Shown here: piece after piece, positions 1 to 41,675 of the stretch
How the letters are laid out: the number at the start of each line of letters is the position of its first letter
Numbering within the stretch: position 1 is the stretch's first letter
Virus record (IMG/VR): IMGVR_UViG_3300037193_002810
Span: 1 to 41,675 of that record
Origin: a virus
DNA: 41,675 nt
Direction: 5' to 3' (one strand)
Program-made: the position numbers and the translations under genes
The notes under the pieces: generated by a model
What the model saw: the letters and a program-made list of their open reading frames with translations, nothing else
Told to the model about the DNA's origin: nothing
Databases searched by the model: none

Positions 1-141
1 CGCCAAGGCGATCCCCTCGACTCCCACGCTGACCGGCACCCACTGCTGCGTGGGGCTCTTCGGCACGCTCCACACGTCGAACCCTCCCGCCGGCGTCAGG
101 CCCGGCAGGACGACGATGAAGCGCTCCCTGGTCGGCAGGAA
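1..141. repeat. Terminal direct repeat, left copy
   Basis: The first 141 bases are identical to 41535-41675. An exact repeat of this length that lies inside a single open reading frame (the helicase) is what an assembler leaves when a circular or permuted molecule is closed. The unique sequence is therefore 41,534 bp. A genuine short terminal repeat of the virion DNA is possible, but one falling in the middle of a conserved coding frame is less likely. Confidence 0.95.
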
Positions 142-1425
142 CCACACGCCGGCCGCGGTGCGCGACCACTGCTGATCGCTCTTGTGGAACAGGTCGACGA
201 TCTCGGCGACGAGCGCACGCGGATCTTCGCGAATCGCGTCTTCGTCGATCCGCACGTCGAGATCGTCGATCGGGTCGTCGGGCAGTTCGAGCGGTTCGGC
301 GTCGTCAGCCTCCTTCGCGATCTCTTCGGCCACCTGGTCGCCGAACAGGTCGATCTGTGCCTGCAAGGTGTGCCGCGCGGTCGCGCCGACCACGTCGAGA
401 ATCAGACAGTCGGCCTTGCCGGGGTGGGTGCGCAGCCCGCGACCGGCCATCTGGATGTAGAGCCCGTCATGCAACGTCGGGCGGGCGATGACCACGACCG
501 AGGTCACGGGGAGGTCGGTGCCCTCCGTGAAAACAGCACAGTTGCACAGGAACTGGACATCTCCGGCGGTGTACTCGCGCAGCGCCTGAGCGCGCTCCTG
601 AGCCGGCGTACCCCCGTGGACCAGCCGTACCGACCGACCGTCGGCCGACAGCGCGTCGGCGATCGCCTCAGCGGCCGCCACAGTCGGCGCGAAGACGATG
701 CCCTGGCGGTCGTCGGCGTGCTCGCGGATCGCCTCCGCGATGCGCTTGGGCGCCATCGAGTCGGTGATCGCCGCACCGAGGTCGGCGTCGCGGTAGTCGC
801 CGCCAGCCTTGCGCACGCGCCGCATGTCGAGGTCCTCGACGCGCACGCGCAGCCCCCAGGGGCGCACGAGAAAGCCGTTGTCGACCATCCACATGATCGG
901 CGGGCCGGCTACGACCGTCTGCCAGACGTCCCCAAGCGAGAGCCGGTCGGAGCGCGTCAGCGTCGCCGTGACGCCCAGCACCTGAGCGCCGACCCACACC
1001 CCGTTGATCAACGTCGTGTAGCTGAGCGCCGCGGCCCGGTGGCACTCGTCGACGACGACCAACCCCACGTCGGGGATCATCCGCGCGCGACGGCCGTCGC
1101 GCGGCGCCAGGGTCTGTACCGACCCGACCACCACCGGCGCCCGCGTCTGGTTGCGTTCGGCCTTGACGATGCCGACCGGCACGTTGCTGTGTGCGCGGAT
1201 CCGGTCGGCCGCCTGCTCGACGAGTTCGGTGCGGTGCGCCATCACCACCGCGCGGCGTCCCTGTGCCGGCCCGGCCAGCCACCGTTCGATCACCTCGGCG
1301 AAGGTGGTCGTCTTCCCGCCGCCGGTCGGCAGCACCATGGCCACCGACCGGAATCCCCGCGCCCACTCGCGCTCGACACCGGCCACCAACTCCTGCTGGT
1401 ATGGCCGGAGAATCTGGCGACTCAC
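1..1425 (-). CDS. SF2 DNA helicase (DEAD/DECH type), N-terminal 475 codons
   Basis: ATP-dependent helicase of superfamily 2 (UvsW/ResIII-like), probably acting in phage replication or recombination. Visible motifs: Q-like motif RPYQQELV near residues 7-14, Walker A LPTGGGKT (32-39), DECH box VVDECHRA (124-131), motif III VTATLT (152-157), and motif VI QMAGRGLRTHPGK in the second RecA domain. The GTG start at 1425 overlaps the TGA of the upstream 70-aa gene (GTGA), indicating translational coupling. The frame continues through position 1 into 41534-41313, giving 548 aa in the closed circle, a normal length for the family. Long plus-strand frames here are antisense shadows. Confidence 0.93.
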   Translation of the reverse strand, partial: MSRQILRPYQQELVAGVEREWARGFRSVAMVLPTGGGKTTTFAEVIERWLAGPAQGRRAVVMAHRTELVEQAADRIRAHSNVPVGIVKAERNQTRAPVVVGSVQTLAPRDGRRARMIPDVGLVVVDECHRAAALSYTTLINGVWVGAQVLGVTATLTRSDRLSLGDVWQTVVAGPPIMWMVDNGFLVRPWGLRVRVEDLDMRRVRKAGGDYRDADLGAAITDSMAPKRIAEAIREHADDRQGIVFAPTVAAAEAIADALSADGRSVRLVHGGTPAQERAQALREYTAGDVQFLCNCAVFTEGTDLPVTSVVVIARPTLHDGLYIQMAGRGLRTHPGKADCLILDVVGATARHTLQAQIDLFGDQVAEEIAKEADDAEPLELPDDPIDDLDVRIDEDAIREDPRALVAEIVDLFHKSDQQWSRTAAGVWFLPTRERFIVVLPGLTPAGGFDVWSVPKSPTQQWVPVSVGVEGIALA

Positions 1426-1634
1426 GCGGCCAGACCGACGGCGCGCCGCCTGGCCTCACCGATCTTGGCGAACTGTCGCGACAGCGGCACGCCGCCATCA
1501 CGCGGATCTCCGGACCATACAGCCCACAGAATCCGCTCGTAGCCGTCCGAGTCGTCGATGCCGCGGACTACGTGGAGACCAGACCCTGCGTGCACGTGAT
1601 GCCCTGGCTCGATCATCCTCCATGCCGTCGTCAT
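1422..1634 (-). CDS. Small conserved-context protein, leaderless (70 aa)
   Basis: Unrecognised small soluble protein starting Met-Thr-Thr. The ATG at 1634 lies 7 nt after a TAGACT -10 box, so the mRNA should begin at or next to the start codon, and no Shine-Dalgarno is needed. The longer frame to 1670 would begin inside the promoter and is rejected. It overlaps the helicase start by GTGA, so it probably leads a two-gene helicase operon. The sequence contains HVHAGSGLHVV and RILWAVWSG stretches, with no transmembrane segment or known motif. Coding status rests on the promoter, the shared start pattern and the coupled stop. Confidence 0.7.
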   Translation of the reverse strand: MTTAWRMIEPGHHVHAGSGLHVVRGIDDSDGYERILWAVWSGDPRDGGVPLSRQFAKIGEARRRAVGLAA

Positions 1635-1641
1635 GCTCAGA

Positions 1642-1670
1642 AGTCTACCCGACGTGTTGAGCATTCGCAA
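1642..1670 (-). promoter_or_regulatory. Leaderless promoter P1 with shared operator half
   Basis: On the minus strand: -35 TTGCGA (1670-1665), 17 bp spacer, -10 TAGACT (1647-1642), then TCTGAGC and the ATG at 1634. The spacer ends ACGTCGGG and runs into TAG, matching the right half of the dyad seen at 8001-8018. The TAG of the -10 is also the stop codon of the gene at 1645-1863. Confidence 0.75.
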
Positions 1671-1863
1671 GCGCTGCGGCCAGACCCGGCCACGAGAGCG
1701 CGCAACACGAGGGCGGCACGTTGCCGACGTCGAGTCGCCCGCGGCACGGGCACCGCTCAGGCCGGTTGCGATGGACCCACCCGTCCCGGTCCTCCCAGCA
1801 GCGGCACGGGTACGGAGCCGATACGGCCGTTCCGGTGGCCAGCCACACTCCGGTGCGAATCAT
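1645..1863 (-). CDS. Small cysteine-rich protein, possible zinc binding (72 aa)
   Basis: Hypothetical protein with a cysteine-dense middle: CRC, then CPCRG about 18 residues later, then CC. This looks like a small zinc-binding fold, but the spacing fits no family I can name. The ATG at 1863 overlaps the TGA of the upstream gene (ATGA). A TTG five codons earlier is a possible alternative. The stop TAG lies inside the -10 box of promoter P1. Function unknown. Confidence 0.55.
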   Translation of the reverse strand: MIRTGVWLATGTAVSAPYPCRCWEDRDGWVHRNRPERCPCRGRLDVGNVPPSCCALSWPGLAAALANAQHVG

Positions 1864-2159
1864 TTCGAGGTGACCCAATCTCCGTCACGCTGTCGAATAG
1901 CGTCGACAAAACATCTGACAAAGCTGTCTCGGAGAATCTGATTCAGAACATCGAGTGGAACGACATCGAGGATCTCCGGAAGAAGATCGACGACGCCCGT
2001 GAAAATCTCGTCATCTATTTTCCGCTGAATGCGATATTGCCAGTGCCACTGCTGCTTAATTCGCTTGTCGGTCACTCTTCGGCGGGTAATCCGGTCTCCG
2101 ACCGCTTCCCATTCGCCGTATTCCACTGTCGAGAAATGCGAACTGCTATCCTCGTCCAT
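1860..2159 (-). CDS. Hypothetical protein of lower GC (99 aa)
   Basis: Start chosen at the ATG at 2159 (MDEDSSSHF), preceded by GGCGG about 5 nt upstream. The open frame extends further but enters GC-rich, probably non-coding DNA. The protein has a basic middle (ITRRRVTDKRIKQQW) and a hydrophobic helical C-terminal half (EILDVVPLDVLNQILRD). No family recognised. Its upstream half (1981-2160) is about 53% GC by my count, clearly below its neighbours, which suggests recent acquisition or relaxed selection. It is the first gene downstream of the TGACGCA repeat cluster, so those repeats could also control its promoter. Confidence 0.6.
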   Translation of the reverse strand: MDEDSSSHFSTVEYGEWEAVGDRITRRRVTDKRIKQQWHWQYRIQRKIDDEIFTGVVDLLPEILDVVPLDVLNQILRDSFVRCFVDAIRQRDGDWVTSK

Positions 2160-2279
2160 GTCAACCGCCCTAATCGGTTGGCCGGCCCGGGTTGAGCGTC
2201 GCAAGCGCTCCCCGGGCCAGATTCGTCTGTGGCCTCGAACCCTAGCACTCCCAATCCTCCCCGACTCCTCCGCCTGACG

Positions 2280-2492
2280 TGACGCACTGACGCACCACCG
2301 CGTCACCCATAGGGGTGTGACGCGTCGGTGTGTTTGCGTCAGGGTGCCGACGCATGAGTAGAAGATGATGCGTCACCTCTTGCGTCACGGTCTGACCTGC
2401 GGATTTGCAAGATCGTGACGCACCAAGTTGATCAATGCGTCACGATCTGCGTCAGGGGTGTCCGAAATGTCGCGAGTCAGGTCGGTGCGTCA
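2280..2492. repeat. Iteron-like cluster of TGACGCA repeats; candidate replication origin
   Basis: Twelve copies of TGACGCA or its complement TGCGTCA lie in 213 bp, at most one base off. TGACGCA-type: 2280-2286, 2288-2294, 2318-2324 (TGACGCG), 2348-2354 (CGACGCA), 2416-2422. TGCGTCA-type: 2299-2305 (CGCGTCA), 2335-2341, 2369-2375, 2381-2387, 2436-2442, 2448-2454, 2486-2492. The last overlaps the stop of the Prim-Pol gene. Most of 2160-2489 is gene-free. Iterons next to a Prim-Pol/AAA replication gene are typical of plasmid and phage origins, where the replication protein binds them. An operator array is the alternative. Confidence 0.7.
2410..2448. repeat. 13-bp inverted repeat inside the iteron cluster
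   Basis: Perfect arms AGATCGTGACGCA (2410-2422) and TGCGTCACGATCT (2436-2448) are separated by 13 bases that contain the palindrome TTGATCAA. Each arm carries one iteron. It could be a dimeric initiator site or a cruciform at the origin. Confidence 0.75.
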
Positions 2493-4922
2493 GGAGCTTT
2501 CGGGCGATTTGGACTTACGCCTCTCTTCCGCAAGTTTTTCGTCGATACCGGACGTAAGCAACTGCCACTCCGCGATGTCGAGCACGCCGACTCCACCCAC
2601 CGCGAGATCCGGGTTGGGCGTGAGGACGCCGTCCGCCGACTGGTTCTCGACCTCGATGATCTTGAACCGCTGCTTCCGGTACGCCACCAGGCCCCGCTCG
2701 ATAAGCAGCGCCCACGCGCGGGTAAACGCCGAATTCAAGCCAGTCCTACTGCCCTTCCAGCCGATTGCCTCACCGAGGGCATCGCGAATCTCGGCGTAGG
2801 TTTGACCGGGGACGCCGAGTGCTGCATGCATGATTTCCCACACCTTGCGGGCGCGCTTCACGTATTCGTCTTCGCGCCTTTCATCAGTGGTCGGTGCTTC
2901 GTTTCGGAATACGGCAACCGCGCTCGTATGACCTGGCTCGAATACTCCGAACTCGGTGGGAATAGGCACCTGAATAAGATCGAAGATAATCGGACGCATT
3001 TTCTCGTCGTCTTTGGATTTCGTGTTCGACACTTCGATCTGCGTGTTGGTCATCTTGACGCCGACCTCGGTTTGCAGCGCGCCGGTGATGGCAGTGCCGC
3101 CGCGACCGCGCTCACCGGCCGCGCCGTAGTGGTGCAGCAGCAGCACGCAGGCGCCGGTGGCCACGCGCAACCCGTCGAGCCGGTCGACCACCTCGCCGAG
3201 TTCGGTGTTGTCGATCTCGTTGACGCCGACGGTCATCCGAGCCTGCGTATCGCCGATCACGAGCACCGGAGCGATCTCGGCCAGCGTCGCCGTGAGCACC
3301 GGCCATTCATTGCCGGTCACCTGCACCGGACGGGGGAGGAACAACACGCCCGACGGAAACTCACGCTCGTGATGACGCTCCCACGCTTCGACGCGCCCAC
3401 CCACGCCTTCTTCGCCCTCAGCCACCAGATAAACCACGGTTCCGGCGTGCGTCCCCCGCCCGGCCCAGCCGGTACCTTCCGCGACGGCAGCCGCCAGTGA
3501 CAGCGCGATGAAGCTCTTCCCATGCCCGCTCGCGCCGTTGATCCGCGCGAGCGTGTTGCGATAGAACAGCCCATCGACGATGGGACGCAGGCGCGGTCGC
3601 GCCTTCAGGGCCTTCGCGTCGATGATCTCAGCACGCATTGCGGTCAACCGCGCGCCGACGTCTCCGGCGTCGCGCGTCTCGCGCCATCGCCGCGCCGCCT
3701 CGCGCGCGTCCTGTCTCTGGATCTCCGACCACACGTCGGCCCGCATATCGGACGGAGGCGGTGCCGGCGGGAGGCTAGGTGCCGGCGTCGTAGCCGTCGC
3801 CGGCGGCACCCCATTCACCCCACTGGACGCGGCGCCATTCCAGCCAGGCTCGATGATCGTCGGCACCCCATCGACCGCCCCGGGCTCCGGGGCCGGCGGT
3901 AAAGGGAGTGCGATCCCGGGCAACACGTCGGGGGGTGGCGGCATTTCCCTGGCCCGGCCGCCTACCTGCGCCTTCGCGCGCTCCCACTGGTTGACGATCT
4001 CGTGCTCGCCGTACCCGCCGCCGCCGGCGTTGCCGGCCGCCCAGCGCATCGCCTGCGCGTAGTGCTCGAACACCTCGGCGTGCGGCCAGCCCGCCAGGTT
4101 GGCGATCTCGACCAGCGAGCAGCCGAAGCTGAACGCCGCCTCACCGCGGCGCCCGTCAGTCAGCGACGCGTACGCGTCAACTTCTGCACGAAGTGCCGCG
4201 GTGGCGTACGCTTGGACCGAGACCGCCGGATGTGATGACCCCTCGCCCGCCCCGTGTTCCGAGCCACTCCCAAGACCCCCCGGTTGCGGTAGTCCCTCGA
4301 TCCGGCCAGCGGTAGAGACCATGTGATCCGGCGGTCGAATCATGTCCAGCAGCCACGCCGGCGGCGTGTGCGGCTTCCACCAGTCCTTATCCGGGCACAC
4401 CTCGACGTACTGCCCCTTGGCGCTGACGCTGGGTGGCGCCACCACCTGGCCGCCCTCGCCGCGCACGTCCCACCCGGGCGGGAGAGAGTGCGTGCGTCCG
4501 GCGCCGCCGCCGGCCGACTGCCGGTTGCGCACCTCGAAGTCGCGGGGCAGCGCGAACCGGTAGTGGTATCCGCCCCCGCCGGTGCGCACGTGCGGCACGT
4601 AGCCCTCTTCGTGCAGTCGGGCACCCAGGTCACCGAGCGCGGCATCGGCGGGGTCGTAGTCGAGCACCCAGAATCCCGACGGCGAGCCGGTCAGAATGCC
4701 GATGTTCTCCAGACTGGCGCCGCCGTTCCACCGACCCGGCTGGCTGGACTGCGCCGGATCCTGCCAGTTCCTGCCGATCGGGTGCTTGCCGGCCGCTTTG
4801 CACCCGGGCCGGTCGCACGAGCACCGCGTGGTGCCGGGGCGGATGAAGTGCAGGGGAATGATCCTCCATCCGCGGGCGACGTATGCCACCGCGGCGGCGT
4901 GCATGCTGTCAAACTGTGTCAT
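2490..4922 (-). CDS. Bifunctional primase-polymerase with RecA-like helicase domain
   Basis: Replication protein of about 810 aa. Residues about 5-195 form a Prim-Pol domain (archaeo-eukaryotic primase fold) with the metal-binding VLDYDP motif (Asp88, Asp90), RTGGGGYHY (113-121) and VRGEGGQVVAPPS (153-165). Cysteines around CSCDRPGC (34-41) may bind zinc. A Pro/Ala-rich linker (about 325-390) leads to a RepA/AAA_25-type ATPase: Walker A GASGHGKS (463-470), Walker B LVIGDTQ (554-560) and LLLHHYG (594-600). The C-terminus looks like a winged helix. The ATG at 4922 has GGGGAG five bases upstream; an in-frame GTG two codons earlier is too close to it. It likely primes and unwinds DNA at the adjacent iterons. 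Confidence 0.92.
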   Translation of the reverse strand: MTQFDSMHAAAVAYVARGWRIIPLHFIRPGTTRCSCDRPGCKAAGKHPIGRNWQDPAQSSQPGRWNGGASLENIGILTGSPSGFWVLDYDPADAALGDLGARLHEEGYVPHVRTGGGGYHYRFALPRDFEVRNRQSAGGGAGRTHSLPPGWDVRGEGGQVVAPPSVSAKGQYVEVCPDKDWWKPHTPPAWLLDMIRPPDHMVSTAGRIEGLPQPGGLGSGSEHGAGEGSSHPAVSVQAYATAALRAEVDAYASLTDGRRGEAAFSFGCSLVEIANLAGWPHAEVFEHYAQAMRWAAGNAGGGGYGEHEIVNQWERAKAQVGGRAREMPPPPDVLPGIALPLPPAPEPGAVDGVPTIIEPGWNGAASSGVNGVPPATATTPAPSLPPAPPPSDMRADVWSEIQRQDAREAARRWRETRDAGDVGARLTAMRAEIIDAKALKARPRLRPIVDGLFYRNTLARINGASGHGKSFIALSLAAAVAEGTGWAGRGTHAGTVVYLVAEGEEGVGGRVEAWERHHEREFPSGVLFLPRPVQVTGNEWPVLTATLAEIAPVLVIGDTQARMTVGVNEIDNTELGEVVDRLDGLRVATGACVLLLHHYGAAGERGRGGTAITGALQTEVGVKMTNTQIEVSNTKSKDDEKMRPIIFDLIQVPIPTEFGVFEPGHTSAVAVFRNEAPTTDERREDEYVKRARKVWEIMHAALGVPGQTYAEIRDALGEAIGWKGSRTGLNSAFTRAWALLIERGLVAYRKQRFKIIEVENQSADGVLTPNPDLAVGGVGVLDIAEWQLLTSGIDEKLAEERRKSKSPESS

Positions 4923-4964
4923 GTTCACTCCCCGGTGAATGCGTCGGTCGATGGTTCCCCCCGT

Positions 4965-5192
4965 TCACGCTCCATCGACCGACGCCCCCGGAGAGATCGC
5001 AGCGAAGATCGCCTCAACGGCGGAGAGTCCGTTTTCGCAGGCCATACGCAAGATCACGGATCGTCCGATGCCGGTCGGCGCCGCCGCGGCCAGAGCATCG
5101 ACGCGTTCGAGCAGCGCAGTCGGGTAGCGCACGCACACCGGCGCGCTGAGATCGCCGGAGACATCGACGGCTGTAACTTCAAGATCGCTCAT
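4965..5192 (-). CDS. Ribbon-helix-helix DNA-binding protein (75 aa)
   Basis: Small regulator with a CopG/Arc-like pattern: strand APVCVRYP (about 17-24), helix ALLERVDALAAAAP, turn, then helix GRSVILRMACENGL. RHH proteins bind DNA as dimers through the strand and usually repress transcription. The ATG at 5192 is leaderless, 7 nt after a TACTGT -10. It lies just upstream of the Prim-Pol gene and in a divergent promoter region, which suits an autoregulator or a regulator of the leaderless promoter family. No repressor of the HTH/cI kind is evident elsewhere. Function inferred from fold pattern only. Confidence 0.75.
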   Translation of the reverse strand: MSDLEVTAVDVSGDLSAPVCVRYPTALLERVDALAAAAPTGIGRSVILRMACENGLSAVEAIFAAISPGASVDGA

Positions 5193-5199
5193 GTAATAC

Positions 5200-5228
5200 A
5201 CAGTAGTTGCATGTCGTCGCCGCGTCCA
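5200..5228 (-). promoter_or_regulatory. Leaderless promoter P2 of the RHH gene
   Basis: Minus strand: -35 TGGACG (5228-5223), 17 bp spacer, -10 TACTGT (5205-5200), then GTATTAC and the ATG at 5192. It overlaps the opposing promoter P3 almost completely, so the two directions should compete for polymerase. Confidence 0.55.
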
Positions 5229-5235
5229 GTACGGT
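5207..5235 (+). promoter_or_regulatory. Leaderless promoter P3 of the rightward operon
   Basis: Plus strand: -35 TTGCAT (5207-5212), 17 bp spacer GTCGTCGCCGCGTCCAG, -10 TACGGT (5230-5235), six bases, ATG at 5242. The -10 is weaker than the TAGACT of the main family, but the geometry is the same. It interlocks with P2. Confidence 0.55.
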
Positions 5236-5241
5236 GGCCGC

Positions 5242-5556
5242 ATGACGAACAGACAACCCGACCTCCGGCGAATCAGCGGACCCTACCGCAAGGTTCCCCG
5301 GGTCTGGTGGTTCCACGCCGGCACCGTGCTGGGCGGAGTGGCGTGGTCCTACGACGACGACATGGCGTGGTGGAAGTGGGGGCTGATCGGACTGGCGCCG
5401 ACGCTCATCGCCGCCTACCGCGACTACCGGGAGCGCAACGTGCGCAAGCTGAGCCAGATCGTCGACGACACCGTTGATCTCCGGGGCAGTTCGCTGCCGG
5501 ACTGGCCCGGCTGGGACGAGATCGCCGCCGACGTCGAGCGCAGGTACGGCCGATGA
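5242..5556 (+). CDS. Small membrane protein (104 aa)
   Basis: First gene of the rightward operon. Two short hydrophobic segments, around residues 22-35 (VWWFHAGTVLGGVAWSY) and 44-59 (KWGLIGLAPTLIAAY), with acidic residues between, suggest a helical hairpin in the membrane. A charged C-terminus follows (YRDYRERNVRKL, later DEIAADVERR). The ATG has no leader. The stop overlaps the next start (ATGA). No family recognised; an early-acting membrane protein is only a guess from position. Confidence 0.7.
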   Translation: MTNRQPDLRRISGPYRKVPRVWWFHAGTVLGGVAWSYDDDMAWWKWGLIGLAPTLIAAYRDYRERNVRKLSQIVDDTVDLRGSSLPDWPGWDEIAADVERRYGR

Positions 5557-5768
5557 GGTACGAGTACCGCGCGCTCCCGGGACCGCATGATCACATCGTC
5601 GACGTCCACAATGGACAGTTCGTGGTCGCCGTACCCGAACATGAGCACGACGCCATCCCGTACGCCCTCGCCAATCTCGCGCAGCACTTCACGATCGAGG
5701 TAATCGATGGAACCGGTCATCCCGCACCAGACCCCGCCCGCGCCGCCGAACACCCGCCCGTGCGCTGA
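5553..5768 (+). CDS. Hypothetical protein (71 aa)
   Basis: Coupled to the gene before by an ATGA overlap. It begins MRYEYRALPGPHDHIVDVHN, contains a plausible beta-rich stretch with several His/Asp residues (HDHIVDVHNGQFVVAVPEHEHD), and ends in a Pro/Ala-rich tail that overlaps the next gene out of frame by 62 nt. No family recognised. Confidence 0.6.
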   Translation: MRYEYRALPGPHDHIVDVHNGQFVVAVPEHEHDAIPYALANLAQHFTIEVIDGTGHPAPDPARAAEHPPVR

Positions 5769-5955
5769 GCCGACGTGCACCGTGCGCGTCCCGACGGAGC
5801 GCCTCTGCTGCCCGCCGCACTGGGCGCGCCTGCCCGCGGACCTGCGGACCGCGATCGGCGAGGCCTACCGGGAGCGTCGCCGTCACCCGATCCCGCACCT
5901 GCGGGCGGTCGGGGCGGCGCGCCAGTGGATGAAGGCCAACCCGCCACCGCTCTGA
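5707..5955 (+). CDS. Small zinc-finger-like protein (82 aa)
   Basis: Pattern CAEPTC (19-24), then LCCPPHWARLPADLRTAIGEAYRERR. Short CxxxxC...CCxxHW proteins of this kind are common in actinophages and probably form one zinc site, but their role is not known. A GAGG lies 7 nt before the ATG at 5707. It overlaps the preceding gene in another frame; I favour both as real because the CCPPHW pattern and the Shine-Dalgarno support this one and the ATGA coupling supports the other. Confidence 0.7.
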   Translation: MEPVIPHQTPPAPPNTRPCAEPTCTVRVPTERLCCPPHWARLPADLRTAIGEAYRERRRHPIPHLRAVGAARQWMKANPPPL

Positions 5956-5961
5956 TAGACT
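5953..5961 (+). promoter_or_regulatory. Possible extended -10 promoter
   Basis: TGATAGACT is an extended -10 (TGnTAGACT) whose TGA is the stop codon of the gene before. No good -35 is present 16-18 bp upstream. Unlike the leaderless set, the next start (5995) has a normal leader with AAGGA. Confidence 0.4.
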
Positions 5962-5994
5962 GAGCCAACAGACGACTAGGTAAGGACCGACCAC

Positions 5995-6102
5995 ATGACT
6001 GACGAACCGGCGCCCGACACGCCGCGGAATCCGCTCCCCAAGCCGAAGGAGCCGGACCCGCCCAAGGAGCCTCGCGACCCGCGGGAAGACTGGTGGAACT
6101 GA
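5995..6102 (+). CDS. Tiny proline-rich acidic protein (35 aa)
   Basis: MTDEPAPDTP start, Pro/Lys/Glu repeats (PKPKEPDPPKEP) and a WWN end. The ATG at 5995 has AAGGA about 9 nt upstream, and the stop is 1 nt before the next start. It is intrinsically disordered and resembles in composition the two proline-rich peptides before the large terminase. Function unknown. Confidence 0.6.
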   Translation: MTDEPAPDTPRNPLPKPKEPDPPKEPRDPREDWWN

Positions 6103-6103
6103 C

Positions 6104-7996
6104 GTGCCCACTAAGAACCAGGTCGCCGAACAGGACCGGCAGTCCGAACTGCGTCGCACCGAAGCCTGCGCAAAGATCATCCGGCACGCGCTCGTCCCCG
6201 TCGACGGAAGCGATGACGACAGCCCACGTGGGCTGTCGGTGGGCGTGCTGTCGGCGCTGAGCGAGGCGATCGACGACGAGGTGGCTGACATCGCCGCGCT
6301 GCGTCGCAAGGGATGGCAATCGACGATGAAGGCCCACATCACGGCGGCCGAAATCGTGCGCACCTGGCGTGATCTGCTGGTCGCCTACGCTCCACCCGCC
6401 GGGCCACCGCGCCCGCCCGTGGAAATCGCCGTCGACCACCGCGCCGACACGCCGGCCGAACTCGACGCGCGCCTCACGGAGGCCTTCGGCCCGGAGCTCG
6501 CCCCGGTGCGCCACATCCGCACCGCGCTGGAGTCGGACGATCCGACCGGCCCGCTTCCCGTCGATGGCGTCCAACCCCGGTACGGCGCGCTGTGCGGCGA
6601 GAAGACCGGCTCCTGGACGCACCGCGGCGGCGCGAACTGCCCGACGTGCATCGCCACCTACGACGACGAGTGCGGGCCATACACCGGCCCGACGGCCTTC
6701 AGCGGCGGCCCGGAAGGTGGCGAGGTGCTCTCGCCCATCGACGGCTCGACGATCGGACACGTCACTCCATCGCCAGTCGATCGCCCCTGGCGGGACGGGC
6801 CGGTCACGCCGGAGGTCGCGCGGGCAATGCGCGAAGCCGGCCCGTTCACCGCGTCGGAGGTCGTCACCAGCCCGGGCGTTCCGGCCGATGAGGTGCTGAT
6901 CGTCTCGCCGACTGAAAGTCTGCTCGCGCCCGTCGTGCAGCCGTTGGCCGAACGCAACTTGATCCAAGAGCAGGCGGATGCCGTTCGACAGTTCGACGCG
7001 GCGCTGAGCAACCCGCAGAGCGAGCAGCAGTTGCAGGGCCTGGCCCTCAATATCGTCGAGCCGTCCGGCCCGCAGGCGCGCCCGCGCATGACACCCGAGC
7101 AGGTGCGTGCGCACGGTCTCTCGCGCCAGCGTGGCGCCCAGCACCGCAGCGTCTCGCAGGTGACCGGCTACGCAGACTGTGGCACCCGCTACGCGCTCGA
7201 CGACCTCGAAGCGCCGGCATGGTGGAACGTGGGCGGGAAGGCTCTGCACCGGTGCGTCGAGACGATCAACCGGCTCGCCGCCGACGACAACACCGCGGCC
7301 GAGGTTCTCGGTGACACGGACAACTTGTGGAACCGCGCCTTCGACGCTGAGATCGCGAACGAAAACGTCGAACGCTGGCCCACCGACCAATGGCGCGTCG
7401 CCAACCGTGGCAAGGAGAACTTCGACTGGTGGCGGGTCGAGGGTCCGTCCATGGTCGGCCGATATGTGCATTGGCTGCTCGGGCGACTGTCCGACGGATG
7501 GGAGTTCGCGCGCGTGTGGCAGGGCAACTACGGTCCCGGCCAGCCTCGGCAGCCCGCCGTGCCCGTGATCGAGTTCAAGTGCCACCTGAACGTGGGCGCG
7601 TCGGTGCCGAATCTGTCCATTGTGGACATGGCGCTGTTCCACCCGATGCATCACCTTCTGGAGGTGATCGATATCAAGGCCGGCGGGTCGGCGCCGAAGG
7701 ATACGTTTCAGCTGGGCGTGTACGGGTGGGCGTTGCTGGCGGCCGGCGTCGCGGGCTTCATCCCCGATCCCGACTACTCGAACGTGCGCGGCCGCTACTG
7801 GCGCGCGCGCACCGGCATCTGCGTGCCCGAGGAGGAGAGGGCGGGCTGGCCGGTGCTGGCGATGCATCCGTGGCCGAACGTCGTCGACCGCTACCGCACG
7901 CAAGACGCCATGGAGCGCCAGGGGTTCTATCAGCCGAACGTGTCGTCGCTCTGTGGTGGGTGTGGCGTGCGCGACCTCTGCCCGGCGAAAGCTTGA
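6104..7996 (+). CDS. Cas4/RecB-like PD-(D/E)XK nuclease with Fe-S cysteines and long N-terminal extension
   Basis: 630 aa, GTG start. The C-terminal half is a RecB-family nuclease: SVSQVTGYADCGTRY (from about 350), a central Asp (IVDMAL, about 506), the core EVIDIKAG (about 521-527, D and K) and FQLGVYGWAL, the QxxxY motif. The first cysteine (about 359) plus the terminal CGGCGVRDLCP cluster matches the four Cys that hold a 4Fe-4S cluster in Cas4/AddB-type nucleases. The first about 340 residues are extra, with CGEKTG...CPTC that may bind zinc. Likely a 5'-3' exonuclease for recombination, working with the ssDNA-binding protein downstream. Confidence 0.85.
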   Translation: MPTKNQVAEQDRQSELRRTEACAKIIRHALVPVDGSDDDSPRGLSVGVLSALSEAIDDEVADIAALRRKGWQSTMKAHITAAEIVRTWRDLLVAYAPPAGPPRPPVEIAVDHRADTPAELDARLTEAFGPELAPVRHIRTALESDDPTGPLPVDGVQPRYGALCGEKTGSWTHRGGANCPTCIATYDDECGPYTGPTAFSGGPEGGEVLSPIDGSTIGHVTPSPVDRPWRDGPVTPEVARAMREAGPFTASEVVTSPGVPADEVLIVSPTESLLAPVVQPLAERNLIQEQADAVRQFDAALSNPQSEQQLQGLALNIVEPSGPQARPRMTPEQVRAHGLSRQRGAQHRSVSQVTGYADCGTRYALDDLEAPAWWNVGGKALHRCVETINRLAADDNTAAEVLGDTDNLWNRAFDAEIANENVERWPTDQWRVANRGKENFDWWRVEGPSMVGRYVHWLLGRLSDGWEFARVWQGNYGPGQPRQPAVPVIEFKCHLNVGASVPNLSIVDMALFHPMHHLLEVIDIKAGGSAPKDTFQLGVYGWALLAAGVAGFIPDPDYSNVRGRYWRARTGICVPEEERAGWPVLAMHPWPNVVDRYRTQDAMERQGFYQPNVSSLCGGCGVRDLCPAKA

Positions 7997-8021
7997 CGAC
8001 CTACCCGACGTCGGGTAGACT
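7993..8021 (+). promoter_or_regulatory. Leaderless promoter P4 with perfect operator dyad
   Basis: -35 TTGACG (7993-7998), 17 bp spacer, -10 TAGACT (8016-8021), six bases, ATG at 8028. Positions 8001-8018 form a perfect 18-bp palindrome, CTACCCGACGTCGGGTAG, covering the spacer and half of the -10. The stop TGA of the nuclease gene sits inside the -35. Confidence 0.85.
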
Positions 8022-8027
8022 AGCAGC

Positions 8028-8156
8028 ATGGCGAAGCACAGGGAGGGCGAAGCGCCCGGCACGGAGGCCCAAAAGAAGGCGGCACAAGAGGCCAAGGACA
8101 AAGCGGAACTGAAGGCCTTGGAACAGAAGCTGCGCAAGCAGGGCAAGATCAAGTAG
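8028..8156 (+). CDS. Tiny charged helical protein, leaderless (42 aa)
   Basis: MAKHREGEAPGTEAQKKAAQ followed by Ala/Lys/Glu repeats; almost certainly one long helix or coiled coil. Translation should start on a leaderless mRNA from P4. It sits between the nuclease and the putative ssDNA-binding protein. Its size and composition resemble small phage proteins that bind host factors, but nothing specific can be said. Confidence 0.7.
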   Translation: MAKHREGEAPGTEAQKKAAQEAKDKAELKALEQKLRKQGKIK

Positions 8157-8197
8157 CACTCGATATCGGACGCGACGAACGCGACAGGAGAACCACT

Positions 8198-9115
8198 TTG
8201 TACCCACAGCAGCAGTACCCGTCCGCCCCGCCGCAGCCCGGCTATGTGGCGATGACCAACCCCACCGGCGGCGCAACCGTCCCGGTGCCCATGCCACCGC
8301 AAGCTCAGCCGCCCGCCCCTCAGCCCGCCGCGCCGGTGATGCCCAACGTCATCGAGCCGGGCGGCGGCGGCGAATGGACACCCAAGGAGCGCAACCTGCT
8401 CGGGCGAGCCGTCATGATCCTGCCCACCTCGATCGACGAGTCGAACAACTACAACGGCACCGTGCGCCCGCAGGTCACCTGCGACGTGCTGGTGGTCAAC
8501 GTCGACGAGAACGGCCAGCCGCTCGGCCCGATCACGTACGGAGAGAACGCCAGCCGGAACCCGGTCGAGCAGCGGCCGCCGTGCTTCTCCGTCGACGGCC
8601 AGATCATCGAGTTCACCGGGATGTGGATCAACAGCGCCGGCATCGTGCCGACGCTGCGCAACGTGCTCGCACAGCGCGGCGTCACGCTCGGGCGAATCGT
8701 CCAGGGTCAGTCCGCGTTCCTGCTCAACAAGCTGGCCGACAACGACCCGGCCCGGGCGATGCTGATCGAGGCCTGGCAGAAGCGGGCCGGCGGCACCTTC
8801 AAGGCCCAGCCGATCGAGATCAACGGTGGCCCGCCGAAGAAGAACGACGGTCCCGGCCAGCCCGGAGCACACGGCGGCTACGCGCCGCACCCGGGCGGCG
8901 GCATGCCGCAGCACGCCGGAGCGGTGGCGATGGGTCCGCAGGTCAACTACGGTCCGCCTCCGGCGGCACCGCCGCCCCCGGGCGGCACGCCGCCGCCACC
9001 CCCGCTGGCCGCTCCCCAGGGTCCCGGGCCGAACGCGCAGGCGGCGGGCTGGACGCCGGAGGCCTTCGCCGCGGCGCCGCCGCACGTCCAGCAAGCCATC
9101 CTCGCCGCGGGCTGA
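8198..9115 (+). CDS. Putative ssDNA-binding protein, Pro-rich tails
   Basis: 305 aa with a TTG start and AGGAG 7 nt upstream (no better in-frame start nearby). Residues 1-45 are Pro/Gln-rich. About 57-215 is a folded, beta-rich domain (LLGRAVMILP, VTCDVLVVNVDENG, QIIEFTGMWI) compatible with an OB fold. About 215-285 is Gly/Pro-rich, ending in a short helix. Actinophages often encode a similar ssDNA-binding protein next to the Cas4/RecB-like nuclease, and the disordered C-terminal part recalls SSB tails. I base the function on position and composition, not on a diagnostic motif. Confidence 0.5.
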   Translation: MYPQQQYPSAPPQPGYVAMTNPTGGATVPVPMPPQAQPPAPQPAAPVMPNVIEPGGGGEWTPKERNLLGRAVMILPTSIDESNNYNGTVRPQVTCDVLVVNVDENGQPLGPITYGENASRNPVEQRPPCFSVDGQIIEFTGMWINSAGIVPTLRNVLAQRGVTLGRIVQGQSAFLLNKLADNDPARAMLIEAWQKRAGGTFKAQPIEINGGPPKKNDGPGQPGAHGGYAPHPGGGMPQHAGAVAMGPQVNYGPPPAAPPPPGGTPPPPPLAAPQGPGPNAQAAGWTPEAFAAAPPHVQQAILAAG

Positions 9116-9141
9116 CGGACCAGCCACTACGTCCCCGCGAA

Positions 9142-9180
9142 GGCGCCCGCACCGACAGCCCGAGTGCCGGTGCGGGCGCC
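9142..9180 (+). terminator. Strong GC hairpin, terminator-like
   Basis: Perfect 13-bp stem GGCGCCCGCACCG (9142-9154) / CGGTGCGGGCGCC (9168-9180) with a 13-nt loop, directly after the ssDNA-binding gene. No U-tract follows, as is usual for actinobacterial hairpin terminators. Confidence 0.6.
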
Positions 9181-9212
9181 GCCCTCTATCAAGATCATTA
9201 AGGAAGTGGGTC

Positions 9213-9731
9213 ATGGAAATCCCCGACGAACTACGACAACTCGACCTGTCCAGAACCCAGCGCATCGCGCTGGAAGCCGCCGTCGAGCACGATCAGCCCG
9301 TCCCGGCTGGCCGCACCCGAAACGCCCTGTGGGGAATCGATTGCGTCAACGAAGACGGCACCGTCACCGACCTCGGCCGACGCCAGGTGCGCTGGTACAA
9401 CGAGGACATCGCGCTGTTGTGGGGCGTCGAGCCGGACACGATCAACAGCTACGTCGGCACCACCTCGATCCCGCCGGAGGATGGCCGGGCGATCGTCGGC
9501 CGGCACGCACGCCGGTACTGGAAGCCGTCGACGATCCTGAGCTTCGAGCGTCCCGGGATGGGTAACACCGGCCCGCGGATCGAGTTCGACGTCCAGCGCA
9601 TGATCCGGCAGTTCCGCACCGGCCAGCACAGCATCCGAGCCCTGGCGCGCGAGCACGGCGTGTCCGCGGCGACCATCACCGACCGCCTGCGCTCCGCCGG
9701 AGCGCTCGAACAAAAGGAGGCAGCATCGTGA
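9213..9731 (+). CDS. DNA-binding protein with two helix-turn-helix segments (172 aa)
   Basis: The ATG at 9213 is preceded by AAGGAAG at 8 nt. A central segment (EDIALLWGVEPDTINSYVGT, about 70-89) looks like a winged/MerR-like helix-turn-helix, and a C-terminal one (SIRALAREHGVSAATITDRL, about 141-160) matches the resolvase/Hin-type HTH. Two reading heads suggest sequence-specific DNA binding, as regulator or recombination accessory. It overlaps the next gene start by GTGA. No catalytic domain is seen, so it is not an integrase. Confidence 0.7.
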   Translation: MEIPDELRQLDLSRTQRIALEAAVEHDQPVPAGRTRNALWGIDCVNEDGTVTDLGRRQVRWYNEDIALLWGVEPDTINSYVGTTSIPPEDGRAIVGRHARRYWKPSTILSFERPGMGNTGPRIEFDVQRMIRQFRTGQHSIRALAREHGVSAATITDRLRSAGALEQKEAAS

Positions 9732-10090
9732 AAGAGGGACTACGTAGCGTCGTCACCACCCAGCACCACGCCGGGTACGACCTGGTGATGACGGTGGTCG
9801 GCGAGCCCGAGGTGATCCGCTCCCTCGCGGCCGAACTCGTCGGTGACGGCTCGCCCGCTGGCCCGTCGGTCGCGGAGCTCGACGCCACCCCGCCCGGCTC
9901 GATCGTGCACACCTCCGCCGGCATGGTCGACGCGCAGCAGTACGAGAAGGTCCGGTACGGCAAGCCCGGAGAGCCGTGCTGGCGCACGCACACCGCCGAC
10001 GGGCGGCCGGTCGAGACGACTTCCAGCCTGCTCGCGCGCATGGGCGTGCGCTGGGGACCGATCGAGAGCGGGCAGGAGAGCAGTCCGTGA
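9728..10090 (+). CDS. Hypothetical protein, tandem paralogue 1 (120 aa)
   Basis: GTG start coupled by GTGA to the HTH gene. Contains YDLVMTVVGEPEVIRSLAAEL (about 18-38), the same pattern as LIVTGDPETIAAIADDL in the gene at 10311. The downstream part has VHTSAGMVDAQQYEKVRYG and GEPCWRTHTADGRPV. The pattern suggests a small alpha/beta (ACT- or ferredoxin-like) fold. Function unknown. Confidence 0.65.
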   Translation: MKEGLRSVVTTQHHAGYDLVMTVVGEPEVIRSLAAELVGDGSPAGPSVAELDATPPGSIVHTSAGMVDAQQYEKVRYGKPGEPCWRTHTADGRPVETTSSLLARMGVRWGPIESGQESSP

Positions 10091-10314
10091 GCTTCACGCT
10101 GACGGTCGAGGGCGTGTCGACCACCGCCCTCGCCGATGTGCTGCTCACAGGCTGCGTGCTGGAAGTGCGCGCCGACCCCCACGTCGGGAACAAGCACACC
10201 GTCACAGTCCGGGCGAACAACAGGGAGACGCTCGACGTGCTGGCGTGGGCGCTTCAGCGACCGCACGAACCGCGCAGGATGATCCGTCTTCGCGAAATCG
10301 GCAAGCCGTCATGA
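10087..10314 (+). CDS. Hypothetical protein, tandem paralogue 2 (75 aa)
   Basis: GTG start at 10087 overlapping the stop before it (GTGA); the much longer open frame upstream overlaps the previous gene and is not used. Contains HTVTVRANNRETLDVLAWAL, which fits the strand-turn-helix pattern of its two neighbours. Coupled to the next gene by ATGA. Function unknown. Confidence 0.65.
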   Translation: MSFTLTVEGVSTTALADVLLTGCVLEVRADPHVGNKHTVTVRANNRETLDVLAWALQRPHEPRRMIRLREIGKPS

Positions 10315-10793
10315 TCGACAGCGTGTACGTGTCGGCCGGCGCGCCGCCGGCCGCGTGGTCACCCGCCGGCGCGCGGCCGGCGGATCACGTCACGCTCATC
10401 GTCACCGGCGACCCGGAGACGATCGCCGCCATCGCCGACGATCTCACCTCGCGCATGCTCGGCCAGCCGTCCGCGGCGCCCGAGCCCGACACCCGCACGA
10501 TGGACGGGATGGCGGACGGGAAAGCGCTTTCCGCCGCCGACCTGATCGACATGCGCGAGGGGTCAACGGTATGGGCGCGCCCGTTCGCGCGCGCAGGTGG
10601 CAGGCCGGTGCGGTGGCGCCTGCTGCGTAGCGGTCGGTGGCAATCGGGCGACGCCGTTGTCGGTGGGTTGCCCGGCGTAACTCCGGCCTGGCTGGTGGAC
10701 GAGCGCGGGCCGGTGACATTCGACCGACCGCCGGGCGAGGTCGACCGTTCGGATGATGCCGAAGTGCTTGCCCCCGGGCGCGACGACCGGTAG
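10311..10793 (+). CDS. Hypothetical protein, tandem paralogue 3 (160 aa)
   Basis: ATG at 10311 coupled by ATGA. Residues about 28-48 (VTLIVTGDPETIAAIADDL) repeat the motif of the gene at 9728. The C-terminal part (STVWARPFARAGGRPVRW, then SGRWQSGDAVVGG) appears to parallel its C-terminal half. The stop TAG at 10791 is the first part of the next promoter's -10. A 14-bp LacI-type palindrome lies inside the gene at 10519-10532. Function unknown. Confidence 0.65.
   Translation: MIDSVYVSAGAPPAAWSPAGARPADHVTLIVTGDPETIAAIADDLTSRMLGQPSAAPEPDTRTMDGMADGKALSAADLIDMREGSTVWARPFARAGGRPVRWRLLRSGRWQSGDAVVGGLPGVTPAWLVDERGPVTFDRPPGEVDRSDDAEVLAPGRDDR
10519..10532. promoter_or_regulatory. LacI-type palindrome, copy 1
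   Basis: GGAAAGCGCTTTCC, a perfect 14-bp palindrome with the AANCGNTT core of LacI-family operators. It lies inside a coding region. Identical copies at 12577-12590 and 12992-13005. Confidence 0.6.
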
Positions 10794-10796
10794 AGT
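10768..10796 (+). promoter_or_regulatory. Leaderless promoter P5
   Basis: -35 TTGCCC (10768-10773), 17 bp spacer ending GCGACGACCGG, -10 TAGAGT (10791-10796), seven bases, ATG at 10804. The stop of the gene before lies in the -10. The operator dyad is only partly kept here. Confidence 0.65.
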
Positions 10797-10803
10797 ATTA
10801 AGC

Positions 10804-11328
10804 ATGACGACGACGATCTACCGCAACGACAGCACCGGCTACACCGTCATCCTCACCGACAACGGGCGAGGCTTCGCCGAGGTGGCCGACTCGCTCAACT
10901 ACCGATTCTCGATGGTGGGCGCCGACTACCCGCACGCAGCCGTCCTCGCCAAGAGTCGGGCGCACCTCAACGGGGCGGTCGAGGTTCCGGCGCCGGTCAC
11001 GCAGCAGATGACCAGCCCGCTCGCCGCCGACGCGCGGGTGCGCAGCACCCGTCCGCTGGTGGCCGGCGTCGTCGGCGAGCCGACCCTCCCGCAGGCTCGG
11101 TGCCTGCAGTGGTCGGCCGGTGGCACCGGCTACCTCGGTGCCCGCCCGGTCCGCCGCGGGCGCGCCAGCGTCACCGGCGCGACAGCGCCGCTCGACGTGC
11201 TCATCGCGATGTCGCGGCGCGGGTGGATGACCCTCGATCACCCCATCAGGCCGATGGCGGGCGACATCACCGACGCCGGCCGCCGCGCCCTGGCCACCTA
11301 CATCGCGAAGCACGGCGAGGTGCTGTGA
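10804..11328 (+). CDS. Hypothetical protein, leaderless (174 aa)
   Basis: Starts MTTTIYRNDSTGY, the Met-Thr-Thr-Thr start shared by several leaderless genes here. The N-terminal part is a small mixed fold (YTVILTDNGRGFAEVADSLN). The C-terminal 50 residues (LDVLIAMSRRGWMTLDHPI...ITDAGRRALATYI) resemble a winged-helix. The stop overlaps the next start as TGATG. It heads the operon 10804-12620. Function unknown. Confidence 0.7.
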   Translation: MTTTIYRNDSTGYTVILTDNGRGFAEVADSLNYRFSMVGADYPHAAVLAKSRAHLNGAVEVPAPVTQQMTSPLAADARVRSTRPLVAGVVGEPTLPQARCLQWSAGGTGYLGARPVRRGRASVTGATAPLDVLIAMSRRGWMTLDHPIRPMAGDITDAGRRALATYIAKHGEVL

Positions 11329-11666
11329 TGGGCAAGACGCGACCGATGCGTGACGGCACGCCCGGATTCGTCGTCGACGGCCACCGCGAGGGAGAAAAGG
11401 CTCGCCTGCGTCCCCTCCGCGATGGCTTCTACGGTCTGGCCACCTCGCCCGGACCCGGGCTCTTCTCTGTGGAGATCGAGCTCGACGCAGAGACGCTGCG
11501 CGCGTTCGTCGAGGAAGCGCGCTGGATGCTCGACGGGCCGAAGGATTCGCCGCGGTACCCCGCCGGCACGCCGGAGCACGAGGCCTACGCGACCGAACTG
11601 AAGCAGGAGCTTCGCAAGTTCGCCGCGGGCGAACAGCCCTACCCGTACCCCGAGGACACCCGATGA
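11328..11666 (+). CDS. Hypothetical protein (112 aa)
   Basis: Coupled to the gene before by TGATG and to the next by ATGA. Soluble: basic N-terminus, a middle with FSVEIELDAETLRAFVEEAR (strand-helix), and an acidic/aromatic tail ending PYPYPEDTR. No family recognised. Confidence 0.7.
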   Translation: MGKTRPMRDGTPGFVVDGHREGEKARLRPLRDGFYGLATSPGPGLFSVEIELDAETLRAFVEEARWMLDGPKDSPRYPAGTPEHEAYATELKQELRKFAAGEQPYPYPEDTR

Positions 11667-11794
11667 GCCGTCGAGCGGTGCGCACACTGCTGCGCGACTT
11701 CACGATCATCTTCACCACGTGGGCGATCTCCGCCTACCCGATCCTGCTGGCCGCCCAGCGCGGCGCCGCCTACCTCGCGGAGGTCACCCAGTGA
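11663..11794 (+). CDS. Single-pass membrane peptide (43 aa)
   Basis: Basic N-terminus (MSRRAVRTLLRD) then a hydrophobic helix FTIIFTTWAISAYPILLAA (about 13-31). First of four consecutive tiny membrane proteins coupled by ATGA/GTGA overlaps. The predicted orientation is N-in, C-out. Function unknown. Confidence 0.65.
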   Translation: MSRRAVRTLLRDFTIIFTTWAISAYPILLAAQRGAAYLAEVTQ

Positions 11795-12156
11795 GCGTGC
11801 ACGACGGCACCCAGACCAACCCGATCCCCGTCCGGGACATCCTCTCGCGGGTGCGCGCGGAACGCCTGGTCGAAAGCTATTACCGCTTGGAGGCCTCCGG
11901 CCGCCGGCGTGAAGCCGCGCGCCTGCGCGCCAACGGTGCCGCCCGGGCGGTCCAAGCGCAGCGCCGGGCACCGGCCCGCGTGCTGCTGAACCGCTCCGCC
12001 GTTCGGCACCTGTCGCTCGTCGTCGGCACGCTGGGCCTGCTGCTGGGGTTCGCGATCGGCACGGCGACGTTTCTGGAGGAGAGCCGGCCGACCGGCTACC
12101 TGAAGGCCTGCACCTCCTGCCACGGGGCGATCCACCAGCCCGCGAGCCCGTCATGA
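11791..12156 (+). CDS. Single-pass membrane protein with CxxCH motif (121 aa)
   Basis: GTG start in a GTGA overlap. Residues 1-70 are helical and very basic (ESYYRLEASGRRREAARLRA), then a transmembrane helix at about 73-95 (HLSLVVGTLGLLLGFAIGT). A short tail carries CTSCH (107-111) and another His. The positive-inside rule puts the tail outside. CxxCH is the haem c attachment motif, but a metal or disulfide role is as likely in so short a tail. Function unknown. Confidence 0.65.
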   Translation: MSVHDGTQTNPIPVRDILSRVRAERLVESYYRLEASGRRREAARLRANGAARAVQAQRRAPARVLLNRSAVRHLSLVVGTLGLLLGFAIGTATFLEESRPTGYLKACTSCHGAIHQPASPS

Positions 12157-12323
12157 TCAGCGACATCCTGGGGTGGGCCTGCGTCGTGGTGGCCATCGCC
12201 GAGTGGGTGTTGATCATCCTCATGCTGCCCGGCTACCTTCGTGACCGCCGCCGCGCCGCCGTCGTCGTCAAGCTCGAACAGCAGGTGCTCCACCTGCTGC
12301 AACCCACGCCGGAGGACCGATGA
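12153..12323 (+). CDS. Single-pass membrane protein (56 aa)
   Basis: Near-N-terminal helix ILGWACVVVAIAEWVLIILM (about 5-24), then a basic stretch LRDRRRAAVVVK and a short amphipathic helix. Coupled on both sides by ATGA overlaps. Topology with the tail inside is likely. Confidence 0.65.
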   Translation: MISDILGWACVVVAIAEWVLIILMLPGYLRDRRRAAVVVKLEQQVLHLLQPTPEDR

Positions 12324-12439
12324 GCCGGATGGAGCGCGCCTGGCGCCGGGCAGCCGACCGGGCAGGCCTCGGGCTGGTGATTGCCTGGCCGGCACTGTGC
12401 GTGGTGATCGCCTTCGGCGCGTGGGTGTTCGGTGGCTGA
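12320..12439 (+). CDS. Single-pass membrane peptide (39 aa)
   Basis: MSRMERAWRRAADRAG followed by a hydrophobic helix LGLVIAWPALCVVIAFGAWV to the end. It overlaps the next gene by 8 nt. Fourth in the row of tiny membrane proteins. Confidence 0.6.
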   Translation: MSRMERAWRRAADRAGLGLVIAWPALCVVIAFGAWVFGG

Positions 12440-12620
12440 GCAGGCCGTCGAACCGGTCGGCCCTCGCGAGCGGTGCAGGTGCGGGAGGGCCACCAACAAG
12501 TGGGGTCGCACCTGCTGTCAGATGTGCTGGCAGGGGTACGACACCCACTCGATCAGGTGCCGGAAGAAGAACGACAGGAAAGCGCTTTCCAGTTTCCCGA
12601 ACACCGAAGAAACTGCTTGA
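12432..12620 (+). CDS. Small zinc-ribbon-like protein (62 aa)
   Basis: GTG start. Cysteines CRCGR and, after ten residues, CCQMC, then C further on: a compact zinc-binding arrangement. Basic tail RKKNDRKALS. The stop TGA is the core of the next promoter's -35, and a LacI-type palindrome (12577-12590) lies in its last codons. Function unknown. Confidence 0.65.
   Translation: MAEQAVEPVGPRERCRCGRATNKWGRTCCQMCWQGYDTHSIRCRKKNDRKALSSFPNTEETA
12577..12590. promoter_or_regulatory. LacI-type palindrome, copy 2
   Basis: GGAAAGCGCTTTCC, preceded by ACA as in copy 3, about 27 bp upstream of the -35 of promoter P6. The position would suit a regulator of that promoter. Confidence 0.6.
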
Positions 12621-12646
12621 CGCTCTACCCGACGTCTGGCTATACT
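12617..12646 (+). promoter_or_regulatory. Leaderless promoter P6
   Basis: -35 TTGACG (12617-12622), 18 bp spacer containing CTACCCGACGTC, -10 TATACT (12641-12646), six bases, ATG at 12653. The nearest to consensus of the set. Confidence 0.85.
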
Positions 12647-12652
12647 CTAAGC

Positions 12653-12931
12653 ATGACGACGACGACGAACAGCCAGAGCCGCAAGGTCCGGACCGCCCAC
12701 ACGATCAAGACCCTCGCGAAGCTCTTCCCGAGCAGCGTCCAGATCGATCGGGAACTCGTGCACATGAAGGCCCAGCGGGCGCTGTACGGCAAGCCGGCTC
12801 CGACCCGCGACGAAGCGTTCGAGGTCATCGTCGGATCCGCCCGGATCGGGCTGGAGGTCAACAGCGAGTACCGGGCGATGAAGATCCGCCGCCGCCGGTG
12901 CGTGCCGGCCCGCCGGGCGATCGAGGAATGA
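12653..12931 (+). CDS. Small basic protein, leaderless (92 aa)
   Basis: Begins MTTTTNSQSRKVRTAHTIK. The middle is helical (DREL...MKAQRALYG, RDEAFEVIVGSARIGLEV), and the C-terminus is very basic (MKIRRRRCVPARRAIEE), so it may bind nucleic acid. Monocistronic, between P6 and a hairpin at 12941-12962. No family recognised. Confidence 0.7.
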   Translation: MTTTTNSQSRKVRTAHTIKTLAKLFPSSVQIDRELVHMKAQRALYGKPAPTRDEAFEVIVGSARIGLEVNSEYRAMKIRRRRCVPARRAIEE

Positions 12932-12940
12932 GGCCCGGGC

Positions 12941-12962
12941 ACGGGGGCCGAAAGGCCCCCGT
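12941..12962 (+). terminator. Hairpin terminator
   Basis: Stem ACGGGGGCC / GGCCCCCGT (9 bp) closed by a GAAA tetraloop, 9 nt after the stop of the preceding gene. Very stable, no U-tract. Confidence 0.7.
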
Positions 12963-12991
12963 CCGCCCCGCTTCACCTGCACAGACAGACA

Positions 12992-13005
12992 GGAAAGCGC
13001 TTTCC
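12992..13005. promoter_or_regulatory. LacI-type palindrome, copy 3
   Basis: GGAAAGCGCTTTCC in the non-coding gap between the hairpin and the next gene, 20 bp before its start. This is the copy most like a working operator. Confidence 0.65.
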
Positions 13006-13025
13006 CAGAACGAGAGGAAATGATC

Positions 13026-13253
13026 ATGGCAGAGATCGCCGAAGGCGACCGCGTGTACGCCACCGAGACGATCACCTACCCGGAGGTGACGCGGGAGACC
13101 TGCAATGACGGAGTTATCGAGCCGGGCTTCGAAGGCACTGTGATCGAGCTAATCGGCCACGACGGCATCGACCTGGTGGTCGAGTGGGACGCCGACTTCG
13201 TCGGCGGCGTGAACAGCAGCAGCGTAGCCCTCGTGCCGGCGTTGGCCCGATGA
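13026..13253 (+). CDS. Small SH3-like beta protein (75 aa)
   Basis: The ATG at 13026 is chosen over 13020 because GAGAGGA lies 7 nt before it and only 1 nt before the other. Pattern GDRVYATETITY...VIEPGFEGTVIEL...GIDLVVEWDADFVGG resembles a small SH3/KOW-like barrel. Coupled to the next gene by ATGA. Function unknown. Confidence 0.65.
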   Translation: MAEIAEGDRVYATETITYPEVTRETCNDGVIEPGFEGTVIELIGHDGIDLVVEWDADFVGGVNSSSVALVPALAR

Positions 13254-13492
13254 GCGGCGAGCAGGTGGCGCCGCCCGAGCCGGCCACCGTCAGCACGGTG
13301 GTCACCGGCTGGAACACCGAAGGCGACGACCGTCCGGAGGCGATGTACGTCTTCGTCCTCACGGGGCGGGACTCCGACGGCGACGGCCAGGCGTGCTGGC
13401 AGCAGCCGGGAGAGAGAGCCGAGTTCCGGTGGTCGGAGGTGCTGGAGAGCACGCGCCACGGGCGCCGCATCATCCTGCCCTCCGACGCTTGA
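13250..13492 (+). CDS. Hypothetical protein (80 aa)
   Basis: Coupled by ATGA. Soluble and acidic with VFVLTGRDSDGDGQACWQQPG, an Asp-rich loop that recalls a calcium-binding loop but is too degenerate to call. The stop TGA is part of the next -35. Confidence 0.6.
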   Translation: MSGEQVAPPEPATVSTVVTGWNTEGDDRPEAMYVFVLTGRDSDGDGQACWQQPGERAEFRWSEVLESTRHGRRIILPSDA

Positions 13493-13518
13493 CAGTATAC
13501 CCGTCGTCCGGTTAGACT
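13489..13518 (+). promoter_or_regulatory. Leaderless promoter P7
   Basis: -35 TTGACA (13489-13494), 18 bp spacer with TACCCGTCGTCCGGT, -10 TAGACT (13513-13518), six bases, ATG at 13525. Almost identical to P9 at 27690-27719. Confidence 0.85.
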
Positions 13519-13524
13519 ATGAGC

Positions 13525-13683
13525 ATGACGACGACGCAGGAACTCCAGGCAGGCAACATCGTTCAGTACCGCAAGGTTGGCAAGGCCTCTCAGGACTGGG
13601 TGGTGGTGTTCCTGACCGGCCCGCGCAAGTACAAGGAACTTGGTGAGACTGTGATTTGGACGAGCGCCACCAAGAGGATCTAG
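13525..13683 (+). CDS. Tiny protein, leaderless (52 aa)
   Basis: Starts MTTTQELQAGNIVQYRKVGK. A small beta-rich protein with WVVVFLTGPRKYKELG and IWTSATKRI, probably one domain of five strands. It shares its MTTTQ start and its promoter with the 45-aa gene at 27546-27683. The stop TAG overlaps the stop of the convergent gene in the sequence CTAG. Confidence 0.7.
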   Translation: MTTTQELQAGNIVQYRKVGKASQDWVVVFLTGPRKYKELGETVIWTSATKRI

Positions 13684-13835
13684 CGACCGCGCCGCGTGCG
13701 GGCTGCTTTCCGAGCCATCCGGGAGCGGCCCGCCTTCGTCTTGCCGGCGTTGGCGATCTTGGCGGCGCTCGTCTTGCTCTTGCCTCGCCGCAGCAGAGCG
13801 TCGTAGACGTTGCGCCGACCGGGCGTAATGGCCAT
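13680..13835 (-). CDS. Small very basic protein on the opposite strand (51 aa)
   Basis: MAITPGRRNVYDALLRRGKS, then KTSAAKIANAGKTKAGRSR and an RRGR end. The AAKIANA...GRS pattern resembles the small DUF7218-like proteins of bacteria and phages, whose function is not known; the charge suggests nucleic-acid binding. It is the only leftward gene inside the rightward region. A weak -10 (TAGGCA, 13848-13843) lies 7 nt before the ATG, so it may also be leaderless. Confidence 0.65.
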   Translation of the reverse strand: MAITPGRRNVYDALLRRGKSKTSAAKIANAGKTKAGRSRMARKAARTRRGR

Positions 13836-13874
13836 ACCTGCCTGCCTACCCGCGGCGGTGGGCCGGCAAACCGC

Positions 13875-13904
13875 TTGACAGTCTACCCGTCGTCCGACTA
13901 GACT
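13875..13904 (+). promoter_or_regulatory. Leaderless promoter P8
   Basis: -35 TTGACA (13875-13880), 18 bp spacer with CTACCCGTCGTCCGAC, -10 TAGACT (13899-13904), six bases, ATG at 13911. Confidence 0.85.
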
Positions 13905-13910
13905 AAGAGC

Positions 13911-14114
13911 ATGACGATCACGGAGTACGGCGAAATCGCCGGAGGCTACCGAGTGACGATGCAGGCGAGCCGGTGTCGGCACTGCGCGTGCCGGGTTGAG
14001 CGCGTCAAGCCGATCAAGCCGGGCGTCGACACGGTCTGGAGGCACGCGGACACCGGCCGCTCGACCTGCATCCTCCCCGCCGACGCTTCGAAGTCGGCCA
14101 CCCCGACGCCCTGA
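13911..14114 (+). CDS. Small cysteine-rich protein, leaderless (67 aa)
   Basis: Starts MTITEYGEIAGGYRVTMQAS. CRHCACRV, two His/Asp-containing turns and a late Cys suggest one zinc site. Last gene of the rightward region, followed by a strong bidirectional hairpin. No family recognised. Confidence 0.65.
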   Translation: MTITEYGEIAGGYRVTMQASRCRHCACRVERVKPIKPGVDTVWRHADTGRSTCILPADASKSATPTP

Positions 14115-14123
14115 CCCCGGACA

Positions 14124-14171
14124 CACAGAAGCCCCCGCCCGCCTCTCGACGGCAATCGGGGGGCTTCTGTG
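14124..14171. terminator. Bidirectional terminator between convergent regions
   Basis: Perfect 13-bp stem CACAGAAGCCCCC (14124-14136) / GGGGGCTTCTGTG (14159-14171) with a 22-nt loop, between the end of the rightward genes and the end of the leftward late operon. It can fold on both strands. Confidence 0.8.
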
Positions 14172-14216
14172 CATGACGGACGACGGCAAAACATGCGACT
14201 GCTGGCTGACACCAGG

Positions 14217-14582
14217 TTAGCGCACGAATCCCTCCCGCGGCACCGTGTTGGCCGGGTTGGCGACGGGGGTCTGCTGCGAGCGAGCCAGCAGGCCGAGCAG
14301 CGCCGGCACCAGGATGACGTTCACCGTCCCGATCAGGCTGGGCGGTAGGTCGACGCCGTAACCGGCCAGTAGCGCCGCTACGGGCGTCGTGACGGCGATG
14401 ATGACGCTGGGCGCGACCGGGCGCACCTTCCAGGCCACCCACGCCGCCACGAGGCCGTCGACCACCGCCACGATCAGCGGTAGCTTCTCGCCGTCGACGA
14501 CGTCGTTGGGCCAGGTGGCCGCCAGCGTCACCAGCGCGATGACGATCGCACCCCATGCCGCCGGCTCTCGGGTCAGCTTCAT
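14217..14582 (-). CDS. Small membrane protein of the lysis region, holin candidate (121 aa)
   Basis: Three or four hydrophobic helices: WGAIVIALVTLAATW (about 10-24), LIVAVVDGLVAAWVAW, SVIIAVTTPVAALLAGYG and LIGTVNVILVPALLGLLA. It has a short basic N-terminus and a soluble C-tail. The ATG at 14582 follows GGGGAG at 5 nt, the same start region as the Prim-Pol and secreted-protein genes. It lies four genes downstream of the endolysin, so it may be a holin or a partner. Last gene of the late operon. Confidence 0.65.
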   Translation of the reverse strand: MKLTREPAAWGAIVIALVTLAATWPNDVVDGEKLPLIVAVVDGLVAAWVAWKVRPVAPSVIIAVTTPVAALLAGYGVDLPPSLIGTVNVILVPALLGLLARSQQTPVANPANTVPREGFVR

Positions 14583-14613
14583 GTTCACTCCCCTCTAAAA
14601 CGTTTCAATCCGT

Positions 14614-14994
14614 TCACTTGCCACATTTGGTACAAACCTTGTGCGTCGCGCCGGACTCCGGCGGCGGCGCGCCTAGCAGCCCGGTATGCCCGCGCGGCCA
14701 GATGATCTGGTCCACCAGCAGCACATACCACCGGTGCCAGTAGACCAGTGCGATGCACGCGAAGATCGAGAAGCGCACCCACCCGCGCCCGGCCCACGAC
14801 GTACCGAAGATCAACTGAATGCTGATCAGGGAGAACGTGATCAGGTGCACGACGGCCAGGCTCATCACGTTGCGCCCGAGCGGCGACCGCCACCAGGGAG
14901 CGAAGATCGCATAACCAAGAGTGAAAAGGAGGATGCCCACAGTAGCCGCGTGGGCGGCGTAGTTGCCGGCGGTCACCACTAAGGAAGGCTCCAT
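14614..14994 (-). CDS. Four-helix membrane protein (126 aa)
   Basis: Helices at about 11-31 (AAHAATVGILLFTLGYAIFA), 41-61 (NVMSLAVVHLITFSLISIQL), 72-87 (WVRFSIFACIALVYW) and 88-97. The C-tail ends CTKCGK. The start ATG at 14994 follows GGAAG-free sequence, only 2 nt after the stop of the gene before, so translation is probably coupled. Candidate holin or antiholin in the lysis cassette; the family is not recognised. Confidence 0.65.
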   Translation of the reverse strand: MEPSLVVTAGNYAAHAATVGILLFTLGYAIFAPWWRSPLGRNVMSLAVVHLITFSLISIQLIFGTSWAGRGWVRFSIFACIALVYWHRWYVLLVDQIIWPRGHTGLLGAPPPESGATHKVCTKCGK

Positions 14995-14996
14995 GA

Positions 14997-15242
14997 TCAG
15001 TGTTCTCCCGGTCGCTTCGGCTGGCCGATCACCTGCTGCAAGTCTTCCACCAGGTGGTTGGTTCGCCGAATTTCTTTCGCCCACCCGGCCACCGCGTTCA
15101 CCCGCGGCCAGTTGCCCATCGCGCGCAGGTGCTGGGCCTGCAGGCGCGCCTGCGCGGCGCGTGCGTCGACGATGTCCGCCCGGGTGGCCGGCGTCACCGA
15201 TCGCCGACCGGATATGCCCAGCACTCTCCTGACCGTGCTCAT
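14997..15242 (-). CDS. Small basic helical protein of the lysis region (81 aa)
   Basis: ATG at 15242 (MSTVRRVLGISG). Predominantly helical and basic (ADIVDARAAQARLQAQHLRA, then WAKEIRRTNHLVEDLQQVIG). No signal peptide or membrane segment. It sits between two membrane proteins; role unknown. Confidence 0.6.
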   Translation of the reverse strand: MSTVRRVLGISGRRSVTPATRADIVDARAAQARLQAQHLRAMGNWPRVNAVAGWAKEIRRTNHLVEDLQQVIGQPKRPGEH

Positions 15243-15259
15243 GATCTTGGCGCCCACTC

Positions 15260-15559
15260 TCACGCTTCGTCCCGTCGTCGGCGCGCCGCCTCTTCCCGGA
15301 TCGACCTGAGCAGCGCTGTCTGCGTCTCGCCCGTCTGCAGCAGTGTCGCATTCTGCTGGGCCAGCTGCTGTGCCAACGCTCCCGCGGCGTCCGCCTGGGC
15401 TTTGAGCTCGTCCCCCCGCAGACGCTCCGCCGCGATCAGCCGATCGACGGTGGCGCCCGGCACCAGCCACCCGCGCATCACCGCCATCACCAACGACAGG
15501 CCGATGAACGCGGCGATCCCGGCATCCGGGACCCACCCGGGTATCGCCGCTAGATCCAT
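15260..15559 (-). CDS. Holin-like protein: one membrane helix plus coiled coil (99 aa)
   Basis: Near-N-terminal transmembrane helix GIAAFIGLSLVMAVMRGWLV (about 14-33), then PGATVDRLIAAERLRGDELK and a long coiled coil to a basic end (EEAARRRRDEA). This architecture, with a GWLVPGATVDRLI-type sequence, recurs beside endolysin genes in many actinophages and is usually annotated as membrane protein or holin. It immediately follows the endolysin, which supports a lysis role. Confidence 0.7.
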   Translation of the reverse strand: MDLAAIPGWVPDAGIAAFIGLSLVMAVMRGWLVPGATVDRLIAAERLRGDELKAQADAAGALAQQLAQQNATLLQTGETQTALLRSIREEAARRRRDEA

Positions 15560-15591
15560 GCTGTACAGGTTAAGCGGGTAGGCCAGGGAAG

Positions 15592-16983
15592 CTACTTGGC
15601 CGGCGGAACTTGCAGCACAAAGTTCGAGTCGTACCGCCAGCCGTCGACTCCCAGCATCTCCATGGTGTCGTTCCACACGGCGGCGGTGAGGTTGTCCGAC
15701 GGACGCCCGGCGATACGCGACCACAGGTTCAGCGTCGCCTGCCCACCCTTCAGATCGCTGAACAGCACCGGTCCGACAACCGTTCCGTCGCTGCCGACGA
15801 GCGCTACGACCTTCTGTAGGTTGCCGTTCGAGTCGTTGCTGTTTGCTTCGATCAGGTACATGTCTTCTTCCTTCCCCGTTCCCAGTGGAACAGTTGGCTT
15901 ATCCGGGCCGATGTCCCAGCCGGCACCGTTGTCGTCGTCGTTCGCATCACCCGACACATGCAGGTGATTGTGAAACTCACCGTTGTAGTCCTCGCGCTTC
16001 CACCCGCCATTCTTGCGCCAGATCGTCTGCTCAAGAATGACGTACCTGAGTCGAGCCTGGTTCGCCGGACGGTCCGTCAGCCGCTGGCGAAGCACCCTGG
16101 CTTTGGCCAGGTTGAACGAACCGAGGAACGGAATGTCGATCCCCCGGTGCTCGGGGATGTTGTCGGCATCCGTTTGCGCCGGCTTCGAACCCGGTGTGTC
16201 GTCTTCGTTGTGGTCGGACGGCGATTCCTGGTGCGCGGGATCTCCCTTACCCCACACCGTGACACCCGGACCGAACTCACGCTGAACATCCTCGGTGAGC
16301 CGTTGCATGTTCCGTGCTCTCATACTTCCTCCTTTCAGCGTCGCCCATACGGCATGGTCGCGGATCGCGGACAGCGAGCACGAGCCGGTGCCGGGTAGGG
16401 GGGCAACTGTGTACTGCATGACGCTCAGGGTCGACCACCCGCCGTACCCGGCATCCCAGTGCCGAGACTCGTTTCCGGGGTATGAGCGTTGGTATCCGGC
16501 GTTCGGCGGCGCCCACAGGTACGGCGCGACGGCGGACACATCCCACCGACGGCCGGGCGCGGTCCACCACCAGTCACCGGTATAGAGCGCGATCGGCCGA
16601 CCCAGAAGCGACGTCATCTCGGCGATGTAGTCCCGAATGATCCGTTCGGTTGCCGGTGGCCCCTTGTCAGGGGTTTCCTCGGTGTCGACTGCGTGTGCCA
16701 TGCCGTCCGGCCCGCCGAGTTCGCGCATGCGCGCGTACGCGCGGCGCGCACTCTCAGCCCCTGCGAGCCGGCCGTCGAGCCATCGGTACGTGCTCACGCC
16801 CATATCGAGCGAGCGAGCCTTGTCGACGTAGCTGCGCGCCCACACCGGTAGCACGTCGACGTCGCGGCCGCGGTCGAGGGCGACGTTCACCGCGCCGAAG
16901 CCGGCTGCCTTCGCCACCGCCAGGTCGAGTGGGTTGGAGCGCTCGACCTGGTACTTGGACACGTCCACGATGTGTAACGTCAT
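15592..16983 (-). CDS. Modular endolysin: GH25 lysozyme plus M15-type peptidase
   Basis: 463 aa. Residues about 3-215 form a glycoside hydrolase family 25 domain: HIVDVSKYQ at the start and the acidic pair in AHAVDTEE (Asp100, Glu102), which cuts the sugar chain of peptidoglycan. Residues about 222-350 resemble an M15-type zinc peptidase: SDHNED (His258), GIDIP (Asp283) and FHNHLHVSG (His338-His342). The C-terminal about 90 residues are probably a small wall-binding or assembly part. GGGGGGTG precedes the ATG. No signal peptide, so release needs a holin. Confidence 0.88.
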   Translation of the reverse strand: MTLHIVDVSKYQVERSNPLDLAVAKAAGFGAVNVALDRGRDVDVLPVWARSYVDKARSLDMGVSTYRWLDGRLAGAESARRAYARMRELGGPDGMAHAVDTEETPDKGPPATERIIRDYIAEMTSLLGRPIALYTGDWWWTAPGRRWDVSAVAPYLWAPPNAGYQRSYPGNESRHWDAGYGGWSTLSVMQYTVAPLPGTGSCSLSAIRDHAVWATLKGGSMRARNMQRLTEDVQREFGPGVTVWGKGDPAHQESPSDHNEDDTPGSKPAQTDADNIPEHRGIDIPFLGSFNLAKARVLRQRLTDRPANQARLRYVILEQTIWRKNGGWKREDYNGEFHNHLHVSGDANDDDNGAGWDIGPDKPTVPLGTGKEEDMYLIEANSNDSNGNLQKVVALVGSDGTVVGPVLFSDLKGGQATLNLWSRIAGRPSDNLTAAVWNDTMEMLGVDGWRYDSNFVLQVPPAK

Positions 16984-17043
16984 GTCGTCACCCCCCTTAC
17001 GTCTAGCGTACTCTCGATCGCTTGCGCCGATCCGTAAGCGCTG

Positions 17044-17529
17044 TTACACGGTGGAGTAGAACCCGTTCAAGATCAGCGTGTCGTTGGTGGCCCACGTAAA
17101 CGGCACCGTGCTCGAACAGTTCGGAAGCATGAGCGTGCTCGTCGTCTTCGTTGCCAGAACAGTGATCGAGCCGCTCGAACTGTCGAACGCCGTCCCGTAC
17201 CCGACCGCCTCCAGATAGCCCGTCCCGCTCGGGACGGCACCGGTGGTCGGGAACCCGATCGACCACGCGCCCGTTCCGTAGGTGGTTGTCGAACCCATCA
17301 CGATTCGCACGATGAAGTGCGCTATATCACCATCAGCGGATAGGCGGTAACGTCCGATCAGGGTGCCGTTTCCGATTGCGGGCGGCGTGCTCGCCGTCCA
17401 TACCGGCGTGTACTGCGTCCACCCTGGCGAGGTGAGACTCTCGATCTGGTCGAGAATTGCCTCTCGCTCATCACCGCGATCGGGGTGGCCCGGCTTATCC
17501 CAATTAGCCGGCCGCAGTGTCCATGTCAT
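17044..17529 (-). CDS. Minor tail or fibre protein (161 aa)
   Basis: Start coupled by ATGA to the long minor tail gene. A short helical N-terminus (DEREAILDQIESL) is followed by a beta-rich region of Thr/Ser/Gly-rich strands (TLIGRYRLSADGDIAHFIVR), typical of distal tail or receptor-binding proteins. Last gene of the tail module. No enzymatic motif is visible. Confidence 0.7.
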   Translation of the reverse strand: MTWTLRPANWDKPGHPDRGDEREAILDQIESLTSPGWTQYTPVWTASTPPAIGNGTLIGRYRLSADGDIAHFIVRIVMGSTTTYGTGAWSIGFPTTGAVPSGTGYLEAVGYGTAFDSSSGSITVLATKTTSTLMLPNCSSTVPFTWATNDTLILNGFYSTV

Positions 17530-20282
17530 AGCCCAGCCACTCCCATCCGCCAGCCGTGAATCTCCGCCCCGACCGACGCCGAGGTGGCCACTCCCGCGAT
17601 GCCGCGCGTCACGTCGGCCGACTGCAGCGGCCGCAGCGCGAGTACCACCGCCCGCGAGATCGCCGCCGCACCGCCGGTGACGACCAGCGAGCCGGCGGCT
17701 GCCGACGCCGCGGTGAGGTCGTAGCCCGCCCAGATACCGGCGTCGTCGCCGGTCACCGACGCGTCGTCGCTCATCTCGGTGAAGCCGGCCGGTGGCGCCA
17801 CGCTCGTCCAGTCGTCCTGTTTCCACGCGAAGATCAGCGCGACCGAGCCGCTCCGGTTGACCGTCAGGGCCGGATAGTCGATGTTCTGCGCGCTCCCGTT
17901 CAGCTGCGTGTGAGCGGCCGGGACGGCCTTGGTGCCGCTGGCGAGCGACATCGACAGCGCGCTGAAGGCGAACATCCGAGCCATCGTGGTGGCGTTCGCT
18001 ACTCCGCCCGTGAATGTCACCAGCGGCGCCGCGTCACCGGTGACGTAGTGCTTCCCAAGCAACGCCGTGTTGCCGTAGTCGACGATCTTCGTCCAGCCGG
18101 TTGGAGTGTTGACCGTCCCGGTACCGCTGTTGCGGATCGTCGCCCAGACCAGCAGCAGTTGCGCGACGTCGGGTGTGATGCCCGCCGGGAGGGCCGGCGT
18201 CACGCTCGCGTTGCTGCCGACGGCGACAACGCCGGCCGCAACGAACGCCGGAGAGTCGGTCGTCACGGAGGTGGCCGTCATCGGCTGCCCGGCTACCTGC
18301 ACGTGGTACGGCAAGTCGCTGGAGGACTCCGACCACGCCGGCCCGGTGCCCGGCGAGATGCGGATGGAGTTCGTGACCGCGCTGATCGGGGCGGCGAGAG
18401 TGCTTGTTGGTCCGCTGTCCACCTGTGCCACCTCGTAGATATCGGCCGGCGTCGTGTTGAACGTGATCGTGTGCAGCTTGCGGCTGAGTACCTCGGTGTA
18501 CCCCTGCACCAGTAGCCGGATCTCGTTGTACGGGGCGTAGCGCGGCGCTCCGGTCATGTCGAACGTGAGCACGTGCCCGATGTCCAGCGCACGCACGGCG
18601 GTGACGTCGTCGGCGTCGAAGACCGGCTTCGCCACCTCCATTGGGATCGACGAGAAACGCCGCTCCCGCCACGAGCCGAGGTGCGCCCGCCACGCTGCCT
18701 GCTCATTCAGCTGATCGTCCGAGGAGACGAGCACCGACGGAGCGTCGTCACGAATGCCGATCCCGTCCGGTGGCTGCTCGGTCGAGTAGTGGAAGAAATC
18801 GCCGTCGGGGATGGCGTAGTGCGCACTTCCTCCGCCCGGCCGCGAAACGGTCACATCGTTGACCACGCGCAAGTCGTCAGACGTCGGGCGGAACCCGGGG
18901 AGGATGTGCGCGAAGTCAAGCTCTGCTGTGGGTACCTTGTTGTACAGGCCGGTCCGCGTGATGTAGGTGAGTTCGAACGCATCCCGCGCTTCGCACAACA
19001 TGCCGAGGTCGGCACCGGCCGCACTGCGCACCAGTTCGAGAAATGTCTCCGACTCCTGAGTGGCCAACTTCTCGGTGTCGTAATCATCTCCGTCGATGGT
19101 AAAGGCGATGTCTTCCTCTTCGGCCAGGCGTAGCATCCGGCGACCGGCTCGCTCGAACTCATACCCGCGGGCGCCGGTGACGAGCGAGGTTCCTTCGTCG
19201 AGGTCGTCGATGAAACTGCCGAACGCGTCCTTGTTGCTGCCGACGATGACGTGTCCGAATCCCAGGTTCTCGGTGCCCGCGCCGGTGCCCATCACCATTT
19301 GATACATGCGCCCGCACGTGCGCCCGACGAACGTGCCGGTTACCTGCAGCAGCCACGAAGTTGCCGTAGTCGCGCGGATGCGAACATTAATATCGGCGCC
19401 GCTCTGTTCGAACGTACAGAAAAGAAAAGCCTCTCTGTCGTCGAGAATTCCCGTCCAGTCGCTCAGGCACTGGGTGCCAACGGATGCGCCACCGGAATAG
19501 GCCACGAGCGAAAGGATGTCGCCGGTGTTGTGTAGCAGGTCGATGTAGTCGACAGTTCCCCCGGTGAAGTAGAAGCGCCAGATTATCGCGTTGTCGAGCA
19601 GGCCACCTTGCGGCCATCGCACGATGCTGCCCGCGAAGTGCTGGCTGAGACTGTTCGTCCACGGGGGGAGAACGAACGTCAGAAATGTATCGAAGCTTCC
19701 GAATGTAGCTAGCCGGTCGGATGACATCGACTCCAGGGCACCGAAGTTGACCGTCCCGGGACCTCCGAAGGCGACGCTCGCGCCGGGCGTCGGGGATGTC
19801 GCGACGGTGGCGTTGCTCTCTTCTTCGAACGGCCAGTAGGCCACGCGGTATGCGTCGTTGGCGGCGGAGGTGAACGCCCGATAGGCAGCCGACCGCAACG
19901 GTTTCTGGCCCTGTTCGAGGCTGCGCAGCTTGCCCGCCGCTTCAAAGTTGAGGTAGTTGATCTCGGGCACTTCGCCCGGTTCGATCGGTGCCGCCACGAG
20001 TTCGACCGACGCCCGGATCTCACCGTCGAGCTTCACGCGCAGGCGGGTACCCGGGATGGCGATTTTCCGGTAGTACGCGCTGTAGGGGTTCTCGGGATCC
20101 AGGGTGAGATTGTTATCGAGGTACTTAAATTTGACCTCGGTCGATGTCGACTCGCCCTGCTGGTCGCTCCCGCCCCGGGTGATCGTCACCTCGCCCAGCA
20201 CGCGGGTGTCGTCGTCGATTCGAGTGATGTCCAGCCACGCGCCGTCAACGAACAGTTCTACGGTGACGTCGTACTCGGTCAT
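17526..20282 (-). CDS. Large minor tail (baseplate-type) protein
   Basis: 918 aa directly after the tape measure, coupled by ATGA. The N-terminus (VELFVDGAWLDITRIDDDTR) and the next 120 residues fit the tail-proximal domain of siphovirus minor tail proteins. A concanavalin/LamG-like region follows (about 145-350: YWPFEEESNATVATSPTPG). The last about 250 residues form a repeated beta domain (ALTVNRSGSVALIFAWKQDD). Likely the baseplate or tail-tip protein that carries host-binding domains. Confidence 0.82.
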   Translation of the reverse strand: MTEYDVTVELFVDGAWLDITRIDDDTRVLGEVTITRGGSDQQGESTSTEVKFKYLDNNLTLDPENPYSAYYRKIAIPGTRLRVKLDGEIRASVELVAAPIEPGEVPEINYLNFEAAGKLRSLEQGQKPLRSAAYRAFTSAANDAYRVAYWPFEEESNATVATSPTPGASVAFGGPGTVNFGALESMSSDRLATFGSFDTFLTFVLPPWTNSLSQHFAGSIVRWPQGGLLDNAIIWRFYFTGGTVDYIDLLHNTGDILSLVAYSGGASVGTQCLSDWTGILDDREAFLFCTFEQSGADINVRIRATTATSWLLQVTGTFVGRTCGRMYQMVMGTGAGTENLGFGHVIVGSNKDAFGSFIDDLDEGTSLVTGARGYEFERAGRRMLRLAEEEDIAFTIDGDDYDTEKLATQESETFLELVRSAAGADLGMLCEARDAFELTYITRTGLYNKVPTAELDFAHILPGFRPTSDDLRVVNDVTVSRPGGGSAHYAIPDGDFFHYSTEQPPDGIGIRDDAPSVLVSSDDQLNEQAAWRAHLGSWRERRFSSIPMEVAKPVFDADDVTAVRALDIGHVLTFDMTGAPRYAPYNEIRLLVQGYTEVLSRKLHTITFNTTPADIYEVAQVDSGPTSTLAAPISAVTNSIRISPGTGPAWSESSSDLPYHVQVAGQPMTATSVTTDSPAFVAAGVVAVGSNASVTPALPAGITPDVAQLLLVWATIRNSGTGTVNTPTGWTKIVDYGNTALLGKHYVTGDAAPLVTFTGGVANATTMARMFAFSALSMSLASGTKAVPAAHTQLNGSAQNIDYPALTVNRSGSVALIFAWKQDDWTSVAPPAGFTEMSDDASVTGDDAGIWAGYDLTAASAAAGSLVVTGGAAAISRAVVLALRPLQSADVTRGIAGVATSASVGAEIHGWRMGVAGL

Positions 20283-22165
20283 ACCGGCTTCACGCGGTAC
20301 GTCTGTCCGCCTACCCGTACCTGCAGGGGGATTCGGCCGGCTCTAGTCTCCTCCAGCATGGCGTTCGCGAGGTGGTTGCCGGGAGCGGCCGCACCGAAGG
20401 TGATCATCACGCCGCCGCTCGCGCCGTCGCCGCCTGCGACCGACAGCCCGCCGCCGCCGATCATGCGCCGGCTCTGGTTGTTGTTGTAGACCCGACGCGA
20501 GTTGAAGTCGATGATCTCGGGACCGTTCTCGCCGGTGACGCGCAGGCCCGAGGCGTTACCGCCGGAGGCCCGGCCACCGATGCCTGACGAGTAGGTGCCC
20601 GACTGCTGCGCGCCGCTGACGAGGTGCGGTCCGATCATCCTGGCGCGGTAGTTCACTGTGATATCGATGGTTTTCTGTATGCCGTTCAGCGACTGGTTCA
20701 CCTGGTCGCGGAACGCGTTGAAACTCTGCGCGGCCGACTTCAGCTTGTCGCCCAGTCCGGGTATCCAACCGAAGGCTTTGGCGGCCGCGTTGACCAGCAT
20801 GCCGTAGCCGTCGAGAATCCACATGACGACGAACGTGAATATGCCTTTCATGCCAGACCACAGTGCCGACCACGCGATGCCCATGCCGTTCATCCAGCCG
20901 ACCCACACCTCGAACAGCGGAGCGAACTGGCCGAGCACCTGAAACAGCTTCGACGCCCAGTCGATCATCTTCTGACCGTCGCCGGAGTTCGCCCACTTCG
21001 CGATCGCCGCGGTCGAGTTCGCGATCTGGTCGAGCATCGAGTCGCCCTCGTTGCCGGACGCCTTGAAGATGGCGCCGATGATCTGCCCGACGTTCGAAGC
21101 GATCTCCTTCAATTTGCCGAAGGTGGTCATCGCCTTGTCGAGCCACTCGCCCAGCTTGCCGGACTCTTTGGCCTGGCGAATCCAGTCGCTGAACGCCATC
21201 GCCAACCCGCGCACGGACTCGGCCACCTTGACGAACCGCGGGGCGGCCACCTCCAGCACATCGCCGAAGGCGCGCGCGAGCGGCTTGACCACGTCGAGCA
21301 CATTGGACAGCGCGATGTGCAAGTTGCGCCAGACCGCCTCTAGCCGGCCGTCCCGGCCGAACGACGCCAGCCCCTCCGCCAGCTGATTGCGCACCTCGGC
21401 GAAGCGCAGCCCAAGCCGAGGCAGCCAGCGGTCCGCGACCGGCTTGATGATGTTGGACAGCGCCAGTATCTCGCCCGCGGCGCCCTCGAACACGCGCCCC
21501 TGGAAGCCTTTGAACAGGCCTTTCCACTGGTCGCGCACCTTGACCATCGCCCGCACCGCCGACGCCGCCTGCGGAGCCAGCTTCTTGAGCGCCTTCTCGA
21601 ACTCCTCCGTGTCGCCGGACAGGCCGGCGTCGAGCGCCTCCTTCACGCCCATGAAGGCGATCTTCAGGCCGACCATGGCCAACCCGGCGGTGCCGGCCGC
21701 CGGCGCGAGCAGCATCACCAGCGGGATGAGGTTGCCGATCACTCCGGTGATCGGCAGGATCACCGCGACCGCGGCCGCCGCCTTCGCCGCCAGCAGGCCG
21801 AAGCTGGCGGCGAGTTGACCTATTCGGCGCCCGTCGGACAGCGACCGGGCCAGCATCGCCACACCGGTGTAGACCACCAGCGCCCGCGTGGTGCGCTGGA
21901 TGGCGTTGGTCAGGTGGCCCCACGCCGTACGGACGTGGGTGACGGTATGGCGCTGAGTCAGCAGCGTGCCATTGGCGTTGCGCCACAACCCGTTCGCGTC
22001 GCGGTACGCCCCCGCCACGCTGGAAACCGCCCGGGTCTGAGCGAACATCCGCCGGCTCAGCGCCGCGGTGGAGGATGCCAACGCGCTGGTCTGCGCACGC
22101 GCCTGCGACAGCGCGGCGGCCGCGGTCGACCGAGCGGCGATCAGAATCGAAACCACGCTGGCCAC
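20279..22165 (-). CDS. Tape measure protein (short, 628 aa)
   Basis: Long helical protein with several hydrophobic stretches (AAKAAAAVAVILPITGVIGN; VMLLAPAAGTAGLAMVGLKI), located after the frameshifted tail chaperone and before the large minor tail protein, the standard place for the tape measure. GTG start at 22165 with GGGGTG upstream. At roughly 0.15 nm per residue it predicts a tail near 95 nm, on the short side for an actinophage siphovirus. Confidence 0.88.
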   Translation of the reverse strand: MASVVSILIAARSTAAAALSQARAQTSALASSTAALSRRMFAQTRAVSSVAGAYRDANGLWRNANGTLLTQRHTVTHVRTAWGHLTNAIQRTTRALVVYTGVAMLARSLSDGRRIGQLAASFGLLAAKAAAAVAVILPITGVIGNLIPLVMLLAPAAGTAGLAMVGLKIAFMGVKEALDAGLSGDTEEFEKALKKLAPQAASAVRAMVKVRDQWKGLFKGFQGRVFEGAAGEILALSNIIKPVADRWLPRLGLRFAEVRNQLAEGLASFGRDGRLEAVWRNLHIALSNVLDVVKPLARAFGDVLEVAAPRFVKVAESVRGLAMAFSDWIRQAKESGKLGEWLDKAMTTFGKLKEIASNVGQIIGAIFKASGNEGDSMLDQIANSTAAIAKWANSGDGQKMIDWASKLFQVLGQFAPLFEVWVGWMNGMGIAWSALWSGMKGIFTFVVMWILDGYGMLVNAAAKAFGWIPGLGDKLKSAAQSFNAFRDQVNQSLNGIQKTIDITVNYRARMIGPHLVSGAQQSGTYSSGIGGRASGGNASGLRVTGENGPEIIDFNSRRVYNNNQSRRMIGGGGLSVAGGDGASGGVMITFGAAAPGNHLANAMLEETRAGRIPLQVRVGGQTYRVKPV

Positions 22166-22177
22166 GCCGGCACCCCC

Positions 22178-22740
22178 TTACTTCTCGTCGTAGTCACCGC
22201 GCGCCGTGCGGTAGATGTCCTCGATGCGCAGGTACCGCAGCAAGCGCGCGTCTTCGTCGTCGATCTCGCTCAGGTTCCGATAGCCGAAGCGTTCGAGGCA
22301 GGCGAGGTAGAACTGGGCTTCGACAAGCTCGCCAGGTTCTCCAAAATCGGAACCGTCGTCGGCAGTTCCACCGGGAAGCTTCGCCCAGATTTTGAGTCTT
22401 TTCCCAGGTCTTCGGGCACCTTGACGTCGCCCATCCACTTCTCGGCGAAGGCGTGCAACACGTCGATGTCGAGCGTGTCGACGCCCTCAGGGGTCATCGG
22501 CGCGACGTCGGCGGCGCCCGCCGGTACCCAGTTCCACGACACGAGGTGGTCGGCGATCATCCCGACCATCTCCTCGATGTCCTGCTCTTCGGTCAACCCG
22601 CCCGCCTGCAGCTTGGCGATGCGCCGCGCGAGGGCGACTGTCGGGCGGCGCATCCGGGCCTCGAATCCTTCGACCGTCCCGTCCAGATCGTCTGGGCCGA
22701 AGGTGATGTGCAGCGGCGCCCGCGTGAAGCCGGCGCTCAT
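22178..22740 (-). CDS. Tail assembly chaperone, -1 frameshift product (gpGT-like, 187 aa)
   Basis: Translation starting at 22740 should shift -1 at GGGAAAA (22405-22399). It leaves the first frame after codon 114 and continues RLKIWAKLPGG to the TAA at 22178. The extension is acidic and helical (VEAQFYLACLERFGYRNL, IDDEDARLLRYLRIEDIYRT). Upstream of the tape measure this is the classic lambda G/GT arrangement. The GT protein recruits tail tube subunits to the tape measure and is not in the virion. Confidence 0.85.
22270..22740 (-). CDS. Tail assembly chaperone, unshifted product (gpG-like, 156 aa)
   Basis: ATG at 22740 overlaps the stop of the preceding gene (ATGA). Begins MSAGFTRAPLHITFGPDDLD, followed by a helical body (EEQDIEEMVGMIADHLVSWNW). 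The C-terminal 40 residues overlap the shifted frame. Most ribosomes should make this form. Confidence 0.85.
   Translation of the reverse strand: MSAGFTRAPLHITFGPDDLDGTVEGFEARMRRPTVALARRIAKLQAGGLTEEQDIEEMVGMIADHLVSWNWVPAGAADVAPMTPEGVDTLDIDVLHAFAEKWMGDVKVPEDLGKDSKSGRSFPVELPTTVPILENLASLSKPSSTSPASNASAIGT
22399..22405 (-). promoter_or_regulatory. Programmed -1 slippery heptamer
   Basis: GGGAAAA on the minus strand, read as G GGA AAA in the zero frame. Both tRNAs can re-pair with GGG AAA after a -1 slip. A small hairpin (CTGGG...CCCGG) starts about 10 nt downstream. Confidence 0.85.
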
Positions 22741-23123
22741 GGCCGGGCCTCCGCCGGCTTGCGGCGCCCAGCCAGCAGCAGCACGCCGCCGGCCGCGAGC
22801 ACCGCGACGAGAACAGCCACCATCCCGACAGCCGCTCCCGGGCTGGCCTGATCGGTGCGTACCGGCGGCGGCGTGCTCAGGCCCGGCCCGGCCGACGCGG
22901 TCCACCTGTACACCTGGCCCGCGACCAGCGGTAGGCACTGCAGCCATGTGCCGTCGGGCGCGCGCTCGTAGGCGTAGCGGATCGTTTCGTCGCAGTACTG
23001 GCCCTCCTGCGGAGCGCCAGCGGGACCTGTGGGGCTGGCCGAAGCCGCGGCACCGGGGGGCAGCAGGCCCGCCAGGATGAGCGCGAGCAGCGTCGCCAGC
23101 CGTCGAGGGAATCGTCGCTTCAT
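22737..23123 (-). CDS. Signal-peptide protein with C-terminal membrane anchor (128 aa)
   Basis: N-terminus MKRRFPRRLATLLALILAGL plus ALA-rich sequence ending at an ASA-type site (about residue 28) is a Sec signal peptide. A small extracellular domain has two Cys (QYCDETIRYAYERAPDGTW, LQCLP), probably a disulfide. A C-terminal helix (AAVGMVAVLVAVLAAGGVLL) and RRKP end anchor it. Out of place between the tail tube and chaperone genes; it may modify the host surface, for example by blocking superinfection. It is coupled to both neighbours' reading. Confidence 0.7.
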   Translation of the reverse strand: MKRRFPRRLATLLALILAGLLPPGAAASASPTGPAGAPQEGQYCDETIRYAYERAPDGTWLQCLPLVAGQVYRWTASAGPGLSTPPPVRTDQASPGAAVGMVAVLVAVLAAGGVLLLAGRRKPAEARP

Positions 23124-23162
23124 GTCGTCGTCCGTATCTCGAAGGATTTGTTGCTCAGTCAA

Positions 23163-23570
23163 CTACGACCAGGTGGGCACGGTGCCATCGGCGAGCACGC
23201 CGGGCGCCTGCCAGGTGAGTTCGCCGGTCGCCGCCCGGGTCAGCTGGTAGTCCGTGAACAGAAGCTCCGCAGCCAAGGTCTGGCCACTGACCGCGAAGCT
23301 GGTAGTGCGCGCCACGCTGGAGGACGGGACGGTCTTGAACACCGCGTGGCTCTTGCTGGCCGCGTCGTTGAACACGCCGCTGGGCGTGAAGCTGAGGTCG
23401 GCCAGCAGCAACAGCCGCTCGATCGCGCTCTTGTCGATGCCGGTCACATCCTGCACGGCGCGCGGCGTCGAGAGCTCGAAGTTGGTGATGTCGTTCTTGA
23501 TGTCGCAGACGTTCCCGCCCGAATCGTCGACGCTGAGCGTCGTCCAGCCGAGCCCGGTTTCCTTTGCCAC
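23163..23570 (-). CDS. Tail tube-like protein, shorter paralogue (135 aa)
   Basis: GTG start with GGAGGT upstream. MAKETGLGWTTLSVDDSGGN and DIKNDITNFEL, then ALQ-free RAVQDVTGIDKSAIERLLLL and GVFND match the tail tube family of actinophages. The longer gene at 24627 shares the MAK-TGLG start, the D-SG-DI segment and FND. The position just before the chaperones is that of a major tail protein, so this may be the real tube and the longer one a decorated form, or the reverse. Confidence 0.7.
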   Translation of the reverse strand: MAKETGLGWTTLSVDDSGGNVCDIKNDITNFELSTPRAVQDVTGIDKSAIERLLLLADLSFTPSGVFNDAASKSHAVFKTVPSSSVARTTSFAVSGQTLAAELLFTDYQLTRAATGELTWQAPGVLADGTVPTWS

Positions 23571-23574
23571 TGCT

Positions 23575-23934
23575 CTACCTCCTGCTGTTCTGGGTCACGG
23601 AACCGTTGCCCCACGCCATGTTCACGCCGTTCACCGACCCGTGGACCGTCGGCGCGTCGTAGCCGTCGACCGGTAGCCAGCAACCGGGCCGACACTTCTC
23701 TCCGACCGAATGCACGTGCTTCGACTCGTCCGAGTCTTCGCGACGCACCTCGATACCGGAGGTGGTCAACGCTGCGACGATCTTCTGGGCGTCCGCCACC
23801 CGCTCGATGTAGAGGCGTGGGATGTCGTCGTACCGGACGTCGAGCACCACGCGCACCACGCTGTTCGGATCTTCGACACCCAGCGCTTCGCACAGTTCGG
23901 CCGGGCTTACAACCAATTTGGCCTGCTTTGCCAT
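23575..23934 (-). CDS. Structural-region protein of unknown function (119 aa)
   Basis: ATG at 23934 with AAGGAG upstream. N-terminal half is a small alpha/beta fold (VVRVVLDVRYDDIPRLYIER, ADAQKIVAALTTSGIEVRR), reminiscent of a ferredoxin-like fold. The C-terminal half has His/Cys (KHVHSVGEKCRPGCWLPVDG), a possible metal site. Such genes occur next to tail tube genes in actinophages without known role. Confidence 0.65.
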   Translation of the reverse strand: MAKQAKLVVSPAELCEALGVEDPNSVVRVVLDVRYDDIPRLYIERVADAQKIVAALTTSGIEVRREDSDESKHVHSVGEKCRPGCWLPVDGYDAPTVHGSVNGVNMAWGNGSVTQNSRR

Positions 23935-23936
23935 GG

Positions 23937-24143
23937 TCAGTCTCCTTCGTCCGGATAGCCCATACCGTCGGGATCTGTCGTAGTCGAAAACACCGGCGTC
24001 GGTTCCACCGACCAGTCGGGCGGGTCGGCCGCGAAGAGCACCGCGAGCGCGATGATCGCGATACCGATGATCGACCACACCGTGTAGAACATCGCCGCGG
24101 TGCCCGCCCGGATCTTTTCGAGCGCGCGCCCACCGTCCATCAT
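23937..24143 (-). CDS. Small membrane protein in the tail module (68 aa)
   Basis: One clear transmembrane helix, FYTVWSIIGIAIIALAVLFA (about 19-38), with a basic N-terminal side and an acidic, Pro-rich tail. The ATG at 24143 overlaps the TGA of the gene before. Membrane proteins are unusual in this place; it could be a moron like the anchored protein at 22737. Confidence 0.65.
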   Translation of the reverse strand: MMDGGRALEKIRAGTAAMFYTVWSIIGIAIIALAVLFAADPPDWSVEPTPVFSTTTDPDGMGYPDEGD

Positions 24144-24616
24144 TCCGCTCCGTATCGTTGGCGCTGCTCGATGATCCGTAGCTGGTTCTCGCCGAGTTCG
24201 TCGCGCCAGGATTCCGCCGTACTGTGCGTGACCACGCGGCCCGTAGTGGCCCGCCAGTCCCCGCCGCGGTGCTGGAAGACCGGCATCTCGTCGTTGTGGA
24301 TCTTGTGACTCGACGCTCGAAGGCACGGCTGGCCGGGCGGGAAGGTGAAGCGGAGGAAGCCCTCCGGTGTCGTCTCCGGCGAGCCGGGCGCCGCGCCGCG
24401 CCGGAAGCCGTCGATCTCCCCGCGGCACGCGCGCGCGAGGTCGGCATACTCCCGCGACTCTGGCGGCACGGTCGTCACCCACCCGCACAGGAACGCCTCA
24501 CACCCCACTTCCTCGCAGGTGGCCCGACGCCAGTGCGTCGCGAGCGGCATATTGACACTGAAGGTGCGGAAAGCGTCGGGCGGGAGGGTCGGCTCGATGC
24601 GGTTCAGCCTGATCAT
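24140..24616 (-). CDS. Conserved-type structural-region protein (158 aa)
   Basis: The ATG at 24616 is preceded by GAGG; a GTG three codons earlier (24625) is possible. Contains RIEPTLPPDAFRTFSVNMPL, then ATCEEVGCEAFLCGW with three Cys, FTFPPGQPC, and HRGGDWRATTGRV. Proteins with this layout occur between major tail and tail genes in Streptomyces-type phages; role unknown. Confidence 0.7.
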   Translation of the reverse strand: MIRLNRIEPTLPPDAFRTFSVNMPLATHWRRATCEEVGCEAFLCGWVTTVPPESREYADLARACRGEIDGFRRGAAPGSPETTPEGFLRFTFPPGQPCLRASSHKIHNDEMPVFQHRGGDWRATTGRVVTHSTAESWRDELGENQLRIIEQRQRYGAE

Positions 24617-24626
24617 CGTGGCCACC

Positions 24627-25361
24627 TCAGAAACTCACGGCGGTCTGATTGCGCACCAGCAGCACCGCGAACGACAGACCGCTGAATGTGCCGGTGGTCG
24701 CGACGCGAACGTAGCGCCGCAGCGTCGCGCCGGCGGCGCCCGCGATCCGCTCCGTCGTGTTGGCGGCCGGCGCTGAGAACGCGCCGCCGGTGAGGTCGGC
24801 GAAGGTCGAGTCGTCGGCCGAGTCCTGGATCTTGATCGTCGGCGTGCCGGAGGTTAAGGCGAAGACCTGCAGGTAGGCCTGCCACGAATTCGTCGTGGCC
24901 GCCGCCCCGTCGAGGGATGCCCCGTTCGTCGCCGCGCTCTCCGTGCGCGCGCCCGCGGTGAGCATCTCGCCCCATTCCAAGCCGAAGGTGTTGCTCTGCA
25001 CCTCGGTCGTCATGAGCAGCTGGCCGTCGGTGTCGCGGTTCGGGTCGTAGTTCAGCTGCTTGGCGCGACACGCGAACGCCGCCTGCCCGATCGAGGTGCC
25101 CAGCAGACCCATCACGTCGACGTCGCCGGTGGGCAGGGCGGCGAGTACCGGGTGCGCGCGGTTCGTGTCGTCGTTGAAGAACGACACGAACGTGGTGCCA
25201 CCGGAGCGCAGCCCGCCCTCGCGGTCGATCGCGTCCTGCGTGATGTCGGTGAGGTCGAGGGCGTTCGGCCCGCCGTTGATTCCGGTGAAGCTGTTGATAT
25301 CGCCGGATATGTCGCGGCCGGCAACATACAGCCGCATCCCCAGCCCGGTGCGTTTCGCCAT
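24627..25361 (-). CDS. Major tail tube protein, long form (244 aa)
   Basis: MAKRTGLGMRLYVAGRDISG, then DINSFTGINGGPNALDLTDI and the acidic/aromatic FVSFFND are typical of actinophage tail tube proteins. The first about 160 residues form the tube fold. The last about 80 (VFALTSGTPTIKIQDSADDS to the end) look like an added beta-sandwich that could decorate the tail surface. Six genes upstream of the tape measure. Confidence 0.8.
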   Translation of the reverse strand: MAKRTGLGMRLYVAGRDISGDINSFTGINGGPNALDLTDITQDAIDREGGLRSGGTTFVSFFNDDTNRAHPVLAALPTGDVDVMGLLGTSIGQAAFACRAKQLNYDPNRDTDGQLLMTTEVQSNTFGLEWGEMLTAGARTESAATNGASLDGAAATTNSWQAYLQVFALTSGTPTIKIQDSADDSTFADLTGGAFSAPAANTTERIAGAAGATLRRYVRVATTGTFSGLSFAVLLVRNQTAVSF

Positions 25362-25363
25362 CC

Positions 25364-25843
25364 TCAGGCCCCCTGGGTGTAGACGTCGAACAGGATCACG
25401 GGCACGAAGATGTCCATGAGGCGGAACTGCGTGCTGGGCGGGTAGGTGGCCCACCCGGTACGGGCGCGCAACGGCTCGCCGTAGGCGCCCAGCAGGTCGA
25501 TGGTGTGGTCGGCCGGCGTGATCTCGAAGTCGCCCGCGTAGGCGCCGAAGAGCATGTCGGTGCGCATCGCCACTTCGTCGTCGATGCTGTCGGCGGCGTC
25601 GGCCGACGGGGCATTCATCGGTACGTACTGGCGCACCTGAAACTCGATCCGCATCGAGCTCACCGACAGTCCGGAGGCCCGGGACACGGGGTCCATGGAG
25701 TACAGCCACGCCGCCCACGTGTGCCCTTGTCCGGGCGGCTTCATCGGCTCGCGCGTCATCGTGGCACGGAAGCTCTTGGACGCCTGCGCGTGCGAACGCA
25801 GCGCCGAGAGCATCGTGCCGATGTTCACCAGGTTTCGAGGCAT
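25364..25843 (-). CDS. Tail terminator / neck protein candidate (159 aa)
   Basis: Soluble, beta-rich protein starting MPRNLVNIGTMLSALRSHAQ, with DFEITPADHTIDLLGAYGEP. The stop is 2 nt before the tail tube start. Gene order (connector, HK97 gp10-like, this gene, tail tube) makes a tail terminator the best guess. Confidence 0.6.
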   Translation of the reverse strand: MPRNLVNIGTMLSALRSHAQASKSFRATMTREPMKPPGQGHTWAAWLYSMDPVSRASGLSVSSMRIEFQVRQYVPMNAPSADAADSIDDEVAMRTDMLFGAYAGDFEITPADHTIDLLGAYGEPLRARTGWATYPPSTQFRLMDIFVPVILFDVYTQGA

Positions 25844-25844
25844 G

Positions 25845-26237
25845 TCAATTCATCCTGGGGATGTAGAGGCGGAGACGATCCTCGGCCATGTCGCCCGCCA
25901 TGCCGTCGATGACCTTTCCGGCCCGGCGAAACATGTGGTACCCCGGGAAGCCGGGACGGGCACGGTTGCGGCTGCCGACGCCTTCGAGCCACGGTCCGTA
26001 CACGACGCCGCCGTCATCGACGTCCCACGCCCCGCCGCCCGCCGGCACCGCACGGATCTGGTTCCAGTAGTACGGGGTGACGTTCTTAAATGACGCCTTC
26101 GAGTAGCTGATCACCAGCGCGGCGCCGCGCTGCGCGATGTAGCGCGAGACGTCGAAGACGTACTCGTCGTGCGCGCGCATCGCCCGGCCGTCGGTCAGCG
26201 GACCCTTGACGGTCGCGTGCATCTCCAGCCCGATCAC
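25845..26237 (-). CDS. Head-tail joining protein, HK97 gp10-like (130 aa)
   Basis: MIGLEMHATVKGPLTDGRAM and FDVSRYIAQRGAALV, then NVTPYYWNQIRAV and PWLEGVGSRNRARPGF. Length and the Y-W/PWLEG layout match the minor head-tail joining proteins of HK97 gp10 type in actinophages. Confidence 0.65.
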   Translation of the reverse strand: MIGLEMHATVKGPLTDGRAMRAHDEYVFDVSRYIAQRGAALVISYSKASFKNVTPYYWNQIRAVPAGGGAWDVDDGGVVYGPWLEGVGSRNRARPGFPGYHMFRRAGKVIDGMAGDMAEDRLRLYIPRMN

Positions 26238-26246
26238 GACATCCCC

Positions 26247-27341
26247 CTAGATCGCATAGGTGCGCCCCTTACGGAAGTAGGGACACGCCCGTTCCCACGC
26301 GTCCGCGAGGGCGTTGGCGTTCTGGTCGCGCTCGTTCTGGCCCGATCCGCTCGACCGGCCGTACAGCGCGCCCTCCTGGGCGGCGGTCGAAACGGCCAGA
26401 GCGACGGCCAGCCGAACCAGCGGATCGGGCGGGCACCACACACTGACCGGCGCCGCGTCGACGTGCGTGGCCGCCGTCGTGCCGACCGACCCGCGCTCGA
26501 CCGTGCACCCGCGCATCGCGTAGATGGTCGCGCCGGCGAGGTGGTCGTCGAGGTGCGTGCCGCACACCGCGCGGCGCACGTACAGCGTGTCGCCCACGAT
26601 GCGCTCGATCGCCATGTTCTCCGCGTCGACGCCGATCACTTCGCCGACCGCGTAGTCCGTCCCGTCCGCCACCGCGACGGCATCCGGGATTGCGTTGTCG
26701 GCGACGGCGGCCAGGCCCGTGGCGAGGGTATCCGCGGTCGCGACGGCGTACTTGTCGGTAACCACGAACCGCTCATCGCCGACGCGCAGCAGCGACCCGA
26801 CGCCGACCCGGCCGCCGTTGGTCAGTTCGAGCGTCTCGGCCGTCGTGCTGGCGATCGCCGCCGCGAGCACGCCGGCCGACCGCGAGTCGTCTGACCAGCC
26901 CCACGGTGCGCCCGCGATGGCCACCTGACGCTGCGGGGTGTTGGCCGACCCGGTGGCCCACGACGCGCTTCCGGAGCGGTCGAGGCGGAGTTCACGGATG
27001 GGCTCGTCGACGCGGGTGCCGTCGTCCGGCCAGGGGTAGTACCCGCCGGTGCCGGCCGCGATCACCGTGCCGCCGGCCGTCACGGTCTCCGCGGCGACCA
27101 GGATGTTGCGGCCGAGGTCGAGCCGGTAGAAGTCGACGCCGAAGTTGTAGTCGTCGGCGGGCCGGTCGAAGTACCGGGTGCTGTACTCGGGATGGATGTT
27201 GACCCAGCCGGAGCGCTTGGTGATGGTGTCCGTGGCGTCGGCGCACGCGTCATCGATCGCTTCGACGTCAGCGGCGCCCATCGTGTAGCCAGCAGCAGCG
27301 GCCACCCGTTCGCGCGTGGCGAACCAGGGTCTCAGACCCAT
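26247..27341 (-). CDS. Head-tail connector / adaptor protein (364 aa)
   Basis: The start MGLRPWFATRERVAAAAGY at 27341 is typical of the connector family (first adaptor, DNA-packaging gp6-like) in actinophages, followed by YSTRYFDRPADDYNF. The remaining two thirds are beta-rich and unusually long. The frame opens further upstream but contains the terminator at 27496-27523. AAGGGG directly precedes the ATG; GGAGAG is 14 nt away, so the start is not certain. An upstream ATG at 27374 is possible. Confidence 0.75.
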   Translation of the reverse strand: MGLRPWFATRERVAAAAGYTMGAADVEAIDDACADATDTITKRSGWVNIHPEYSTRYFDRPADDYNFGVDFYRLDLGRNILVAAETVTAGGTVIAAGTGGYYPWPDDGTRVDEPIRELRLDRSGSASWATGSANTPQRQVAIAGAPWGWSDDSRSAGVLAAAIASTTAETLELTNGGRVGVGSLLRVGDERFVVTDKYAVATADTLATGLAAVADNAIPDAVAVADGTDYAVGEVIGVDAENMAIERIVGDTLYVRRAVCGTHLDDHLAGATIYAMRGCTVERGSVGTTAATHVDAAPVSVWCPPDPLVRLAVALAVSTAAQEGALYGRSSGSGQNERDQNANALADAWERACPYFRKGRTYAI

Positions 27342-27495
27342 CCCCTTGCCGTCCCGTCTCTCCGGCGAGCCCATCTCGTGGTGGGCGGAAATGAAAACGA
27401 TGTTCAGTTGAAGCGGGCCGGCGACCGTCCGTCGACTTCGCCCTGCGTCCAGGGAGCCGCCGCCCGCATCGCCAGAGTAGCTGATCAACAGCAAA

Positions 27496-27523
27496 AAGCT
27501 CCGCACCTTCGGGTGCGGAGCTT
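27496..27523 (-). terminator. Rho-independent terminator on the minus strand
   Basis: Stem AAGCTCCGCACC / GGTGCGGAGCTT (12 bp) closed by a tetraloop (CGAA on the transcribed minus strand), followed by TTTTT at 27497-27493. The only textbook hairpin plus U-tract in the window. It ends the single-gene unit 27546-27683 inside the structural operon. Confidence 0.85.
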
Positions 27524-27545
27524 GGTGGACGAGCGACCGGGGTAG

Positions 27546-27683
27546 CTACTCGGCGACGAACCAGCCATCGGCGAGCCATTTCGCGAGGTCGGCGGTTGCG
27601 ATGACCTTCGTGCGCTTCCACTGGTTGCGCGAGCCGTAGATAAGCGAGATCTGGATCCACTGGCTGGTCTGCGTCGTCGTCAT
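27546..27683 (-). CDS. Moron-like tiny protein, leaderless (45 aa)
   Basis: MTTTQTSQWIQISLIYGSRN, then QWKRTKVIATADLAKWLADG and WFVAE. Small, basic, probably beta-beta-alpha; the LAKWLADGWFV end is like the C-terminal part of phage proteins with a recognition helix, but no family is sure. Own promoter (27690-27719) and own terminator (27496-27523) inside the structural operon: the definition of a moron. The promoter is nearly the same as that of the 52-aa gene at 13525, which also begins MTTTQ. Confidence 0.75.
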   Translation of the reverse strand: MTTTQTSQWIQISLIYGSRNQWKRTKVIATADLAKWLADGWFVAE

Positions 27684-27689
27684 GCTCAT

Positions 27690-27719
27690 AGTCTAACCGG
27701 ACGACGGGTAGACCGTCAA
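27690..27719 (-). promoter_or_regulatory. Leaderless promoter P9
   Basis: Minus strand: -35 TTGACG (27719-27714), 18 bp spacer with CTACCCGTCGTCCGGT, -10 TAGACT (27695-27690), ATGAGC, ATG at 27683. The stop TGA of the gene at 27716 lies in the -35. Confidence 0.85.
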
Positions 27720-27838
27720 GCGCTTCCGGTCTCCTGGTCGTCGAACTCGTGCACCCAGCGCCGATGCCGCCACCACACGAACCCCGCCGCGAAGGCCAAC
27801 GCACCGAGCAGCAGACACCGCCGCAGGCCCCACTTCAC
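27716..27838 (-). CDS. Single-pass membrane peptide (40 aa)
   Basis: GTG start at 27838 with GGAG six nt upstream, overlapping the stop of the gene before (GTGA). VKWGLRRCLLLGALAFAAGF then VWWRHRRWVHEFDDQETGSA: one helix with basic ends. Function unknown. Confidence 0.6.
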   Translation of the reverse strand: MKWGLRRCLLLGALAFAAGFVWWRHRRWVHEFDDQETGSA

Positions 27839-28779
27839 GCCGTACTCCTCCAGCCGTCGAACGAGCAGTGTCGCACGCCACGCACCAGCCGCAACGGCTC
27901 GCCGCACCGCGGGCAGGCCACCGGAGCGACCCGCTGGTCGCCGCCCGCCCGGGCCTGGCGGAACATGTCGAGCAGCGGACCCCATCCGCTCGGTCGCTCG
28001 ACCACCGGCGTGGTCGCTCGCAGGGCGGCGGCCGGCGCGGTGGTCACGCCGGCCAGCTCCGCGGAGACCGGGTTGGCCACGACGCCGGCAAGCGCCGCGG
28101 TCGGCACCGGCAGCGAGGTGGCCAGGGCGGCGGTGAACTGCTCGACCCCCGCGATCGCCGACGTCGGGAGCGGCGGGGTAGCCGCGAGCACGCCGGTGAC
28201 CGGCGGCCCGCCGGACGGATCGACGTCGGTGATAACCGGGCTGACCCAGTAGCCACCGGCGTTGAAAGTGTCGGTCGGGTAGCCAGCGGCCGCGCTGGTT
28301 GCGCCGACCTTGAACCGGCCATTGAAGCCGGCCGCCGTCGTCGGCGAGGTGTTCGCGTAGGCGGTGATCGGCCCGCTCGTCTCGCCCGACGCACCCGGGC
28401 CGGACGAGAAGTAGGCACCGGTGGCGACGTAGTTGTTGCTGGTGCGCATCGTGGCGTAGAGCCCGTTCGGGTACGCCGCCGCGGTGACCTCGACCGCGGT
28501 GTCGAAGTCAATGCGGTTGCGGACACCAGGGGTGATCGCGCCGGGCGCCGTTTTCGATGCGAGCAGCGTGCCTAGCCCGGATGCCGACTCGTCGGTGACC
28601 CGCGACCACAACGCGACGGACACGCCGCTGGGCGCGCTGCTGGCCGCATAGAACTCGACACCGGTGCACCAGTACGTTCCGCCGTCGTTGATCACGAAGC
28701 CGGTGGACACGGCGATCGGCCCGTCGGTCTCGTTGGTCGCGGCCGGCGTCCCGGTGCCGAAGACCACCCATTCGGTCAT
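27835..28779 (-). CDS. Structural/decoration protein with carbohydrate-binding-like domain and zinc ribbon (314 aa)
   Basis: The N-terminal about 175 residues resemble a DUF4082-like beta-sandwich (TGFVINDGGTYWCTGVEFYA, ALWSRVTDESASG, RIDFDTAVEVTAAAYPNGLY) that could bind glycans on the host surface. A Pro/Ala-rich linker follows (about 190-265). The C-terminus is a zinc ribbon, CPRCGEPLRLVRGVRHC. It lies among head genes, so a head fibre or decoration is possible. Confidence 0.65.
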   Translation of the reverse strand: MTEWVVFGTGTPAATNETDGPIAVSTGFVINDGGTYWCTGVEFYAASSAPSGVSVALWSRVTDESASGLGTLLASKTAPGAITPGVRNRIDFDTAVEVTAAAYPNGLYATMRTSNNYVATGAYFSSGPGASGETSGPITAYANTSPTTAAGFNGRFKVGATSAAAGYPTDTFNAGGYWVSPVITDVDPSGGPPVTGVLAATPPLPTSAIAGVEQFTAALATSLPVPTAALAGVVANPVSAELAGVTTAPAAALRATTPVVERPSGWGPLLDMFRQARAGGDQRVAPVACPRCGEPLRLVRGVRHCSFDGWRSTA

Positions 28780-28783
28780 AGGC

Positions 28784-29071
28784 CTATCCGAATGACGCGA
28801 AGGTCAGTGGGTTGCGCGCGCAGGCGTCGTAGGGAAGCTCCGGCACGCCCTCCGGCGTGCTGATCAGCGGCTCGACCAACGTAGAAGCATTGCCGTCGAC
28901 GCGCACTAGTGCGCCGTGCGGCCAGGTGGCCGGCGTCGGGTCGCCCCCCACCGGGACGGCCACGCGCGCGAGGTCGTATTCCAGCAGCACCTCACCGCAC
29001 CAGCCGCACCGCTGACGCAGATACCGATCGCCGATGACCACGTTCTCGCTGGCGATGTGAGTGACGCTCAC
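28784..29071 (-). CDS. Small zinc-ribbon protein in the head module (95 aa)
   Basis: GTG start at 29071. CGWCGEVLLEYDLARV gives one CxxC; the other ligands may be His in TWPHGALVRVDG and the late Cys. Similar proteins with a CxxC and a W-HGxL motif occur in the head region of actinophages without a known role. Confidence 0.65.
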   Translation of the reverse strand: MSVTHIASENVVIGDRYLRQRCGWCGEVLLEYDLARVAVPVGGDPTPATWPHGALVRVDGNASTLVEPLISTPEGVPELPYDACARNPLTFASFG

Positions 29072-29072
29072 G

Positions 29073-29486
29073 TCAGGCCTCGGTGATCGTGCCGCTGGTG
29101 ATCGTGAACGACGCGCCCGCCACGAGGGAGACCGTGTTCAGCGTGAGGTCGCCGCCGCCGCCGGTCGCCGTGACCGTCCCGTCCACCACCCCGGCGCCTG
29201 CGCTGGTCTTGATCCGGAAGTGCGCCGCCGTGCCGGTGGCGTCGGCCGACGCGTCGGCGATCGTCGGGTCGACGTCGAGCGTGATCACGCCGTCGGACGA
29301 CGCGCCAAAGCTGGGATCGTTCAGCGTGACGGACGCGAGCAGCGTCCCGGTCGCCGCGTCGTCCGGGCTGGCCGGCTTGCTGCCGGTGCGGATCTCCAGA
29401 ATGCCCGCGCCTGAGCCGGCGTCGACGGCGGTCGTGATGGCGTTCGCGCGCGCGTTGCGCAGGGCGTCGCTGAACGAGAGCGTCAT
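29073..29486 (-). CDS. Beta-rich structural protein (137 aa)
   Basis: MTLSFSDALRNARANAITTA, VDAGSGAGILEIRTGSKPAS and a run of Thr/Gly/Asp-rich strands. This type is common in the head regions of phages infecting actinobacteria and others, probably a minor capsid or fibre-like protein. Exact role unknown. Confidence 0.7.
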   Translation of the reverse strand: MTLSFSDALRNARANAITTAVDAGSGAGILEIRTGSKPASPDDAATGTLLASVTLNDPSFGASSDGVITLDVDPTIADASADATGTAAHFRIKTSAGAGVVDGTVTATGGGGDLTLNTVSLVAGASFTITSGTITEA

Positions 29487-29541
29487 CTCGACCGCCGTCC
29501 TCTCTTGGAATAGCTCGAGTAATTCCTACCGTACGAGTAGG

Positions 29542-30117
29542 TTACTGTCCGTCGTCTTCCTTGATCACGGTGTTCCTGCGCTCGTCGCGCAGCTGTTCGA
29601 GCCGGCGGATCACCGTCACCCGCGACCCGCCCGGGCGGTTGTGCTCCGCGTGCAGAGCCCGGTTCGCCCGCGCCGGCCCGTCCGTACCCCGCTCCGCCCA
29701 CTCGACCACCTCGTTGGCGCCGGTCGGCATCGGGTCGTCGCGGTACTCATCGGTGTCGACCTCGGAAATCGCCGGCCCGCCGCGCCCGTCCCGGTTGGCG
29801 TCACGACCGGTACTCGACGGTACCGACGCGCCGGTGTCCTTCGAGTACGGCACCGGCTCACCCGTGCCGTCGTTGTCCTGTTCGCCACGCTCGCGGGCCT
29901 CGGCCTGCCTGCGGTTCTCGATGTCGCCGGGCGAGAGCCAGACGCCTTCTTCGGCGTCGTACTCCGCACCTTCCATCGGTGGCTTGTGCAACGGCTCGCC
30001 GCTGCTGCCGGACCCGCCGGAGGCGTGGTCCTGGCGGGTCACGTCCGACGTCGGGTCGCCGGGGTGGGGCGGGTTGGTCCACGCGTCGGTGGCCTTCTCC
30101 TTGTTGTTCTTCGGCAT
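29542..30117 (-). CDS. Hydrophilic, disordered protein in the head module (191 aa)
   Basis: Very charged and Gly/Ser/Pro-rich throughout (MPKNNKEKATDAWTNPPHPG; QDNDGTGEPVPYSKDTG), with a short basic C-terminal helix (VTVIRRLEQLRDERRNTVIK). No hydrophobic core. Gene-free stretch 30118-30318 lies upstream of it and shows GC-rich inverted repeats but no open frame with a start. Confidence 0.65.
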   Translation of the reverse strand: MPKNNKEKATDAWTNPPHPGDPTSDVTRQDHASGGSGSSGEPLHKPPMEGAEYDAEEGVWLSPGDIENRRQAEARERGEQDNDGTGEPVPYSKDTGASVPSSTGRDANRDGRGGPAISEVDTDEYRDDPMPTGANEVVEWAERGTDGPARANRALHAEHNRPGGSRVTVIRRLEQLRDERRNTVIKEDDGQ

Positions 30118-30318
30118 GCTCTCCTCCTACAGAGTCTCGACTCGCGCTGCTGATACCCGATCCGTCCGCCAGTCACCTGCGCTACCGTGGATGGGCTGTT
30201 GGTCGGGCCGGGACGCCGGTCCTCCCGGGAAGCCGGGCAGCCTGCCGCGCCGCGGTTACGGCAGCCGCTCCCCGCGTGCGAGCGCGGCGATCGGGCAAGG
30301 ACGTAAGCCGACCAGCTA

Positions 30319-30843
30319 TCAGCTACCGAGGCCCGTCGGCAGGCGCTCCGGCTTGCCCTGGAAGCGCAGGCCCGTGAGGATCGCGAGCGCGCCGCCGTAC
30401 TTCGTGCCGGCCGCGCCGAGGTCGGGAATGTTGACCGAGAGCCAGCGGAAGCCGTCGCTCAGCTGGTCGTGGCGCACTTCGACGACGAAGATGTTCTGCT
30501 CTTCGGCGGTCGTGCCGGTGGCGTCGGTCGTCTCGCTCGCCGCCGCCTGCGTGATCCGGGTCCACGTCTCGTCGCCGTCGAGCGTGGTCTCCGACACCTT
30601 GAAGTACTCGGTGACCGTGTCCAAGTCCTGCGAGGTACCTCCGGACGCCGCCGAGTGCTCCTGCAAGTCGATCACGAGGTCGTCACCCGCCGTGCCGGCT
30701 CCCGCGAAGATCACGAAGGAACACGTGGTCGCGTTCTTCATGTCGATCCGGATGCCGGTGCTCGCGCCGCTGGACAAATCCTTCGGCATGATCACGGGGA
30801 TCACGTTGAAGATCGAGCCCAGTGCGCGTTCCTTGGTAGCCAT
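30319..30843 (-). CDS. Head structural protein, decoration candidate (174 aa)
   Basis: MATKERALGSIFNVIPVIMP, then STGIRIDMKNATTCSFVIFA and HSAASGGTSQDLDTVTEYFK, ending SVNIPDLGAAGTKYGGALAI. This family of beta-rich proteins follows the major capsid gene in many actinophages and is usually taken as a capsid-associated or decoration protein. Confidence 0.7.
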   Translation of the reverse strand: MATKERALGSIFNVIPVIMPKDLSSGASTGIRIDMKNATTCSFVIFAGAGTAGDDLVIDLQEHSAASGGTSQDLDTVTEYFKVSETTLDGDETWTRITQAAASETTDATGTTAEEQNIFVVEVRHDQLSDGFRWLSVNIPDLGAAGTKYGGALAILTGLRFQGKPERLPTGLGS

Positions 30844-30911
30844 CCGGCCACCTCACTTTCTGTTACGCCGCCGCAACCCGTAGAACGACGGCGGACAGGG
30901 TTGGTGCTGTC

Positions 30912-30989
30912 GTGCAGGTCAGGGAATCGAACCCTGCGGAGCCGTACCCGCGTGGAGCCGTGCCTACCCGGTGCGCCAGCACACCTGCG
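30912..30989 (-). ncRNA. tRNA-like element (acceptor stem and T-arm only)
   Basis: On the minus strand, GCAGGT (30988-30983) can pair with ACCTGC (30919-30914). Directly inside the 3' side is a perfect T-arm, CAGGG-TTCGATT-CCCTG, with the conserved TTCRANT loop. About 46 nt between them contain a D-loop-like GGGTA but give no 5+7+5 anticodon arm that I can fold. Either a degenerate tRNA, a tRNA mimic, or a tRNA 3' end used as an attachment core. It lies in the 157-nt gap between two head genes. Confidence 0.4.
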
Positions 30990-31000
30990 CCTCTATTTGA

Positions 31001-31207
31001 TCACTCGACAACGCCGACCGCGCGAGCGAGCTTCGCCGCGTAGTCGATCGCCTCCTGCTCGGTGTCGAACCACTCCGAGATCCGGTCATTGTCGCTCCCG
31101 GTCCCGCCTGCTCGAACAGCCCACTTGTCAGTCTCAGGCGAGAACACGACCAGCCGATCAAGAGAACTGTAGTTGCACCAGTTGCCCGACTTTGCCTTGA
31201 AGTACAA
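31001..31207 (-). CDS. Small protein after the capsid gene (68 aa)
   Basis: TTG start at 31207 with GGAG seven nt upstream; no ATG or GTG fits better. YFKAKSGNWCNYSSLDRLVV then WFDTEQEAIDYAAKLARAVG: small alpha/beta protein. Function unknown. Confidence 0.55.
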   Translation of the reverse strand: MYFKAKSGNWCNYSSLDRLVVFSPETDKWAVRAGGTGSDNDRISEWFDTEQEAIDYAAKLARAVGVVE

Positions 31208-31218
31208 GGAAATCTCCG

Positions 31219-32760
31219 TTACGCGTTACGGGTGGTTTCGAGCTCGACGAACGGCGAGAGAGTGTCGCCGCCGTTGGCCGGCGTGATCGCGCTGTTCAGC
31301 CACGGGCGCCCGTCGACCCGCGAGATGATTCGGAACGCGGTCTGGTCGTAGCCGAACCGGTAGTCGCCCGAGTCAGCCACCTGCATGACCTGGCGGTCAC
31401 CGATCAGGTAGTACCCGAGGTCGACGAACGAGATGTCACCCTGGGTGCCCAGCGTGCGCACCTTCTCCGACACGATCACGGGCCGACCGAGGATCGTCAG
31501 CGGCGCGCCGGCCACGATGTTCGAGATGAAGATCGGGCTGGAGTCGGCGGCCGCCAGCTTGAACAGCTGGGGGAGCGCGTTCGGCGACACAACCCAGACC
31601 GCCCGGTTCAGCGAGCCGGGCAACATCCGCGCGTACATGTTGAAGATGTCGGTGCTGGTGATCGTGTTGTTCGCGCCGTTGTTGCTGGTCTGGACCACCG
31701 TGGCGGCGTTACCCAGGAAGCCCAGCGGCTCGCCCGCACCCGATCCGCGGATGAAGGCCAGATCTTCGAAGAACGCGAGAGCCTCGGGCCACATGGACAT
31801 GATCAGCGCGTCGAACCCGGGCGCGTCGGCCAGCAGTTCGTTCGGGATGGCCGAGTAGCCGGTGAGCTTCTGCGCTTCGAGCAGAACGCTGGCGAACCGG
31901 GCCTGCGACTCGACCAGCTGTGCCGACTCTTCCGTCCAGTAGGCGATCATGCCGCCGTGCACTGAGCCGACGTTGGTCGAACTGTCGATCATCGGGATCT
32001 TCAGCTTCAGCGCCGACATCGGGATGACGCGCGCCCGGCCGCGCACCAGCGCCGTGTCCAGCGACAGCCGCAGAAGCTCCGCGCGGAACTGCTCGGGCAC
32101 GAGGAAGCCACCGTCGGCCGGGACCGTCCCGCTGTACGCGTCGCGGATCTGCTCGATCTTGCTCCGGTTGGCCCGGAACTGCTGGGGCACCTGCTGCGCG
32201 CGAGCGCCGGCCGCGATGAAGAACTCCGCCCGCGTGCCGACCTGGCCGTTGATCTGCGCGGCCGGCGCGTTCGGGTTCCATCCGATCGCCGACCGCAGCG
32301 ACGGATCGACGTCGCGCGGGTCGGCCGCCCGCAGCAACGGGTTGATGTTGGCCTCGGCCAGCTTCGCCAGCCCGCTGTCCGACCCGATGAGGTTCTGCAG
32401 GATTTTGAAGGCGTCGGCGTAGGCCTTGCCGTCGATCGCCTGCGGCGCCGCCTGGTCGGCGGTCACCTTCATCGTCCCGTCGAGCACCTCGCGGTTGTGG
32501 CCCGGGTTGGCCTTCGCGTAGGCCTCCGCGTAGCGCTGACCGAACCGCGCCGCGGCGGCCGGGTTGGCGAAGACACGCTTCGCGTTCTGCGGGTCCGAGA
32601 TGAAGGTGCGCAGGCCTTCTTCGTTGTCGGGCATGGTCAGCGAGTCGATGACCGCGGTGTCTCCGCCGTCCATGCGCGGCGACATGAGCGACTTGACGTC
32701 GACGCCGAGGTGGGCGGCGACCGCGAGGGCGTCACGCTCCCGGGGAGTGCTCTTGAACAA
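31219..32760 (-). CDS. Major capsid protein, HK97 fold (513 aa)
   Basis: N-terminal about 200 residues form the scaffolding-like delta region, which the prohead protease should remove. From about 210 the HK97 core follows: TVPADGGFLVPEQFRAELLR, WTEESAQLVESQARFASVLL, KLTGYSAIPNELLADAPGFD, and RGSGAGEPLGFLG. The C-terminal P-domain has FVDLGYYLIGDRQVMQV. TTG start with GGAG nine nt upstream. Order portal, protease, capsid is canonical. Confidence 0.9.
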   Translation of the reverse strand: MFKSTPRERDALAVAAHLGVDVKSLMSPRMDGGDTAVIDSLTMPDNEEGLRTFISDPQNAKRVFANPAAAARFGQRYAEAYAKANPGHNREVLDGTMKVTADQAAPQAIDGKAYADAFKILQNLIGSDSGLAKLAEANINPLLRAADPRDVDPSLRSAIGWNPNAPAAQINGQVGTRAEFFIAAGARAQQVPQQFRANRSKIEQIRDAYSGTVPADGGFLVPEQFRAELLRLSLDTALVRGRARVIPMSALKLKIPMIDSSTNVGSVHGGMIAYWTEESAQLVESQARFASVLLEAQKLTGYSAIPNELLADAPGFDALIMSMWPEALAFFEDLAFIRGSGAGEPLGFLGNAATVVQTSNNGANNTITSTDIFNMYARMLPGSLNRAVWVVSPNALPQLFKLAAADSSPIFISNIVAGAPLTILGRPVIVSEKVRTLGTQGDISFVDLGYYLIGDRQVMQVADSGDYRFGYDQTAFRIISRVDGRPWLNSAITPANGGDTLSPFVELETTRNA

Positions 32761-32784
32761 GGGGATCGTCTCCTTTCGGGAGCG

Positions 32785-33768
32785 TTACCAGCCGATCGGC
32801 AGCGTGCCGTCGGAAGTCTGTTTTGCGTCGATTTCGCGACGGCATGCCGGGCACGTCGCTTCGTCGTCGCTGGTGGCCTGCCCGCCGGTGGCGCCGCACC
32901 GGTTCTGCTGCCAGAACGCCCCGTTGCGCGCGTGCACGTACTCGACGCGCCGCGCCGGCGGCGGGGCGGCGATCACCGCGGCGTCGCGCTGGGCCAGCAC
33001 CAGCCGGTGACCAGCAGCGATGCTCGACTGCTGGTACTTATCCACAGGGTTATCCACAGCTGTGGATGACGGGTCGTCGGCCGGCGGTGCGTCGCCCTCG
33101 GGCGCGCCCGCGACGCGGTCAGCCAACCCGGCCGACACCGCCTCGGCGGCGGTGTACCACCGGCCCTCGCCGCCGTTGTTCTCCATGACGGCGCGCCACT
33201 CGGCCGCCGTGCCGCCGGCCCTGGCCGCGTAGAGGTCGGCGATCGAGTCCGACACCTGCGTGAGCAAGCCAGCCATCGTCGTGTGGTCGAGCGCGTTTCC
33301 CCAGGTCATGCCGATGGCGTCGTGCACCATCATCATCGACCCGGGGTTCATGATGATCTCGTCGGCCGCCTGCACGATGAACGACGCCGCCGACGCGGCC
33401 AGGCCGTCGACGAAGGCGGTCACCCGGGCCGGGTGCTGCACCAGCGAGTTGTAGATCGCCACGCCGTCGAACACCGACCCGCCCGGGCTGTTCACGTGGA
33501 GCTCGATCTCCGGCGTGTCGACGGCGCGCAGCGCCTGCACGAACTCGGCCGCCGACGCCCCCCACCCGCCGATCTCCTCGTAGATGTCGATGCGGGTCGC
33601 GGCGTTGCTCGGCTGCCCGTTCGGAGCGATGCCGGCTGCGATGGCGGTGATGCGGTACCACTGACGTGCACCGGGGGAAGGCCTGGCCGTTTCGGCATTT
33701 CGGACATTTTCGACCGGACGAGCGACGGTGAGCGTCATCGTGATCGGGCCGGAGCGTCGCTTACCCAT
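32785..33768 (-). CDS. Head maturation protease, ClpP-type, with C-terminal zinc ribbon (327 aa)
   Basis: S14-family prohead protease. Substrate loop HVNSPGGSVFDG (91-102), catalytic Ser126 in FVDGLAASAAS, His149 in MMMVHDAIG. Domain about 35-235. The tail adds a Pro/Asp linker and CGATGGQATSDDEATCPAC, a zinc-ribbon-like end. ATG at 33768 overlaps the portal stop. It cuts the capsid delta region during head assembly. Two perfect DnaA boxes lie in the linker-coding part (33038-33058). Confidence 0.9.
   Translation of the reverse strand: MGKRRSGPITMTLTVARPVENVRNAETARPSPGARQWYRITAIAAGIAPNGQPSNAATRIDIYEEIGGWGASAAEFVQALRAVDTPEIELHVNSPGGSVFDGVAIYNSLVQHPARVTAFVDGLAASAASFIVQAADEIIMNPGSMMMVHDAIGMTWGNALDHTTMAGLLTQVSDSIADLYAARAGGTAAEWRAVMENNGGEGRWYTAAEAVSAGLADRVAGAPEGDAPPADDPSSTAVDNPVDKYQQSSIAAGHRLVLAQRDAAVIAAPPPARRVEYVHARNGAFWQQNRCGATGGQATSDDEATCPACRREIDAKQTSDGTLPIGW
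33038..33069. promoter_or_regulatory. DnaA box cluster inside the protease gene
   Basis: Two perfect plus-strand DnaA boxes, TTATCCACA at 33038-33046 and 33050-33058, followed after GC by TGTGGATGA (33061-33069), the complement of TCATCCACA with one mismatch. Three boxes in 32 bp form a plausible binding site for host DnaA. Confidence 0.7.
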
Positions 33769-35971
33769 CGTTGGCCTCATTCTCCCAGCGTGCGACGGGG
33801 AATCCCCGGCACCGCTCCCTGCCCAGACAGAAAAGGTACCCGCCGGTACCACCGTAGGCGAGCAACATCGCTTCGAGCGTCGGCAGCCGCTGGCCGTTGA
33901 TCTTCTTGCACGGGTCGCAGGTGTTCCCGTCGAGCACCTCGGACGCGTACCAGTTGGTGACCGGGGCGGCGGCGAGGGTCGCGATGCGGGCACGGTTCTG
34001 GGCGCGCGTGAGCAACCCGCCCAACCGTGTCCGCAAGCTCGACGTCCCTGGGTTGTCGCGCATCCACGCCGCCACGCGGTCACGCACCTCGCCGCCGCTC
34101 CGGCCCGAGCCGAACCAGCGCATCATCTCGTTGCCGATCGCCTGCGCGAGCCCGGACGCGAGCAGGGCGGCGGCCGCCTCGGCAACCTGCTGGAACGCGC
34201 CGGCCGCTTGCAGGCGGTCGGAGGCGACCGCGAACACCTTCGTGTCGAGGTCAGCCGGGAGCACGGGGGAGATCTTCACGCCGGCGGCGGCCGCCTCCTG
34301 CACGACCCGCCCGGCCGCCCGCTCCGCGATGTCGACCATCGCTTCGAGCAGCACCTCAGTCGGGCCGGTGAGATCGAAGGCGGCGATGTGCGTCAGCGCG
34401 GCGAGCATCGCCGGGTGGCTCTCCTCGATGGCCCGCTGGCCGGCGTCGAGCAGCGCCTCCACCTGGTCGGGCACGACATCCGACGTCCATGTCCGTTCGA
34501 GCTTGTCCAGCGCGCGCGTCCAGTCATCCTGGATCCGCTGGGCTTCCGGCGGCACCTCGGCCGTGAGTCCGAGTTCGCTCTCCCACCAGCCGATCGCGTC
34601 GACGAAGTTCCGTTCGATCATCGCTTCGATTGCCCGTTGGCCGGTTGCTGTGTCGGTCGGCGGAAGGGCGGCGGGCTGAGGGCGGCCGGTGACGCTGACC
34701 TGCTTCGGCTCAGGCGGCGCGGTCCACGACATCGCGGGCAGGCCGGCGGCGTCGAGCGCTTCGGCGCTGTCGAACCCGGCCTGCACCAGCTGCGTGACGC
34801 CCTGAGCGCGGGTCAGAAACACCTTCGCCGCCGACTCCTGGTCGCCCTGTACCGGCGAGACGTAGGCGAAGGTGAGCCGGCGGCCGCCGGCCGCGCCGGC
34901 CATCGTGCCGAACATCGGGACGATGCGGTGGTTGAGGACGGCTTTGAAGCGGTCGAGCCGCGGCACTGAGAGCCACTGGGCGAAGAAGTCATCGCTCGCT
35001 TCGGCGGTGGCCCGGTTGACGTCGTCGACGATGCCCTGCGCGAATTTCGGAAACCCGAAAGCCTCTCGGATCTTGTCGCCGGTCAGCGTCGACAACGACG
35101 TGAACTCCATGTCACGCTGCGAGAAGTTCCGGTCGACCCATTTACCACGCTCGATGATCGCCACGCGGTGCGCGTTCCCGACGCCCTGGTGCAACTCGCG
35201 CCAGCGGGTCACGAACTGCTCGTAATCGGTGTCACCCATCGGCTCGTCGAACTGGATGATCCCGCCCGGGATGGCCGAATTCTTGAAGAACTGCGCATTC
35301 CACTCGGCAGCCTGGCGGGCACCGGCGAGATCGGGCGCCAGCGACCCGAGCGGACCCAGCCCGCGGTATGGGTCGGACGGATCGGGCATCATCGGCTGCA
35401 CGACCTCGTCGTGCTTGAGCGGCACCTGCTCGCCGTCCGGCCCGGTGTAGATCCACCCGAGCAGGTACTTTTCGCGCGAGGTGACCGGCATCATGCACGC
35501 CGGACTGACGGGCCAGAGCTCGACGGGGACACCGAGCAGCTTGACGACGACCCAGAACGACTCGCCGGTGAGATCGATGTGCTGCTGCGACGCTTCGCGG
35601 AACAGCTGTCCGTAATGGAACGGGTTGGGCGAACTCCACAGGTTGAGCATCGGGTGTTCGGTGACCGCGGCCGCCCCCTGCTCGCCGCAGAGTTCGCACT
35701 TCTGCCCGAGCGACGGAAGGTGAAGGTGCCACTGGTGTCGGTCGGCGGCCGTCGCTTCGGCCAGGCGCCGGATCACGCCGTACAGCGTGCCGACGCTGCT
35801 CATCTGGTCGATTTCGTTACCGCGGTCCCGGCCGTCCCGGCGGAGCATGAGCGACGCGCCGCCGGCCACCGCTTTCCCGACGTACGGCACCGGCGAGCCC
35901 TGGTTGACGACCGCGACACCGGCGCCGCTCGACCTCAGGGCCAGCAGCGCACGCGTGATCGGGTCAGCCAC
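33761..35971 (-). CDS. Portal protein fused to MuF-type head morphogenesis domain (736 aa)
   Basis: Residues about 10-420 form an HK97/SPP1-type portal (MLNLWSSPNPFHYGQLFREA, FWVVVKLLGVPVELWPVSPA, DEVVQPMMPDPSDPYRGLGP, AQFFKNSAIPGGIIQFDEPM). A Pro/Thr linker follows. About 455-736 is a MuF-like domain (NWYASEVLDGNTCDPCKKIN, then FCLGRERCRGFPVARW), which often has Cys pairs and is injected or lines the head. The GTG at 35971, with GGTGG five nt upstream, is preferred to GTG 35980. Confidence 0.88.
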   Translation of the reverse strand: MADPITRALLALRSSGAGVAVVNQGSPVPYVGKAVAGGASLMLRRDGRDRGNEIDQMSSVGTLYGVIRRLAEATAADRHQWHLHLPSLGQKCELCGEQGAAAVTEHPMLNLWSSPNPFHYGQLFREASQQHIDLTGESFWVVVKLLGVPVELWPVSPACMMPVTSREKYLLGWIYTGPDGEQVPLKHDEVVQPMMPDPSDPYRGLGPLGSLAPDLAGARQAAEWNAQFFKNSAIPGGIIQFDEPMGDTDYEQFVTRWRELHQGVGNAHRVAIIERGKWVDRNFSQRDMEFTSLSTLTGDKIREAFGFPKFAQGIVDDVNRATAEASDDFFAQWLSVPRLDRFKAVLNHRIVPMFGTMAGAAGGRRLTFAYVSPVQGDQESAAKVFLTRAQGVTQLVQAGFDSAEALDAAGLPAMSWTAPPEPKQVSVTGRPQPAALPPTDTATGQRAIEAMIERNFVDAIGWWESELGLTAEVPPEAQRIQDDWTRALDKLERTWTSDVVPDQVEALLDAGQRAIEESHPAMLAALTHIAAFDLTGPTEVLLEAMVDIAERAAGRVVQEAAAAGVKISPVLPADLDTKVFAVASDRLQAAGAFQQVAEAAAALLASGLAQAIGNEMMRWFGSGRSGGEVRDRVAAWMRDNPGTSSLRTRLGGLLTRAQNRARIATLAAAPVTNWYASEVLDGNTCDPCKKINGQRLPTLEAMLLAYGGTGGYLFCLGRERCRGFPVARWENEANDG

Positions 35972-36086
35972 GGGAACCACCGTACAGCCGCGCGACCAGC
36001 AACAACACTGGCCCGGCCGCCCAGAACGCCGCCGCCGTCCCCCACGTCAGGTACGACGCGACGACGGGACACCCCAGACCAGCCAC
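35964..36086 (-). CDS. Tiny membrane peptide before the portal (40 aa)
   Basis: Possible GTG start at 36086 (GTG GCT GGT); it overlaps the gene before by 40 nt and the portal start by 8 nt. LTWGTAAAFWAAGPVLLLVA is a membrane helix. The coding assignment is weak; it rests on the coupled stop and hydrophobic helix. Confidence 0.4.
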   Translation of the reverse strand: MAGLGCPVVASYLTWGTAAAFWAAGPVLLLVARLYGGSRG

Positions 36087-36328
36087 TCCCAGAATGTCAC
36101 CGCGTGCTCGGCCAACCAGGAGAGCGACGTCACGCAGCAGCGCCAGCACCACCACGCCGGCCGCCGCACCGCGCGCCAGAGCATAACGGCGACGGATGGC
36201 CCATCGCGCAGCCCACAGACCTCGCGGACGACGAACAGCAGCACCGCCAGCGAGACCGCCAGCAGCAAGAGAATCCACACTGACGGGTCGGACGCCTGCG
36301 CTACCGCCATGTCGAGGTCGCCAGTCAC
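36047..36328 (-). CDS. Small membrane protein next to the terminase (93 aa)
   Basis: GTG start in a GTGA overlap with the terminase stop. N-terminal helix SVWILLLLAVSLAVLLFVV (about 16-34), then a Trp-rich, basic stretch (AVRRPAWWCWRCCVTSLSWL). Perhaps two membrane segments. Role unknown. Confidence 0.6.
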   Translation of the reverse strand: MTGDLDMAVAQASDPSVWILLLLAVSLAVLLFVVREVCGLRDGPSVAVMLWRAVRRPAWWCWRCCVTSLSWLAEHAVTFWEWLVWGVPSSRRT

Positions 36329-37800
36329 CCCACGCCCCTAACGCCGCCACGATGCCGGGCAGAACGCGCCATCGCGATATAGCGGGCTGCGTCCATACCA
36401 TGGTCATTGTCCTTCAAGGGAGCTTCCTTGATCAGCTTTCCGGCGCCAGTGTCCCACACGTAGCTCGGAAACTCCTCAACCGTTTGGCACGGTTTCTTGA
36501 CATCGGCCAGAGTCTGATCTATCGGGTGGCGCAAAGAGTCGCGCATCACAAACATCCGCTTGTCGCGCAGGCGCACCTGCACCTCCTGGATGCCGTCGAG
36601 CACCTCCTTCCGGGCCGACGTCGTCTGCAGCCCCGTGTCGCGCACCCAGACCGCCCGGCCTTCGGCGTCGTGGTCGGCGATGACGTTCGAGGGCTTCGGC
36701 TCACGCCACTCGCGCAGGCGTGGCGGCACCTTCGGCGAGCCGTCCGGCCACCGCGGTCCCCGCTGGTCGGGTACCCAGTCGGCCGGCGGCCCGCTGACGT
36801 CGTCCATCACCAGTCGACACATCTCGTCGACCGGCGTGCCGGTGAGGTAGTGCTCCGCGTAGAGCACAAGCTCTCCGTCGGGCTTCTCGGCCCACCGCTG
36901 CACGACCATCGGGTTGCGGTACCCGAAGTCGATCGCCCAGAAGCGAGCCCAGTTCCACGGGATGCCGTGCTGATCGATGACATGCTCCATCCAGCGGGCC
37001 GGCTTCTCCGGCCGCTGGATGAGGTGGATGGCCGGATTCCACTGCTCGTAGATCGCGCCTTCGGCGGCGACCCACAGTCCCAGCCGCAGGCGCTGGTACC
37101 GGACACCGGTGAGGGCGTCGAGCTTCGCGATGTACTCCGCACCGGCGGGGGTGACCTTGTACTCGATGAGCTCGACGCCGTCGGTTCCGACGGTGCGGAT
37201 CTCGTCGAAATAGAGCGGGTTCTCTTCATGGGTCGACTGGTAGTACCTGGTCTGGCCGCGGTCGCAACGCACCTTCAGCCAGTGCGTCGGCTCCTGCGGA
37301 TTGCAGTCGGCGAGTAGCTGTTGGTACGGCATCACGCCGTTGCGCAGACGCGTGGTGCACTTCTCCCACTCGTCTTCGACGAACTCGTTTGCCTCCTGGA
37401 TATAGATCACGTCGTATTCGCTCGACATGACCTTCATCGGGTTGTCCATCCCGCCTACCGCGATAAACGACCCGTTCGCGAAGATGTAGCCAGGCGGTTG
37501 GCGCTTGCTGCCACCGAAGTACTTGACTGCACCGGTCTCCAGCGCCTCCTTGACCACCCACTGTTCCCACGTCACCAGGCCGGTCGCGGCGAGCGAGACG
37601 TTGGTCTTGCGGAGCATGAGCCCCTTCATGCCGGGATACTTCACGGCGAGGGCGAAGAGCTTCTCTAGCAGCCCGCGACTCTTGCCCGTCCCGGCCGGGC
37701 CGGCGATGAGGATCTCGGGCGACTTGTCACTGAAGACAGCCTTGACCGTGCCACGACCGCGAAAGCGGTGCTGGACACGGTCAAGGGTTGTGGTGCTCAC
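36325..37800 (-). CDS. Terminase large subunit
   Basis: 491 aa. ATPase domain with Walker A GPAGTGKS (34-41), Walker B DVIYIQEANE (130-139) and the coupling region LLADCNPQEPTHW. Nuclease domain with FWAIDFGYRNP (first Asp), VIADHDAEG (second) and NDHGMDAARY (third), an RNase H-like fold that cuts DNA at headful or cos sites. GTG start at 37800 in a GTGA overlap with the gene before. Translocates DNA into the prohead through the portal. Confidence 0.93.
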   Translation of the reverse strand: MSTTTLDRVQHRFRGRGTVKAVFSDKSPEILIAGPAGTGKSRGLLEKLFALAVKYPGMKGLMLRKTNVSLAATGLVTWEQWVVKEALETGAVKYFGGSKRQPPGYIFANGSFIAVGGMDNPMKVMSSEYDVIYIQEANEFVEDEWEKCTTRLRNGVMPYQQLLADCNPQEPTHWLKVRCDRGQTRYYQSTHEENPLYFDEIRTVGTDGVELIEYKVTPAGAEYIAKLDALTGVRYQRLRLGLWVAAEGAIYEQWNPAIHLIQRPEKPARWMEHVIDQHGIPWNWARFWAIDFGYRNPMVVQRWAEKPDGELVLYAEHYLTGTPVDEMCRLVMDDVSGPPADWVPDQRGPRWPDGSPKVPPRLREWREPKPSNVIADHDAEGRAVWVRDTGLQTTSARKEVLDGIQEVQVRLRDKRMFVMRDSLRHPIDQTLADVKKPCQTVEEFPSYVWDTGAGKLIKEAPLKDNDHGMDAARYIAMARSARHRGGVRGVG

Positions 37801-37994
37801 GGATTCGAGAATCTCACAGTGATCACGATCGGCTGAACCGTCGCACGCTTCGTCGTCGGACGCACGACGAACCCGTCCCGGAAACGCGACACACGGTACT
37901 TGCGCCCGGTCTGCGACCCCCACGTACGCGCGTCAGCGACGGCGTAGCGCCAGAACCGGTACACCCGCGCACGGTAGTTCGGCTTGAAGCTCAT
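37797..37994 (-). CDS. Small basic protein before the terminase (65 aa)
   Basis: MSFKPNYRARVYRFWRYAVA then DARTWGSQTGRKYRVSRFRD and FVVRPTTKRATVQPIVITVR. Beta-rich and basic, likely nucleic-acid or protein binding. ATGA overlap with the proline-rich gene before and GTGA with the terminase. Confidence 0.65.
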   Translation of the reverse strand: MSFKPNYRARVYRFWRYAVADARTWGSQTGRKYRVSRFRDGFVVRPTTKRATVQPIVITVRFSNP

Positions 37995-38119
37995 TTCTGC
38001 GGTCCATGCGGCGAGCCGGGGCGCGGTGTGTTGGCTGGGCGGGTCGGACCCTGCGGCGGTTGTCCGGGCTTCTTCGGCTGCTCGGTCGGCACGGGCTTGC
38101 TCGGTGGTGGCTTAGCCAT
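37991..38119 (-). CDS. Tiny proline-rich basic protein (42 aa)
   Basis: MAKPPPSKPVPTEQPKKPGQ followed by PPQGPTRPANTPRPGSPHGP. Fully disordered. Start overlaps the stop before it (TAATG). It is a sibling in composition of the next upstream gene and of the 35-aa gene at 5995. Confidence 0.55.
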   Translation of the reverse strand: MAKPPPSKPVPTEQPKKPGQPPQGPTRPANTPRPGSPHGPQK

Positions 38120-38253
38120 TACTTCGACTCTCCCTGCCGTCCGGGCGGGTTGAGTGGATGCCCTTGCTTCGGTGCCGGCGTACCGCTAGGCCGGTTCGGC
38201 GGTCGAGTGTCTCTAGGTGGGTGGCTGGGTGGGTCGCTTGGCGCCTTGGGCAT
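38119..38253 (-). CDS. Tiny proline-rich protein (44 aa)
   Basis: ATG at 38253 with GGAG five nt upstream. MPKAPSDPPSHPPRDTRPPN, then PSGTPAPKQGHPLNPPG. The open frame goes further upstream but through unlikely sequence, so I keep the start with a Shine-Dalgarno. Unknown function. Confidence 0.55.
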   Translation of the reverse strand: MPKAPSDPPSHPPRDTRPPNRPSGTPAPKQGHPLNPPGRQGESK

Positions 38254-38552
38254 GATGTCTCCGTCCATTGTGGATGGTCCGGCAGGGGCGGTACGTCTAC
38301 GGTCGCCGCCCGGGAAGGAACCGTAGGCCCGCTCGCCCTGCCTCGCCATCGCAACCGATCCGATTCTTCTGCCGTCGCAGACTCTCTCGGATCGGCGCCC
38401 CGTCGCCCGCGCTGATTGCGTCCGACGACGGAACGATCCAAGAAGGTCGGAACGCAGGGTGCGCCGCACGAAGTTAAAAAACGCTCCCTTACATCCACGC
38501 CGCGCCACTCTCGACACGTCGCGGTGAGCTTGACGCCCGACCTTCGATCACC
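38254..38552 (-). other. Gene-free leader between promoter P10 and the late operon
   Basis: About 300 nt with no credible gene on either strand. It starts with the predicted transcript start of P10. A run GCGTTTTTT (about 38483-38475) could end a short RNA; the stem before it is not clear (CCGCG/CGCGG is the best I find). The rest holds GC-rich repeats. It may be a regulated leader of the packaging/structural operon or a small RNA gene. Confidence 0.4.
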
Positions 38553-38581
38553 AGTCTACACGACGACCGGTGTCCTCACAA
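38553..38581 (-). promoter_or_regulatory. Promoter P10 (same family, not leaderless)
   Basis: Minus strand: -35 TTGTGA (38581-38576), 17 bp spacer ending GGTCGTCGTG, -10 TAGACT (38558-38553). The stop TGA of the small terminase is in the -35, as in the family. No ATG or GTG follows at 6-7 nt, so the transcript has a leader. Candidate late promoter. Confidence 0.7.
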
Positions 38582-39238
38582 GTCGTCCAGCGACACGCCC
38601 TCCAGGATGATCGAGACGCCGATGTCGGTCTGCTCGATGCGCACCGGCGAGTCGAGCCCGTGGAGTTTCGCCTCACGATCAAGCAGCGCCTTGATCGTGC
38701 TGATCGCCTGCAGCTTCGGCCCGTCGTCGAGCACCGCCGGCCCGTCGCAGTACTGGCCACCCTTGCCCCACGTGCACCCGTCGTGCTGTGGCTGGCCGGC
38801 GTAGTCCAGACCCGGGCAACCTTCCCGGACGATCTTGCCCTGCGAGTGGGCGACGTGCGGGCGCGCGAGCACGCTCAGCGCCTCCGACTTCAGGTGGTCG
38901 AGCAGCGATTGCTGCTGCTGCCGACGCACCTCGACCGCCTGCGACGGCACCCGCTCGTAGGCGCGGGTGATGCCGTTGACCACGTGTCCGGTCGAGCTAT
39001 ACCCCAGGTGCACCATGATCTTGCTCAGGGACCAGCCCATCGACTGCAGGCGCGCCGCTTCGATGTCGCGCTGCTGGCCCTTCAGAGTCGTCGTAAATCG
39101 ACCGCCACCATTGCGTCCGCGGGTCGCGTTGCGCTCGCCGGAACCCTGGCCGCCGACCAGTTCACCGATAAGCGGAGACCGACTCTCACTTTTGAGGTCA
39201 ACCTCTTGTGTGGTCGCTTCTTTGGTCTGACCAGGCAT
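38576..39238 (-). CDS. Terminase small subunit (candidate)
   Basis: 220 aa. Central helix-turn-helix AARLQSMGWSLSKIMVHLGY (about 61-80), the DNA-reading part, followed by a long helical oligomerisation region (AVEVRRQQQQSLLDHLKSEA) and a C-terminal part with a Cys pair (EGCPGL...DGCTWG). The basic, Gly-rich N-terminus is disordered. Position at the head of the packaging operon fits. It overlaps the gene before by TAATG. Confidence 0.7.
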   Translation of the reverse strand: MPGQTKEATTQEVDLKSESRSPLIGELVGGQGSGERNATRGRNGGGRFTTTLKGQQRDIEAARLQSMGWSLSKIMVHLGYSSTGHVVNGITRAYERVPSQAVEVRRQQQQSLLDHLKSEALSVLARPHVAHSQGKIVREGCPGLDYAGQPQHDGCTWGKGGQYCDGPAVLDDGPKLQAISTIKALLDREAKLHGLDSPVRIEQTDIGVSIILEGVSLDDL

Positions 39239-39447
39239 TACATCACCGGCTCAGATTTGAAGCGAACGTTTCGCAACGACGGATCGACGGCCAGCAGGCG
39301 CCGACGAATCGTGTGATTGGTGACCTCGATGCCGCGCAGCTGCATGCTGCGCGCGAGCGTCTCCCACGACGCGCCGGCCCGGCGCGCAGTCGCCAGTTCC
39401 CGGATCGGAAGCGGCATCGCTGGCCGCCCGGTCGGAGAGTTTTGCAT
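39238..39447 (-). CDS. Small helix-turn-helix protein (69 aa)
   Basis: PIRELATARRAGASWETLAR then SMQLRGIEVTNHTIRRRLLA is an HTH, with the second helix as reader. ATG at 39447 would be leaderless, 6 nt after TACTTT; the ATG one codon earlier (39450) is the alternative. A 17-bp palindrome sits over the start, so it may repress itself. It is the first gene before the small terminase, possibly an accessory or regulator of late genes. Confidence 0.65.
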   Translation of the reverse strand: MQNSPTGRPAMPLPIRELATARRAGASWETLARSMQLRGIEVTNHTIRRRLLAVDPSLRNVRFKSEPVM

Positions 39448-39456
39448 CATGCAAAA
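39440..39456. promoter_or_regulatory. Palindromic operator over the start codon
   Basis: TTTTGCATCATGCAAAA, a perfect 8+1+8 inverted repeat that covers the start codon and the -10 of the HTH gene. AT-rich in a GC-rich genome. Confidence 0.65.
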
Positions 39457-39464
39457 GTATCCGG

Positions 39465-40028
39465 CTACCGCTCCCACGTCCATCCGTTCGGCGTGCGGCG
39501 CCACTGCTTGCCGGCCTTCCAGCCGCTACGACCCGAGCGTGTCCAGCACGCGAGCACCTGTGGTCCGTCGCACACCATCGACTCAACCAGTTTCCACCGG
39601 TCGAACCCGCGCCGCGGATTGCCCTCCGTACCTTCGCCGACCCAGGCCAGCGCGGCGGCGTACCGGCGCCGCGTCACTCCGTCGGGCACCCGACCGCGGA
39701 ACCCCATGAACCCCGAACCGACCTCGACCGCCGGCACGAGCACCACCGGCGTCGGGCGAGCGGTGGCCGGACCGACGCCGGTGGCCCGCGGCGTGTGCGA
39801 GAAGCCGACGCCACCCTGCCCGAGCCTGTAGCGGTTGTTCACGCCGGGCGTCGGCCGACCCGGGACGCCGGCACCGTGCCGCCATCGCCCGCACCCCACG
39901 CACGCGAGCGTGCCGACGTACCTCGGTGTCGAGTACGTCGGCACGCCGCAGCCCGGGCACCGGCCCTCCAGGAACATGCCGCGGATCAGCAGCCCGAAGT
40001 TGCCGATGATCTCCGATGCTTCGAGCAC
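39465..40028 (-). CDS. Zinc-ribbon protein (187 aa)
   Basis: GTG at 40028, 2 nt after the stop before it. CPGCGVPTYSTPRYVGTLAC then VGCGRWRHG is a four-Cys zinc ribbon (about 25-50). The rest has PRATGVGPATARP and a Trp-rich C-terminal part (GRSGWKAGKQWRRTPNGWTW). Perhaps binds nucleic acid; no catalytic motif. Confidence 0.65.
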   Translation of the reverse strand: MLEASEIIGNFGLLIRGMFLEGRCPGCGVPTYSTPRYVGTLACVGCGRWRHGAGVPGRPTPGVNNRYRLGQGGVGFSHTPRATGVGPATARPTPVVLVPAVEVGSGFMGFRGRVPDGVTRRRYAAALAWVGEGTEGNPRRGFDRWKLVESMVCDGPQVLACWTRSGRSGWKAGKQWRRTPNGWTWER

Positions 40029-40030
40029 AG

Positions 40031-40510
40031 CTAGTCGTCCAAGTCGAAGTTCTCGGTCAGCACCGTCTGTGTGCAACTTGGACAGTTCCACACCCACTCG
40101 ACGCCCTCGACGCGGTACCGGGTGCCGTTGGCGACGTTGGTGGCCAGGATCCACGCACACGACCAGCACGGCACGCCGGCCTGCTTCCACGAGTTCGCGT
40201 AGCTACCGCCGGACGACGGGTAGAACCGGATCCGGAACCTCATGTGGGGGCTCATCGTGTACGGCGCGACGATCTGGATGTCCTCGCACGCAGAAGTCGA
40301 CGGCACGATGAACTGCGGACCGTAGGCGTACCAGTCACCGGATCCGGTGTAGGTGCCTCCGCCGTAGGCCGCTCCGATCCCCGTGAACAGGTACCGGCAC
40401 GATGGAAACTCCGACGAGTCGTCGGCCGCCGCCGGCCTGGCCGCCACGCCGACCGTGCCCAGCGTCACGCTGAGCACCAGCCCGACGGCCAGCATCCACC
40501 TTTTGATCAT
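40031..40510 (-). CDS. Secreted cysteine-rich protein (159 aa)
   Basis: ATG at 40510 with GGGGAG upstream. Signal peptide MIKRWMLAVGLVLSVTLGTV plus an ARPAAA-D site (about residue 31). The mature part is beta-rich and aromatic (YLFTGIGAAYGGGTYTGSGD) with Cys in CWSC, NCPSC and two single ones, probably disulfides. No membrane anchor. It looks like a cargo gene acting outside the host cell, or a host-derived protein. Family not recognised. Confidence 0.75.
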   Translation of the reverse strand: MIKRWMLAVGLVLSVTLGTVGVAARPAAADDSSEFPSCRYLFTGIGAAYGGGTYTGSGDWYAYGPQFIVPSTSACEDIQIVAPYTMSPHMRFRIRFYPSSGGSYANSWKQAGVPCWSCAWILATNVANGTRYRVEGVEWVWNCPSCTQTVLTENFDLDD

Positions 40511-40523
40511 GAACACTCCCCTT

Positions 40524-40970
40524 TCATCGCAACATCCACGACTCGATCATTTTTCCGAATCCTTCGAGCGTGCCCTGATTCGCAGTCTCGACGAGCACAA
40601 ACGCCCCGTCCCCACGACCGTCGATCCGCTCGATGCGCCAGCAGTGCAACTTGATCACCTGCACGTCGTCAGCGATGACGCGCGAATCGGTCAGCGCGTC
40701 AAGCACACACCGCGCCAGCTTGTCGACGTCCCCGACGCCGTCGGCGCGCACAAACACGCACCGCACCGCCACCGGGCCGGCGTACGTGAAACCCGGCGTC
40801 GAGCCCATCATCTCCCCAGAGCGAGCACGCGCGTCGCGCCCGACCTCCGCGGCCACCAGCTGGCGCCACCGCTTGCTCTGCGGCGTGTCCTGGTGTCGCG
40901 CGTCAAGCGACCCCTTGGTGCGCGGCACGCCGGGCACCCAGACCGCGGCGAGAACCTCCCCGCCACTCAC
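40524..40970 (-). CDS. RusA-like Holliday junction resolvase (148 aa)
   Basis: GTG start at 40970 in a GTGA overlap. Contains AVWVPGVPRTKGSLDARH at the start of the domain and the signature GDVDKLARCVLDALTDSRVI-ADDVQV, with the acidic residues that bind metal in RusA (Asp-Asp-Asp). Length is usual. Resolves branched DNA during replication or packaging; it lies next to the helicase. Confidence 0.85.
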   Translation of the reverse strand: MSGGEVLAAVWVPGVPRTKGSLDARHQDTPQSKRWRQLVAAEVGRDARARSGEMMGSTPGFTYAGPVAVRCVFVRADGVGDVDKLARCVLDALTDSRVIADDVQVIKLHCWRIERIDGRGDGAFVLVETANQGTLEGFGKMIESWMLR

Positions 40971-41284
40971 AGCAACTTCCCGCGTTCGAGCGCGCGCCAC
41001 ATCTTCACGAGCATGCGCGCCACATCGACGGAGTTGATCGCCAGCATGTCGTTCAGCTTCTGCTCGATGCCGCGCCGCTCGATGCGCGCCTTCGTGCGCT
41101 TGACCGGATCGCCACTGTCTACATCGGACTTCCAGCGATCCCACGCTTCGACGCCCATCGCCAGTACGTCGACGAACGGCTCCCTGTCGTCCATGTTCCC
41201 CACTTCCCGTCCGTACGTACGAGCGCACTGTTCAGCCTCGAAGGAGGTGGCGTGCATGCCGTGCCGCTCGCATCCTCTGCTCAT
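40967..41284 (-). CDS. Hypothetical protein, leaderless (105 aa)
   Basis: ATG at 41284, 7 nt after TAGACT. N-terminal part MSRGCERHGMHATSFEAEQC has Cys/His that may bind zinc. The body is helical (VDVLAMGVEAWDRWKSDVDS; KLNDMLAINSVDVARMLVKM). A second start at MDDREPF (with GGGGAA upstream) could give a shorter form. Coupled to the resolvase gene. Confidence 0.7.
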   Translation of the reverse strand: MSRGCERHGMHATSFEAEQCARTYGREVGNMDDREPFVDVLAMGVEAWDRWKSDVDSGDPVKRTKARIERRGIEQKLNDMLAINSVDVARMLVKMWRALERGKLL

Positions 41285-41291
41285 GCTCAAC

Positions 41292-41320
41292 AGTCTACAC
41301 GACGTCTAGCGATCACGCAA
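41292..41320 (-). promoter_or_regulatory. Leaderless promoter P11
   Basis: Minus strand: -35 TTGCGT (41320-41315), 17 bp spacer with GACGTCGTG, -10 TAGACT (41297-41292), GTTGAGC, ATG at 41284. The TGA stop of the helicase (41315-41313) overlaps the end of the -35. Confidence 0.75.
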
Positions 41321-41675
41321 ACAACTGGGCAGGAAGATGCGGATCGATGCGCCGCGAAGCCTCCGCCACCGTCACCCGCGCCGACAACTCCCCCGCCGTA
41401 CGCGCCGACCCGTCGTACACGCCCCAGCGTCGCGCCAACGCCAGCAAGCCCGGTGACGGAATCGCCCGCCGCCAGCCCGCCTGCCGTGTCCCGATGCTCT
41501 CGTGCGCGCCGACCTGAGCCTCAACCATCGTGCGCGCCAAGGCGATCCCCTCGACTCCCACGCTGACCGGCACCCACTGCTGCGTGGGGCTCTTCGGCAC
41601 GCTCCACACGTCGAACCCTCCCGCCGGCGTCAGGCCCGGCAGGACGACGATGAAGCGCTCCCTGGTCGGCAGGAA
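41313..41675 (-). CDS. SF2 helicase, C-terminal part (same gene as 1-1425)
   Basis: Continuation of the helicase across the closed ends. Positions 41535-41675 repeat 1-141, and 41534-41313 add the final 73 residues: RTMVEAQVGAHESIGTRQAG and a basic, helical end (VTVEASRRIDPHLPAQLFA-like). Stop TGA overlaps promoter P11. Confidence 0.92.
   Translation of the reverse strand, partial: FLPTRERFIVVLPGLTPAGGFDVWSVPKSPTQQWVPVSVGVEGIALARTMVEAQVGAHESIGTRQAGWRRAIPSPGLLALARRWGVYDGSARTAGELSARVTVAEASRRIDPHLPAQLFA
41535..41675. repeat. Terminal direct repeat, right copy
   Basis: Exact copy of 1-141, showing that the sequence is a closed circle or a permuted linear genome. Confidence 0.95.

Follow-up and report, generated by a model that had tools for sequence, protein, structure and literature searches.

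A TGACGCA iteron array behind a Prim-Pol/helicase gene, a probable replication origin in a tailed-phage contig

The DNA analyzed (hereafter the window) is the IMG/VR virus record IMGVR_UViG_3300037193_002810 at its full length of 41,675 bases, which is classed only as linear, a class that often represents a fragment. All the main genes are located on the minus strand and follow the order of tailed phages: a RusA-like resolvase, terminase, portal, protease, major head, tail, tape measure, and endolysin are followed, at the low-coordinate end, by the replication genes. Among the latter, the gene at 2490–4928 (minus strand) encodes an 812-residue fusion of a Prim-Pol and a RepA(RSF1010)-type helicase, the proposed initiator, as identified by Pfam, PHROGs, and fold match to 1nlf, 1olo, and 1g8y. 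This protein carries a Prim-Pol domain (residues 13–191; 4356–4892, minus strand; Pfam), an AAA_25 RecA-fold helicase domain (residues 438–604; 3117–3617, minus strand; Pfam 1.8e-28 and fold match), and a putative C-terminal winged helix (residues 681–757; 2658–2888, minus strand; low-confidence model with pLDDT of about 40–55). A small ORF of 99 residues, read from ATG 2159 in the same direction as the Prim-Pol gene (1860–2159, minus strand), is located on the far side of the array described below, and an SF2 DNA helicase of the replication module (ResIII/Helicase_C; 1–1425, minus strand; Pfam and PHROGs) extends past the contig end. If the next gene begins at ATG 2159, the array lies within a segment of about 330 bp (2160–2489) that is without a convincing gene.

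An ORF of 1,182 residues that adjoins the replication genes (5717–9265, minus strand) gave no match in Pfam or PHROGs, and its region shows a strong AT skew (0.33 at 8–9 kb). In the region near the terminase, 38576–39238 (minus strand) matches PHROG 645, annotated as RNase E. No close relative of the Prim-Pol protein was matched among viral contigs, the window DNA gave only short helicase matches against phages, and a sequence search of the protein against PDB gave no match.

The array occupies 2280–2492 and consists of the heptamer TGACGCA in both orientations. A total of nine exact copies, starting at 2280, 2288, and 2416 on the plus strand and at 2335, 2369, 2381, 2436, 2448, and 2486 on the minus strand, and three copies with one mismatch, at 2299 (minus), 2318 (plus), and 2348 (plus), were counted within these 213 bp, in agreement with the twelve copies with at most one mismatch given in a preliminary description of this DNA. 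A degenerate TGACGT stands ahead of the array at 2275. The description had also judged the cluster to be far above chance, and this judgment held: after first-order shuffling of the window (200 times), no 213-bp stretch contained more than three exact or seven one-mismatch copies, against nine and twelve observed. With any 7-mer allowed but counted without overlap, nine copies were observed against not more than six across the 200 shuffles; with overlaps allowed, CG-rich self-overlapping words raised the shuffle maximum to 12, and the nine copies observed did not reach significance. No other 7-mer cluster in the window is as strong as the TGACGCA array. Over the whole window, one-mismatch matches to TGACGCA numbered 140 against 176 expected, without over-representation, and therefore the array is a local feature; a window-wide search detected no second TGACGCA cluster.

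The center of the array includes, as first described, a perfect 13-bp inverted repeat (2410–2448), of which the arms at 2410–2422 (AGATCGTGACGCA) and 2436–2448 (TGCGTCACGATCT) are separated by a 13-nt spacer, and which is built from two convergent iterons. The strand of the array folds better than shuffled sequences (z = -5.7). The AT content of the array reaches its maximum, 0.53 in 40 bp, at 2401–2440, overlapping the inverted repeat, while that of the window is about 0.32. The terminal iteron at 2486–2492 (minus strand) holds in its first three bases the TGA stop codon of the Prim-Pol gene (TGA/CGCA), and thus the cluster indeed touches the stop of a Prim-Pol/RecA-like gene, for which Pfam detects both Prim-Pol and AAA_25. 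Since only some neighboring iterons in the window are spaced near a helical turn (8, 12, and 12 bp), the helical-turn spacing is claimed on the basis of the arrays of relatives.

Viral contigs and bacterial genomes were searched for clustered TGACGCA at the DNA level, without reference to any protein. At least 159 loci carried five or more copies in 300 bp, with 98 viral loci among the matches listed. Dozens of viral contigs carry dense arrays in this way, and the GC content of array-bearing contigs ranges from 0.34 to 0.72. Among these 98 listed viral loci, a gene of at least 350 residues abuts the array by its 3′ end in 31 and by its 5′ end in three, counts that are indicative only, as the set includes near-duplicate loci and a predicted ORF overlaps 40 of the 98 arrays. 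When the flanking proteins were clustered, again among the matches listed, a replicase like that of the window, or linked to it, was found at 29 loci and a second replicase family at 14; at most of the 29, the 3′ end of the replicase gene comes to within about 45 bp of the array. The abutting genes examined encode, by Pfam, primase-helicases with one of three engines, AAA_25 (the window, L002, L043, L125, and L263), VapE-like (L008 and L137), or D5/DUF5906 SF3 (L022, L073, L102, L231, and L190), and the primase modules associated with the three engines are Prim-Pol, Toprim, or RepB-primase. The protein of L002 is related to that of the window (39% identical across 238 aa in the helicase region), and eleven copies of TGACGC are located 8–241 bp from the stop codon of its replicase gene. 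In one relative, L024, all the array copies are in one orientation. Conservation of the cluster in relatives had been proposed as a check, and the same type of array is indeed found behind the replication genes of many contigs.

The scan also returned clusters of other kinds. Strictly one-orientation tandem arrays of TGACGCA were found in L106 (5620–5779; 16 copies), L122, and L355, of which L106 and L122 may be coding repeats rather than origins because they lie inside predicted ORFs. In L107, L157, L214, and L232, TGACGCA clusters lie beside a tyrosine integrase gene, 16–21 bp from its 5′ end, and are perhaps integrase arm sites rather than origins. A ParB_N domain fused to an N6/N4 DNA methylase is encoded 1.7–2.3 kb from TGACGCA arrays in L054 (2634–3803) and L245 (4111–5361).

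To avoid bias from selection by word, samples were fetched by protein only, for the VapE family, a subset of AAA_25 (the full AAA_25 set being without conserved blocks for alignment), and a subset of D5. The queries were taken from array-bearing loci, and thus the nearest relatives are over-sampled; upstream and in-gene controls were taken from the same loci. The mean number of TGACGC per 510 bp was 2.87 downstream versus 0.37 upstream for VapE, 1.61 versus 0.42 for AAA_25, and 1.45 versus 0.25 for D5. For each of all 1,024 frames of the form XXNNXXX, the score was the count of loci at which a single filling occurred four or more times. TGNNGCA came first behind both kinds of replicase gene, with 15 of 42 loci for AAA_25 and 26 of 77 for VapE, and reached four copies in none of the upstream or in-gene control segments taken from these loci. 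The frame was rare in the D5 sample (1 of 42), in which the commonest repeated word outside CG-rich sequence was GTGACGG. The filling is nearly always AC in the VapE family; for AAA_25, the fillings at 76 loci before removal of redundancy were AC (9), GC (7), CC/CG (5), AT (4), GA (3), TG (2), GT (1), and GG (1). The word thus varies between phages, as in TGGCGCA, TGCCGCA, TGATGCA, and TGGAGCA.

The anatomy of the array was examined with 41 non-redundant arrays. The median distance from the stop codon to the first iteron is 6 bp, same-strand spacing peaks at 8–12 bp (about one helical turn) and again at 16–19 bp, the two orientations are about equal in frequency, convergent pairs occur at no fixed distance, and T is essentially absent directly before the word. 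The overlap of stop codon and iteron seen in the window recurs in 19 of 64 arrays from relatives.

As a positive control, the same procedure was applied to phage P4 and recovered the known crr site, in which the annotated type-1 repeats (5′-GGTGAACA) are present in both orientations and which ends 46 bp from the alpha stop codon. Among cultured phages, a TGGCGCA array is located behind the RecA-family ATPase gene of Microcystis phage Mae-Yong1326-1, and an array of GGGGTGACC behind the VapE-type primase gene of Marinobacter phage PS3. The array was absent behind the primase genes of the cultured actinophages that carry the nearest named relatives of the window protein (TPA2, Evaa, Audrey, Acadian, Morrissey, BFK20, and others), including BFK20, in which a gap of 470 bp behind the RepA-like gene is without such repeats; the array is therefore not a fixed property of this protein family. 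In the Pseudomonas phages Haddon, U5, and LPPA36 (L646, L647, and L648), a TGGGACA/CTGTCCCA array 0.4–0.9 kb behind a VapE-type gene is a probable origin with a different word.

Which part of the protein reads the word was approached with the VapE family, in which the last 70 or so residues are modelled as a winged helix (pLDDT of about 90) with winged-helix domains (Fur, MecI, and cohesin) as Foldseek neighbors, at E-values no better than 0.03. The iteron class was predicted by the nearest neighbor in this C-terminal domain for 53 of 79 proteins (null, 42; p = 0.016) and was not predicted by the nearest neighbor in the helicase domain (35 of 79), and the C-terminal columns of the alignment are more informative on iteron class than the helicase columns. 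Of the 28 proteins with TGACGCA arrays, 23 contain a recognition-helix motif, GTx[EDS][QAS]RR[IV], against 8 of 51 others, but the Fisher p of 7e-9 overstates the association, since the motif was picked after inspection from related sequences; for such sequences, E-values and p-values serve as guides only. Within the VapE family, iteron type is thus linked to the C-terminal winged helix rather than to the helicase, which supports reading of the iterons by this domain. For the window protein, the model has a mean pLDDT of 49 and is usable only for the RecA core, of which the best structural neighbors are RSF1010 RepA, 1nlf, 1olo, and 1g8y (E about 5e-10 for 1nlf and 1olo). Helices at residues 681–704, 711–721, and 734–751 fit a winged helix at low confidence, and the VapE recognition-helix motif is absent from this C-terminal domain. 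By analogy with VapE, the window protein's own C-terminus may likewise be the iteron reader. A BLAST comparison detected no C-terminal domain common to all three helicase families; the C-termini cluster by family.

Taken as a whole, these results are best explained, with good probability, if the array is the origin at which this phage starts replication, or a cis-acting component of that origin comparable to P4 crr, used by the adjacent Prim-Pol/helicase protein. The layout of an iteron-controlled origin, as the preliminary description had proposed, is well supported by the conserved arrays 3′ of replication genes in many unrelated contigs and by the recovery of P4 crr with the same method. 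By analogy with P4, PICI, and RSF1010 (PMC4234260; PMC6092414), binding, opening, loading, and priming at the array could proceed as follows. The product of the adjoining gene would bind the TGACGCA iterons, probably through its C-terminal winged-helix domain, and several protomers would assemble on iterons about one helical turn apart. Cooperative binding on one face of the DNA may bend the duplex and open it near the AT-richer inverted repeat at 2410–2448; the RepA-type helicase ring would be loaded on the opened DNA, and the Prim-Pol domain would make the first primers. Against an origin stand the lack of a strongly AT-rich unwinding element (not above 0.53 AT in 40 bp) and the GC skew, which had been suggested as a check and shows no switch at 2.4 kb.

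The same two observations, neither an AT-rich element nor a skew switch in the window, favor a different role, in which the array is an accessory cis element (for copy-number control or handcuffing, a centromere-like parS, or a second site like P4 crr) and replication truly starts elsewhere. An accessory role like that of crr is the strongest rival, though an unlikely one: P4 requires both ori and crr, with the same repeats in each, and parS repeats are reported just downstream of repA in two extrachromosomal mycobacteriophages (PMC7157519), but the window contains a single TGACGCA cluster, ParA and ParB were not found among its ORFs scanned, and PICI origins of the same layout suffice, together with Rep, for plasmid replication (PMC6092414). 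Binding of a repressor or regulator, which would turn the iterons into an operator array controlling the small gene at 1860–2159 or the downstream helicase operon, is improbable. The array does lie between two co-directional genes and upstream of ATG 2159. Multi-site operators are used by actinophages. The conserved neighbor in relatives is, however, the 3′ end of the replication gene and not the 5′ end of a large gene (the 31 versus three of the 98 listed viral loci), the upstream control segments of the same genes never reach four TGNNGCA copies, and a scan of 1400–2800, by a method that covers actinobacterial promoters poorly, detected no sigma-70-like promoter.

Recognition of the inverted repeat or the folded strand, instead of the iterons, by the Prim-Pol protein would make the site a stem-loop origin of the pRN1 type. 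Such an origin directly behind a Prim-Pol replication gene is described for pRN1 and, by prediction, for phage BIP-1 (PMC4234260), and both the folding of the array and its perfect 13-bp stem agree with it; yet iterons arranged in both orientations will always fold well, L024 and similar relatives carry the copies in a single orientation, and it is the identity and spacing of the word that are conserved, convergent pairs having no fixed distance. This reading is very improbable. The least probable of the four alternatives is that a host-encoded DNA-binding protein, and not the phage initiator, reads TGACGCA. It would explain the occurrence of the same word beside different helicases, since the 7-mer is found next to AAA_25, VapE, and D5-type replicases, but the word differs from phage to phage, its variation in the VapE family follows the C-terminal domain of the phage protein, and the array-bearing contigs cover the wide range of GC content given above.

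The array reading preferred here, that of a phage origin used by the neighboring primase-helicase, has a likely counterpart on bacterial chromosomes. About 20 Streptomyces chromosomal loci (including L286, L287, L289, L303, L306, L334, L345, L360, L383, and L393) carry 8–14 copies of [AG]TGACGCA between a rep-like gene and a tyrosine integrase gene, and the 3′ end of the rep-like gene is located at the very uniform distance of 172–190 bp from the array. The rep-like gene gave no significant match in Pfam; in L329 it is preceded by a Prim-Pol gene, and an FtsK-like gene is also present. These arrays are likely to be the origins of Prim-Pol/RepPP-type actinomycete integrative elements (AICEs), the elements being recognized here from these genes alone, and suggest that integrative elements use the same word as phages. 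AICEs of the Prim-Pol/RepPP type are known, although the term "iteron" is not used for them in PMC3218068; they are integrating conjugative elements, not phages. From the lack of an integrase, the preliminary description had gone on to the idea of plasmid-like replication. Neither ParA/ParB nor an integrase was matched among the ORFs scanned in this linear, possibly partial record, but plasmid-like replication gains no specific support from this, because the same origin layout exists in the integrating satellite P4 and in the integrase-bearing Streptomyces elements; with its terminase, portal, protease, major head, tail, and endolysin genes, the window is a tailed-phage contig.

As a more tentative generalization, for which we hold somewhat less than even confidence, TGNNGCA (mostly TGACGCA) may be a shared and exchangeable origin word, read by C-terminal winged-helix modules attached to at least three unrelated engines (RepA/AAA_25, VapE, and D5/SF3) in tailed phages, and integrative elements may use it as well. 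The two variable middle bases could then act as an incompatibility-like specificity, and the window would be an actinophage-like member of an origin code that crosses protein families. The layout with an array behind the replicase gene appears to be widespread in ordinary phages. Origins are unknown for most phages, and the simple rule obtained here, TG-N-N-GCA repeats right behind the stop codon of a primase-helicase gene, was tested on the protein-fetched samples and places predicted origins in many uncultured phages. It is also suggested that one DNA word serves the origins of mechanistically unrelated helicases, which raises the question of competition for origins, or exchange of them, among phages, satellites, and integrative elements with the same word. 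A literature search, covering the listed titles and abstracts of open-access papers, showed no description of a TGACGC iteron of phages.

Among the known systems, the P4 alpha system resembles the one proposed for the window in that the initiator, helicase, and primase are combined in one protein and short repeats in two orientations are located just behind its stop codon; the P4 repeat GGTGAACA has GTGA in common with GTGACGCA. The origin binding of P4 alpha is assigned to a C-terminal winged helix, as cited in PMC4234260. P4 differs in its second repeat cluster (ori), about 4.5 kb away, of which no equivalent is seen in the window, and in its protein, which consists of a Toprim primase and an SF3 helicase. 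The window system works like P4 but is not a member of the P4 alpha/crr type, because its protein joins a Prim-Pol to an AAA_25 helicase with the fold of RSF1010 RepA. In the PICI, the iteron origin is located immediately 3′ of rep and drives plasmid replication together with rep (PMC6092414). The pri-rep-ori arrangement of PICI/SaPI thus shares with the window iterons directly 3′ of the replication gene, but in PICI origins two sets of iterons flank an AT-rich stretch, whereas the window array is continuous with a mild rise in AT, and the carrier, unlike a PICI, appears to be a full tailed-phage genome.

The origin of pRN1, served by ORF904 (Prim-Pol, SF3 helicase, and winged helix), is noncoding DNA right behind the Prim-Pol replication gene and forms a stem-loop without iterons (PMC4234260). 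Its position is the same as that of the window array; the helicases differ, SF3 in pRN1 and RepA-type in the window, and in place of a stem-loop of about 100 nt free of iterons, the window array is dominated by iterons with a 13-bp inverted repeat among them. RSF1010, with RepA, RepB′, and RepC acting on the oriV iterons, shows the same division of labor between iteron binder, helicase, and primase, and the window protein contains a RecA-fold helicase of the RepA family. The three functions belong to separate proteins in RSF1010, while in the window the primase and helicase are fused and the putative reader domain is located at the C-terminus. On the best reading, the array is an iteron origin placed at the 3′ end of its initiator gene that functions in the manner of P4 crr and the PICI origins, from which it differs by its attachment to a fusion of Prim-Pol and RepA(RSF1010)-type helicase.
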